36,828 bases of DNA from assembly GCA_019873685.1 (NCBI GenBank), contig JAIOAT010000037.1, forward strand, positions 1 to 36,828, given 5' to 3'. The notes beneath the pieces are model-generated. The model made no database searches. It worked only from the letters and a program-made list of their open reading frames with translations, and had not been told where the DNA came from. A program made the position numbers and the translations under genes. Positions within the stretch are counted from its first letter, which is position 1; the number at the start of each line of letters is the position of its first letter. The DNA is from Chloroflexota bacterium. GTDB lineage: Bacteria > Chloroflexota > Anaerolineae > Aggregatilineales > Ch27. This document shows positions 1-36,828 of this stretch, piece by piece.

Positions 1-104
1 TGATGGCCGTGTCGTTCCTGTCGATGCTGCCGGTGCTGATTCTGTTCTTTATCCTGCAGAACCGGTTCATTGAATCGATGGCCCTTTCCGGGATCAAGGG
101 CTAA
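1..104 (+). CDS. Carbohydrate ABC transporter permease, C-terminal end (partial)
   Basis: The reading frame enters from the left edge and ends with the stop at 102-104. The visible ~33 residues are a hydrophobic transmembrane segment (SFLSMLPVLILFFILQ) followed by a short tail ending in SGIKG. This is the typical ending of MalG/UgpE-type inner-membrane permeases of sugar ABC importers, which finish with a motif like GAVKG. The rest of the protein lies outside the window. The nanE gene follows after 55 bp on the same strand, so this permease probably brings in the amino sugar handled by the next three genes. That link is inference from position. Confidence 0.75.
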   Translation, partial: MAVSFLSMLPVLILFFILQNRFIESMALSGIKG

Positions 105-159
105 ACTGCTGCCTCGTTTGAACCGGCTTGCTGCCGCATGAAAGTGAGAAGAACCGTCT

Positions 160-849
160 ATGGCGGACCCCAATCTCATCCTCAGCAAACTGGAACACGG
201 CCTGATCGTCTCCTGCCAGTCTGCCCCACCCCTGAGCGGGCCGCAGTTCGCCGGGCCGATCGCCCAGGCCGCTGTGCTGGGCGGCGCGGTTGGCATCCGC
301 GTCAACGGCCCGGCGGATGTCGCTGCTGTACGTGCGCTGGTTGACGTGCCGATCATCGGCATCTTCAAGCAACGCCACCCGGACTACCAGATCTACATCA
401 CCCCTACACTGGAAGCGGCTCTGGCCGTGATCGAGGCTGGCGCAGACATTGTCGCCCTGGATGGCAGCCCGGCGCCCCGTCCGGATGGCCGCAGTCTGGC
501 CGAAGTGATCGCCGCCATTCACGAGCGGGGTGCACTGGTGATGGCCGACATCTCCACGCTGGAAGAAGGGCTGGGCGCCGTTCGAGCGGGAGCGGATATC
601 GTCGCCTCAACACTCTCCGGCTACACCCCCTACAGCCCCAAACTCACCGGCCCGGACCTGGACCTGATCTCCGATCTGGTCCGCGAAGCGGGCCGCCCGG
701 TCATCGCCGAAGGGCGCTATAACACCCCGGACGATGTGCGAGCGGCCTTTGAACGTGGCGCGTTCGCCGTGGTTGTGGGGCGGGCGATCACCGAGCCGCA
801 GCTGATCACCCGCCGGTTCGTCGAGGCCATCCCGCGAGCAAAGCGATGA
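160..849 (+). CDS. nanE: N-acetylmannosamine-6-phosphate 2-epimerase (NanE)
   Basis: The 229-residue product is a TIM-barrel enzyme that converts ManNAc-6-P to GlcNAc-6-P in the cytoplasm. Family signatures are visible in order: VSCQ near the N-terminus, GGAVGIRVNG, PIIGIFK, YITPTLE, a Gly/Ala-rich AGADIVALD segment, STLSGYT, and a C-terminal VIAEGR followed by VVVGRAIT. The length matches the family (about 220-235 residues). The ATG at 160 is preceded by a GTGAGAAG ribosome-binding site. An upstream ATG at 138 is in another frame. The stop overlaps the start of the next gene (ATGA at 846-849), so the two are translationally coupled. The enzyme feeds the amino-sugar pathway that NagA (21045-22184) could continue. 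Confidence 0.93.
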   Translation: MADPNLILSKLEHGLIVSCQSAPPLSGPQFAGPIAQAAVLGGAVGIRVNGPADVAAVRALVDVPIIGIFKQRHPDYQIYITPTLEAALAVIEAGADIVALDGSPAPRPDGRSLAEVIAAIHERGALVMADISTLEEGLGAVRAGADIVASTLSGYTPYSPKLTGPDLDLISDLVREAGRPVIAEGRYNTPDDVRAAFERGAFAVVVGRAITEPQLITRRFVEAIPRAKR

Positions 850-1868
850 GCACCGCAGCAAACCAGCGTCCCCGATACTTCCTCGGCGTGGATGGCGGCC
901 AGACCTCCACGTTGACCGTCCTGGTCAACCAGGATGGCGAAATCCTGGCCTCCGCCCTGAGCGGCCCCTGCAACCACATCCATGAGCCGGGCGGGCTGGA
1001 GCGCCAGTATCGCGCTCTGCGCGAAGGCTACGAGCAGGTTATGGCGGCGGCAGGCGTGAACGATGAACTGGCCTGCGCTTACCTGGGATTGACCGGCAGC
1101 GGCAGCCCGGAAGTCGCTGCCCGCGTGTATCGCACTGCCCGGCTGGTGCTCAAGAGCGACACCGTCACGGCGCTAGCCGGGGCCATCCCGGACATGGTCG
1201 GCGTGATCGTCATCTCCGGGACAGGCTCAGTAGCTTACGGGCGCAACGCCAGCGGCGCGGAGGCGCTGGCTGGCGGTATGGGCTACTTTGCCGGGGATGA
1301 AGGCAGCGGCTATGAGATCGCCCAGCGGGGCATCCAGGCCATCTATCAGGCGGCGGACGGTCGCGGGCCGCAGACCCTGCTGACCGACCTGATTCTGGCC
1401 GGTTTTGAATGCCAGACCTTGCGGGAGCTTCACTACAAGATTTACAGCGGCGCCCTGAGCCGCGACCGGCTAGCCAGGGTGGCCAGCATGGTTGGCCAGG
1501 CAGCATCCCGGGGCGACGCAGTAGCCATCCGCATCCTGGCCAACGCGGGGGACGAACTGGGTCGGGCAGTAGCCGCTGTGCTCACCCGCCTGGAAATGAC
1601 CGCCGCGCCCGTCCCGGTTGCGCCCATCGGCGGTGTGTTCAAGTCTGGCCGCCTGGTCACGGACCCGCTGCTGGCGCGTGTCCATCAGACTAACCCGCAG
1701 GCTTACCTCACCCCGCCCCGTTTCATCCCGGCCATCGGCGCCGCTATCCTGGCGCTCCGGGAAGGGGGTATCATGGTCGACGAACGTATCCTCGCTGCGC
1801 TGGAACGGACCCGGGAGCGGCTGGCAGTAGGCGCTTCCGGCGAGAAATTCACCCTGGAAAAGGACTGA
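846..1868 (+). CDS. BadF/BadG-type N-acetylhexosamine kinase
   Basis: The 340-residue product belongs to the ASKHA-fold kinases of the BadF/BadG/NagK group. It has the phosphate-1 motif VDGGQT (residues 15-20), a SGTGSVAYG phosphate-2 motif, GDEGSGYEI and a late PIGGVF segment. Family members phosphorylate N-acetylglucosamine or related amino sugars with ATP. Following NanE directly (4-bp overlap), the substrate is likely ManNAc or GlcNAc imported by the upstream permease. This would make the 6-phosphate that NanE epimerises. The exact sugar cannot be read from sequence. The SIS gene starts 2 bp after the stop, with an AAGGA ribosome-binding site inside the end of this gene. Confidence 0.85.
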   Translation: MSTAANQRPRYFLGVDGGQTSTLTVLVNQDGEILASALSGPCNHIHEPGGLERQYRALREGYEQVMAAAGVNDELACAYLGLTGSGSPEVAARVYRTARLVLKSDTVTALAGAIPDMVGVIVISGTGSVAYGRNASGAEALAGGMGYFAGDEGSGYEIAQRGIQAIYQAADGRGPQTLLTDLILAGFECQTLRELHYKIYSGALSRDRLARVASMVGQAASRGDAVAIRILANAGDELGRAVAAVLTRLEMTAAPVPVAPIGGVFKSGRLVTDPLLARVHQTNPQAYLTPPRFIPAIGAAILALREGGIMVDERILAALERTRERLAVGASGEKFTLEKD

Positions 1869-1870
1869 GC

Positions 1871-2611
1871 ATGACAGCCACAGACGGGATCGAACAATAC
1901 TACAGCATCATCACCGAGCAGCTGCACAGCGTGCTGGCGGCACAGAAGCCGCAGATGGCCCGCGTCGCCGAGTTGTGGGCGCAGGCGATCCGGGCCGACC
2001 GCCTGGCCTACGCTTTCGGCAGCGGCCACTCGCGTTATATCGCCGGGGAACTGTACTGGCGGGCCGGTGGGCTGGCCCCGGTGATGCTCATCGAGGAGCC
2101 AACCAACGGCCTGGCGGAACGGCTGGAAGGTTACGCCGAGCTGTTCATGGCTGCTTACACCATCCAGCCCGGAGATTTGCTCTTTGTGATCTCCAATTCC
2201 GGGATCAACCCGGTGCCGATCGCGGTGGCCCGCTACGGCAAGCAGGCGGGAGCGACGGTCATCGCCGTGACCAACCTGGAACACTCGCGGAATACGCCAT
2301 CACGCGACTCTTCCGGCCAGAAGCTGTACGAACTTGCCGATGTCGTGCTGGATACCATGGGCGTGCGCGGCGATGCCGCCGTGCCCCTGCCGGGCGTGGA
2401 GTGGCGTGTAGCCCCGACTTCTACCCTGATCAGCGTGAGCATGTTGAACGCGATCGTAGCCCAGACCGCGCTCAACCTGATGGCGATGGGCATCACGCCG
2501 CCCGTGCTGATCAGCGCCAATGTGCCGGAAGGCGATGCGCACAACCAGGCCCTGTGCGACAAATACTGGCCGCGTCTGACCCATTTCCCGCGCAAGAAAG
2601 CCACCAGCTAA
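1871..2611 (+). CDS. SIS-domain sugar-phosphate-binding protein, UPF0309-like
   Basis: The 246-residue cytoplasmic protein has one SIS (sugar isomerase) fold. The sugar-phosphate loop is visible as FGSGHSR (about residues 49-55). It is followed by ELYWRAGGLAPV and, later, SNSGINPVPI and TNLEHSR, a pattern typical of the uncharacterised UPF0309 group. SIS proteins bind phosphorylated (amino) sugars and act as isomerases, deaminases, etherases or regulators. Its place directly behind nanE and an amino-sugar kinase suggests action on an N-acetylhexosamine phosphate. It contains no helix-turn-helix, so it is not an RpiR-type repressor. It is the last gene of the operon: a strong hairpin follows at 2618. 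Confidence 0.8.
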   Translation: MTATDGIEQYYSIITEQLHSVLAAQKPQMARVAELWAQAIRADRLAYAFGSGHSRYIAGELYWRAGGLAPVMLIEEPTNGLAERLEGYAELFMAAYTIQPGDLLFVISNSGINPVPIAVARYGKQAGATVIAVTNLEHSRNTPSRDSSGQKLYELADVVLDTMGVRGDAAVPLPGVEWRVAPTSTLISVSMLNAIVAQTALNLMAMGITPPVLISANVPEGDAHNQALCDKYWPRLTHFPRKKATS

Positions 2612-2617
2612 CGCGCC

Positions 2618-2665
2618 GGGCGGGCGATCGCAGCTTCCGGGGATCGCCCGCCCTTCCCTTGTTGG
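2618..2665 (+). terminator. Hairpin terminator after the nanE operon
   Basis: A perfect 12-bp stem (2618-2629 with 2642-2653) has a 12-nt loop and starts 6 bp after the SIS stop codon. It is followed by the modest pyrimidine/T stretch TTCCCTTGTT. The stem is very stable, but the U-tract is weak. This hairpin opens the 405-bp gene-free stretch 2612-3016. That stretch also holds the palindrome/-10 element (2760-2812) and a second promoter (2932-2963). I see no credible small ORF there. Confidence 0.7.
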
Positions 2666-2759
2666 GTCTGCCGGGCGCAGTCGGTTCAGCCCGCAACGCT
2701 GCCCGAAGCCATGTTCGGCCAACGGTGACGCAGGCAGGAACAGCCCGCTCACCGGCGGT

Positions 2760-2812
2760 GCTATTGCAGTTTTTTGCAGTAACGCTCTGGCTCTCTGCTG
2801 GTTGCCTATAAT
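2760..2812 (+). promoter_or_regulatory. Palindromic operator with conserved -10 box (copy 1)
   Basis: An interrupted palindrome lies at 2760-2783: arms GCTATTGCA and TGCAGTAAC around GTTTTT. It can also be read as direct repeats of TTGCAGT 10 bp apart. Downstream is a consensus TATAAT at 2807-2812. The block GCAGTTTTTTGCARTAACGC, the 41-bp distance from its first base to the -10, and TGCCTATAATG are all shared with the CDF/Fur intergenic region (8709-8761, opposite strand). There is no good -35 at 17 bp, and the palindrome covers about -53 to -30. A regulator, possibly the Fur-family protein at 8778, probably binds here. A 6-bp hairpin (ACCCCG/CGGGGT, 2821-2839) would sit at the start of the transcript. 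Confidence 0.6.
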
Positions 2813-2931
2813 GGGCTTATACCCCGATACCCGCGGGGTCAAAGTGGATCAACCACATTCCCTCGCCGATCGGCAACTGCCGCTGTGGTCAGCCGGTTGT
2901 ACCCATGACCTGAAAGGAGGCCGCCGGGTCG

Positions 2932-2963
2932 TTGCAAATTAGATAGCCTGTGTGATAATTTGC
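2932..2963 (+). promoter_or_regulatory. Promoter with overlapping inverted repeat upstream of the solute importer
   Basis: TTGCAA (2932-2937), a 16-bp spacer and GATAAT (2954-2959) form a plausible sigma-70 promoter. The TGT directly before the -10 makes it an extended -10 type. An 8-bp perfect inverted repeat, GCAAATTA/TAATTTGC (2934-2941 and 2956-2963), has half-sites 22 bp apart (two helical turns) and overlaps both promoter boxes. This is what a repressor operator would look like. The expected transcript start is about 50 nt before the ATG at 3017. Confidence 0.5.
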
Positions 2964-3016
2964 CCCACCACTGCCTGGCCGAAAGTTGTTCTTGTTCTAA
3001 ATCAAGGAGAAGGCGC

Positions 3017-4645
3017 ATGTTGAGGAAAGCCACCCCGCGTATCCTGGCGGTAAGCCTCGTCCTCGCCCTCACGCTGCTACTGGTCGCAACCGCCGCGGCC
3101 CAGGGCGCGCCCGTCGAACGGCTGCGCATCGGCATTCTTGGTGATGAATCAACCCTGACCCCCTATACGTATGTCACCGGTTACCCCGGCTGGAACCTGC
3201 TGCTGCTCCAGTACGACACGCTTTACCAGCTTGATCTGGATGGCGTGCCGCAACCCTGGCTGGCAACCGGCGCTACAGTCAGCGAAGACGGCCTGACCGT
3301 CACCATCGACCTGCGGACAGATGTCACCTGGCACGATGGCGAGCCGTTTACCGCCGCCGATGTCAAATTCACCTACGATTACTTCCGCGCTCACCCTGAA
3401 GCCGGGCGCTTCGCCCGCGATCTGCGCCCGCTGAGCGCCATCGAAGTCACCGGCGACGCCCAGGTCACACTCACCCTGACCGCGCCCAGCCCTTCGCTGG
3501 CGCTGGGCACCCTGGCGGATGTCCCGATCCTGCCGGAACACATCTGGGCGGCGGTGGAAACACCCGCCGAGCATGACTTCGGCGGGGTGAACATCGGCAC
3601 CGGCCCCTACAAGCTGGCGGAATACCAGGCCGGGCAGTTCTACCGCTTCGTCGCTAACGAAGCCTACTTCGCCGGCGCGCCGCTGGTGAAGGAACTGGTC
3701 GTCGTTCAATTCGCCGACGACGCTGGCAGCCTGGCTGCCTTCCGCGCCGGTGAAGTCGACATGCTGGTGCGCTCCGTCGCCCCGGAGCAGATCGAGCTGC
3801 TCAAGGCGCAGGAAGGCGTCACCATCGCCCAGGGGCCGCTCTTCACCACCCAGATGCTCAACTATGATATCGGGCGGACGCCTTTCAACCGCCTGGAAGT
3901 GCGCAAGGCCATCTCCCTGGCGGTGAACCGGCAGGACCTGGTCGACACGATCTATCTGGGCGCGGCGACAGTGGGCAGCGCTGGCTGGATTCATCCGGCG
4001 TCGCCTTACTTCAACCCGGAAGTAGTCACCGTTTACGATCCTGAAGCCGCTCGCAGCCTGCTCGATGAAGCGGGCATTGTGGACAGCGACGGCGACGGCA
4101 TCCGCGAACTGGATGGCGAGCCGTTGACGTTTGAGCTGCTGGTCAATGGCGGGGATTCGCTGCGCCTGCGCATCGCGGAGCTGGTGCACGAAATGCTGCT
4201 GCAGGTGGGGATGGATGCTCAGGTTGCCGCGGTCGAACAGGGCACCTGGGAAGAAGCGGTCTGGCCCGGCTTTGATGTGACCCAGGGCCGCAACTACGAC
4301 ATGGCCGTGTGGGGCTGGTCAGCCTCCGTCCAGGCTGACCCGATCCGCATCTCGCAGCTGGTTCACTCTGACCCGGCGCTCGGCTCGCTCAACCTGACTG
4401 GCTTCGTCAATGAACGGGCGGATGAACTCTCGGCGCAACTGAACAGCGAAACCGACCCTGCCGTACGGGAGCAACTGCTGGATGAATTGCAGCTGATCAT
4501 TGCCGACCAGTTGCCGTTTGTGCTGCTGCTGTACCCGGATGGCGCATACGCCTACCGCGCTTCCGTCTATGACGGCTGGGCCTTTATGAACGGCCAGGGC
4601 ATCTTCCACAAGCTTTCGCTGCTGCCGGAAACAGCTCGCCCATAA
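3017..4645 (+). CDS. Extracellular solute-binding protein family 5 (Opp/Dpp type)
   Basis: The 542-residue secreted protein is the binding component of a peptide/nickel/oligosaccharide-type ABC importer. The ATG at 3017 is chosen because of the AAGGAGAAG ribosome-binding site 5-8 bp upstream and because it opens a classical signal peptide: charged MLRK, a leucine/valine core and an AAAQG cleavage region. The frame extends upstream to 2960, but that part is Cys/Arg-rich and not signal-like. No lipobox cysteine is present. SBP_bac_5 features follow, such as WLATGATVSEDGLTVT, DVTWHDGEPFTAADV, and NIGTGPYKL further on. The substrate cannot be named: family 5 proteins bind peptides, sugars, nickel or opines. 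The two permease genes follow at once. Confidence 0.88.
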   Translation: MLRKATPRILAVSLVLALTLLLVATAAAQGAPVERLRIGILGDESTLTPYTYVTGYPGWNLLLLQYDTLYQLDLDGVPQPWLATGATVSEDGLTVTIDLRTDVTWHDGEPFTAADVKFTYDYFRAHPEAGRFARDLRPLSAIEVTGDAQVTLTLTAPSPSLALGTLADVPILPEHIWAAVETPAEHDFGGVNIGTGPYKLAEYQAGQFYRFVANEAYFAGAPLVKELVVVQFADDAGSLAAFRAGEVDMLVRSVAPEQIELLKAQEGVTIAQGPLFTTQMLNYDIGRTPFNRLEVRKAISLAVNRQDLVDTIYLGAATVGSAGWIHPASPYFNPEVVTVYDPEAARSLLDEAGIVDSDGDGIRELDGEPLTFELLVNGGDSLRLRIAELVHEMLLQVGMDAQVAAVEQGTWEEAVWPGFDVTQGRNYDMAVWGWSASVQADPIRISQLVHSDPALGSLNLTGFVNERADELSAQLNSETDPAVREQLLDELQLIIADQLPFVLLLYPDGAYAYRASVYDGWAFMNGQGIFHKLSLLPETARP

Positions 4646-4666
4646 CGCTCAAACCGGAGTCTGTCG

Positions 4667-5641
4667 ATGCTCAGTCAGGCTCGTGGAGGCCGCGCCGTCC
4701 AGTACCTGATCGTGCTGGTCGTGGCCATTACGCTCAACTTCTTCCTGCCGCGGCTGATGCCCGGCAACCCGCTGGCCCTGCTGGCGGGGGTGGATGTCGG
4801 GTTGCTGAAGCCGGAGGAGCGGGCGCAGATCATTGAAGGGGCCGGCCTCGACCGGCCCCTCGGCGAACAGTATCTGCGCTACTGGGGCGACCTGTTGCAG
4901 GGCGACCTGGGCTACTCCTACCGCCAGAAGCGCCCGATCGTCGACCTGCTGATGGAACGGCTGCCCTGGACACTGTTGCTTTCCGGCGCGGCCTTACTGC
5001 TCTCAGCAGTGGTAGGGATCATCACCGGTGCGATCTCGGCCTGGCGACGGGCGAAAGCGATTGACCTGAGCCTGCTGTGGACGATGATCGTGATCAATTC
5101 GCTGCCTTCCTTCTGGCTGGGGATGTTGCTGATCGCGGTGGTGGCCGTGCAACTGGGGCTATTGCCATCGTTCGGCGCGGTCACGCCAGCCTCCGGTTAC
5201 AGCGGCTGGGCGCACGTGGTCGATGTGCTGCGGCACGCCATCCTGCCGGTGATCACCCTTTCAGTGATCAGCGTGCCCGATATCTACCTGACCATGCGCT
5301 ACACCATGCTGGGTGTGCTGGGCGAGGATTTCATCCGCACCGCACGCGCCAAAGGTCTTAGCGAGCGGCGTATCCTGTTCGCCCATGTCATCCCCAATGC
5401 CCTCGCGCCGGTGGTGACCGTCCTGACGCTGCGGTTGGGCTACGCCTTTGGCGGCGCGGCAGTGATCGAGACCGTGTTCTCCTACCCCGGTCTGGGTCGC
5501 CTGATCTTCGAGGCGGTCAGCGGACGCGACTACCCCGTGATGCAGGCCGCGTTCCTGCTGTTCACTGTGGCCGTCCTGCTGGCTAACCTGCTGGCGGACT
5601 TCCTGTATCCTTTGCTTGATCCCCGGACGAAAGCCGCATGA
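4667..5641 (+). CDS. ABC transporter permease, DppB/OppB family
   Basis: The 324-residue inner-membrane protein has an N-terminal transmembrane helix (YLIVLVVAITLNFFLPRLMPG) and the PGNPLALL motif of OppB-type permeases. The BPD_transp_1 core has about five more helices. The cytoplasmic coupling motif is RTARAKGLSERRI, with the conserved EAA-type Ala/Gly pattern that contacts the ATPase. The length fits the family (about 305-340). It starts 21 bp after the binding-protein gene, with CCGGAGT as ribosome-binding site. Its stop overlaps the start of the next permease (ATGA at 5638-5641), so the pair is translationally coupled. Confidence 0.9.
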   Translation: MLSQARGGRAVQYLIVLVVAITLNFFLPRLMPGNPLALLAGVDVGLLKPEERAQIIEGAGLDRPLGEQYLRYWGDLLQGDLGYSYRQKRPIVDLLMERLPWTLLLSGAALLLSAVVGIITGAISAWRRAKAIDLSLLWTMIVINSLPSFWLGMLLIAVVAVQLGLLPSFGAVTPASGYSGWAHVVDVLRHAILPVITLSVISVPDIYLTMRYTMLGVLGEDFIRTARAKGLSERRILFAHVIPNALAPVVTVLTLRLGYAFGGAAVIETVFSYPGLGRLIFEAVSGRDYPVMQAAFLLFTVAVLLANLLADFLYPLLDPRTKAA

Positions 5642-6552
5642 GCGCAACGGTGCCCCCGCTATCCCAGTCACAGCAACACACCGCCGGGAGCATCCGGCTG
5701 CTGGCCCGTCCGTCGCTCCGGCGCTTCCGCCTGACGACCAGCAATGTCACCGCTGTCATCGGCACGCTGCTGATCGCCGGTCTGGTTCTAACAGCCATCT
5801 TCGCTGACGTGCTCAGCCCGTACCCCCCGGCTGAGCGCGTCGGGCGCCCCTTCGCCCGGCCCAGCGCGGAACACCTGCTGGGCACTAACGACATCGGGCA
5901 GGATATCCTCAGCGAACTGATCTACGGCACGCGTATCTCACTCACGGTCGGCGTGACCGCTGCGCTGGTGACCATCACGATCGGGACGGCTGTCGGCGTA
6001 CTGGCCGGGTACTATCGGCGGCTGGGCAGTATCCTGATGCGTCTGGCCGATATCGTGCTGGTACTGCCCTTTCTACCGCTGCTGATCATGCTGGCCGCTT
6101 ACCTGGGGCGCAGCCTGTGGAATACGGTCATCATCATTGGCCTGTTGAGCTGGGCGGGCACGGCGCGAATCATCCGTTCTCAGGTGCTGACCATCGTGAA
6201 TCAGGATTACATCCTGGCGGCGCAGGGCATCGGCGCCACCCATCGCCATATCCTCTACCACCATATCCTGCCGCAGGTGCTCCTGCTGGCAACCGGGCAG
6301 TTCGTACAGGCCACCAACGCCGCGATCCTGCTGGAGGCGGCGCTGAGCTTTCTGGGTCTGGGCGATCCAATCCAGAAGAGCTGGGGGACAGTGCTGTACT
6401 GGGCGCAGGTGCGCGGGGCCTTCCTGACCCCGGCCTGGTTGTGGTGGGTACTGCCGCCGGGACTGCTGATCGCCCTGGCCTCGCTGGGCTTCGCCCTGAT
6501 TGGCTTTGCCCTGGAACAGGTCATCAACCCGCGCCTGCGCCACAACCGTTGA
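5638..6552 (+). CDS. ABC transporter permease, DppC/OppC family
   Basis: The 304-residue inner-membrane protein is the partner of the preceding permease. It has a cytoplasmic N-terminal extension, a first helix at about residues 35-60, then the OppC hallmark HLLGTNDIGQDILSELIYGTR. The BPD_transp_1 domain carries the coupling motif QDYILAAQGIGATHRHI and ends with an NPRLR tail. Neither this gene nor its neighbours encode the DppD/DppF ATPases that must energise the importer. The next gene, 49 bp on, is a PIG-L-like protein. The transporter probably borrows ATPases encoded elsewhere. Confidence 0.9.
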   Translation: MSATVPPLSQSQQHTAGSIRLLARPSLRRFRLTTSNVTAVIGTLLIAGLVLTAIFADVLSPYPPAERVGRPFARPSAEHLLGTNDIGQDILSELIYGTRISLTVGVTAALVTITIGTAVGVLAGYYRRLGSILMRLADIVLVLPFLPLLIMLAAYLGRSLWNTVIIIGLLSWAGTARIIRSQVLTIVNQDYILAAQGIGATHRHILYHHILPQVLLLATGQFVQATNAAILLEAALSFLGLGDPIQKSWGTVLYWAQVRGAFLTPAWLWWVLPPGLLIALASLGFALIGFALEQVINPRLRHNR

Positions 6553-6601
6553 ACCTTGGCTATACCGTGCCTGTCATATCGTCTGATGAAAGGGAAAGAA
6601 C

Positions 6602-7348
6602 ATGACCCGTGTGTTGATGCTGGCCAGTTTCGGCCTGGAGATCGTGGAGTGTGGCGGGGCGCTGGCCCTGCACGTCGACGCCGGCGATGAGGTCTATGCC
6701 GCTGTGCTGCTCTCCCGCCCGGAAAGCCGCCCCCAGGTGCGGGAAGCGGCAGCCATCCTGGGCATCACCGAGGTCGAATTCCTGGACTTCCCGCTGGGAA
6801 GCTGGACTCTGGATGTACCCTGGAAGATCAAGATTGTGGAACTGGTGCGCCGTGTCCGCCCGGATATCGTGATCACCCAGGACCCGGAACACGCCCAGCA
6901 CGACCTGGACCCCGACCGGCGTCAGATCGCCCTGCTCTATACCGAGTCCTTCGCCCTGGCCGGGCGTGACTGGCAAATCGAGGCCTGCGGCGGCCACCCG
7001 CCTCACCTGGTGCGGACGATCTACTACATGACTCCGGAGCATCCCAACTGCGTGATCGAGATCAGCCAGACGTTTGCCCGCAAGCAGCAGGCGCTGGCCG
7101 CGCTTGGCTCCCAGATGGCCTTCAGCGCGGACATGATCGAGGCGCAGGCCGCGCCGGAACTGCTGCGCCTGGTCGTGCCGGACTATGACGCCATCCGCCA
7201 GGAGAGGGCCGCCCTGGGTCTGGCGCTGCACCGCCAGTTCGACCTGGCGCTGGCGCTGGTCAACGGGCTGGCCGGTCACTCCGGCGCGGTGATGGGCGAA
7301 GCCTACCGGCGGGAAGGGCCTTTCGTGCTGGACCGACTGCTGGTGTAA
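6602..7348 (+). CDS. PIG-L/LmbE-fold protein lacking the metal-binding residues
   Basis: The 248-residue protein has the order of a PIG-L deacetylase. It has an N-terminal strand with CGGALALH (cysteine 17, matching the GCGG after the usual AHPDD motif), a VYAAVLLSRPE segment, RPDIVITQDPE (about 87-96) and a C-terminal helix rich in AQA. In active PIG-L enzymes, zinc is held by the His and second Asp of AHPDD and by a His of HPDH. Here these read ASFGL (8-12) and DPDR (103-106), so all three ligands and the catalytic Asp are replaced. It is either a non-zinc member with another role or an inactive paralogue. It has an AAGGGAAAG ribosome-binding site and ends the importer operon. A substrate-binding role tied to the importer is only a guess. 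Confidence 0.65.
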   Translation: MTRVLMLASFGLEIVECGGALALHVDAGDEVYAAVLLSRPESRPQVREAAAILGITEVEFLDFPLGSWTLDVPWKIKIVELVRRVRPDIVITQDPEHAQHDLDPDRRQIALLYTESFALAGRDWQIEACGGHPPHLVRTIYYMTPEHPNCVIEISQTFARKQQALAALGSQMAFSADMIEAQAAPELLRLVVPDYDAIRQERAALGLALHRQFDLALALVNGLAGHSGAVMGEAYRREGPFVLDRLLV

Positions 7349-7387
7349 AAGCCGCAGCCTGCCCCGGCTATTACTCCGGAAGACAAC

Positions 7388-7423
7388 AGCGTCGGCGCGA
7401 ATGGCCGACGCTGAGTCTTTTCT
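7388..7423. terminator. Bidirectional intrinsic terminator between convergent genes
   Basis: A perfect 9-bp stem AGCGTCGGC/GCCGACGCT (7388-7396 with 7404-7412) has a 7-nt loop and is followed on the plus strand by GAGTCTTTT. It sits between the PIG-L-like gene (plus) and the CDF exporter gene (minus) and could stop transcription from both sides. The T-rich side is the plus strand. Confidence 0.8.
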
Positions 7424-7451
7424 GGGGAGAAGAACGGGCAACGCCGCCGGG

Positions 7452-8663
7452 TCAGACGCCCGGCGTGCTCCCATTGCCTGGCGTGACCACCAGCCGCACT
7501 TCCGCCAGGTTGGGGATCGTGTGCACCAGCTCGTGACGGATGCGGTCAGTGACGGCGGCGGCAACGGCGGTGGTGAGTTGCGGTGGCAGGGCGATGGTAG
7601 CCTCCAGGTGAAGCGCGTGGCCTATCCAGCGCATCCGCAGCGTCTCGACCGCCTGGACATCGGCATCACGGCGGATCGCTTCCTCAGCCTGGTCTACCAG
7701 CGCCGGGTCCACCGCGTCCATCAGCCGGTACCACATGGCGATCACGGCATCACGGGTGATGAAAACAATCGCCAGGCCGATCAACAGGCCGATAATGGGG
7801 TCAACAATCGGGTAGCCCAGCCATGTGCCAACCACAGCAATCAGCACCGCCAGCGAGGTCAGGCCGTCGGCGCGGGCGTGTCGGCCATCGGTGATCATCG
7901 CCTCAGAGCCGATCCGCCGCCCGACCTGAATTTGCAGCAACGCCACGAATTCGTTGCCCAGGAAGCCAATCAGCGCCGCCGCGGCCACCCAGCCCAGATT
8001 CTCCAGCGGTTCGGGATGGATGAATTTCTGGATCGATTCCCACAGGATGTACCCGGCGCTGAAAGCGATTGAGACGACGATCAGCAGCCCGGCGATATCT
8101 TCCGCCCGGCCGTAGCCGTAGGTATAGCGACGGTTGGCTGCCCGGCGGGCCAGCACAAAGGCGATCCACAGCGGGACGGAATTGAGGGCATCCCCCAGGT
8201 TATGGACGGTGTCAGCCAGCAGGGCCACACTGCCGCTGGCCAGGTAGATCAGCAACTGCAGGACAGTCGTCAGGCCCAGGGCGGCCAGCGCCAGTTTGAT
8301 CGTGCGGATGCCCAGTTCGTTGGTATAGAGCGGATCGCTGTAAGCAGGCCGGGCATGTGAATGGGCATGGCCGGGCAGGTGCAGCGCCCCGGCGATTAGT
8401 CCCCACAGGCTATCGTCGTGATGGTGATCGTGGTCATGGGCATGCTCATGATCATGGTCATGGGGATGGTCGTGGTCATGCTTGTGATCATGGTCATGGG
8501 GGTGGTCGTGGTCATGCTTGTGATCATGGTCATGATGGTGGTCATGGTCATGATGATCATGATGGTGATCGCCATCATGCCTATGATCATGCTCGTGCTC
8601 ATGGGCTTCCACCGCCATTGATTCTGCCTGTGTCAGCTCTGTCGCCTGTGCGCTATCGTGCAT
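7452..8663 (-). CDS. Cation diffusion facilitator (CDF) metal exporter with long His-rich N-terminus
   Basis: The product has 403 residues from the ATG at 8663. The frame can be extended to a TTG at 8675, but that TTG lies within the GGAGGG ribosome-binding site. After ~20 residues comes an extraordinary stretch of about 65 residues made almost entirely of His and Asp (HDHDHKHDHDHP repeats), likely a metal-sensing or metal-collecting arm. Six transmembrane helices follow, with the CDF site HNLGD in TM2 and HARAD in TM5 (both HxxxD, typical for zinc-type CDFs), then a cytoplasmic C-terminal domain. CDFs export Zn, Co, Cd or similar ions against protons. The gene is divergent from a Fur-family regulator and shares its intergenic palindrome, so metal-dependent control is likely. 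Confidence 0.92.
   Translation of the reverse strand: MHDSAQATELTQAESMAVEAHEHEHDHRHDGDHHHDHHDHDHHHDHDHKHDHDHPHDHDHKHDHDHPHDHDHEHAHDHDHHHDDSLWGLIAGALHLPGHAHSHARPAYSDPLYTNELGIRTIKLALAALGLTTVLQLLIYLASGSVALLADTVHNLGDALNSVPLWIAFVLARRAANRRYTYGYGRAEDIAGLLIVVSIAFSAGYILWESIQKFIHPEPLENLGWVAAAALIGFLGNEFVALLQIQVGRRIGSEAMITDGRHARADGLTSLAVLIAVVGTWLGYPIVDPIIGLLIGLAIVFITRDAVIAMWYRLMDAVDPALVDQAEEAIRRDADVQAVETLRMRWIGHALHLEATIALPPQLTTAVAAAVTDRIRHELVHTIPNLAEVRLVVTPGNGSTPGV
8467..8538. repeat. 36-bp tandem repeat within the CDF His-rich region
   Basis: Two adjacent 36-bp units start at 8467 and 8503 and are almost identical (TGGTCGTGGTCATGCTTG opens each). The unit is exactly 12 codons and encodes the alternating HDHDHK/HDHDHP block on the minus strand. 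More degenerate copies flank it to about 8600. The repeat can expand or contract without frameshift, so the length of the metal-binding arm may vary among strains. Confidence 0.85.
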
Positions 8664-8708
8664 ATTACCCTCCAATCCACTGCCCCACTCAGAGGGAGTA
8701 TATGGTAC

Positions 8709-8761
8709 ATTATAGGCACTGCAGGGCAGGCGAAAGCGTTATTGCAAAAAACTGCGACAAT
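8709..8761 (-). promoter_or_regulatory. Palindromic operator with conserved -10 box (copy 2), CDF promoter
   Basis: Read on the minus strand, the block GCAGTTTTTTGCAATAACGC (8755-8736) is followed, with the same 41-bp distance as in copy 1, by TATAAT (8714-8709). The interrupted palindrome spans 8738-8761: GTTATTGCA, 6 bp, TGCGACAAT. Transcription would start near 8702, about 39 nt before the CDF start codon. The palindrome ends 16 bp before the Fur-family ATG at 8778. A bound regulator could therefore control both divergent genes. Autoregulation by this Fur-family protein is the simplest model, an inference from position and symmetry. Confidence 0.65.
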
Positions 8762-8777
8762 CGCATCAGGGCGCGGA

Positions 8778-9254
8778 ATGACTCACCAGCGGATCGACTA
8801 CGTTGAGATCATGCGGGCGCACGGGCTGCGGGTAACGCCCCAGCGGCTGACCATCCTGGACGCCGTATGCGAAGGCGGCGGGCATACTACGCTGGGCGAA
8901 GTCTACGCGCGGGTGCGGGCCAGAGACCGGTCAATCGACCGGTCAACCGTCTACCGGGCGCTGGACGTGTTTGTGGCGCTGGGGCTGGTCGTCTCGGCGG
9001 AACTGGCCTCCGGGGAAACCGTGTACGAGATCGCCCATGCCGCGCCGCATCACCACCTGGTTTGCCAGGCCTGCGGGCGAGAGATGGAAGTCGAGGACAC
9101 TATCCTGCGGGGGGCATTCCGGGCGATTGCCAGGGAATACGGCTTCGCCGTGCGCATGGACCACCTGGTACTTTACGGGCTGTGCGCCGCCTGCCAGGTC
9201 GAGGGTCGGCCTGACACTGATACGCTCCACGCCGCCGATCACAGGGAAGAATAG
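8778..9254 (+). CDS. Fur-family metal-dependent transcriptional regulator
   Basis: The product has 158 residues from the ATG at 8778. An in-frame extension to 8658 would run through the divergent promoter and is not plausible. It has the Fur winged helix (GLRVTPQRLTILDAV at 16-30, STVYRALDVF at 56-65) and a dimerisation domain with HHHLVCQACG. Two CxxC pairs (Cys96/99 and Cys136/139) form the structural zinc site of Fur/Zur/PerR proteins. The regulated metal cannot be assigned safely. The divergent CDF exporter points to zinc or another divalent metal, so a Zur-like role is possible. The ribosome-binding site (AGGGCG) is weak, and the leader must be short because the palindrome ends 16 bp upstream. 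Confidence 0.9.
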   Translation: MTHQRIDYVEIMRAHGLRVTPQRLTILDAVCEGGGHTTLGEVYARVRARDRSIDRSTVYRALDVFVALGLVVSAELASGETVYEIAHAAPHHHLVCQACGREMEVEDTILRGAFRAIAREYGFAVRMDHLVLYGLCAACQVEGRPDTDTLHAADHREE

Positions 9255-9325
9255 CGCCCACAAAAACAAGCGCGATCGTTTTGCCGCAACAGAGTGCCAT
9301 CGCCATTGTGCATAAGGATCCGGGC

Positions 9326-10511
9326 ATGACTCCTCCAATGACCTCACGAGAACGGGTACTGGCAGCCTTCAACCATACTGAGCCGGATCATGTACCGGCC
9401 TGGCTGGGGACTTCGCCCGCCTTTGCCGCCAAAGCGCGGCGCTTCCTGAACCTGCCGGATGACGAAAGCCTTCATCGCGCCGTCGGCGATGACTTCCGGC
9501 GCGTCCTGGCGGTCTACGCTGGCCCTGATCACGCCGCGCCCTACACCAACCTGCCCCCCGGCGCGACTTACCGCTCGCCTTTCGGCATCCTGCGCCACGG
9601 CTACGAAGGCGGCCAGCCAATGAGCCACCCCCTCGCCGCCGCCACATCCACCGCTGAGATCGACGCCTACGCCTGGCCCGACCCGGACTGGATGGATGTT
9701 TCCCACATCCGGGCGGAAGCGCTGCAATACGGCGGGCAATACGCCATCATGGGCGGGGAATGGGCGCCCTTCTGGCATGACGCCATCGATCTGCTGGGCA
9801 TGGAAAACCTGCTGCTGAAGATGTATGACGCGCCGGCGATTGTTGACGCCGTGCTGGAGCACTGCGTGGATTATTACGCCGAGGTTAGCCGGCGTGTCTT
9901 CGAAGCGGCGGCGGATGTCATCGACATCTTCTTCATCGGCAACGACTTCGGCACACAGCGCGGCCCCCAGATCGGCGAGACGCAATTCCGGCGCTTTGTC
10001 CTGCCTCACCTCAAGCGCCTGATCGACCTGGGCCATCGCTACAACCTCAAGGTGCTGCTGCATTGCTGCGGCGGCTTCGCAGATCGGCGAGGCGCAATTC
10101 CGGCGCTTTGTCCTGCCTCACCTCAAGCGCCTGATCGACCTGGGCCATCGCTACAACCTCAAGGTGCTGCTGCATTGCTGCGGCGGCTTCGCCCCCCTGA
10201 TCCCGGCCATGATCGAGGCCGGTCTGGACGGCCTGCAGGCCCTGCAGCCCAACTGCCGGGGCATGGACCCCGCTGTGCTCAAGCGGGAGTTCGGCGGCGC
10301 GATCACGCTGATGGGCGCGATCAACACGCAACTGCTGATCGAAGGCACGCCTGACCAGGCCCGCGCGGAGACCCGCCGTGTGCTGGAGATCATGATGCCC
10401 GGCGGCGGGTACGTCGCCAGCCCCAGCCACGACTACATCCTGGAAGAGACGCCGGTGGAAAACCTGCTGGCCGTCTACGAGACCATTCGCGAGTACGGCG
10501 CTTACCGCTGA
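9326..10511 (+). pseudogene. Uroporphyrinogen decarboxylase-family (methyltransferase-like) gene, frameshifted by tandem duplication
   Basis: The start (ATG 9326, AAGGATC upstream) and first ~250 codons encode a UROD/MtaA-like TIM barrel: MTSRERVLAAFNHTEPDHVP, GGEWAPFWHDA, then PHLKRLIDLG and LLHCCGG, where the family places its zinc or substrate site. Within this last part, 112 bp are repeated in tandem (9969-10080, 10081-10192). Because 112 is not a multiple of three, the frame is lost. The correct C-terminus (PLIPAMIEAGLDGLQALQP to YGAYR, stop 10511) continues in another frame. Removing one copy restores an uninterrupted 357-residue protein of normal family length. Such proteins usually act as corrinoid-dependent methyltransferases or relatives rather than in haem synthesis. 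The break is either a recent mutation or an assembly error. Confidence 0.85.
9969..10192. repeat. 112-bp direct tandem duplication
   Basis: Two head-to-tail copies start with AGATCGGCGA at 9969 and 10081 and run 112 bp each. I find one difference, GAGACGC in copy 1 against GAGGCGC in copy 2. The junction GGCTTCGC|AGATCGG contrasts with the natural continuation GGCTTCGC|CCCCCTG after copy 2. The duplication lies wholly inside the UROD-like gene and shifts its frame by +1. Confidence 0.95.
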
Positions 10512-10596
10512 GCGCTATCCCCGGCGGCTGTCCCGCCGTCGCCGCTGTAACCGGCGGCCATCCAGCATACAGGCTGTCAGGAGGGGAGAAACATAG

Positions 10597-12852
10597 ATGC
10601 TCACGCTTGAAGCTTTCTTCCACCTGGCGGCGGTAGACCGGCTGGTCGCCCGGATCGCTGCCGAACGGGCCGGCTGCGTGGTTGTTGCCGGGCTGGACGC
10701 GCGTCCGCTGGCCGTCGGCGCCAGGCAGCAGGGTGTGCTGCCCAGCGGTCGTTCCACCATCTTTCGCATTCTGGTGCGCGAAGTGCTGACCACCCATCCG
10801 GAAGCGACCTGCGTGGTTGTGGCTGAGGAAGAACCGCTGGGACGACTGCCTCCCGACATGCGCGGGCGGGTGCACGTCCTGCCGGTCACAGCTCCCAACA
10901 CACACGCCGACCTGATCGCCCGCACACTGGCCGCCGGGCGCCCTGACCTGCTGGTCATCGACCGTCTGTCCGAGCAGACCGCCCTCCCCGCGCTGGAAGC
11001 TGCTGCACAGGGCGTGCAGGTATTCTCCCAGCTGGACACGATCTTTCGCGGCGGTCAGGTCGCCGGGCAACTGGCGGCGCTTGGCGTGGATGAGCGTTGC
11101 CTCAATCATCTGCGCTGGACGGTCACGGTGGAGCGTCTTCCAGCGCTTTGCCCGACCTGCCGCCAGCCGGTGCTGCCAACAGCCCACCAGCAGGGAATCC
11201 TGCGTCAGCTGTGCCCGGATTACGAGGCGCTGGGGCGCGCAGCGCTGGCGGAGCGCTCCCCGGAGGCGCTGCCCCCGCCCGGCGAGTCCATGCCGTTCTA
11301 CGCGCCGGGCAGTTGCGATCGTTGCGGCGGCACAGGGCGCTACGGCGATGTCCTGCTCTTCGACATCCATCATGTGCAGGAGGGCGGCCTGCTGGCCATG
11401 GAGCAGTATGCCGTGCAGCTGGCCGCGCTCGGCCACCTCTCCCTGGCCGATGTCCTGCGCTTTGAGCACGGCCAGCTGCTGCACACCTACCACCTGCTCA
11501 CCGCCAGCGAGACCGCGCTGGCCGACCTGAATACCCGGCTGCAGCAGAAGCTGGCCCAGCTGGAAAGCGCCAACCGCGTCCTGGAGGAGCGGACCAGAGC
11601 TTTGATCACGCTGCAGGGGATCAGCCACAGCCTGCTCGGCTCGACCTCACTGACCGGGCTGGGCCATCGCGTCTGCGCCTGTGTGCGCGATCTATGCGGG
11701 GCTGACCGGGCCATCCTGTACCTGCTGTTGCCGGGCAACCGGGCGGAAGTGCTGGCCGTCAGCGGCTGGCAACCGGATCACGTGGGCCGGCAGATCAGCC
11801 TTGACCCGGCTGAGTTCAGCGGAACGGCGCCGACCCCCTTTCATGCCTGGCCGCCGGGCATCCCGCCGCGCCACCCCGATCTGGAGGGCGGGCGGTTACG
11901 GGTCGGGTTGCGCATCCCTTTGGCGGCGCAGGATCAGCCGGTTGGCCTGATGATCGTGCACTCGACTTTCAAAGGGCGTTTCACGCCGGGCGAGATCGCC
12001 CTGGTTCACGCCTTTGCCAATCAGGCCGCCCTGGCCATCCAGCGAGCCGGCCTGATCGAGGCGCTCCAGTCGAAGGTCACCCAGCTTGAAGCGGCGCAGA
12101 TCGAACTGGCTAAGAAGGAACGCCTGGAACACGAGCTGGCGCTGGCCCGCCAGGTGCAGCAGAGCATGTTGCCGCGCACCTTCCCGCGCATCCCCGGCTA
12201 CAGCTTCGCCGCCGGTAGCGAGCCAGCCCGGCAGGTGGGCGGCGACTTTTACGACGTGATCCGGCTGGACGATGACCGCTTTGCCCTGGCCATCGCCGAT
12301 GTTTCTGGCAAGGGGATGCCAGCGGCGCTGTTCATGGCCCTGACGCGCAGCCTGTTGCTGGCGGAAGCCCGGCGTACGGCCTCCCCCGCCGCGGTGCTGG
12401 CCGCCGTCAACCGCCTGCTGCTGGAGCTTGGCGAGCCGGATATGTTCGTCACGATCTTTTACGGTGTGGTGGAGCAGGCCGCCGGTTGCCTGACCTACAG
12501 CCGGGCCGGGCATGATCGGCCGCTGCTGCTGCGGGACGCGCAGGCCGTCGAATTGCAGGGAAGCGGCCTGGCCCTGGGCCTGCTGGAGGGAGACCGCCTG
12601 GCGCTCTCCGAAGAGCAAATCGATCTGCGCCCCGGCGACCGGCTGGTGCTCTACACCGACGGCCTGATTGATGTGCAGGCGGCGGATGGTCGCCTGTACG
12701 ATCGCGACCGGCTCAAGAACCTGTTGCAGGCTCACAGCGCCCTGCCTCCTGGCGCACTATGCCGGACCGTGTTTGACCACCTGGCCGCTTACCAGGGAGA
12801 CGCCGAGCAGTTCGACGACATGACCATGCTGATCCTGGGCGTGAGTGCCTAG
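10597..12852 (+). CDS. PilB/GspE-like relic fused to GAF and SpoIIE-type PP2C phosphatase
   Basis: The 751-residue, probably cytoplasmic protein has no transmembrane segment. Residues ~25-260 resemble the C-terminal half of type II secretion/type IV pilus ATPases. There is a degenerate P-loop (LPSGRST, ~48-54; the lysine is Arg), DLLVIDRL as Walker B position, VFSQLDTIFRGG where active enzymes have STLHTN, and the four-cysteine zinc site CPTC (185/188) and CDRCGGTG (240/243). A coiled coil (~303-340), a GAF domain (~340-485) and a second coil (~485-520) follow. A SpoIIE/RsbU phosphatase (~520-750) has all metal aspartates: GGDFYD (550), IADVSGKG (568), YTDG (688) and FDDMT (740/741). The output is likely dephosphorylation of an anti-sigma-factor antagonist or similar. 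A strong AGGAGGGGAG ribosome-binding site precedes it. Confidence 0.88.
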   Translation: MLTLEAFFHLAAVDRLVARIAAERAGCVVVAGLDARPLAVGARQQGVLPSGRSTIFRILVREVLTTHPEATCVVVAEEEPLGRLPPDMRGRVHVLPVTAPNTHADLIARTLAAGRPDLLVIDRLSEQTALPALEAAAQGVQVFSQLDTIFRGGQVAGQLAALGVDERCLNHLRWTVTVERLPALCPTCRQPVLPTAHQQGILRQLCPDYEALGRAALAERSPEALPPPGESMPFYAPGSCDRCGGTGRYGDVLLFDIHHVQEGGLLAMEQYAVQLAALGHLSLADVLRFEHGQLLHTYHLLTASETALADLNTRLQQKLAQLESANRVLEERTRALITLQGISHSLLGSTSLTGLGHRVCACVRDLCGADRAILYLLLPGNRAEVLAVSGWQPDHVGRQISLDPAEFSGTAPTPFHAWPPGIPPRHPDLEGGRLRVGLRIPLAAQDQPVGLMIVHSTFKGRFTPGEIALVHAFANQAALAIQRAGLIEALQSKVTQLEAAQIELAKKERLEHELALARQVQQSMLPRTFPRIPGYSFAAGSEPARQVGGDFYDVIRLDDDRFALAIADVSGKGMPAALFMALTRSLLLAEARRTASPAAVLAAVNRLLLELGEPDMFVTIFYGVVEQAAGCLTYSRAGHDRPLLLRDAQAVELQGSGLALGLLEGDRLALSEEQIDLRPGDRLVLYTDGLIDVQAADGRLYDRDRLKNLLQAHSALPPGALCRTVFDHLAAYQGDAEQFDDMTMLILGVSA

Positions 12853-12863
12853 CCATCCCCCTA

Positions 12864-12900
12864 CAGAAAACCACACGGGGAGCCGATTGGCGGCTCCCCG
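12864..12900 (-). terminator. Intrinsic terminator for the GH2 gene
   Basis: A perfect 10-bp stem CGGGGAGCCG/CGGCTCCCCG (12876-12885 with 12891-12900) has a 5-nt loop. Read on the minus strand it is followed by TGTGGTTTTCTG, so it ends transcription of the GH2 gene, which stops 30 bp away. On the plus strand no T-run follows, though the hairpin may still help separate the convergent phosphatase gene. Confidence 0.75.
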
Positions 12901-12929
12901 CTGGCGTCTGGCGCTGCTTGCCGGGCGTT

Positions 12930-14765
12930 TTAGCTCCCGGAGTACAGCTTCTCGATGGCCGCCTGCCGGGTCTGGATACGGCGGATGCGCTCCAGGTCGA
13001 ACTTGGCCCGGCGGTCAAAGGTGTAAATCCCGTTCTGCTCCTGATAAACGTCGGTGAGCTGGGTGTAGCAGTAGCCGAACATGGCCGGGTTATCCAGCAG
13101 GGCGCTGCACAGCCCCTCAAAGCGGGCGTAGAACTCCTCCAAGCTGCGCGGTCGTTCACCGTAGCCCCACGAATCGCCCTGCGCCGCCTCAGGATTCCAC
13201 CACGTGCCGCCGAATTCGCTGACGAAGAACGGCTGGCCGCGGTAGGCGATCGACCACTGCTTGCCGGGGAAGGGCGACAGGCCGTCCCAGGCGACATACT
13301 CGTAATCCGGCGAATTGTAGAAAGGCAGCCCCTCCCCCGTCCGGGCGTGACGCTGGGCAAAACGGGCGACATCCTGAGTGTAGTCGTGGTTGTCGTAGAC
13401 GTCCGCCTCCGGCACGCGGTGCGAATAGCCGGAAGCGTCCAGCACCGGGCGGGTGGTATCGAGCGCCTTGGCCGCCAGGAACATCCCGCGGGTGACGTCG
13501 TCCAGCACGGTGATCCGGTCGGTCAGAGTCTGATAGGTTTCATTCAGCGGGCACCAGCCAACGATGCATGGATGCGAATAGTCACGCTCGATCACCTCCA
13601 GCCACTGGGTGATATACGTCGCGCCGGGCTGCTGGTGATCTTCGTGCGGGCCATAGCCGGAGCAACCCCAGTCGGGGAACTCGCCCCAGACGATATAGCC
13701 CAGCCGGTCAGCATGGTACAGGAAGCGCTCCTCAAACACCTTCTGGTGGAGGCGTGCGCCGTTGAACCCGGCAGCCATGCTCAGCTCAATATCGCGGATC
13801 AGGGCTTCGTCGCTGGGCGCGGTCAGGATGCCATCCGGGTAGTAACCCTGATCCAGCACCAGCCGCTGGAAGACCACCTGGCCGTTGATCTTGATCGCCT
13901 TGCCATCGATGGCGATCCCGCGCAGACCGGCATAGCTCTGCGCCCGGTCAACGACGCGCCCGTCAGCGTCCACCAGCGTGAGTTCCAGATCGTACAGATG
14001 TGGATCGCCGACCGACCACAGACGGCGGCGCTCCGGCGGAACCGGCAGGTAAAGCTGGGGAGCCAGGTCGGAATCCGCCGGGACCTCAGCGCTGCTGACG
14101 ACTCCGGCGGCATCCCGGAGGACAGCACGGACGCGCAGTCCGGGCCGGTTGCCGGTGATCGGCAGTTCCAGCCGGAACAGGCTATTGGCCACGTCGGGCG
14201 TGATGCGCGGGCGCTTGAAGGCGATCTCCGGTACCGGCTCCAGCCAGACCGTTTGCCAGATGCCGGTCGTGCGGAGGTAGTGCGCGCCGCGGGGGCCATA
14301 GTAGCGGTGGATTTGCTTGCCACGCGGCTTGGGCGACTGGTGATCGTCACGGGCGCGGACGACGATCGTGATCGTCTCGCCGGGCTTCGCCACGCGGCTC
14401 AGGTCGCAGCTGAACGGCGCAAAGCCGCCACGATGACGGCCGACCTCGTGGCCATTCACCCACACAGTCGCGTCATAATCGACCGCCTGGAAATGCAGCA
14501 GCACCCGCCGTCCTGCCCATTCCGGCGGGATAGTCACCTGGCGGCGGTACCAGACTGCGTCCATGAAGTCCAGGTGGCCGATCCCGGAGAGCGGGGATTC
14601 CGGGCAGAACGGCACCAGGATACGGTCGCTCAACTCACGCTCCAGCAGGCCGCGTTCCAGCCCGCTGTCGCCAGCATCGATCTCGAACTGCCATTCGCCA
14701 TTCAGGCATAGCCAATCCGGGCGAACAAACTGCGGTCGCGGATATTCAGGGCGCGGAACACTCAT
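12930..14765 (-). CDS. Glycoside hydrolase family 2 (beta-galactosidase/beta-glucuronidase type)
   Basis: The 611-residue protein has the GH2 order. A jelly-roll sugar-binding domain opens with DWLCLNGEWQFEID and contains WYRRQVTIP and AVDYDATVWVNGHEVGRHRGGF. An immunoglobulin-like domain follows, then a TIM barrel with GIAIDGKAIKINGQ and GFNGARLHQK. The acid/base Glu lies in WCPLNET and the nucleophile Glu in FVSEFGGTW. No signal peptide is seen, so it acts in the cytoplasm on imported oligosaccharides or glycosides. The short form (611 residues) without the large C-terminal domains of LacZ fits the Chloroflexi/Thermotoga-type beta-galactosidase or glucuronidase groups. The precise sugar is not readable. 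It has its own transcription unit. The ATG has GAGGG nine bases upstream. Confidence 0.9.
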   Translation of the reverse strand: MSVPRPEYPRPQFVRPDWLCLNGEWQFEIDAGDSGLERGLLERELSDRILVPFCPESPLSGIGHLDFMDAVWYRRQVTIPPEWAGRRVLLHFQAVDYDATVWVNGHEVGRHRGGFAPFSCDLSRVAKPGETITIVVRARDDHQSPKPRGKQIHRYYGPRGAHYLRTTGIWQTVWLEPVPEIAFKRPRITPDVANSLFRLELPITGNRPGLRVRAVLRDAAGVVSSAEVPADSDLAPQLYLPVPPERRRLWSVGDPHLYDLELTLVDADGRVVDRAQSYAGLRGIAIDGKAIKINGQVVFQRLVLDQGYYPDGILTAPSDEALIRDIELSMAAGFNGARLHQKVFEERFLYHADRLGYIVWGEFPDWGCSGYGPHEDHQQPGATYITQWLEVIERDYSHPCIVGWCPLNETYQTLTDRITVLDDVTRGMFLAAKALDTTRPVLDASGYSHRVPEADVYDNHDYTQDVARFAQRHARTGEGLPFYNSPDYEYVAWDGLSPFPGKQWSIAYRGQPFFVSEFGGTWWNPEAAQGDSWGYGERPRSLEEFYARFEGLCSALLDNPAMFGYCYTQLTDVYQEQNGIYTFDRRAKFDLERIRRIQTRQAAIEKLYSGS

Positions 14766-14956
14766 AGGGTTTTTCCCTCATCGCCTCACTAGGCCACACT
14801 ATCCGGGCGGCCATCAGGCCCCCGGCCTGCACGCAGGACTGTTTATGGCATAGCTCCGGCACAAAAGCAAGGGAAAACGGCGTCCAGGCACCCCTCTTTT
14901 CAACCTGTTCAGGGCAATTGCTGGCATGGCGTGTTCTTAGTAACCTCAGCTTTCGA
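14766..14956. other. Intergenic stretch upstream of the GH2 gene
   Basis: No convincing gene is seen. On the minus strand, TTGCTT, 17 bp and CATAAA around 14845-14875 is a weak candidate promoter for the GH2 gene. The remaining bases up to the promoter at 14957 show nothing I can name. Confidence 0.4.
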
Positions 14957-14985
14957 TTGTCCGATCCACCTGCACAGGGTAAAAT
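14957..14985 (+). promoter_or_regulatory. Sigma-70-type promoter of the riboswitch/ECF operon
   Basis: TTGTCC (14957-14962), a 17-bp spacer and TAAAAT (14980-14985) match a standard housekeeping promoter at ideal spacing. Transcription would start near 14992, giving an untranslated leader of about 285 nt before the ATPase gene. A short stem GTCGGC/GCCGAC (15005-15019) would form early in that leader. Confidence 0.6.
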
Positions 14986-15107
14986 ATGTCAGAATACAGA
15001 GCCGGTCGGCCAAGCCGACAGGGCCGTATTAACAACCACAAACACTCTCCGAGTCTGTCGATGGCCTGCGACAGCGTGATCACGCGCATCGCGGCCCCTA
15101 AGGCGCG

Positions 15108-15278
15108 CCACCGTCCGCGCTATGGCGGCAGACCGACCCGCAAGGGCTGTCCGTACTCCGGACATGAGGGTATGGGTGGAAACGCCCATGCCTCCCGTTT
15201 TGGAAAGGAGAAACGACCGCTCGCTGCCCGCCAGGATAGCGAGTCCGCCAGCCGTCCGATTCTCCGGCTGGCGTTTTT
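15108..15278 (+). ncRNA. Structured leader RNA, probable molybdenum-cofactor (Moco) riboswitch
   Basis: The leader folds by eye into a multi-stem aptamer. A closing stem pairs GGCGGCAG (15124-15131) with CTGCCCGCC (15224-15232). A GCAA-capped stem CCC/GGG lies at 15137-15146, and GTCCG/CGGAC pairs at 15149-15163. A 10-bp stem at 15169-15192 is capped by GAAA. The block CCTCCC (15191-15196) is followed by GGAAAGGAGAAACG (15202-15215), whose CGTTT/AAACG ends pair. The GNRA-capped stems and the CCTCCC...GGAAAGGAGAAAC block are what I remember of the Moco riboswitch class (Rfam MOCO_RNA_motif). Cobalamin, TPP, FMN, SAM and THF core motifs are absent. A terminator follows directly (15246-15278). 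The class call is from memory and needs a covariance search. That it is a cis-regulatory structured RNA is much surer. Confidence 0.6.
15246..15278 (+). terminator. Attenuator: intrinsic terminator abutting the ECF operon start codon
   Basis: A perfect 9-bp stem CGCCAGCCG/CGGCTGGCG (15246-15254 with 15265-15273) has a 10-nt loop and is followed by TTTTT (15274-15278). The ATG of the first gene is the next base. A terminator upstream of its own operon is an expression platform, not a gene end. A competing stem CTCGCT/AGCGAG at 15220-15243 joins the aptamer's 3' side to the sequence just before the terminator, so ligand-dependent switching is plausible. Confidence 0.85.
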
Positions 15279-16823
15279 ATGACCGCACCATCTGCTCCCT
15301 GTTCACCGTCCATCACCGGCCCGGTCAGCGGCGCTGTTAGACCGGGGGCAATCCATGTCGAAAGTCTGAGCGTCGCGTTGCGCGGGCTGCCGGTACTGCG
15401 CGATGTCAGCCTGCACATCGACGCCGGTGAATTCGTGCTGATCAGCGGCCCTTCCGGCAGCGGCAAGAGCACGCTGGCCCGCGCTCTGACTGGCCTGCTG
15501 CGCAGCCAGGAAGGGGTATCCCTCACCGGAACCATCGGGATTTGCGGCGGCGACGCCCTGCGCCTGCCGCCTGCCCAGGTCGCCCAGCAGATCGGCATCG
15601 TCTTCCAGAATCCGCGCGCTCAGCTTTTCAACCTGACCGTGGCAGAAGAACTGGCCTGCGGCCCGCGTAACCTGGGACTGGACGAGCAGACTGTCCGCGC
15701 CCGGGTATCCTGGGCCGCCGACGCGCTCGATCTGACTCCTCTGCTCTTGCGCCGCCTGGATGCCCTCTCCGGCGGGGAAATCCAGCGCGTTGCCATTGGC
15801 GCCGTCCTGACCATGGGGCCGCGCGTGCTCATCCTGGATGAGCCAACCTCCAGCCTGGATGTCCAGACTACCTGGCAGGTCGTTCGCGTGCTCAGGCATC
15901 TGCACGAGCAGGAGGGCACGACCATCCTGCTGATCGAGCACCGCCTGGGTGAGGTGGCTCATCTGGCAACGCGGGTGGTGTTGCTGGATGAAGGGCGTGT
16001 CGCCGCTGACGGCCCGGCGGCAAGCATCCTCCAGAACACGGCCCTGCTGCGCCGGCTGGGGATGCGCCGCCCGGCCCCTCAGCCAGTGGCAGACGGGCAG
16101 ACTCTGCTGGAACCTGACGGTGTGCACCCTACTGCCGACCAACCGCTGCTGATCCTGGAAGGGATCGAGGCCGGTTACGCCCGGCACACCGTCCTCAAGG
16201 ATATTCACCTGACCCTGTGGCCGGGCGAATTCGTCGCTCTGGCCGGGGATAACGGCGCGGGCAAGAGCACCCTGGCGCTGGTGGCCGCGGGTCTTAAGTC
16301 CCCCCGGCGCGGGCGGGTCATCTTCAATGGCCGCCAGCGGGTGCGGATGGGGCTGGATGTCGGGCTGCTCTTCCAGAACCCGCTGGATCAACTCTTCTGC
16401 GACACGGTGGACGAAGAGGTTGCTTTTGGCCCGCACAACTTTGGCTGCTTTGCGCCGGATGTGCACGCCCGTACGCTGGAACGCTGCGACCTGACCGCCC
16501 TGCAGTGGCGGCCCGTCCACGCCCTCTCCGCCGGGCAACAGCAACGCCTGGCGTTGGCTGCGGTGCTGGCCCTGCAGCCCGCCCTGCTGATCCTGGACGA
16601 ACCCACGCTCGGTCAGGACTGGCGGCACCTGGAGCAACTGATGGCCTTCGTCACCGATCTCAATGCGCAGGGGACAGCCGTCCTGATGATCACCCACGAC
16701 TACAAGCTTGTACACCGTTACGCCCACCGTCTGGTGCTGCTGCAGGAAGGCCGCATCGTGGCGGATGGACGGCCCATTCACCAGAAAGAAGGAGAGTTAG
16801 AACATGCGCTTCAACCTGCGTGA
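15279..16823 (+). CDS. ECF transporter fused double ATPase (EcfA-EcfA' type)
   Basis: The 514-residue cytoplasmic protein consists of two ABC ATPase domains in tandem. Domain 1 has Walker A GPSGSGKS (57-64), signature LSGGEIQR and Walker B VLILDEPTSSLD. Domain 2 (from ~residue 285) has GDNGAGKS, a variant signature LSAGQQQR and LLILDEPTLGQD. Q-loops read FQNPRAQLF and FQNPLDQLF, the latter typical of CbiO/EcfA proteins. Such fusions energise ECF importers of vitamins, cofactors and metals. The ATG at 15279 has no Shine-Dalgarno sequence because the attenuator hairpin fills the space. The first ~23 residues are low-complexity, but no better start exists downstream. It overlaps the S-like gene by 20 bp. 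Confidence 0.9.
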   Translation: MTAPSAPCSPSITGPVSGAVRPGAIHVESLSVALRGLPVLRDVSLHIDAGEFVLISGPSGSGKSTLARALTGLLRSQEGVSLTGTIGICGGDALRLPPAQVAQQIGIVFQNPRAQLFNLTVAEELACGPRNLGLDEQTVRARVSWAADALDLTPLLLRRLDALSGGEIQRVAIGAVLTMGPRVLILDEPTSSLDVQTTWQVVRVLRHLHEQEGTTILLIEHRLGEVAHLATRVVLLDEGRVAADGPAASILQNTALLRRLGMRRPAPQPVADGQTLLEPDGVHPTADQPLLILEGIEAGYARHTVLKDIHLTLWPGEFVALAGDNGAGKSTLALVAAGLKSPRRGRVIFNGRQRVRMGLDVGLLFQNPLDQLFCDTVDEEVAFGPHNFGCFAPDVHARTLERCDLTALQWRPVHALSAGQQQRLALAAVLALQPALLILDEPTLGQDWRHLEQLMAFVTDLNAQGTAVLMITHDYKLVHRYAHRLVLLQEGRIVADGRPIHQKEGELEHALQPA

Positions 16824-17415
16824 ACTGGTCCTGATCGGCACATTCGGCGCCCTGTGGGGCGTGATCGAAACCACGCTGGGATCGGTGATCCACCTGGCCA
16901 ATATCCCGTTCAAAGGGATCATCCTGGGTGGGATCGGCGTCACCATCCTGCTGATCGGTCGCCTGTTCGTGCCCCGGCGTGGGGCGACGCTGGCGATGGG
17001 GATCGTCACCGCCGTGCTCAAGATGTTCAGCCTGGGCCAGTCTGTGAACAATCCGATGCTCGCCATCTTCATCGAAGCGCTGCTGGCTGAAGGCGTGCTC
17101 ACCCTGCACGGCAGGATCAGCCGGAAAGCGTTTTTGCTGGCGGGCGCGGCAGCCATTGCCTGGAATTTCTTCCACCCCTTCCTGACCTGGGGCATCCTGG
17201 CCGGGCAGGGCATCCTGACCATCTGGACAAGCACGATAGAGAACGGAGCGCGGACGCTGGGTCTCAGCCCGGACCTGGCCTGGGCGGTTGTAGCCATTCT
17301 GCTCGGCATCCATGTGCTCGGCGGTCTGCTGGCCGGCTGGCTGGGCTGGCAGGTCGGGCAGCAGATCCGCCGCCGCCAGGCTGCCCCGCTGAACGATCCT
17401 GCTACATCCGCTTGA
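16804..17415 (+). CDS. Membrane protein, probable ECF substrate-binding (S) component
   Basis: The 203-residue, highly hydrophobic protein has about six predicted membrane helices: start LRELVLIGTFGALWGVIE, then PFKGIILGGIGVTILLIG, LAMGIVTAVLKMF, IFIEALLAEGVL, AGAAAIAWNFFHPF and a last helix IHVLGGLLAGWLGW. Size and topology fit ECF S components. It does not show the signatures I know for RibU, ThiT, BioY, FolT, PanT or CbiM, so the substrate is open. It starts inside the end of the ATPase gene, with AAGGAG upstream, and is followed by the pterin-fold lipoprotein and the T component. Together with the leader RNA, a molybdopterin-related or Mo/W substrate is the working hypothesis. Confidence 0.7.
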   Translation: MRFNLRELVLIGTFGALWGVIETTLGSVIHLANIPFKGIILGGIGVTILLIGRLFVPRRGATLAMGIVTAVLKMFSLGQSVNNPMLAIFIEALLAEGVLTLHGRISRKAFLLAGAAAIAWNFFHPFLTWGILAGQGILTIWTSTIENGARTLGLSPDLAWAVVAILLGIHVLGGLLAGWLGWQVGQQIRRRQAAPLNDPATSA

Positions 17416-17455
17416 ACTGGACTGGCGTTTTTCTCGACGACAAGGAGCGTCTTAC

Positions 17456-17938
17456 ATGCATACCAGACACCTGCCAGTAGCTTTGATCCTCCTCGCGGTG
17501 CTGCTGCTTGCCGCCTGTAGCCCCGCCGGGCAAGCCTCACCCACCCCGCCGCAGGAAGCCTCCGCGCCCGGTATCATCCTGACCATCAGCGGCGGCGATA
17601 CTGAGCGCACCTTCACGCTGGAGCAACTTCAGGCCCTGCCAGTGACCGAGGTCGAATCAGCGGACGGCCAGTATGTCGGTGTGCGGCTGGGCGATCTGCT
17701 GACCGAAGCCGGCTTTGACCTGGAAGCGATCGCCACCGTCCAGGCGGTGGCAGTCGACGGCTTCAGCAGCACCTACCCGCCGGAGCTGTTCACGCGGCAG
17801 GACGCCGTGCTGGCTTACGCCCGCAAAGACGGCAACCTGAACGCTGACGAAGCGCCGCTGCGCATGGTCATCCCCGGCGAAGGCGGCAGAATGCAGCCGC
17901 GCATGGTCAACCGCATTGAGGTGAGCGCCCAGGGATGA
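17456..17938 (+). CDS. Lipoprotein with sulfite-oxidase-like molybdopterin-binding fold
   Basis: The 160-residue exported lipoprotein has a signal sequence ending in the lipobox LAAC (Cys21), followed by a Pro/Ala/Ser linker. The mature part resembles a minimal oxidoreductase molybdopterin-binding domain (Pfam PF00174). It has FTLEQLQALP, then YVGVRLGDLLTEAGFD (normally WTGVPLRDLL), AVDGFSSTYP, VLAYARKDG, APLRMVIPG and a final MVNRIEVS. The cysteine that ligates Mo in sulfite oxidases has no counterpart here, so enzymatic activity is doubtful. Binding of a pterin or cofactor outside the membrane is more attractive. A good AAGGAGCG ribosome-binding site precedes it. It overlaps the T component by ATGA, which shows it is an integral part of the ECF operon. 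Such a lipoprotein is unusual for ECF systems. Confidence 0.75.
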   Translation: MHTRHLPVALILLAVLLLAACSPAGQASPTPPQEASAPGIILTISGGDTERTFTLEQLQALPVTEVESADGQYVGVRLGDLLTEAGFDLEAIATVQAVAVDGFSSTYPPELFTRQDAVLAYARKDGNLNADEAPLRMVIPGEGGRMQPRMVNRIEVSAQG

Positions 17939-18540
17939 CCGTAGAGCCGCGTCCACGCCCCGGCCCAACTGTGCTGGCCATGACTGCCGCGATGATCATC
18001 GCGGTCGCTGGCAGCGGCTGGTGGCCGCTGGCCAGCCTGCTGGCCATGTTTGGCCTGGCCCTGCGCCTGGCTCCGGCGGCGTTGCACGCCATCCTGCGCT
18101 GGCGCTGGCTGCTGCTGATCCTCATGCTGATCCTGCCCGGCGCGCTGTGGGCCGGACAGCCGGATGACCGCCTGCTGGGCATCGCTTACTCGCGCTCCGG
18201 CCTGATCCTGAGCCTGCAGATGGCCTGCCGGGCGACGACGATCTTGCTGGGGGTGAGTGTCCTGAGTCAGCGGGTGTCGGTGATGCAGATGGCCGGGATG
18301 CTGGAACGGGCCGGGATGCGGGACATCGGTTTTGCCATCGGCGTGGGCTTCCACGCCCTGCCCACATTGCAGCGGCGCTTTGTCACGGCCTACGCCGCTT
18401 TCCGGCTACGCGGCGGCTTCCGTCGGCGGCGCTGGCGCGGGCTGCAATTGCTGATCGTCACAGTGATCAGCGGGGCGCTGCGCTACGCTGAAGATGTGCT
18501 GATGGCGGCGCAAGCACGCGCCTTCCCCTACGACCACTGA
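17935..18540 (+). CDS. ECF transporter T component (EcfT/CbiQ family)
   Basis: The 201-residue membrane protein has four to five helices: VLAMTAAMIIAVAGSGWWPLASL, LLLILMLILPGAL, then ATTILLGVSV. The C-terminal cytoplasmic part has two Ala-Arg-Gly-like coupling motifs (AAFRLRGGF and AAQARAFPY) that in EcfT proteins contact the two ATPases. The family range is 200-270 residues, so this is a short member. It is the last gene of the operon. The stop is followed by a strong hairpin at 18555. With the double ATPase and S-like protein it completes a dedicated (group I) ECF importer. Confidence 0.85.
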   Translation: MTVEPRPRPGPTVLAMTAAMIIAVAGSGWWPLASLLAMFGLALRLAPAALHAILRWRWLLLILMLILPGALWAGQPDDRLLGIAYSRSGLILSLQMACRATTILLGVSVLSQRVSVMQMAGMLERAGMRDIGFAIGVGFHALPTLQRRFVTAYAAFRLRGGFRRRRWRGLQLLIVTVISGALRYAEDVLMAAQARAFPYDH

Positions 18541-18550
18541 GCAGCAGTGC

Positions 18551-18583
18551 AAAAACCGGCGGGATCGCCCTGATCCCGCCGGT
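18551..18583. terminator. Bidirectional terminator between the ECF operon and the NTPase gene
   Basis: A perfect 12-bp stem ACCGGCGGGATC/GATCCCGCCGGT (18555-18566 with 18572-18583) has a 5-nt loop. AAAAA directly before the stem becomes a U-run on the minus strand, so it ends the NTPase transcript there. The stem also lies 14 bp after the T-component stop on the plus strand. Confidence 0.85.
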
Positions 18584-18596
18584 ATCGCACTTCCTT

Positions 18597-19175
18597 TCAG
18601 GGCTGCGGCCCCGGTAGCGTGATCACATGCACCGGCAGCGGGGCCAGCCGCGTCAGCAGCGCCTCGACCAGGCTGGGCCGGATCACCACCAGCGCCCGCC
18701 GGTAGGCCGCCGCCCGCAACACATCCAGCGCAACCACCCAGCCCTGATTGCGCTCTAGCTCCAGCGGCCCGATCTCATCGATCACCAGCAGGTCGCACGC
18801 TCCGCTGGCCGCCAGCAGCGCCGCCCCACGGGCCAGCGCGTCCGGGACAAACTGCCAGTGCAGGGTTGCCACTGATTCGGCTGCACCATCAGGTGCGCCC
18901 GCACCGCCAGGTGCGCCCGCGCCCTGCTCGTGGCGGACAGCCAGCGGCCAGCACTGCGCCGTCGCCGGATCGAGCAGATCGATCTCGATCCGCGTGCCAT
19001 CCGCCGCGTAGCGCCCCGGCGTCAGCACACCGCGCACCGTCAGACCAGCGGCGCGAGCGACGGCAACAGCACGCAGGCACAGCAGCGTCTTGCCGCTGCC
19101 GGATGCCCCGCTGAGCAGGGTGATAACCGCTGGCGGACGAAACAGGCTTTCCAGCCAGTCACGATCAGAGTCCAC
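18597..19175 (-). CDS. THEP1-like nucleoside-triphosphatase
   Basis: The product has 192 residues from a GTG at 19175, chosen because AAGGA lies 7 bp upstream. The open frame continues to 19247, but that extension is Cys/Gly-rich and has no ribosome-binding site. The protein has a P-loop GASGSGKT (~23-30), an RGVLTPGRY segment matching the GFYTPE/R motif of THEP1-type NTPases, and the Walker B DLLVIDEIGPLEL typical of this group. A low-complexity insert GAGAPGGAGAPDG, encoded by a short DNA repeat near 18890-18920, sits in the middle. Such enzymes hydrolyse nucleoside triphosphates. Their physiological role is poorly known, and relatives sit near metal or cofactor genes in some genomes. It is 3' of the Fe-ADH gene, so probably the last gene of that operon. 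Confidence 0.75.
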   Translation of the reverse strand: MDSDRDWLESLFRPPAVITLLSGASGSGKTLLCLRAVAVARAAGLTVRGVLTPGRYAADGTRIEIDLLDPATAQCWPLAVRHEQGAGAPGGAGAPDGAAESVATLHWQFVPDALARGAALLAASGACDLLVIDEIGPLELERNQGWVVALDVLRAAAYRRALVVIRPSLVEALLTRLAPLPVHVITLPGPQP

Positions 19176-19249
19176 GACGCCATCCTTACCCACCCGCCGG
19201 GGATGCGCCGGCAACATGCCCGTACAGCACGCCGGAGCGCCCCCCAACG

Positions 19250-20401
19250 CTACAACGCCTGCGCCAGAATGGCCGTCAGTTCCTCCGTCGTCAGCGCAAT
19301 CGGATTGCCCTTCATTGAACTGGCGCGGCTGGCGCCTTCCACCACTACCGGGAAGTCGGCCTCGGTCAGGCCATAGTCAGCCAGCGGTGGGACCTCCAGG
19401 TCGTGGCACAGATCATGCACCCAAGCCACGCCATCAGCGGCGGTAGCGGTCAGCCAGCCGGTCAGCAGGTGAGCGACCTCGTCATAGCGCCGCAGAGCCG
19501 GGTTGGCCGGGTCGCGCGTCTGCAGCGCGCGGACATTAGCCTCCATCACGAAAGGGAGCAAGCGGGCGCAGATGGCCCCGTGCGGCGCGTCGAACATGCC
19601 GCCCAGCACCCCGGCAAAGCCATGTACGGCCCCCAGCGCGGCATTGGCCAGGGCCAGCCCGCCGAACAGGCTGGCCAGAGCCATGTCCTCCCGTGCAGCG
19701 GGATCAGGCGCCTGAACCACCCGGCGCAGCGAACGGGCGGCGCGCCCCAGTCCTTCGCGGCACAGCGCGTCCGTCAGCGGGTTGGCCCGGTGAGAGACGA
19801 ACGGCTCCACCAGCTGGGTCAGCGCGTCCAGACCGGTGCTTGCGGTGACCTCCGGAGGGAGGCTGTAGGTCAGTTCCGGGTCAACAATAGCCAGCCGTGG
19901 CAGCATCAGCGGGCTGCGCAGACTGACCTTGACCCGATGCTCCGGGGACAGCAGCACCGCGTTACGGGTGACCTCCGCGCCCGTGCCTGCGGTGGTCGGG
20001 ATGGCGATGCACGGCGCGGCGGGGCGAGTCAATGCACGCCCGCCCCCGATCACCTCCAGATAATCGAGCACATCGCCGTCATTGGTCAGCAGGGCGGCGA
20101 TAGCTTTGGCCGTGTCCAGGGCGCTGCCCCCGCCAAAGCCGATTACCAGATCGCAGTCGTCAGCGCGGGCGGCAGCGCAACCCTGTTGCACCACGGCCGT
20201 CGTCGGTTCCCCTTCCACCCGGAACAGCGTCACCGCCAGGCCATGCGCTGCCAGATCATCCAGCAGGGGCCGGGCGTGCTCGACAGCGAGACCGATCACC
20301 ACCAGCGGTCGCCGACCCAGTTCGGCAGCCAGTGGAGCCGCTTCCTGGAGCGTTCCCGGCCCAAAGAGGATGCGCGTGGCAGTGGCGAATTCGAAGCGCA
20401 T
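19250..20401 (-). CDS. Iron-containing (group III) alcohol dehydrogenase
   Basis: The product has 383 residues from the ATG at 20401. An upstream start at 20425 would overlap the preceding gene and lacks a ribosome-binding site, whereas GGGGA precedes 20401. It has the nucleotide-binding GFGGGSALDTAKAIA and the PTTAGTGAEVTRNAV motif. Metal ligands are recognisable in GLDALTQLVEPF (Asp) and in HGFAGVLGG and DAPHGAICA (His). The family reduces aldehydes/ketones or oxidises alcohols with NAD(P), including lactaldehyde, propanediol, maleylacetate and similar substrates. The substrate is unknown. The start lies 5 bp after the stop of the LsrG-like gene, so the two are co-transcribed and may treat the same carbonyl compound. 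Confidence 0.9.
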   Translation of the reverse strand: MRFEFATATRILFGPGTLQEAAPLAAELGRRPLVVIGLAVEHARPLLDDLAAHGLAVTLFRVEGEPTTAVVQQGCAAARADDCDLVIGFGGGSALDTAKAIAALLTNDGDVLDYLEVIGGGRALTRPAAPCIAIPTTAGTGAEVTRNAVLLSPEHRVKVSLRSPLMLPRLAIVDPELTYSLPPEVTASTGLDALTQLVEPFVSHRANPLTDALCREGLGRAARSLRRVVQAPDPAAREDMALASLFGGLALANAALGAVHGFAGVLGGMFDAPHGAICARLLPFVMEANVRALQTRDPANPALRRYDEVAHLLTGWLTATAADGVAWVHDLCHDLEVPPLADYGLTEADFPVVVEGASRASSMKGNPIALTTEELTAILAQAL

Positions 20402-20405
20402 CAGC

Positions 20406-20714
20406 CTATCCCCAGCCCGCGTCATCAGGATGGACGTTGTGGTACACGACGCTGTAGCGCGGCTCGGCCAGCAGGTCCGGCACAGCCTCCCGCCACTTCA
20501 GGTAGTGGGCGGTTTCCCGGTGCCGGGCGACATCTTCCTCGGTGCGGTAGACCTCCACCAGCACAAAGCGGGTGGGGTCGTCCTTCTGCTGGATGACATC
20601 GAACCGAACGATGCCCGGTTCCTGGATACTGTGCCGGGCGTTCTCGACAGCCACGGCCTTGAAGTCCTCGATCGCATCCGGCTTGACGTGGATATACACG
20701 TGAACGATGTGCAT
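20406..20714 (-). CDS. LsrG-like antibiotic-biosynthesis-monooxygenase (ABM) domain protein
   Basis: The 102-residue ferredoxin-like alpha/beta protein spans the whole length of an ABM domain. It opens [14 protein letters not shown], then has [36 protein letters not shown] and a C-terminal strand. The pattern is close to E. coli LsrG (QEEGNLRFDVLQ, AYKDEDAV, HKTTPHY), an isomerase of phospho-AI-2. No other lsr genes are present, so a general role in isomerising or oxidising a dicarbonyl or quinol is safer. A GGGGAGA ribosome-binding site precedes the ATG. The transcript has a ~129-nt leader with competing hairpins (see findings). The Fe-ADH follows. Confidence 0.8.
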
Positions 20715-20849
20715 CAGGTTGTCTCCCCTGGCTATCCCCGGCCCGCGCCGTCGGGGCGCAAGCCGGGAGAGTCAGGCAGAATCCGGAGCATACCGGCTTC
20801 CGCCGCCAACGCAATCGGCTGGCTATACAGAGCCAAACCACTCAAAGGT

Positions 20850-20878
20850 ATTGTAGGGGAGCACGGGCTGCTGGACAA
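20850..20878 (-). promoter_or_regulatory. Promoter of the LsrG-like/ADH/NTPase operon
   Basis: On the minus strand, TTGTCC (20878-20873), a 17-bp spacer and TACAAT (20855-20850) form a good sigma-70 promoter. Transcription would start near 20843, leaving a 129-nt leader. The 330-bp gene-free interval 20715-21044 holds this promoter, its leader hairpins (20722-20770) and a -10-like box for nagA at 20989. Nothing else is evident there. Confidence 0.6.
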
Positions 20879-20988
20879 GGCACGGGCCAGCGCCGGAGGC
20901 CGGGAAATCGCGCCGTTTCGCAGCCGGGACACTGGCGCATCCGCGTCCCGCGCCGCCCAGGCTGTGGGAGCATGGCAGCCATCGGGTC

Positions 20989-20994
20989 TATAAT
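20989..20994 (+). promoter_or_regulatory. Possible -10 box for nagA
   Basis: A consensus TATAAT lies 50 bp before the nagA ATG. No recognisable -35 stands 16-18 bp upstream (GGGAGC at the expected place), so the promoter may depend on an activator or another sigma factor. The call is tentative. Confidence 0.35.
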
Positions 20995-21044
20995 CGTGCT
21001 CGGACGGGCGCGGGCATCCCCCGCTTCACACAGGGAGTAGCACC

Positions 21045-22184
21045 ATGCTGAGGCTGTACGGGCCATTGCTGGCAGCCAACGGCGTCCTTGCCGAAGGCGA
21101 AGTCATCCTCGAAGGCGGTCAGATCGCGGCCGTTCACCCCGGTCCGCCGCGAGCCACGCCGGACATCACCATTGACGGCGTTCTCCTGCCTGGCTTCATC
21201 GACCTGCAGATCAACGGCGCCTTCGGCCACGATTTCATGGGCGAGCCGGAATCCGTGATCGAAGTAGCGGCGCGGCTGCCCGCCACCGGCGTGACCGGCT
21301 TCCTGCCGACGATCGTCGCCGCCCCGCTGGATCACTACCGCCCCTGGCTGGAGCGGATCACCGCCGCCAGCCGTGAGACGCATGGTACACAGGTACTCGG
21401 TCTGCACCTGGAAGGCCCTTTCCTGAACGAAGCCCGCAAGGCTACCAACCGCCCGGAATTGCTGCGCCAGCCCAATGTGGACGAGCTGCACACGATGCTC
21501 AACGGCTTCGTCCGCCTGATGACCCTGGCTCCGGAACTGCCAGGCGCGCTGGAACTGGTGGCCGAATTGCGGCGCAACGGCGTCGTCGCTTCCGCCGGGC
21601 ACTCCGACGCGACCTATGAACAGGCGATGGCCGGCTTCGCTGCCGGGATCGCCTATGGCACGCACCTCTTCAACGCCATGCGTGGGATGCACCACCGCGA
21701 GCCGGGTCTGGTCGGAGCGCTGCTGGCCAGTCAGGTGCCGGTCGGCCTGATCGTGGATGGCATCCACGCCCACCCGGAGATGATCCGCCTGGCCTACCGG
21801 CTCAAGGGTTCCGCCGGGATCACTCTGGTAACCGACACCATCGCCGCCCTGGGCATGGCGCCGGGGACTTACCAGCTCGGCACGCAGCGCGTCACCACGG
21901 ACGGCGTCAGCGCCCGGCTGGCCGACGGCGTCACCCTGGCCGGGGCTGTACTGAGCATGGATGCCGCCATCCGCAACATGCGGGCGATCACCGGCTGCTC
22001 GCTGGCGGAGGCCGCGGCTATGGCCAGCACAACGCCCGCCCGCGTCCTGGGTCTGCCCCGCAAGGGCCAGATCGCCCCCGGCTTTGACGCCGATCTGACG
22101 GTCATGGACGAACAGGGACAGATCACCCTGACCATTGTCGGAGGCGAAATCGTGTACCGGCGCGCGGAAGCGACGCCAGAGTGA
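21045..22184 (+). CDS. nagA: N-acetylglucosamine-6-phosphate deacetylase (NagA)
   Basis: The 379-residue amidohydrolase-fold enzyme releases acetate from GlcNAc-6-P to give glucosamine-6-P in the cytoplasm. It shows GVLLPGFIDLQINGAFGHDF, where the usual HxH metal pair is QxN as in the mononuclear E. coli-type NagA. GLHLEGPFLN (metal Glu), SAGHSDATYEQA (His), THLFNAMRGMHHREPG and the catalytic LVTDT (Asp) follow. A GGGAG ribosome-binding site precedes the ATG. It could receive GlcNAc-6-P from NanE and the kinase encoded 20 kb upstream. No NagB deaminase is present in the window. The next gene starts 16 bp after its stop, so they are co-transcribed. Confidence 0.93.
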   Translation: MLRLYGPLLAANGVLAEGEVILEGGQIAAVHPGPPRATPDITIDGVLLPGFIDLQINGAFGHDFMGEPESVIEVAARLPATGVTGFLPTIVAAPLDHYRPWLERITAASRETHGTQVLGLHLEGPFLNEARKATNRPELLRQPNVDELHTMLNGFVRLMTLAPELPGALELVAELRRNGVVASAGHSDATYEQAMAGFAAGIAYGTHLFNAMRGMHHREPGLVGALLASQVPVGLIVDGIHAHPEMIRLAYRLKGSAGITLVTDTIAALGMAPGTYQLGTQRVTTDGVSARLADGVTLAGAVLSMDAAIRNMRAITGCSLAEAAAMASTTPARVLGLPRKGQIAPGFDADLTVMDEQGQITLTIVGGEIVYRRAEATPE

Positions 22185-22200
22185 GGAAAGGCAGGGACCA

Positions 22201-22926
22201 ATGGCACGCTTGATCGATCTATCAGGGAAGATCACCAGTGGAATGTGGGATTACAACCAGCTTGACCTGGGCGGGGCTGTCCTGCCGCCTGTGGAGATCA
22301 GGCCGGTGGCATCCATTGCCGCGCACGGCTTTGACGCACACGCACTGCAGCTCTCCACCCTGACCGGCAGCTACCTGGAGACCTCCGCCCATCTCATCGC
22401 AGGCGGCCCGACCATCGATCAGATCGGCGTGGAAGCCTTCATCCGTCCAGCGCGCATCCTGCGCCTGCCCACCGCCGAACCCTATACGCTCATCCGCGCT
22501 GACGACCTGCGCCGCTGCGATCCGGGCCTCCGGGAAGGCGAGGCGCTGCTGATCGACACTGGCTGGGGGCGGCGCTGGAACCAGCCGGAATACGTGACCC
22601 AGGCGCCGGCCTTTGCCCGTTCCACCCTCGACTGGTTCCTGGAACAACCTTTCAGCATCCTGGGGCTGGACACGCCGGTGATGGAATGCCGGTGGGCTGA
22701 TCGGGTTGACGCAGACATCCAGGATGAGGTCGGCAGTCTGCTCGCCCCCCTCTACGAACGGGGGATGCTCTTGCTGGCCCCGCTGGTCAACCTGGATCAG
22801 GCCGATATCCTGGAAGGCACGCTGATCGCCTTTCCGCTGAACATCGCCGGGGTCTGTTCGACGCCATGCCGGGCGGTATTCGTGGAGGGTGTGCGCTGGC
22901 CACCCGATTCCTCCGGCGCGGCTTGA
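22201..22926 (+). CDS. Cyclase/kynurenine-formamidase-fold protein lacking the HxGTHxD motif
   Basis: The product has 241 residues from the ATG at 22201 (AGGAAAGG upstream). The longer open frame from 22135 overlaps nagA and is rejected. Overall it matches the cyclase family (PF04199): IDLSGKITSGMW at the start, RILRLP, then GEALLIDTGWGRRW, LGLDTPVME and a late LIAFPLNIAGV. The metal-binding signature of active members, HxGTHxDxPxH, reads LTGSYLETSAH here (about residues 57-67). The first His, second His and Asp are Leu, Tyr and Glu. It may be inactive as a metallo-hydrolase or use another chemistry. It lies between nagA and the iol operon, whose promoter overlaps its stop codon. Confidence 0.75.
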   Translation: MARLIDLSGKITSGMWDYNQLDLGGAVLPPVEIRPVASIAAHGFDAHALQLSTLTGSYLETSAHLIAGGPTIDQIGVEAFIRPARILRLPTAEPYTLIRADDLRRCDPGLREGEALLIDTGWGRRWNQPEYVTQAPAFARSTLDWFLEQPFSILGLDTPVMECRWADRVDADIQDEVGSLLAPLYERGMLLLAPLVNLDQADILEGTLIAFPLNIAGVCSTPCRAVFVEGVRWPPDSSGAA

Positions 22927-22951
22927 CGTTGATTCGCCATTCGGGTAAAGT
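22923..22951 (+). promoter_or_regulatory. Promoter of the iol operon
   Basis: TTGACG (22923-22928), a 17-bp spacer and TAAAGT (22946-22951) form one of the best promoters in the window. The -35 overlaps the TGA stop of the cyclase-family gene. Transcription would start about 70 nt before iolA, so the iol genes can be expressed separately from nagA. No obvious operator palindrome is visible beside it. Confidence 0.65.
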
Positions 22952-23027
22952 GCGGACAATACACCCATCCCGTTTCAACGCCTCCCAATAGTTTGCCTTT
23001 TACCCTGCTCACCAGTGAGAAACCGTT

Positions 23028-24506
<1,479 letters not shown>

Positions 24507-24532
24507 CCCATCGGTACACGAGGAAAAGCGCC

Positions 24533-25543
24533 TTGGACAAAGCTTACGATCTCCTGAGCATTGGCCGCAGCGGGATTGACCTGTACTCCAACGACATCGG
24601 CGCGCCGTTCGAGCAGATCACCAGCTTCGCGGCCTATGTCGGCGGCTCCCCCACCAACATCAGCGTGGGGGCCAATCGCCTGGGGTTGAAGACCGCCCTG
24701 CTGACCGGCCTGGGCCAGGACCCGGTCGGCGACTTCATCCTCCACTTCCTGAACAACGAAGGCATCGACACCCGTTACATTGTGCGCAAGCCGGGCCGGC
24801 GCAGCGCCGCCGTGCTGCTCGGCATCCAGCCGCCGGATCGCTTTCCGCTGGTCTTTTACCGCGACAACTGCGCCGACACCGAGATCACGATCGACGATGT
24901 GCTGGCCGCGCCGATCGCGCAGGCCAGGGTCGTGCAGATCGCCGGGACCAATCTGGCCAAGGAACCCGCCCGCAGCGCCACGTTCTTCGCGGCGGAAATG
25001 GCGCGGCAGCATGGCGCGAAAGTCGTCCTGGACATCGACTTCCGCCCCGATCAGTGGCACGACGTGCGCGCCTTCGGCGTGATGATCCGCGCCCTGTTGC
25101 CGCTGGTGGATACCGCTATCGGCACCGAGGATGAGATCAACGCGGCCATGCTGAGCGACCCTACCCAGGTCAGGCTGACTCAGTCGCTTTCAGACGCGCG
25201 AGTTGTTGGCGATGTCGAGCACGCTATCGCTGCCCTGCTCAGCCGTGGCCCGCAGGCCCTGATCCAGAAGCGCGGGGCGCAGGGTGTACGGATTCATCTG
25301 GCCAGCGGCGAGGTCATTGATGCGCCAGGCTTCCCGGTCGAGGTCTACAACATCCTGGGGGCTGGCGATGCCTTCGCCGCCGGTTTCCTGTACGGCTATG
25401 TCAAAGGCTGGAGCTGGTACCGCGCGGCCCGGCTGGGCAATGCCTGCGGCGCGATCGTCGTCACCAAGCACGGCTGCGCCAACTTCATGCCCACGATGGC
25501 CGAAGTCGAAGCGTTCGTCCAGCCCTATGGCGGTCTGGAGTGA
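24533..25543 (+). CDS. iolC: 5-dehydro-2-deoxygluconokinase (IolC)
   Basis: The 336-residue PfkB-family sugar kinase phosphorylates 2-deoxy-5-keto-gluconate in inositol catabolism. The start is most likely the TTG at 24533, because GAGGAAAA stands just upstream and the protein then opens LDKAYDLLSIGRSGIDLY. The frame continues upstream to 24488, inside iolA, without a ribosome-binding site. Markers are YVGGSPTNISVGANRLG, IDFRPDQW and the catalytic NILGAGDAFAAGFLYG. It lacks the C-terminal DUF2090/IolJ-like extension found in some bacteria. The matching aldolase IolJ is not in the window. Confidence 0.92.
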   Translation: MDKAYDLLSIGRSGIDLYSNDIGAPFEQITSFAAYVGGSPTNISVGANRLGLKTALLTGLGQDPVGDFILHFLNNEGIDTRYIVRKPGRRSAAVLLGIQPPDRFPLVFYRDNCADTEITIDDVLAAPIAQARVVQIAGTNLAKEPARSATFFAAEMARQHGAKVVLDIDFRPDQWHDVRAFGVMIRALLPLVDTAIGTEDEINAAMLSDPTQVRLTQSLSDARVVGDVEHAIAALLSRGPQALIQKRGAQGVRIHLASGEVIDAPGFPVEVYNILGAGDAFAAGFLYGYVKGWSWYRAARLGNACGAIVVTKHGCANFMPTMAEVEAFVQPYGGLE

Positions 25544-25557
25544 AAAGGACGGAGATC

Positions 25558-26448
25558 ATGAACTACACGGCTGAAACGCTCCTCATCCGCGCCACAGACA
25601 ACGGCAGCACAGGTGTCTTTGCGGAAGTCACGCCGGAACGCGCCGGTTGGCGCTACCTGAACATGGCTGCCCGCCGCCTGAATCACGGCGAACGCTGGGC
25701 CGCCACTACCGGCGAGTACGAATACGCTCATGTCATCCTGGGCGGCGTGTGCCACATCCGCACCAGCCGGGGCGATTTCCTCAAGGTTGGCCGCCGCCCG
25801 AACGTCTTCAGCGGGATGCCCTATGCCCTCTACCTGCCCCGCCATACCGACTTTGAGATCGAGGCGCTGACTGATGGCTTTGAGGTAGCCAGCTGCTGGG
25901 TACCCACGGACCAGGATCACCCCGCCCGGCTGGTCACGCCAACGGACAGCACTATCGAACTGCGCGGCGGCGGCAATGCCTCCCGCCAGATCAACAGCAT
26001 CATCCCGCCGGGCTTCGATTGCCACCGCATCGTGGCCTGCGAGGTCTACACGCCGGGCGGCAACTGGTCCAGCTACCCGCCGCACAAGCATGATGTCCAC
26101 CGCGAGGATGGGCACGGCAATCTGCTGGAGGCCGACCTGGAGGAGATTTACTTCTACAAGATCGACCGGCCCGAAGGCTACGCCTACCAGCGCGTCTACA
26201 ACGACGATCGTTCCATTGACGCGCTGATGCTGGCCCGGCAGCACGATTGCGTGCTCGTGCCGGAAGGCTACCATCCGGTCGTCAGCGCGCACGGCTACAC
26301 CACGTACTACCTCAACTTCCTGGCCGGGTCTGCCCAGTCGTTGGCCGCGACCGATGATCCGGCCTATGCCTGGATCAAGGGCACCTGGACGGCCATCGAT
26401 CCGCGCCTGCCGGTGGTGGATCACGACATGGAGCCGGTGCAACTGTAA
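25558..26448 (+). CDS. iolB: 5-deoxy-glucuronate isomerase (IolB)
   Basis: The product has 296 residues from the ATG at 25558 (GGACGGAG upstream). An ATG at 25540 overlaps the iolC end and is less likely. The bicupin enzyme converts 5-deoxy-glucuronate to 2-deoxy-5-keto-gluconate, the substrate of IolC. It contains the metal-binding cupin motif SSYPPHKHD followed by LEEIYFYKI, and VPEGYHPV with a further His. These are the usual ligands of KduI/IolB-type isomerases. The length is slightly above the usual 270. The gene is 14 bp after iolC and 8 bp before iolD. Confidence 0.93.
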   Translation: MNYTAETLLIRATDNGSTGVFAEVTPERAGWRYLNMAARRLNHGERWAATTGEYEYAHVILGGVCHIRTSRGDFLKVGRRPNVFSGMPYALYLPRHTDFEIEALTDGFEVASCWVPTDQDHPARLVTPTDSTIELRGGGNASRQINSIIPPGFDCHRIVACEVYTPGGNWSSYPPHKHDVHREDGHGNLLEADLEEIYFYKIDRPEGYAYQRVYNDDRSIDALMLARQHDCVLVPEGYHPVVSAHGYTTYYLNFLAGSAQSLAATDDPAYAWIKGTWTAIDPRLPVVDHDMEPVQL

Positions 26449-26456
26449 GAGGGGGG

Positions 26457-28325
26457 ATGATGACCACCAGACGTTTGACCATGGCGCAGGCGCTGATTGC
26501 CTTCCTGCAGAATCAGTACGTTGAGCGCGACGGGGTGGAAAACCCGTTCTTCGCCGGGGCGTGGGGCATCTTCGGCCACGGCAATGTGGCCGGGATCGGC
26601 CAGGCCCTGCAGCAATACGCGGATACCTTCCGCTACTACCAGACCCGCAACGAACAGGCGATGGTGCACCTGGCCGTGGCCTACGCCAAGATGAAGAACC
26701 GCCTGCAGACCTTCGCCTGCACGTCCTCCATCGGCCCCGGCGCAACCAACATGATCACCGGCGCGGCGACCGCCACCGTCAACCGCATCCCGGTGCTGCT
26801 GCTACCCGGCGATATCTTCGCCGAGCGTTTGCAGGCCCCTGTGCTCCAGCAACTCGAATGGGAGCATTCACAGGACATCTCGGTCAACGATTGTTTCAAG
26901 CCGGTTTCCCGCTACTGGGACCGCCTGACCCGCCCGGAACAACTCCTGACCGCCCTGCCGGAGGCCATGCGTGTACTGACCTCCCCGGCGGATACCGGCG
27001 CGGTGACGCTGGCCCTGCCGCAGGATGTGCAGACGATGGCCTACGATTACCCGGAAGCGTTCTTCCGACGGCGCGTCTGGCACATCCCGCGCAACCGCCC
27101 CGACGCTGCCCTGCTGCGGCAGGCCGCCGAATGGATCCGCGCCAGCCGCCAGCCGCTGATCATCGCCGGAGGCGGCGTCCACTACAGCGACGCGACAGCT
27201 ATGCTGCGGCGCTTTGTGGAGGCGACCGGCATCCCCGTCGGGGAAACCCAGGCCGGCAAGGGCGCCCTGCCCTACAACCACCCTGCTTGCCTGGGCGCGA
27301 TCGGCGCGACCGGCACCCGCGGCGCGAACCTGATCGCCCGCGAAGCCGACCTGATCATCGGCATTGGCACGCGCTACACCGACTTCACCACAGCCTCCAA
27401 AACCCAGTTCCAGAACCCGGAGCTGCGCTTTATCAACATCAACGTGGCCGAGTTTGACGCCGGGAAGCACAGCGCCATCCCCCTGGTCGGCGACGCCCGC
27501 GTGACGCTTGAAGAGCTGCTTGGCCTGCTGGAAGGCTGGGCGGTTGATCCGGCCTACCGGGGACGTTGCGCCGACTACAACGCCGCCTGGGACGCCGAAG
27601 TAGAACGCATCTACAACCTGGAGCACGGCCCGCTGCTCAGCCAGGGGGAGGTGATTGGCGTGCTCAACAGGCTCACCCGTCCGCAGGATGTGGTGCTCTG
27701 CGCGGCGGGCAGCCTGCCCGGCGACCTGCATAAGCTCTGGCGCACCCGTGACCCCAAAGGCTACCACCTGGAATACGGCTATTCCTGCATGGGCTACGAG
27801 ATTCCGGGCGGGATCGGGGTCAAGATGGCCGCACCGGAGCGTGACGTCTGGGTGATGGTCGGCGATGGCTCCTACCTGATGATGCCCACCGAGATCGTCA
27901 CAGCCGTGCAGGAGGGCATCGCCGTCAAGATCGTGCTGCTGGATAACCACGGCTTCGCCAGCATTGGCGGGCTTTCCAAGAGCGTGGGCAGCGACGGCTT
28001 CGGCACCAAGTACCGTTACCGCACCGCCTCCGGCCATCTGGATGGCGAGGTGTTGCCGATCGATTACGCCGCCAACGCGGAGAGCCTGGGCGCGCGTGTG
28101 TTCCGCGCCAATAGCCGGGACGCTCTGGCCGACGCCGTGCGCCAGGCCCAGCAGATCACCGACCGCCCGGTCTGCATCGTCGTTGAGACCGACCGCCGCC
28201 AGCGTGTGGGCAGCTACGAATCCTGGTGGGATGTGGCCGTGGCGGAAGTCGCGGAGAATCCGGACGTACAGGCCGCCCGCCACGAATATGAGGTGCGCAA
28301 GCGCCAGCAGCGCCACTATCTGTGA
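26457..28325 (+). CDS. iolD: 3D-(3,5/4)-trihydroxycyclohexane-1,2-dione hydrolase (IolD)
   Basis: The 622-residue thiamine-diphosphate enzyme opens the ring of the diketo-inositol made by IolE. It starts [12 protein letters not shown] and has the IolD-specific [21 protein letters not shown]. The ThDP-activating Glu lies in [14 protein letters not shown], and [27 protein letters not shown] follows in pieces. The ThDP/Mg motif is [15 protein letters not shown] followed by LLDNHGF. The length is normal for IolD (about 620-645). Two ATGs at 26457 and 26460 share a GAGGGG ribosome-binding site; either may be used. Confidence 0.95.
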
Positions 28326-28354
28326 TCACACGCAACAAGGAGAAGAGGAGAGGC

Positions 28355-29266
28355 ATGAGCGAACCAATCATTCGCGTGGCCAACGCGCCCTGTTCCTGGG
28401 GCGTACTGGAATTCGGTTTGGAAGGCCAGGCGGCAGGGTACGCGCAGGTGCTGGACGAAATTGCCGCCACCGGCTACGCTGGCACCGAACTGGGCGACTG
28501 GGGCTTCATGCCCACTGATCCCCCCGCCCTGCGGGCCGAACTGGATCGACGCGGTCTGACCCTGATGGCGGCGTTTGTGCCAGTCGCGCTCAAAGATCGG
28601 ACTACCCATGCCGCTGGCGAGGGGGTAGCCGTGCGCACCGCCCGCCTGCTGCGTGAGGCAGCGGGGGAAGAGTGCTTCATCGTCCTGGCCGACGCCAACG
28701 GGACCGTTCCAGTCCGCACCAAGAACGCCGGGCGGATCTCCCCCATTCACGGCCTGACCGAGCCGGAGTGGGAAACCTTCGCCGATGGCGTGGAGCGTAT
28801 TGCGGCAGCCGTCCGGCGGACGACCGGCCTGCGCACTGTCTTCCACCATCACTGCGCCGGTTACATTGAGACCCCCTCTGAGATCGACCGGCTGATGACC
28901 ATGACCGACCCGCAGCTGGTCGGGCTGGTGCTGGATACCGGCCATGCCATGTTTGGCGGCGGAGACCCGCTGGCGATGCTGCGCCACTACCGCGACCGCA
29001 TCTGGCATGTGCACTTCAAGGACTTCGACCCGCAGGTTGCCGCGCAGGGACGGGCGGAAGGCTGGGACTACTTTGAGGCCGTGCGGCACGGTATCTTCTG
29101 TGAGCTGGGCAAAGGCGCGGTGAACTTCCCGGCAGTGCTGGCCGACCTGAAGGCGCACGGCTACAGCGGCTGGGTCGTCGTGGAGCAGGATGTCCTGCCC
29201 TCGCTGGGATCGCCTAAGGCCAGCGCCCAGCGCAACCGCGATTACCTGCGCAGCATTGGCCTGTAG
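28355..29266 (+). CDS. iolE: Inosose dehydratase (IolE)
   Basis: The product has 303 residues from the ATG at 28355, preceded by a purine-rich GGAGAAGAGGAGAGG. A start 33 bp further up reads through that ribosome-binding site and is rejected. The xylose-isomerase-like TIM barrel removes water from 2-keto-myo-inositol. It has [14 protein letters not shown] at the start, [42 protein letters not shown] with its metal Asp/His, [10 protein letters not shown] and VVVEQDVLP. The order matches IolE closely. It is 29 bp after iolD and upstream of iolG, which makes its substrate. Confidence 0.93.
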
Positions 29267-29329
29267 CCATTTGTGTTTCCGGGCCGCGCCCTGCCGCGCG
29301 GCCTGCCCGACTCCTGGAACGAGGTACGT

Positions 29330-30340
29330 ATGACCATCAATATTGGCGTCATCGGCGCCGGACGCATCGGCAAAGTCCACGCGGAAAACATCGCCTACCG
29401 CATCCCGGAGGCGCGGGTGCTGGCGGTGGCGGATGTCGTCAGCGAGGCGGCCCAGGGGCTGGCCGCCCGGCTGAACATCCCCCTGGCTACGACCGACTAC
29501 CGCGAAATCCTGGCCCGGCCAGAGATCGACGCTGTGCTCGTCTGCTCCTCCACCGATACGCACGCCCGGATCATCATCGATGCTGCCGCCGCCGGTAAGC
29601 ATATCTTCGCCGAAAAGCCGATCGACCTCGACCTGGCGGTGGTGGATAGCGCCCTGGCGGCGGTGGAAAAAGCGGGCGTCAAGTTCTTCGTGGGCTTCAA
29701 CCGCCGCTTTGACCCAACCTTTGCCCGCGTGCGGGAGGCCATCGCCAGCGGCGCAATTGGTGACGTACACCTGCTGCACATCATCAGCCGCGATCCGGCC
29801 CCGCCGCCTATCGCCTACGTCCGCGTCTCCGGCGGCATGTTCGTTGATATGACCATCCACGACTTCGACATGGCCCGCTTCCTGGTGGGCAGCGAGGTGG
29901 AAGAAGTCTACACCCGCGCGGCGGTGCGCGTTGACCCGGCTATCGGCGCGGCGGGGGATGTGGACACCGCCGTAATCGTGCTCACCTTCGCCAATGGCGC
30001 CATCGCCACCATCGACAACAGCCGTCGCGCCGTCTACGGCTACGATCAGCGCGTCGATGTGCTGGGCAGCAAGGGCGGGATCACCACCGGCAACCTGTTC
30101 CCCAATCAGGTCACCTTTAGCACTGCGGAAGCCATCTGCCGCGATCTGCCGCTCAACTTCTTCATGGAGCGCTACACAGAAAGCTACGTGCGGGAGATTC
30201 AGGCATTCATCGACGCGGTAGTCAACGACCGCCCGCCGGTCGTCACCGGGCGCGATGGGCGCGTGCCGATCGCCATCGCCCGCGCGGCGCGGCTCTCCTA
30301 CGAGCAGAATCGTCCCGTCCGGCTGAGCGAGATCGGCTGA
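29330..30340 (+). CDS. iolG: Inositol 2-dehydrogenase (IolG)
   Basis: The product has 336 residues from the ATG at 29330 (GGAACGAGGT upstream). The frame extends to 29273 without start signals. The NAD-dependent Gfo/Idh/MocA enzyme oxidises myo-inositol to scyllo-inosose, the first pathway step. The Rossmann motif is GVIGAGRIGKVHAENI, the conserved Lys is in EKPIDLDL, and the active-site MTIHDFDMARFL carries the catalytic Asp-His pair. GFNRRFDPTF follows the usual pattern of inositol dehydrogenases. It is the last gene of the iol operon. A long hairpin begins 33 bp after its stop. Confidence 0.93.
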   Translation: MTINIGVIGAGRIGKVHAENIAYRIPEARVLAVADVVSEAAQGLAARLNIPLATTDYREILARPEIDAVLVCSSTDTHARIIIDAAAAGKHIFAEKPIDLDLAVVDSALAAVEKAGVKFFVGFNRRFDPTFARVREAIASGAIGDVHLLHIISRDPAPPPIAYVRVSGGMFVDMTIHDFDMARFLVGSEVEEVYTRAAVRVDPAIGAAGDVDTAVIVLTFANGAIATIDNSRRAVYGYDQRVDVLGSKGGITTGNLFPNQVTFSTAEAICRDLPLNFFMERYTESYVREIQAFIDAVVNDRPPVVTGRDGRVPIAIARAARLSYEQNRPVRLSEIG

Positions 30341-30373
30341 CACCCGGCATTTGCCGCCCTCCAACAGCAGACA

Positions 30374-30410
30374 GACACCGGCAGAGCGCACAAAGCCCTC
30401 TGCCGGTGTC
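30374..30410. terminator. Hairpin terminator after the iol operon
   Basis: A perfect 13-bp stem GACACCGGCAGAG/CTCTGCCGGTGTC (30374-30386 with 30398-30410) has an 11-nt loop and lies between the convergent iolG and YkgJ-type genes. Neither side has a strong T-run (GATCTTG on the plus strand), so it may be a less efficient or factor-assisted terminator, or it may protect the 3' ends of both mRNAs. Confidence 0.65.
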
Positions 30411-30435
30411 GATCTTGAAAAGGGGGCGAGCTGTC

Positions 30436-30852
30436 TCAGGCGGCAGAAGCCACACCCTGCCAGTCCGGGGAGGGCGCCGTCTCCGTCTCAAACAGTGGCG
30501 GCAATCCCCAGGCAGCCCTGGCGCGGGTGCAACGCGCGAGATCGGCTTCCTCGTAGTGCAACACCCCGTCGGCCCACTCAACAGCGAAATCGCGGCAGGG
30601 CGATGGTCGTTGCTCATAGATTGCGCACGCCACCGCTCTGCCGATCTCGCCGGTCAGGGCGGCGCAGCGTGGCTGGCGGCCACTGGTTCCCTTCATGCAA
30701 CGGCGCAGTGGGCCAAGGTCTTCGGTCAGCGCCAGCGGAACGGTGCCGCCCGGCGCGTCATCGGCCTCCGCCCAGTAGAACGAAACACGATAATGGGCGC
30801 AGCATGCCCCACAGGTCAGGCAGGGATTGATCGGCATCACCTTGTCGGGCAT
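30436..30852 (-). CDS. YkgJ-family cysteine-cluster protein
   Basis: The 138-residue cytoplasmic protein opens with the hallmark CLTCGACC and has further conserved cysteines in [27 protein letters not shown] and ARCTRAR. Such proteins (UPF0153/YkgJ, PF03692) bind an iron-sulfur cluster or zinc. Their role is mostly unknown; some act in protein modification or flagellar systems. The start may be the ATG at 30852 or 30837; neither has a clear ribosome-binding site. It has its own promoter at 30934-30961 and stands alone, with no functional link to the sugar genes evident. Confidence 0.82.
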
Positions 30853-30933
30853 AGGGCAACAACGGCGGATCCTCCATCACGAACGCCAGCCGGTTACGGC
30901 TGAGGCTTCCGTCACAACTGTAAGACACCCGCC

Positions 30934-30961
30934 ATTATAAGAAGGCTGCCCATCCTGAGAA
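30934..30961 (-). promoter_or_regulatory. Promoter of the YkgJ-type gene
   Basis: On the minus strand, TTCTCA (30961-30956), a 16-bp spacer and a perfect TATAAT (30939-30934) precede the gene. Transcription should start about 75-90 nt before the start codon. Confidence 0.5.
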
Positions 30962-31013
30962 CGTATAAGCTGCACGAAGCTGCTCAGGCAAGCGCGCCGA
31001 TTTTCCCCCCTCC

Positions 31014-32474
31014 CTATTGCACCTGCGCGACCAGCACCGTCACCGAGTGCGGCGGGAAGCTCATCTCCAGCGTATCGCCGGCAGCGGCGAGGGTGGTGTG
31101 GCTGACTCCTACCCGGTCGGGCGCGTCAAACGTATTTTCCGCCTTGATGTCCGAGCCATTGACGGTGTACACGTCAACCTTCCCGGCCAGACGACCCGCT
31201 GCCAGCTTGATCGCCGTCTCCGCCGCCGCGTCCCGGCTACGATTGACCACGAACAGGGCCAGTTCGCGCCCGGCTTCGCGGTAGGTCCCGGCAACATCCA
31301 GCACCCGCACACCGGTGTGCTCGCCCCCGCTGAAGGTCTCACCCGTCCAGAACACGTCCAGCGCGGCATCGCCGCAGTGCGTGCTATATAGCTCGAACGG
31401 ATAGAAGATTGTCTGCAGCACCAGACCCTCTTTGTGCGTGCGGATGGGAGCGATCATATTGACGATCTGGGCGATGTTGGCCATGCGCACAGTGCGAGCG
31501 TGGCGGATGAAGGCGTTGAAGTGCATGGCCGCTACCAGTGCGTCTTCCAGGTTATAGACTTCCTCAATACCCTTGTCCAGGTCGGTGCGGTAGACCACAT
31601 TCCATTCGCCGACGGCGATAGCGATCTCGCGCTTGATCCGCCGGTCGAGTTTGACGCCCCGGATCATACCCTCGATGCCCGCCAGCCGTTCCTCGATCGT
31701 CTCCGAGACGGTCATGAAGGCGGCGAAGTCATCCGCCCGGTTGTTGAAGTACCAGTGAATATCCACGTAATCCAGCAGGTCGCTGGCCTGCTCGATCAGC
31801 AGACGGATGCGTTCCAGGACATCCCCCTCCCAGTGCGAAATGGCGGAGGCCACCAGCTTGATCTGCGGGTCAACCCACTTCATCACCTTGCCGAACTCGG
31901 TGAAAGCGCGGGCGTATTCCTGCGGCGTCTTGTAGCCGATCTGCCAGTGACCGTCCACCTCGTTGCCGATGCCCCAGTAGCGGACGTTATGCGGCGCATC
32001 AAAACCATTCTCCCGGCGCAGGCGGGTGATAGCCGTGTCGGCAGTGCCGTTGCAGTACTCCACCCAGTCCCGCGCTTCGCGCATATCGCCATCGCCGCAG
32101 TTGACCACCAGGAACGGCTCCGTCCCCACCAGGCGGCAGAAGTGGATGAACTCGTCCGTGCCAAAGTGATTGCTGTCAATAGCGTGCCAGGCCAGGTCCA
32201 GACGGGCCGGACGCTTTTCGACGGGGCCAATGCCATCCCGCCAGTGGTAGCCGGAGGCGAAGTTGCCGCCGGGATACCGCACCAGCGGCATGCGTAGCCG
32301 ACGCAGGGCGGCGATCACATCCGGACGCAGGCCCCGCTCATCGGCCAGCGGCGACTCCGGATCATAGATTCCGCCATAAATACAGCGGGCCATATGCTCC
32401 GCGAACCCGCCGAAAATATTGCGATCGATGGCGGCCAGCGTATTTTCCAGGTTGACGTAGATTCGATTGCGCAT
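31014..32474 (-). CDS. Alpha-L-arabinofuranosidase, glycoside hydrolase family 51
   Basis: The 486-residue cytoplasmic enzyme has no signal peptide. It removes terminal arabinofuranose from oligosaccharides derived from arabinan, arabinoxylan or arabinogalactan. GH51 marks are FGGFAEHMARCIYGGIYDP (substrate loop), RYPGGNFASGYHW, and the acid/base Glu172 in GIGNEVDG. DYVDIHWYF and the nucleophile Glu290 in AVGEWNVVY follow. The C-terminal beta-domain follows from about residue 390. The length is typical of bacterial GH51 (about 490-510). GGGGGAAG precedes the ATG. It is divergent from the GH172 gene across a 208-bp interval, so both may share control. Confidence 0.93.
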   Translation of the reverse strand: MRNRIYVNLENTLAAIDRNIFGGFAEHMARCIYGGIYDPESPLADERGLRPDVIAALRRLRMPLVRYPGGNFASGYHWRDGIGPVEKRPARLDLAWHAIDSNHFGTDEFIHFCRLVGTEPFLVVNCGDGDMREARDWVEYCNGTADTAITRLRRENGFDAPHNVRYWGIGNEVDGHWQIGYKTPQEYARAFTEFGKVMKWVDPQIKLVASAISHWEGDVLERIRLLIEQASDLLDYVDIHWYFNNRADDFAAFMTVSETIEERLAGIEGMIRGVKLDRRIKREIAIAVGEWNVVYRTDLDKGIEEVYNLEDALVAAMHFNAFIRHARTVRMANIAQIVNMIAPIRTHKEGLVLQTIFYPFELYSTHCGDAALDVFWTGETFSGGEHTGVRVLDVAGTYREAGRELALFVVNRSRDAAAETAIKLAAGRLAGKVDVYTVNGSDIKAENTFDAPDRVGVSHTTLAAAGDTLEMSFPPHSVTVLVAQVQ

Positions 32475-32682
32475 CGTCTTCCCCCTGCAAAACGGAACAC
32501 AAGATCAGTGCGCCGGGCAACAAGGCGCGACGTCGGGTATGCTACATCGGGAGCCACAGATCGGCCAGAAGATCATCAGATCGGGCCTGTCCGAACCCTG
32601 ACCGGAGGCGCTACAATCGGCGGGCGTGAGGTCACTGCGGCGACCGTCCTCCGCTGGAGGGCGGTCTGGAGGGGAGATTGCG

Positions 32683-33783
32683 ATGACTGTGGAATTCAAC
32701 GGCCTGGGCATGAGCCTGGGCAACCTGGCCCGACTCTCGAATGCTCAGACCCGCTCGATCAGCGCGGAGAATCCCACCGGCGCCAGAGGCGCGGGCGGCA
32801 TGGCTACCGAAGGCACCGGCGCGATTGCTGCCCGCGAGCTGGGTCAGGGCTGGAAGATTTCGCCCTGCCTGGACCTGGTCGGGAGCAGCACCGTCACCCT
32901 GGCCGAGATCGCCGGGCCGGGCGCCATCCAGCATATCTGGATGACCGTCACGCCAACCGCCTGGCGGCACCTGATCCTGCGCTGCTACTGGGACGGCGAG
33001 CCGACACCCTCGGTGGAAGTGCCGATCGGCGATTTCTTCTGCAACGGCTGGGGCGTGCGCGCGAACGTCAGCTCGCTGCCCGTGGCCGTCAACCCGGCTG
33101 GCGGCTTCAACAGCTACTGGGAGATGCCCTTCCGCGCCAGCGCCCGGATCACGGTGGAGAACCTCTCGCCGGACGCGGTGCAGGGCTTCTTCTTCCAGAT
33201 CGACTACACACTGACCGACGTCCCTGCCGACCGGGCGTACTTTCATGCCCAGTTCCGCCGCAATAACCCGCTGCCTTACATGCAGGTGCATACCCTGCTG
33301 GATGGCGTGCGCGGTCAGGGGCACTACGTCGGCACGTACCTGGCCTGGGGCACGCACAACAATGGCTGGTGGGGCGAAGGCGAGATCAAGTTCTACCTGG
33401 ATGGCGACGACACATGGCCGACGATCTGCGGCACCGGGACGGAGGATTACTTCGGCGGGGCGTGGGGTTTTGAGCAGCCCAAAGGCGAATACGGTATCTA
33501 TTCAACGCCCTTCCTGGGCTTTCACCAGGTGATCAAGCCTGACGGCTTTATGCAGAGCCAGCAGCGCTTCGGGATGTACCGCTGGCACATCATGGACCCC
33601 ATCCGCTTCCAGCAGGACCTGCGCGTGACCATCCAGGCGCTGGGCTGGCGCGCCGCACGCGAGGGCAAAGGACGCTTCCTGCCCCTGCAGGATGACATCG
33701 CCTCCACCGCCTTCTGGTACCAGACGGAACCGCACGCGCCGTTCCCGGCCCTGCCAGACATCAACGGGCTGGAAGTGATCTAG
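32683..33783 (+). CDS. DUF2961 / glycoside hydrolase family 172
   Basis: The product has 366 residues from the ATG at 32683 (GGAGGGGAG upstream). The frame opens at 32626 without start signals. The double jelly-roll protein is marked by SISAENPTGARGAGG, AGPGAIQHIWMT, FFCNGWG, and the active-site region CGTGTEDYFGGAWGF with the acidic pair ED. Characterised GH172 members act on difructose anhydrides or on alpha-D-arabinofuranosides. No signal peptide is visible, so it works inside the cell and possibly as a homo-oligomer, as known relatives do. Upstream, TACAAT (32612-32617) may be the -10 of its promoter, but the -35 is poor. The neighbouring GH51 suggests furanoside breakdown. Confidence 0.9.
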   Translation: MTVEFNGLGMSLGNLARLSNAQTRSISAENPTGARGAGGMATEGTGAIAARELGQGWKISPCLDLVGSSTVTLAEIAGPGAIQHIWMTVTPTAWRHLILRCYWDGEPTPSVEVPIGDFFCNGWGVRANVSSLPVAVNPAGGFNSYWEMPFRASARITVENLSPDAVQGFFFQIDYTLTDVPADRAYFHAQFRRNNPLPYMQVHTLLDGVRGQGHYVGTYLAWGTHNNGWWGEGEIKFYLDGDDTWPTICGTGTEDYFGGAWGFEQPKGEYGIYSTPFLGFHQVIKPDGFMQSQQRFGMYRWHIMDPIRFQQDLRVTIQALGWRAAREGKGRFLPLQDDIASTAFWYQTEPHAPFPALPDINGLEVI

Positions 33784-33804
33784 AGCGCACAGGTTAACGC
33801 GGGC

Positions 33805-33871
33805 CTGGCACGGATCGGGGTGAGCAGGAGGATGATCACCTCCGTTGCTCTGGCATCCTGACCCGTGCCAG
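33805..33871. other. Large two-step hairpin between the GH172 and oxidoreductase genes
   Basis: The outer arms CTGGCACGG (33805-33813) and CCGTGCCAG (33863-33871) pair perfectly. Inside, GAGCAGGAGG (33822-33831) pairs with CCTCC (33839-33843) and TGCTC (33846-33850), with a 2-nt bulge. There is no T-run, so it is not an ordinary terminator. It ends about 20 bp before the AGGAGGAAAG ribosome-binding site of the next gene. It may tune read-through or stabilise the mRNA between the two genes. Confidence 0.55.
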
Positions 33872-33905
33872 CCGCGTCCCTTTGCACCGATCAGGAGGAA
33901 AGCGG

Positions 33906-35024
33906 ATGAGCCGCACCATCGGGATTGGCATCCTGGGCCTGCACGAAGGGCGTACCCTGCTCGTCGCCCTCAACCTGCCGGAGCCGCCGCCGGTCGGGGA
34001 GAATCCTGCCGCCGTCCCCCGTACGCGGTATGCCCGCGCTGTAGCCGGCTGTGACCTGCGCCCGGAAAAACTGGCGGAAGCCCGGCGGCTGGCCCCCGAC
34101 CTGTTCTACACGACCGACTACGCGGCCATGCTGGCCCGCCCGGATGTGGATGTGGTCGCCATCTACACGCCCGACGCGCTGCACGGTCAGCACATCATCC
34201 AGGCGTTCGAGGCCGGCAAGGACGTGATCTGTACCAAGCCGCTGGTCAACAGCCTGGAAGATGCCCGCCGGGTACTGGAAGCCAGTCGCCGGACGGGGCG
34301 ACGGCTGATGGTCGGTCAGAGCGTCCGCTTTTTCGAGCCGTTCATCCGCCAGCGCCAGGCCTTCGAGCGCGGCGAGATCGGCGCGGTGGAACTGGTGGAC
34401 GCCCACTACATCCACCGCATGGACTGGTACTATGCCAAAAGTCCCTGGGCTGTCGCCAGCACGGACTGGATCTTCCTGGGCGTCAGCCATCCTCTCGATC
34501 TGGCCCGCTGGTATCTTGGCCCGATCGCCGAGGTGCACGCCTATGGGACGCGCAGCGCCCTGGCGGCGCGGTACGGCGTGCAGTCCTTTGATATCTACAG
34601 CGTCAATCTGAAGGCCGTCAGCGGGCAGATCGGGCGCGTGCTGGGTCACTATGGCCTGCACGAGCTACCCTCCGCCCGCAATGCCATTGAGTTGATGCTC
34701 TACGGTTCCGCCGGGAGCAGCCTGGCCCAGTACCACGACATGCGCTACCTGCATACCGCCCCGGATGGGACGCAGATTGTCGAAGACCCGCTTTACCGCA
34801 AGCGGGCCTACTACTTCAATAACGAGGTGCACGGGATGCACTACGGCGAGTTCGCCAACTACGCCGATGCCTTCGCCCGCGCTTTGCTGGAAGGCACGCC
34901 GTACTCGCCCGACCTGATCGAAGGGCTGGAGACCGTCTGCGTCATGGAGGCGGCCCGGCGCTCCGCCAGCAGCGGCGGGCCAGTCGCCGTCGCGCCGCTG
35001 CTGGCGGAGATCGGCCTGGGTTAG
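33906..35024 (+). CDS. Gfo/Idh/MocA-family oxidoreductase
   Basis: The product has 372 residues from the ATG at 33906 (AGGAGGAAAG upstream). An ATG at 33882 overlaps that site and is rejected. The N-terminal Rossmann domain starts IGIGILGLHEGRTLL, which lacks the usual third glycine of GxGxxG. VVAIYTPDALH and CTKPLVNSLEDARRVLEA follow, where the common EKP is TKP. The C-terminal domain contains GQSVRFFEPF, DWIFLGVSHPLDLARW and a late HYGEFANYADAFARAL. Family members oxidise or reduce sugars and their derivatives with NAD(P). The substrate is unknown. It shares orientation with the GH172 gene and overlaps the convergent GH65 gene by 4 bp. Confidence 0.88.
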   Translation: MSRTIGIGILGLHEGRTLLVALNLPEPPPVGENPAAVPRTRYARAVAGCDLRPEKLAEARRLAPDLFYTTDYAAMLARPDVDVVAIYTPDALHGQHIIQAFEAGKDVICTKPLVNSLEDARRVLEASRRTGRRLMVGQSVRFFEPFIRQRQAFERGEIGAVELVDAHYIHRMDWYYAKSPWAVASTDWIFLGVSHPLDLARWYLGPIAEVHAYGTRSALAARYGVQSFDIYSVNLKAVSGQIGRVLGHYGLHELPSARNAIELMLYGSAGSSLAQYHDMRYLHTAPDGTQIVEDPLYRKRAYYFNNEVHGMHYGEFANYADAFARALLEGTPYSPDLIEGLETVCVMEAARRSASSGGPVAVAPLLAEIGLG

Positions 35025-36828
35025 TCGGGGTCGGCGAACTGGCTATCTCCTGTGCCGCGCCCGGGCAGGAAGAACGCCCACCCCGGTTCCAGAACCGCCT
35101 GTCCGCCGGGGTAGATCAATGGCACCGGGCCGTCTTCCGCGGTCAGCGTCGTCACCTGGCCGTCGGTCGAAAAACGCACCCGGCGACCATGCCACAGGAA
35201 GCTGAAGCTCACCTCCCGCCAGGCGGCGGGCAGCACCGGCCAGCCGGTCAGGTAGACGCCGTCCTCGCGCAGGTCAAGGCGGCAGAAGCCATGCACGATC
35301 GCCAGCCACGCCCCGCCCATGGCCGCCGTATGGACGCCCAGATTCCAGTGCGGCCCCGTCCCCAGCAAGTCCATCATTGCTGTGTGCAGGAAGTAGCGGT
35401 AGGCCCACTCCGTCCGGCCCACGTCCGCTGCGACCAGCGCGTAAGCCATCGGGCTGAGGCTGGAATCGTGGGCGGTGCGCGGCTCGTAATACTCCCAGTT
35501 AGCCCGCTTGATCGCCTCCGGATAGCGGTCGCGCCACAGGTACATCAGCAGCACCACATCCGCCTGCTTGATCGCCTGTGTCGCCTGGAAGGGGCCGTGC
35601 GGCCCGCCCGGATGCAGGTCAGGATGGGCCAGGCGGGCGCGGACGACATCCGGCGGGGCGTCTTCCAAGGCGAAGTAGCCGTCAAACTGCGGGATCACGC
35701 CGGTCTGCGGGTCTGGCTGGGGGATGTACAGGCGCTCCGCCACCCGTTCCCACAGGGCGATCTCGTCGGCGTCCAATCCCAGCCGGGCGCAAACTGCCGC
35801 ATAAGCCGCCGGATCGTCGGTACGGGTCTGCTCCAGCGCCGTCAGGGCGATGCGCAGGCAGTCCTGGGCCAGGGCGTTGGTGTAGGCGTTGTTGTCCACC
35901 CGCTCATGGTACTCATCCGGCCCCAGCACGGTGCGCAGCTCGTAGCGCCCCGCTGCCTCGTTCCAGACAGCGCGAGAAGCGAAGAAACGCGCCACCTCGC
36001 CGATGATCTCCAGCCCGTACCCGCGCAGGAATTCCCGGTCGCCCGTCGCCCGGACGTACTGCCAGAGGGCATAGACCACATCGGCGGAGATGTGAATCTG
36101 CTCATCGGCAAAGTAGCTGCGCAGCTTCTGGCCGGTGCGCGGGTCAGTGAAGACATACAGGGCGCAGGTCTCGTCGCCGGTCTCCTGGCTTTGCCAGGCG
36201 TAATACGCGCCCCGGAAGCCCAGACCCTGCGCCTTGCGCCGCGCGCCGTCCAGCGTGTGGTAGCGGTAGAGCAGGCTGCGGCGGGCGTAATCCGGCTGGG
36301 TATAGGTGTAGAACGGCAACACGTAGATGTCGGAATCCCAGAAGATCGATCCCCAGTAGTCCTGGCCCTGCAAGCCCCGCGCCGAGACGCTGACCCGATC
36401 CGAATGCGGCAGGTTAGCCAGCAGGTGGAACAGGCAGAAGCGGATGGCGATCTGCGCCCCTTCGTCCCCGGCGATGACCACGTCTGAGGAGGCCCACAGG
36501 GCTTCCCAGGCGGCGACGTGTGCGGCGCGGATGGCCGCGCAGCCTGCCGCCCGCGCCGTCTCCAGTTCCCGGCGGCACAGATCGACCGGATCGCCCTCAG
36601 AAAAGCGGCTGTCATAGACGGCGGCCAGCTTGGTCAGCGCCGCCGGTTCGCCCCCTGCCAGGTGGAACGTACAGACCTGCTCCACCCGCTGGTCGGTAGC
36701 CACACGCTCCCGGCGAACGTCTCCGTTCCCCTCCAGCACCAGGGCGGTCAGGACAGCCGCCCGGTAACGCTCCTGGATGGTGGTGATGGCAATGCCTTCC
36801 GGCAGCACGTCTACCGCTGCGAAATGCG
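35021..36828 (-). CDS. Glycoside hydrolase/phosphorylase family 65 (partial, N-terminus outside)
   Basis: The frame is open through the right edge (…HFAAVDVLPEG), so the GTG at 36808 is internal and about 150-170 N-terminal residues are missing. The visible ~602 residues contain the (alpha/alpha)6 barrel of GH65: DYWGSIFWDSDIYVLPFY, GFRGAYYAWQSQETGDE, then VLGPDEYHERVDNNAYTN with the general-acid Glu. KQADVVLLMYL with the phosphate-binding neighbourhood and SLSPMAYALVAADVG follow, before the C-terminal beta-sandwich. GH65 enzymes phosphorolyse or hydrolyse maltose, trehalose, kojibiose, nigerose and similar disaccharides. Which one cannot be told from this fragment. Confidence 0.92.
   Translation of the reverse strand, partial: HFAAVDVLPEGIAITTIQERYRAAVLTALVLEGNGDVRRERVATDQRVEQVCTFHLAGGEPAALTKLAAVYDSRFSEGDPVDLCRRELETARAAGCAAIRAAHVAAWEALWASSDVVIAGDEGAQIAIRFCLFHLLANLPHSDRVSVSARGLQGQDYWGSIFWDSDIYVLPFYTYTQPDYARRSLLYRYHTLDGARRKAQGLGFRGAYYAWQSQETGDETCALYVFTDPRTGQKLRSYFADEQIHISADVVYALWQYVRATGDREFLRGYGLEIIGEVARFFASRAVWNEAAGRYELRTVLGPDEYHERVDNNAYTNALAQDCLRIALTALEQTRTDDPAAYAAVCARLGLDADEIALWERVAERLYIPQPDPQTGVIPQFDGYFALEDAPPDVVRARLAHPDLHPGGPHGPFQATQAIKQADVVLLMYLWRDRYPEAIKRANWEYYEPRTAHDSSLSPMAYALVAADVGRTEWAYRYFLHTAMMDLLGTGPHWNLGVHTAAMGGAWLAIVHGFCRLDLREDGVYLTGWPVLPAAWREVSFSFLWHGRRVRFSTDGQVTTLTAEDGPVPLIYPGGQAVLEPGWAFFLPGRGTGDSQFADPD

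Follow-up and report, generated by a model that had tools for sequence, protein, structure and literature searches.

The locus and its Moco riboswitch leader

We analyzed a 36,828-nt stretch of DNA from a Chloroflexota bacterium (the window), in which a Moco riboswitch leader precedes four ECF transporter genes. The features that we describe are:

14957..14985, + strand: candidate sigma-70 promoter, TTGTCC-N17-TAAAAT, 9/12 consensus positions
15035..15225, + strand: Moco riboswitch aptamer (RF01055), 46.5 bits, with P3, GAAA loop and receptor halves
15246..15278, + strand: intrinsic terminator (expression platform), 9-bp stem, 10-nt loop, U5, directly 5′ of the first start codon
15279..16823, + strand: EcfAA′, two fused ECF ATPase domains (TIGR04521 363 bits, TIGR04520 353 bits)
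16804..17415, + strand: ECF S (substrate-capture) component (AlphaFold model, fold match YkoE; PF09819 weak)
17456..17938, + strand: SUOX-fold lipoprotein (PF00174, 1.4e-12)
17935..18540, + strand: ECF T (transmembrane coupling) component, CbiQ family (PF02361, 9.4e-12, above cut-off)
18555..18583, no strand assigned: hairpin between convergent operons, probable bidirectional terminator (z −6.1)
18597..19247, − strand: NTPase_1 (THEP1-like) P-loop protein (PF03266, 6.9e-11)

A sequence-only reading of this DNA had likened the structured leader to the Moco class and proposed an Rfam covariance search as a check. The search gave a clear RF01055 match (E 3.6e-8; gathering cut-off of 36 bits) that covers model positions 1-135 in full, and no other riboswitch class competes at the window leader. 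This is the single RF01055 copy in the window's genome (97% complete). The leader folds at −133.7 kcal/mol compared to −108.7 kcal/mol for shuffled sequences (z −5.0), and P4 is an 11-bp stem with a GAAA cap. The enlarged P2 arm carries the sequence of each half of an 11-nt tetraloop receptor (CCUAAG and UAUGG). Ahead of P4 lies the hairpin GUCCG-UACUC-CGGAC (UGUCCGUACUCCGGACA), identified as P3 from the motif description, which ties the P3-containing form to Moco and not to the tungsten cofactor (PMC2408646). Because P3 is present, we reject the tungsten-cofactor aptamer type; a P3-like stem also occurs in nearly all riboswitches of window-type operons.

The predicted attenuator was recovered as a hairpin at 15246-15273 followed by a U5 tract that runs up to the ATG at 15279, and the 60-nt stretch containing it has a z of −3.5 compared to shuffles. 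A simple scan of 25 riboswitch leaders showed comparable hairpins in roughly half of them. The proposed sigma-70 promoter fared less well: its pattern is present, but the call is weak since it matches only 9 of 12 positions and one such pattern was found where 0.5 are expected in shuffles.

TIGR04521 and TIGR04520 both score above cut-off in EcfAA′, in two stretches each. The four ECF genes overlap or sit at most 41 bp apart and therefore very likely form one operon, which agrees, together with the domain matches and the S component's fold, with the earlier grouping of a double ATPase, an S-like protein, a lipoprotein and a T component into one unit. The operon thus carries its own dedicated A, S and T components, as group I ECF transporters do. 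Downstream, positions 18538-18600 fold at −33.7 kcal/mol, and the hairpin there is probably a bidirectional terminator shared with the convergent NTPase_1 gene, which lies outside the span of the earlier reading. By clustering with in-operon genes, many other genomes have relatives of this NTPase_1 as part of the ECF operon itself, immediately 5′ of the ATPase gene (PF03266 in L035, L156 and L160, with DUF2478 also in L156 and L160), and the protein may have a role in the same system. We found no literature on NTPase_1 or DUF2478 in Mo metabolism among open-access papers.

Folds of the S component and the lipoprotein

The AlphaFold model of the S component (pLDDT 93.6) has YkoE as its closest fold (5edl; Z 17.3, rmsd 4.3, 177 residues), followed by FolT, BioY, RibU, ThiT and PanT, and its top 17 fold-match rows are all known ECF S components (Z 17.3 to 8.4). 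The model indicates that the product of 16804-17415 has a true ECF S fold with six helices. The PF09819 match (E 3e-4) is below cut-off, and searching the PDB by sequence alone with the S family returned no match. In a low-identity sequence alignment, the YkoE thiamine contacts Y46, W49, E77, Q95 and D131 correspond to window residues G42, G45, K73, E91 and P125, and the Lys (K73) and Glu (E91) at the E77 and Q95 positions are invariant across 35 of 35 S components. Glu 22, 91 and 96 are invariant. CbiM (5x3x) is a weaker fold match (Z 7.8), and a domain search found no CbiM/NikM domain among the operon's proteins; a cobalt/nickel ECF transporter is disfavored, as no CbiM/CbiN domain and no cobalamin riboswitch were found at window-type loci.

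The lipoprotein model (pLDDT 84) matches sulfite oxidase (Z 18.7) and the pterin binder PruR (Z 15.6-16.6 over 116-121 residues, neopterin complex 7rkb included). By cysteine count, its sole cysteine is lipobox Cys21; the Mo-ligand cysteine that is conserved in SUOX-family molybdoenzymes is therefore absent. A SUOX fold without the Mo-cysteine is the combination that marks a PruR-type protein, and the modeled SUOX/PruR fold points to a pterin ligand.

Related operons, a sister system and Moco synthesis genes

RF01055 lies upstream of 26 of the 32 window-type operons with adequate upstream sequence, including one from a WOR-3 bacterium. Five loci (L130, L131, L158, L165 and L167) have no riboswitch match even at a lax threshold, the riboswitch is absent at the gathering threshold in L156, and none was found at 14 loci of the group-2 S family (insert LFPPLADTF). 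Across phyla, the operons carry Moco genes: MoeA-MobB-MobA (L041), MobB-MobA (L035), MoeA together with FmdE (L154), MobA (L156 and L164), a MocA-like partner (L161) and, by sequence reading only, MoeA (L158), MobB (L148) and an XdhC-like partner (L131). Mo-oxidoreductase operons adjoin some of them. Consistent linkage to an unrelated vitamin pathway, which the sequence-only reading had named as evidence that would count against it, was not seen; the genes found with the orthologous operons belong to Moco metabolism and not to another vitamin pathway. Two operons from diderm phyla (L156 and L160) include a TonB receptor, suggesting a bulky or scarce ligand.

We also found a sister ECF system, in which a YkoE-like S component is fused to sulfite-oxidase-fold (SUOX) domains. 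It is present in 14 of 298 class genomes, and a riboswitch lies upstream at all 14 loci. Its S pocket differs from the window type in keeping E77, and a profile comparison between the two S components is weak (probability 18%, E 0.0013). Among class genomes, moaC is missing in 10 of 14 with the sister system compared to 41 of the 284 others (P = 5.6e-6). In the three sister-system genomes where further synthesis genes were checked (G100, G075 and G043), moaA, moaE and moeA are missing, while PF00384, the molybdopterin-oxidoreductase family that NuoG also matches, is found at 7, 4 and 2 places, respectively.

These moaC-loss figures describe the sister system and not the window-type importer. 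In the class, moaC is retained by every one of the 13 genomes that carry the close S type, and the window's genome, with moaA, D, E and C and three moeA matches, is predicted from these genes to make molybdopterin itself; synthesis is therefore not replaced there, and replacement of synthesis by the window-type importer is not supported in the class. Taken together, S-positive genomes show no excess of moaC loss (3/38 compared to 48/260, P = 0.16). Two WOR-3 genomes (G322 and G328) carry a window-type S component and PF00384 genes and, subject to their completeness, yield no moaA/C/E or moeA matches. The earlier suggestion that such operons might occur in Mo-enzyme genomes lacking moa/moe is thus clear for the sister system, while completeness data are weaker for window-type S genomes of this kind (G322, G326 and G328 have no completeness estimate).

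Substrate, proposed mechanism and known systems

Based on the riboswitch, the operon gene partners and the sister system's gene loss, the window-type importer is a Moco-economy ECF transporter. The choice between molybdopterin and Mo/W had been left open; the evidence leans to a pterin form, in a genome that itself appears to make molybdopterin. We favor molybdopterin/Moco as the candidate substrate for uptake, with a probability of about 0.55.

A possible but less probable reading is that the imported substrate is molybdate or tungstate, either free or chelated. The transporter would then take the place of ModABC/TupABC under conventional Moco-riboswitch control, with the lipoprotein as a metal-complex binder or an accessory. 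Molybdate transporters are classic Moco riboswitch targets, according to the motif description (PMC2408646). The window's genome is predicted to make molybdopterin, but the TIGR02141 matches listed for it and its sister species include no ModB/TupB/WtpB-like permease (the best reach 91 bits, in a 575-aa two-domain permease), which leaves the molybdate source of the genus unexplained and fits such an importer; ModB scores above cut-off in 9 of 11 ECF-less relatives in the order. The linked moeA, mobA and mobB genes also fit molybdate supply, as does the invariant Lys73 in the S pocket. However, Mod/Tup-type permeases coexist with the S component in several genomes (G252, G072, G016 and G032), and the two WOR-3 genomes, having neither moaA/C/E nor moeA, would have no use for imported molybdate, subject to their completeness. 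The lipoprotein's fold points to a pterin instead, and the three invariant Glu residues would be unusual for an anion site. We know of no ECF transporter of an oxyanion; if molybdate were the substrate, this would be the first such importer known.

An unlikely alternative is that another pterin or a Moco precursor or breakdown product (cPMP, or dephosphorylated or oxidized molybdopterin) is salvaged under Moco control. Small pterins, and probably not Moco, are the ligands of PruR-like proteins, and the PruR pocket is reported to be too small for Moco (PMC13259868). The lipoprotein is similar in size to PruR, and salvaging a late intermediate beside synthesis would be consistent with the class having kept moaC. 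The three sister-system genomes without moeA and moa genes, however, must obtain the cofactor in a late or complete form. A standard YkoEDC-type importer of HMP/thiamine, placed by chance under a Moco riboswitch, has the closest fold, the weak PF09819 match and YkoD's double ATPase in its favor, but was rejected as very improbable since no TPP riboswitch was found at any window-type locus scanned, the thiamine-contact residues are replaced in the low-identity alignment, and the neighbors are Moco genes.

With molybdopterin/Moco as the substrate, the system would be a YkoEDC-like, group I importer that is feedback-regulated through the Moco riboswitch. At low intracellular Moco, transcription would read through the leader and the four genes would be expressed; at high levels, the bound aptamer would let the terminator ahead of the first start codon stop transcription, an on/off sense taken from the RNA's anatomy and the known class. 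The lipoprotein would capture an extracellular pterin form (molybdopterin, Mo-molybdopterin or a close derivative) on the outer face and deliver this ligand to the S component, which, with the T component and the double ATPase, would transport it into the cell. Inside, MoeA, MobA/MobB or MocA-like and XdhC-like proteins would reload metal and nucleotide and insert the cofactor into enzymes. In other genomes, these helpers are encoded within operons of this type.

We give roughly even odds to the broader proposal that environmental Moco/molybdopterin is salvaged by both ECF systems, in each of which a SUOX-fold capture domain accompanies the S component under a Moco riboswitch, and that this has permitted several Chloroflexota lineages to lose synthesis genes and become naturally auxotrophic for Moco while keeping molybdoenzymes. 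Moco uptake is something that bacteria are not known to do, and among open-access papers we found neither a published bacterial Moco importer nor a published link between ECF transporters and Moco. As judged from those papers, a Moco-riboswitch ECF importer with a sister that tracks moaC loss would be the first concrete bacterial Moco transporter candidate known; if true, it would predict cofactor cross-feeding in anaerobic communities.

The available part of the motif description lists molybdate transporters, synthesis and Mo enzymes as riboswitch targets and names no ECF transporter (PMC2408646); nor is a Moco-controlled ECF system named in the available part of Sun et al. 2013 (PMC3766115). 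Compared to the RF01055 regulons in that description, the window shares an aptamer with P3, a terminator-type expression platform and the predicted control of Moco-related genes, and differs in having an ECF transporter as the target. ModABC, TupABC and WtpABC can likewise be under Moco-riboswitch control and linked to moeA/mobA, but these ABC importers use a solute-binding protein and another type of permease. Neither a ModB-type permease nor a solute-binding protein is encoded in the window operon. PruR (7kos and 7rkb; PMC13259868) resembles the lipoprotein in being exported, about 150-170 aa long and SUOX-folded without the Mo-ligand cysteine. PruR signals through DcpA, whereas its window counterpart is a lipoprotein encoded among ECF transporter genes. 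In the sister system, a single protein combines the SUOX domain with the S component. A close relative in architecture is the HMP/thiamine group I transporter YkoEDC (5edl; PMC5037267), which shares the dedicated S-A-T set, the double ATPase and the S component's fold. Unlike YkoEDC, the window type has Moco instead of thiamine control, changed thiamine-contact residues, an additional SUOX-fold lipoprotein, a linked NTPase_1 and Moco gene partners.

ECF operon and riboswitch leader of the window

The operon encodes an ECF (vitamin-type) importer whose four genes overlap or almost abut, and it is preceded by a Moco riboswitch:

15035-15225 (+), Moco riboswitch, RF01055
15279-16823 (+), double ECF ATPase, first gene (TIGR04521, 363 bits)
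16804-17415 (+), membrane protein of 203 aa, second gene, the substrate-capture (S) component (model pLDDT 93.6)
17456-17938 (+), lipoprotein of 160 aa, third gene (PF00174, 1.4e-12)
17935-18540 (+), transmembrane coupling (T) component, CbiQ-type, fourth gene (9e-12)

The Rfam match covers the whole model at 46.5 bits against a cut-off of 36 (E = 3.6e-8), and is the single copy found in a genome-wide scan (4.1 Mb, 109 contigs, 97% complete). The sequence-only reading had suggested this riboswitch class and proposed uptake of a pterin or of Mo/W; its observation is real and, with the class now computed, its reading is correct at the level of Moco metabolism. The leader folds with a stability 5 standard deviations above shuffles, and contains the P3 hairpin, P4 with a GAAA cap and an enlarged P2 arm that holds both halves of the classical 11-nt tetraloop receptor. 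Because a 9-bp hairpin with five U before the ATPase gene ends exactly at the first ATG, transcription termination is the natural reading of the control mode, and from what is described for the riboswitch class (PMC2408646), Moco would be the repressor.

In a fold search with the S component's model, the top 17 rows were all solved S components of ECF transporters, led by YkoE, the HMP/thiamine S component (Z 17.3, 177 residues, rmsd 4.3), and then by FolT, BioY, RibU, ThiT and PanT. The thiamine contacts of YkoE include W49, E77 and Q95 (PMC5037267); in a low-identity alignment, these are replaced by G45, K73 and E91 in the window's protein, where K73 and E91 are invariant in 35 of 35 relatives. 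With these contacts changed and K73 and E91 fixed, the ligand should differ from that of YkoE, although the pocket positions are conserved. The lipoprotein has the fold of sulfite oxidase (SUOX; Z 18.7) and matches PruR at Z 15.6-16.6, the neopterin complex being among the matches. PruR is a periplasmic pterin binder (PMC13259868); the window's lipoprotein likewise has the SUOX fold and, again as in PruR, lacks the Mo-ligand cysteine, its sole cysteine being that of the lipobox.

An NTPase_1 gene (18597-19247) is the operon's convergent neighbour. A divergent pair elsewhere in the window, as read from its sequence, encodes a membrane protein (7452-8675, (-)), which resembles a cation-efflux protein and carries a very long N-terminal tract rich in His and Asp, and a Fur-like regulator (8658-9254, (+)). 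The gene at 10597-12852 (+) encodes a large regulator that contains GAF and SpoIIE phosphatase domains and whose N terminus gives a weak T2SSE-like match.

Related operons and their Moco-gene neighbours

The S component is present in 38 of the 298 Anaerolineae genomes, and a pattern search found it beyond the class in MAGs of Calditrichota, WOR-3, KSB1, Spirochaetes and Actinomycetales. The window's type is defined by lacking an insert of 5-7 residues that otherwise follows the first helix, and the insert type forms group 2. RF01055 lies directly upstream of the operon at 26 of the 32 window-type loci with adequate upstream sequence, and at none of the 14 insert-type loci scanned. Three group 2 operons of family f11 (L049, L050, L051) stand beside tRNA genes, with no known riboswitch. 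With gene boundaries in relatives drawn by a simple composition-based caller, the lipoprotein gene comes after S in about 20 loci and an NTPase_1 gene precedes the ATPase in many operons; at the diderm loci L156 and L160, the cluster includes a TonB-dependent receptor.

Moco genes sit within or abut related operons, the linkage being adjacency, not co-transcription. These are moeA-mobB-mobA ahead of the ATPase (L041), mobB-mobA downstream of T (L035), moeA and fmdE downstream of T (L154, Pfam confirmed), mobA (L156, L164) and a mocA-like gene alongside xanthine-dehydrogenase genes (L161). Inspection by eye of the sequences adds moeA (L158), mobB (L148), an xdhC-like gene (L131) and Mo-oxidoreductase operons adjoining L032, L035, L147 and L148.

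FmdE-type proteins (formylmethanofuran dehydrogenase operon protein E family) follow T at L045, L129, L147 and L154, with Pfam confirmation in L154 alone. In the sister species (G127; L123, L032), a molybdopterin oxidoreductase/FeS/NrfD/cytochrome cluster, including a further SUOX-fold lipoprotein, separates a glycosidase gene from the ECF operon; in the window (14765-15035) the two are adjacent with no cluster between, implying either its gain or its loss. Elsewhere in the window's own genome (L170, G000:C9:57899-59173), a molybdopterin oxidoreductase with an in-frame TGA is probably a selenocysteine formate dehydrogenase.

A fused S component and loss of Moco synthesis

MoaC was not found in three S-component genomes (G043, G075, G100), all of which own another ECF operon with a fused S component. 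The fusion joins a YkoE-like domain (PF09819, 70 bits in G100) to SUOX-fold sequence (PF00174), and this sister operon has its own double ATPase, its own T component and further SUOX-fold lipoproteins (L122:4567-9254 in G100, L172:4722-8810 in G075, L174:8650-12506 in G043; further loci are L194, L195, L196, L197, L199, L200 and L201). Of the 298 class genomes, 14 carry a full-length fusion, with RF01055 just upstream at every one of the 14 loci. The fusion is evidence for cooperation between the S component of an ECF transporter and a domain of SUOX fold, as proposed for the window's two separate genes.

Several SUOX-fold lipoproteins often follow the sister system, with multi-Cys (cytochrome-like) proteins in some. 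SUOX-fold lipoproteins at L122:9347-11103 and L172:15030-16323 lie directly under their own Moco riboswitches, that of G100 (L122) having two SUOX domains in one protein and two riboswitches in tandem; Regulski et al. 2008 noted 'sulphite oxidase' targets in S. wolfei that may be proteins like these.

We found that moaC is absent in 10 of 14 fusion genomes versus 41 of 284 fusion-less genomes (Fisher P = 5.6e-6, phylogeny ignored), most genomes being MAGs in which absence calls depend on completeness. In the stricter subset (at least 90% complete, at most 5% contamination), the counts are 7 of 8 versus 21 of 182 (P = 5.4e-6). The moaC-less fusion carriers are spread over six families, and two of them, G243 (9 contigs) and G263 (20 contigs), reach 97% completeness, so gaps are an unlikely cause of the absence there. 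Likewise, moaA, moaE and moeA were not found in G100, G075 and G043, the three of ten moaC-less fusion carriers checked. PF00384, which also matches NuoG, has matches at 7, 4 and 2 places in these genomes, respectively, and some of those in G100 contain an in-frame TGA. A strong ModB-type match was not found in G100; its relative G005 has moeA on a different contig from the moa genes.

Substrate and comparison with known systems

We infer transport itself and its direction from the ECF class. The substrate is molybdopterin or Moco with a probability of roughly 0.55. The pterin side comprises the SUOX/PruR fold, its fusion to the S component, the TonB receptors, operon partners acting after molybdopterin is made, and the co-occurrence of the sister system with loss of Moco synthesis; window-type S components also occur in two WOR-3 genomes of unknown completeness (G322, G328) without detected moa/moe genes. 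Molybdate or tungstate is a possible but rather unlikely substrate, favoured by the moaA-D-E-C genes, three moeA matches and three PF00384 matches in the window's genome, by retention of moaC in every class genome that has the close S type (13 of 13), and by permeases: among the matches listed, none in the window's genus is ModB/TupB/WtpB-like, and ModB is present in 9 of 11 ECF-less relatives within the order. However, free-living bacteria can combine synthesis and salvage of a cofactor, as many do for B12, so moaC retention is compatible with salvage. Another pterin or a precursor is improbable.

The sister system renders bacterial Moco uptake directly testable. We found no description of such a combination in the open-access literature; the system joins known kinds, namely a group I ECF transporter, a Moco riboswitch and a PruR-like pterin binder.
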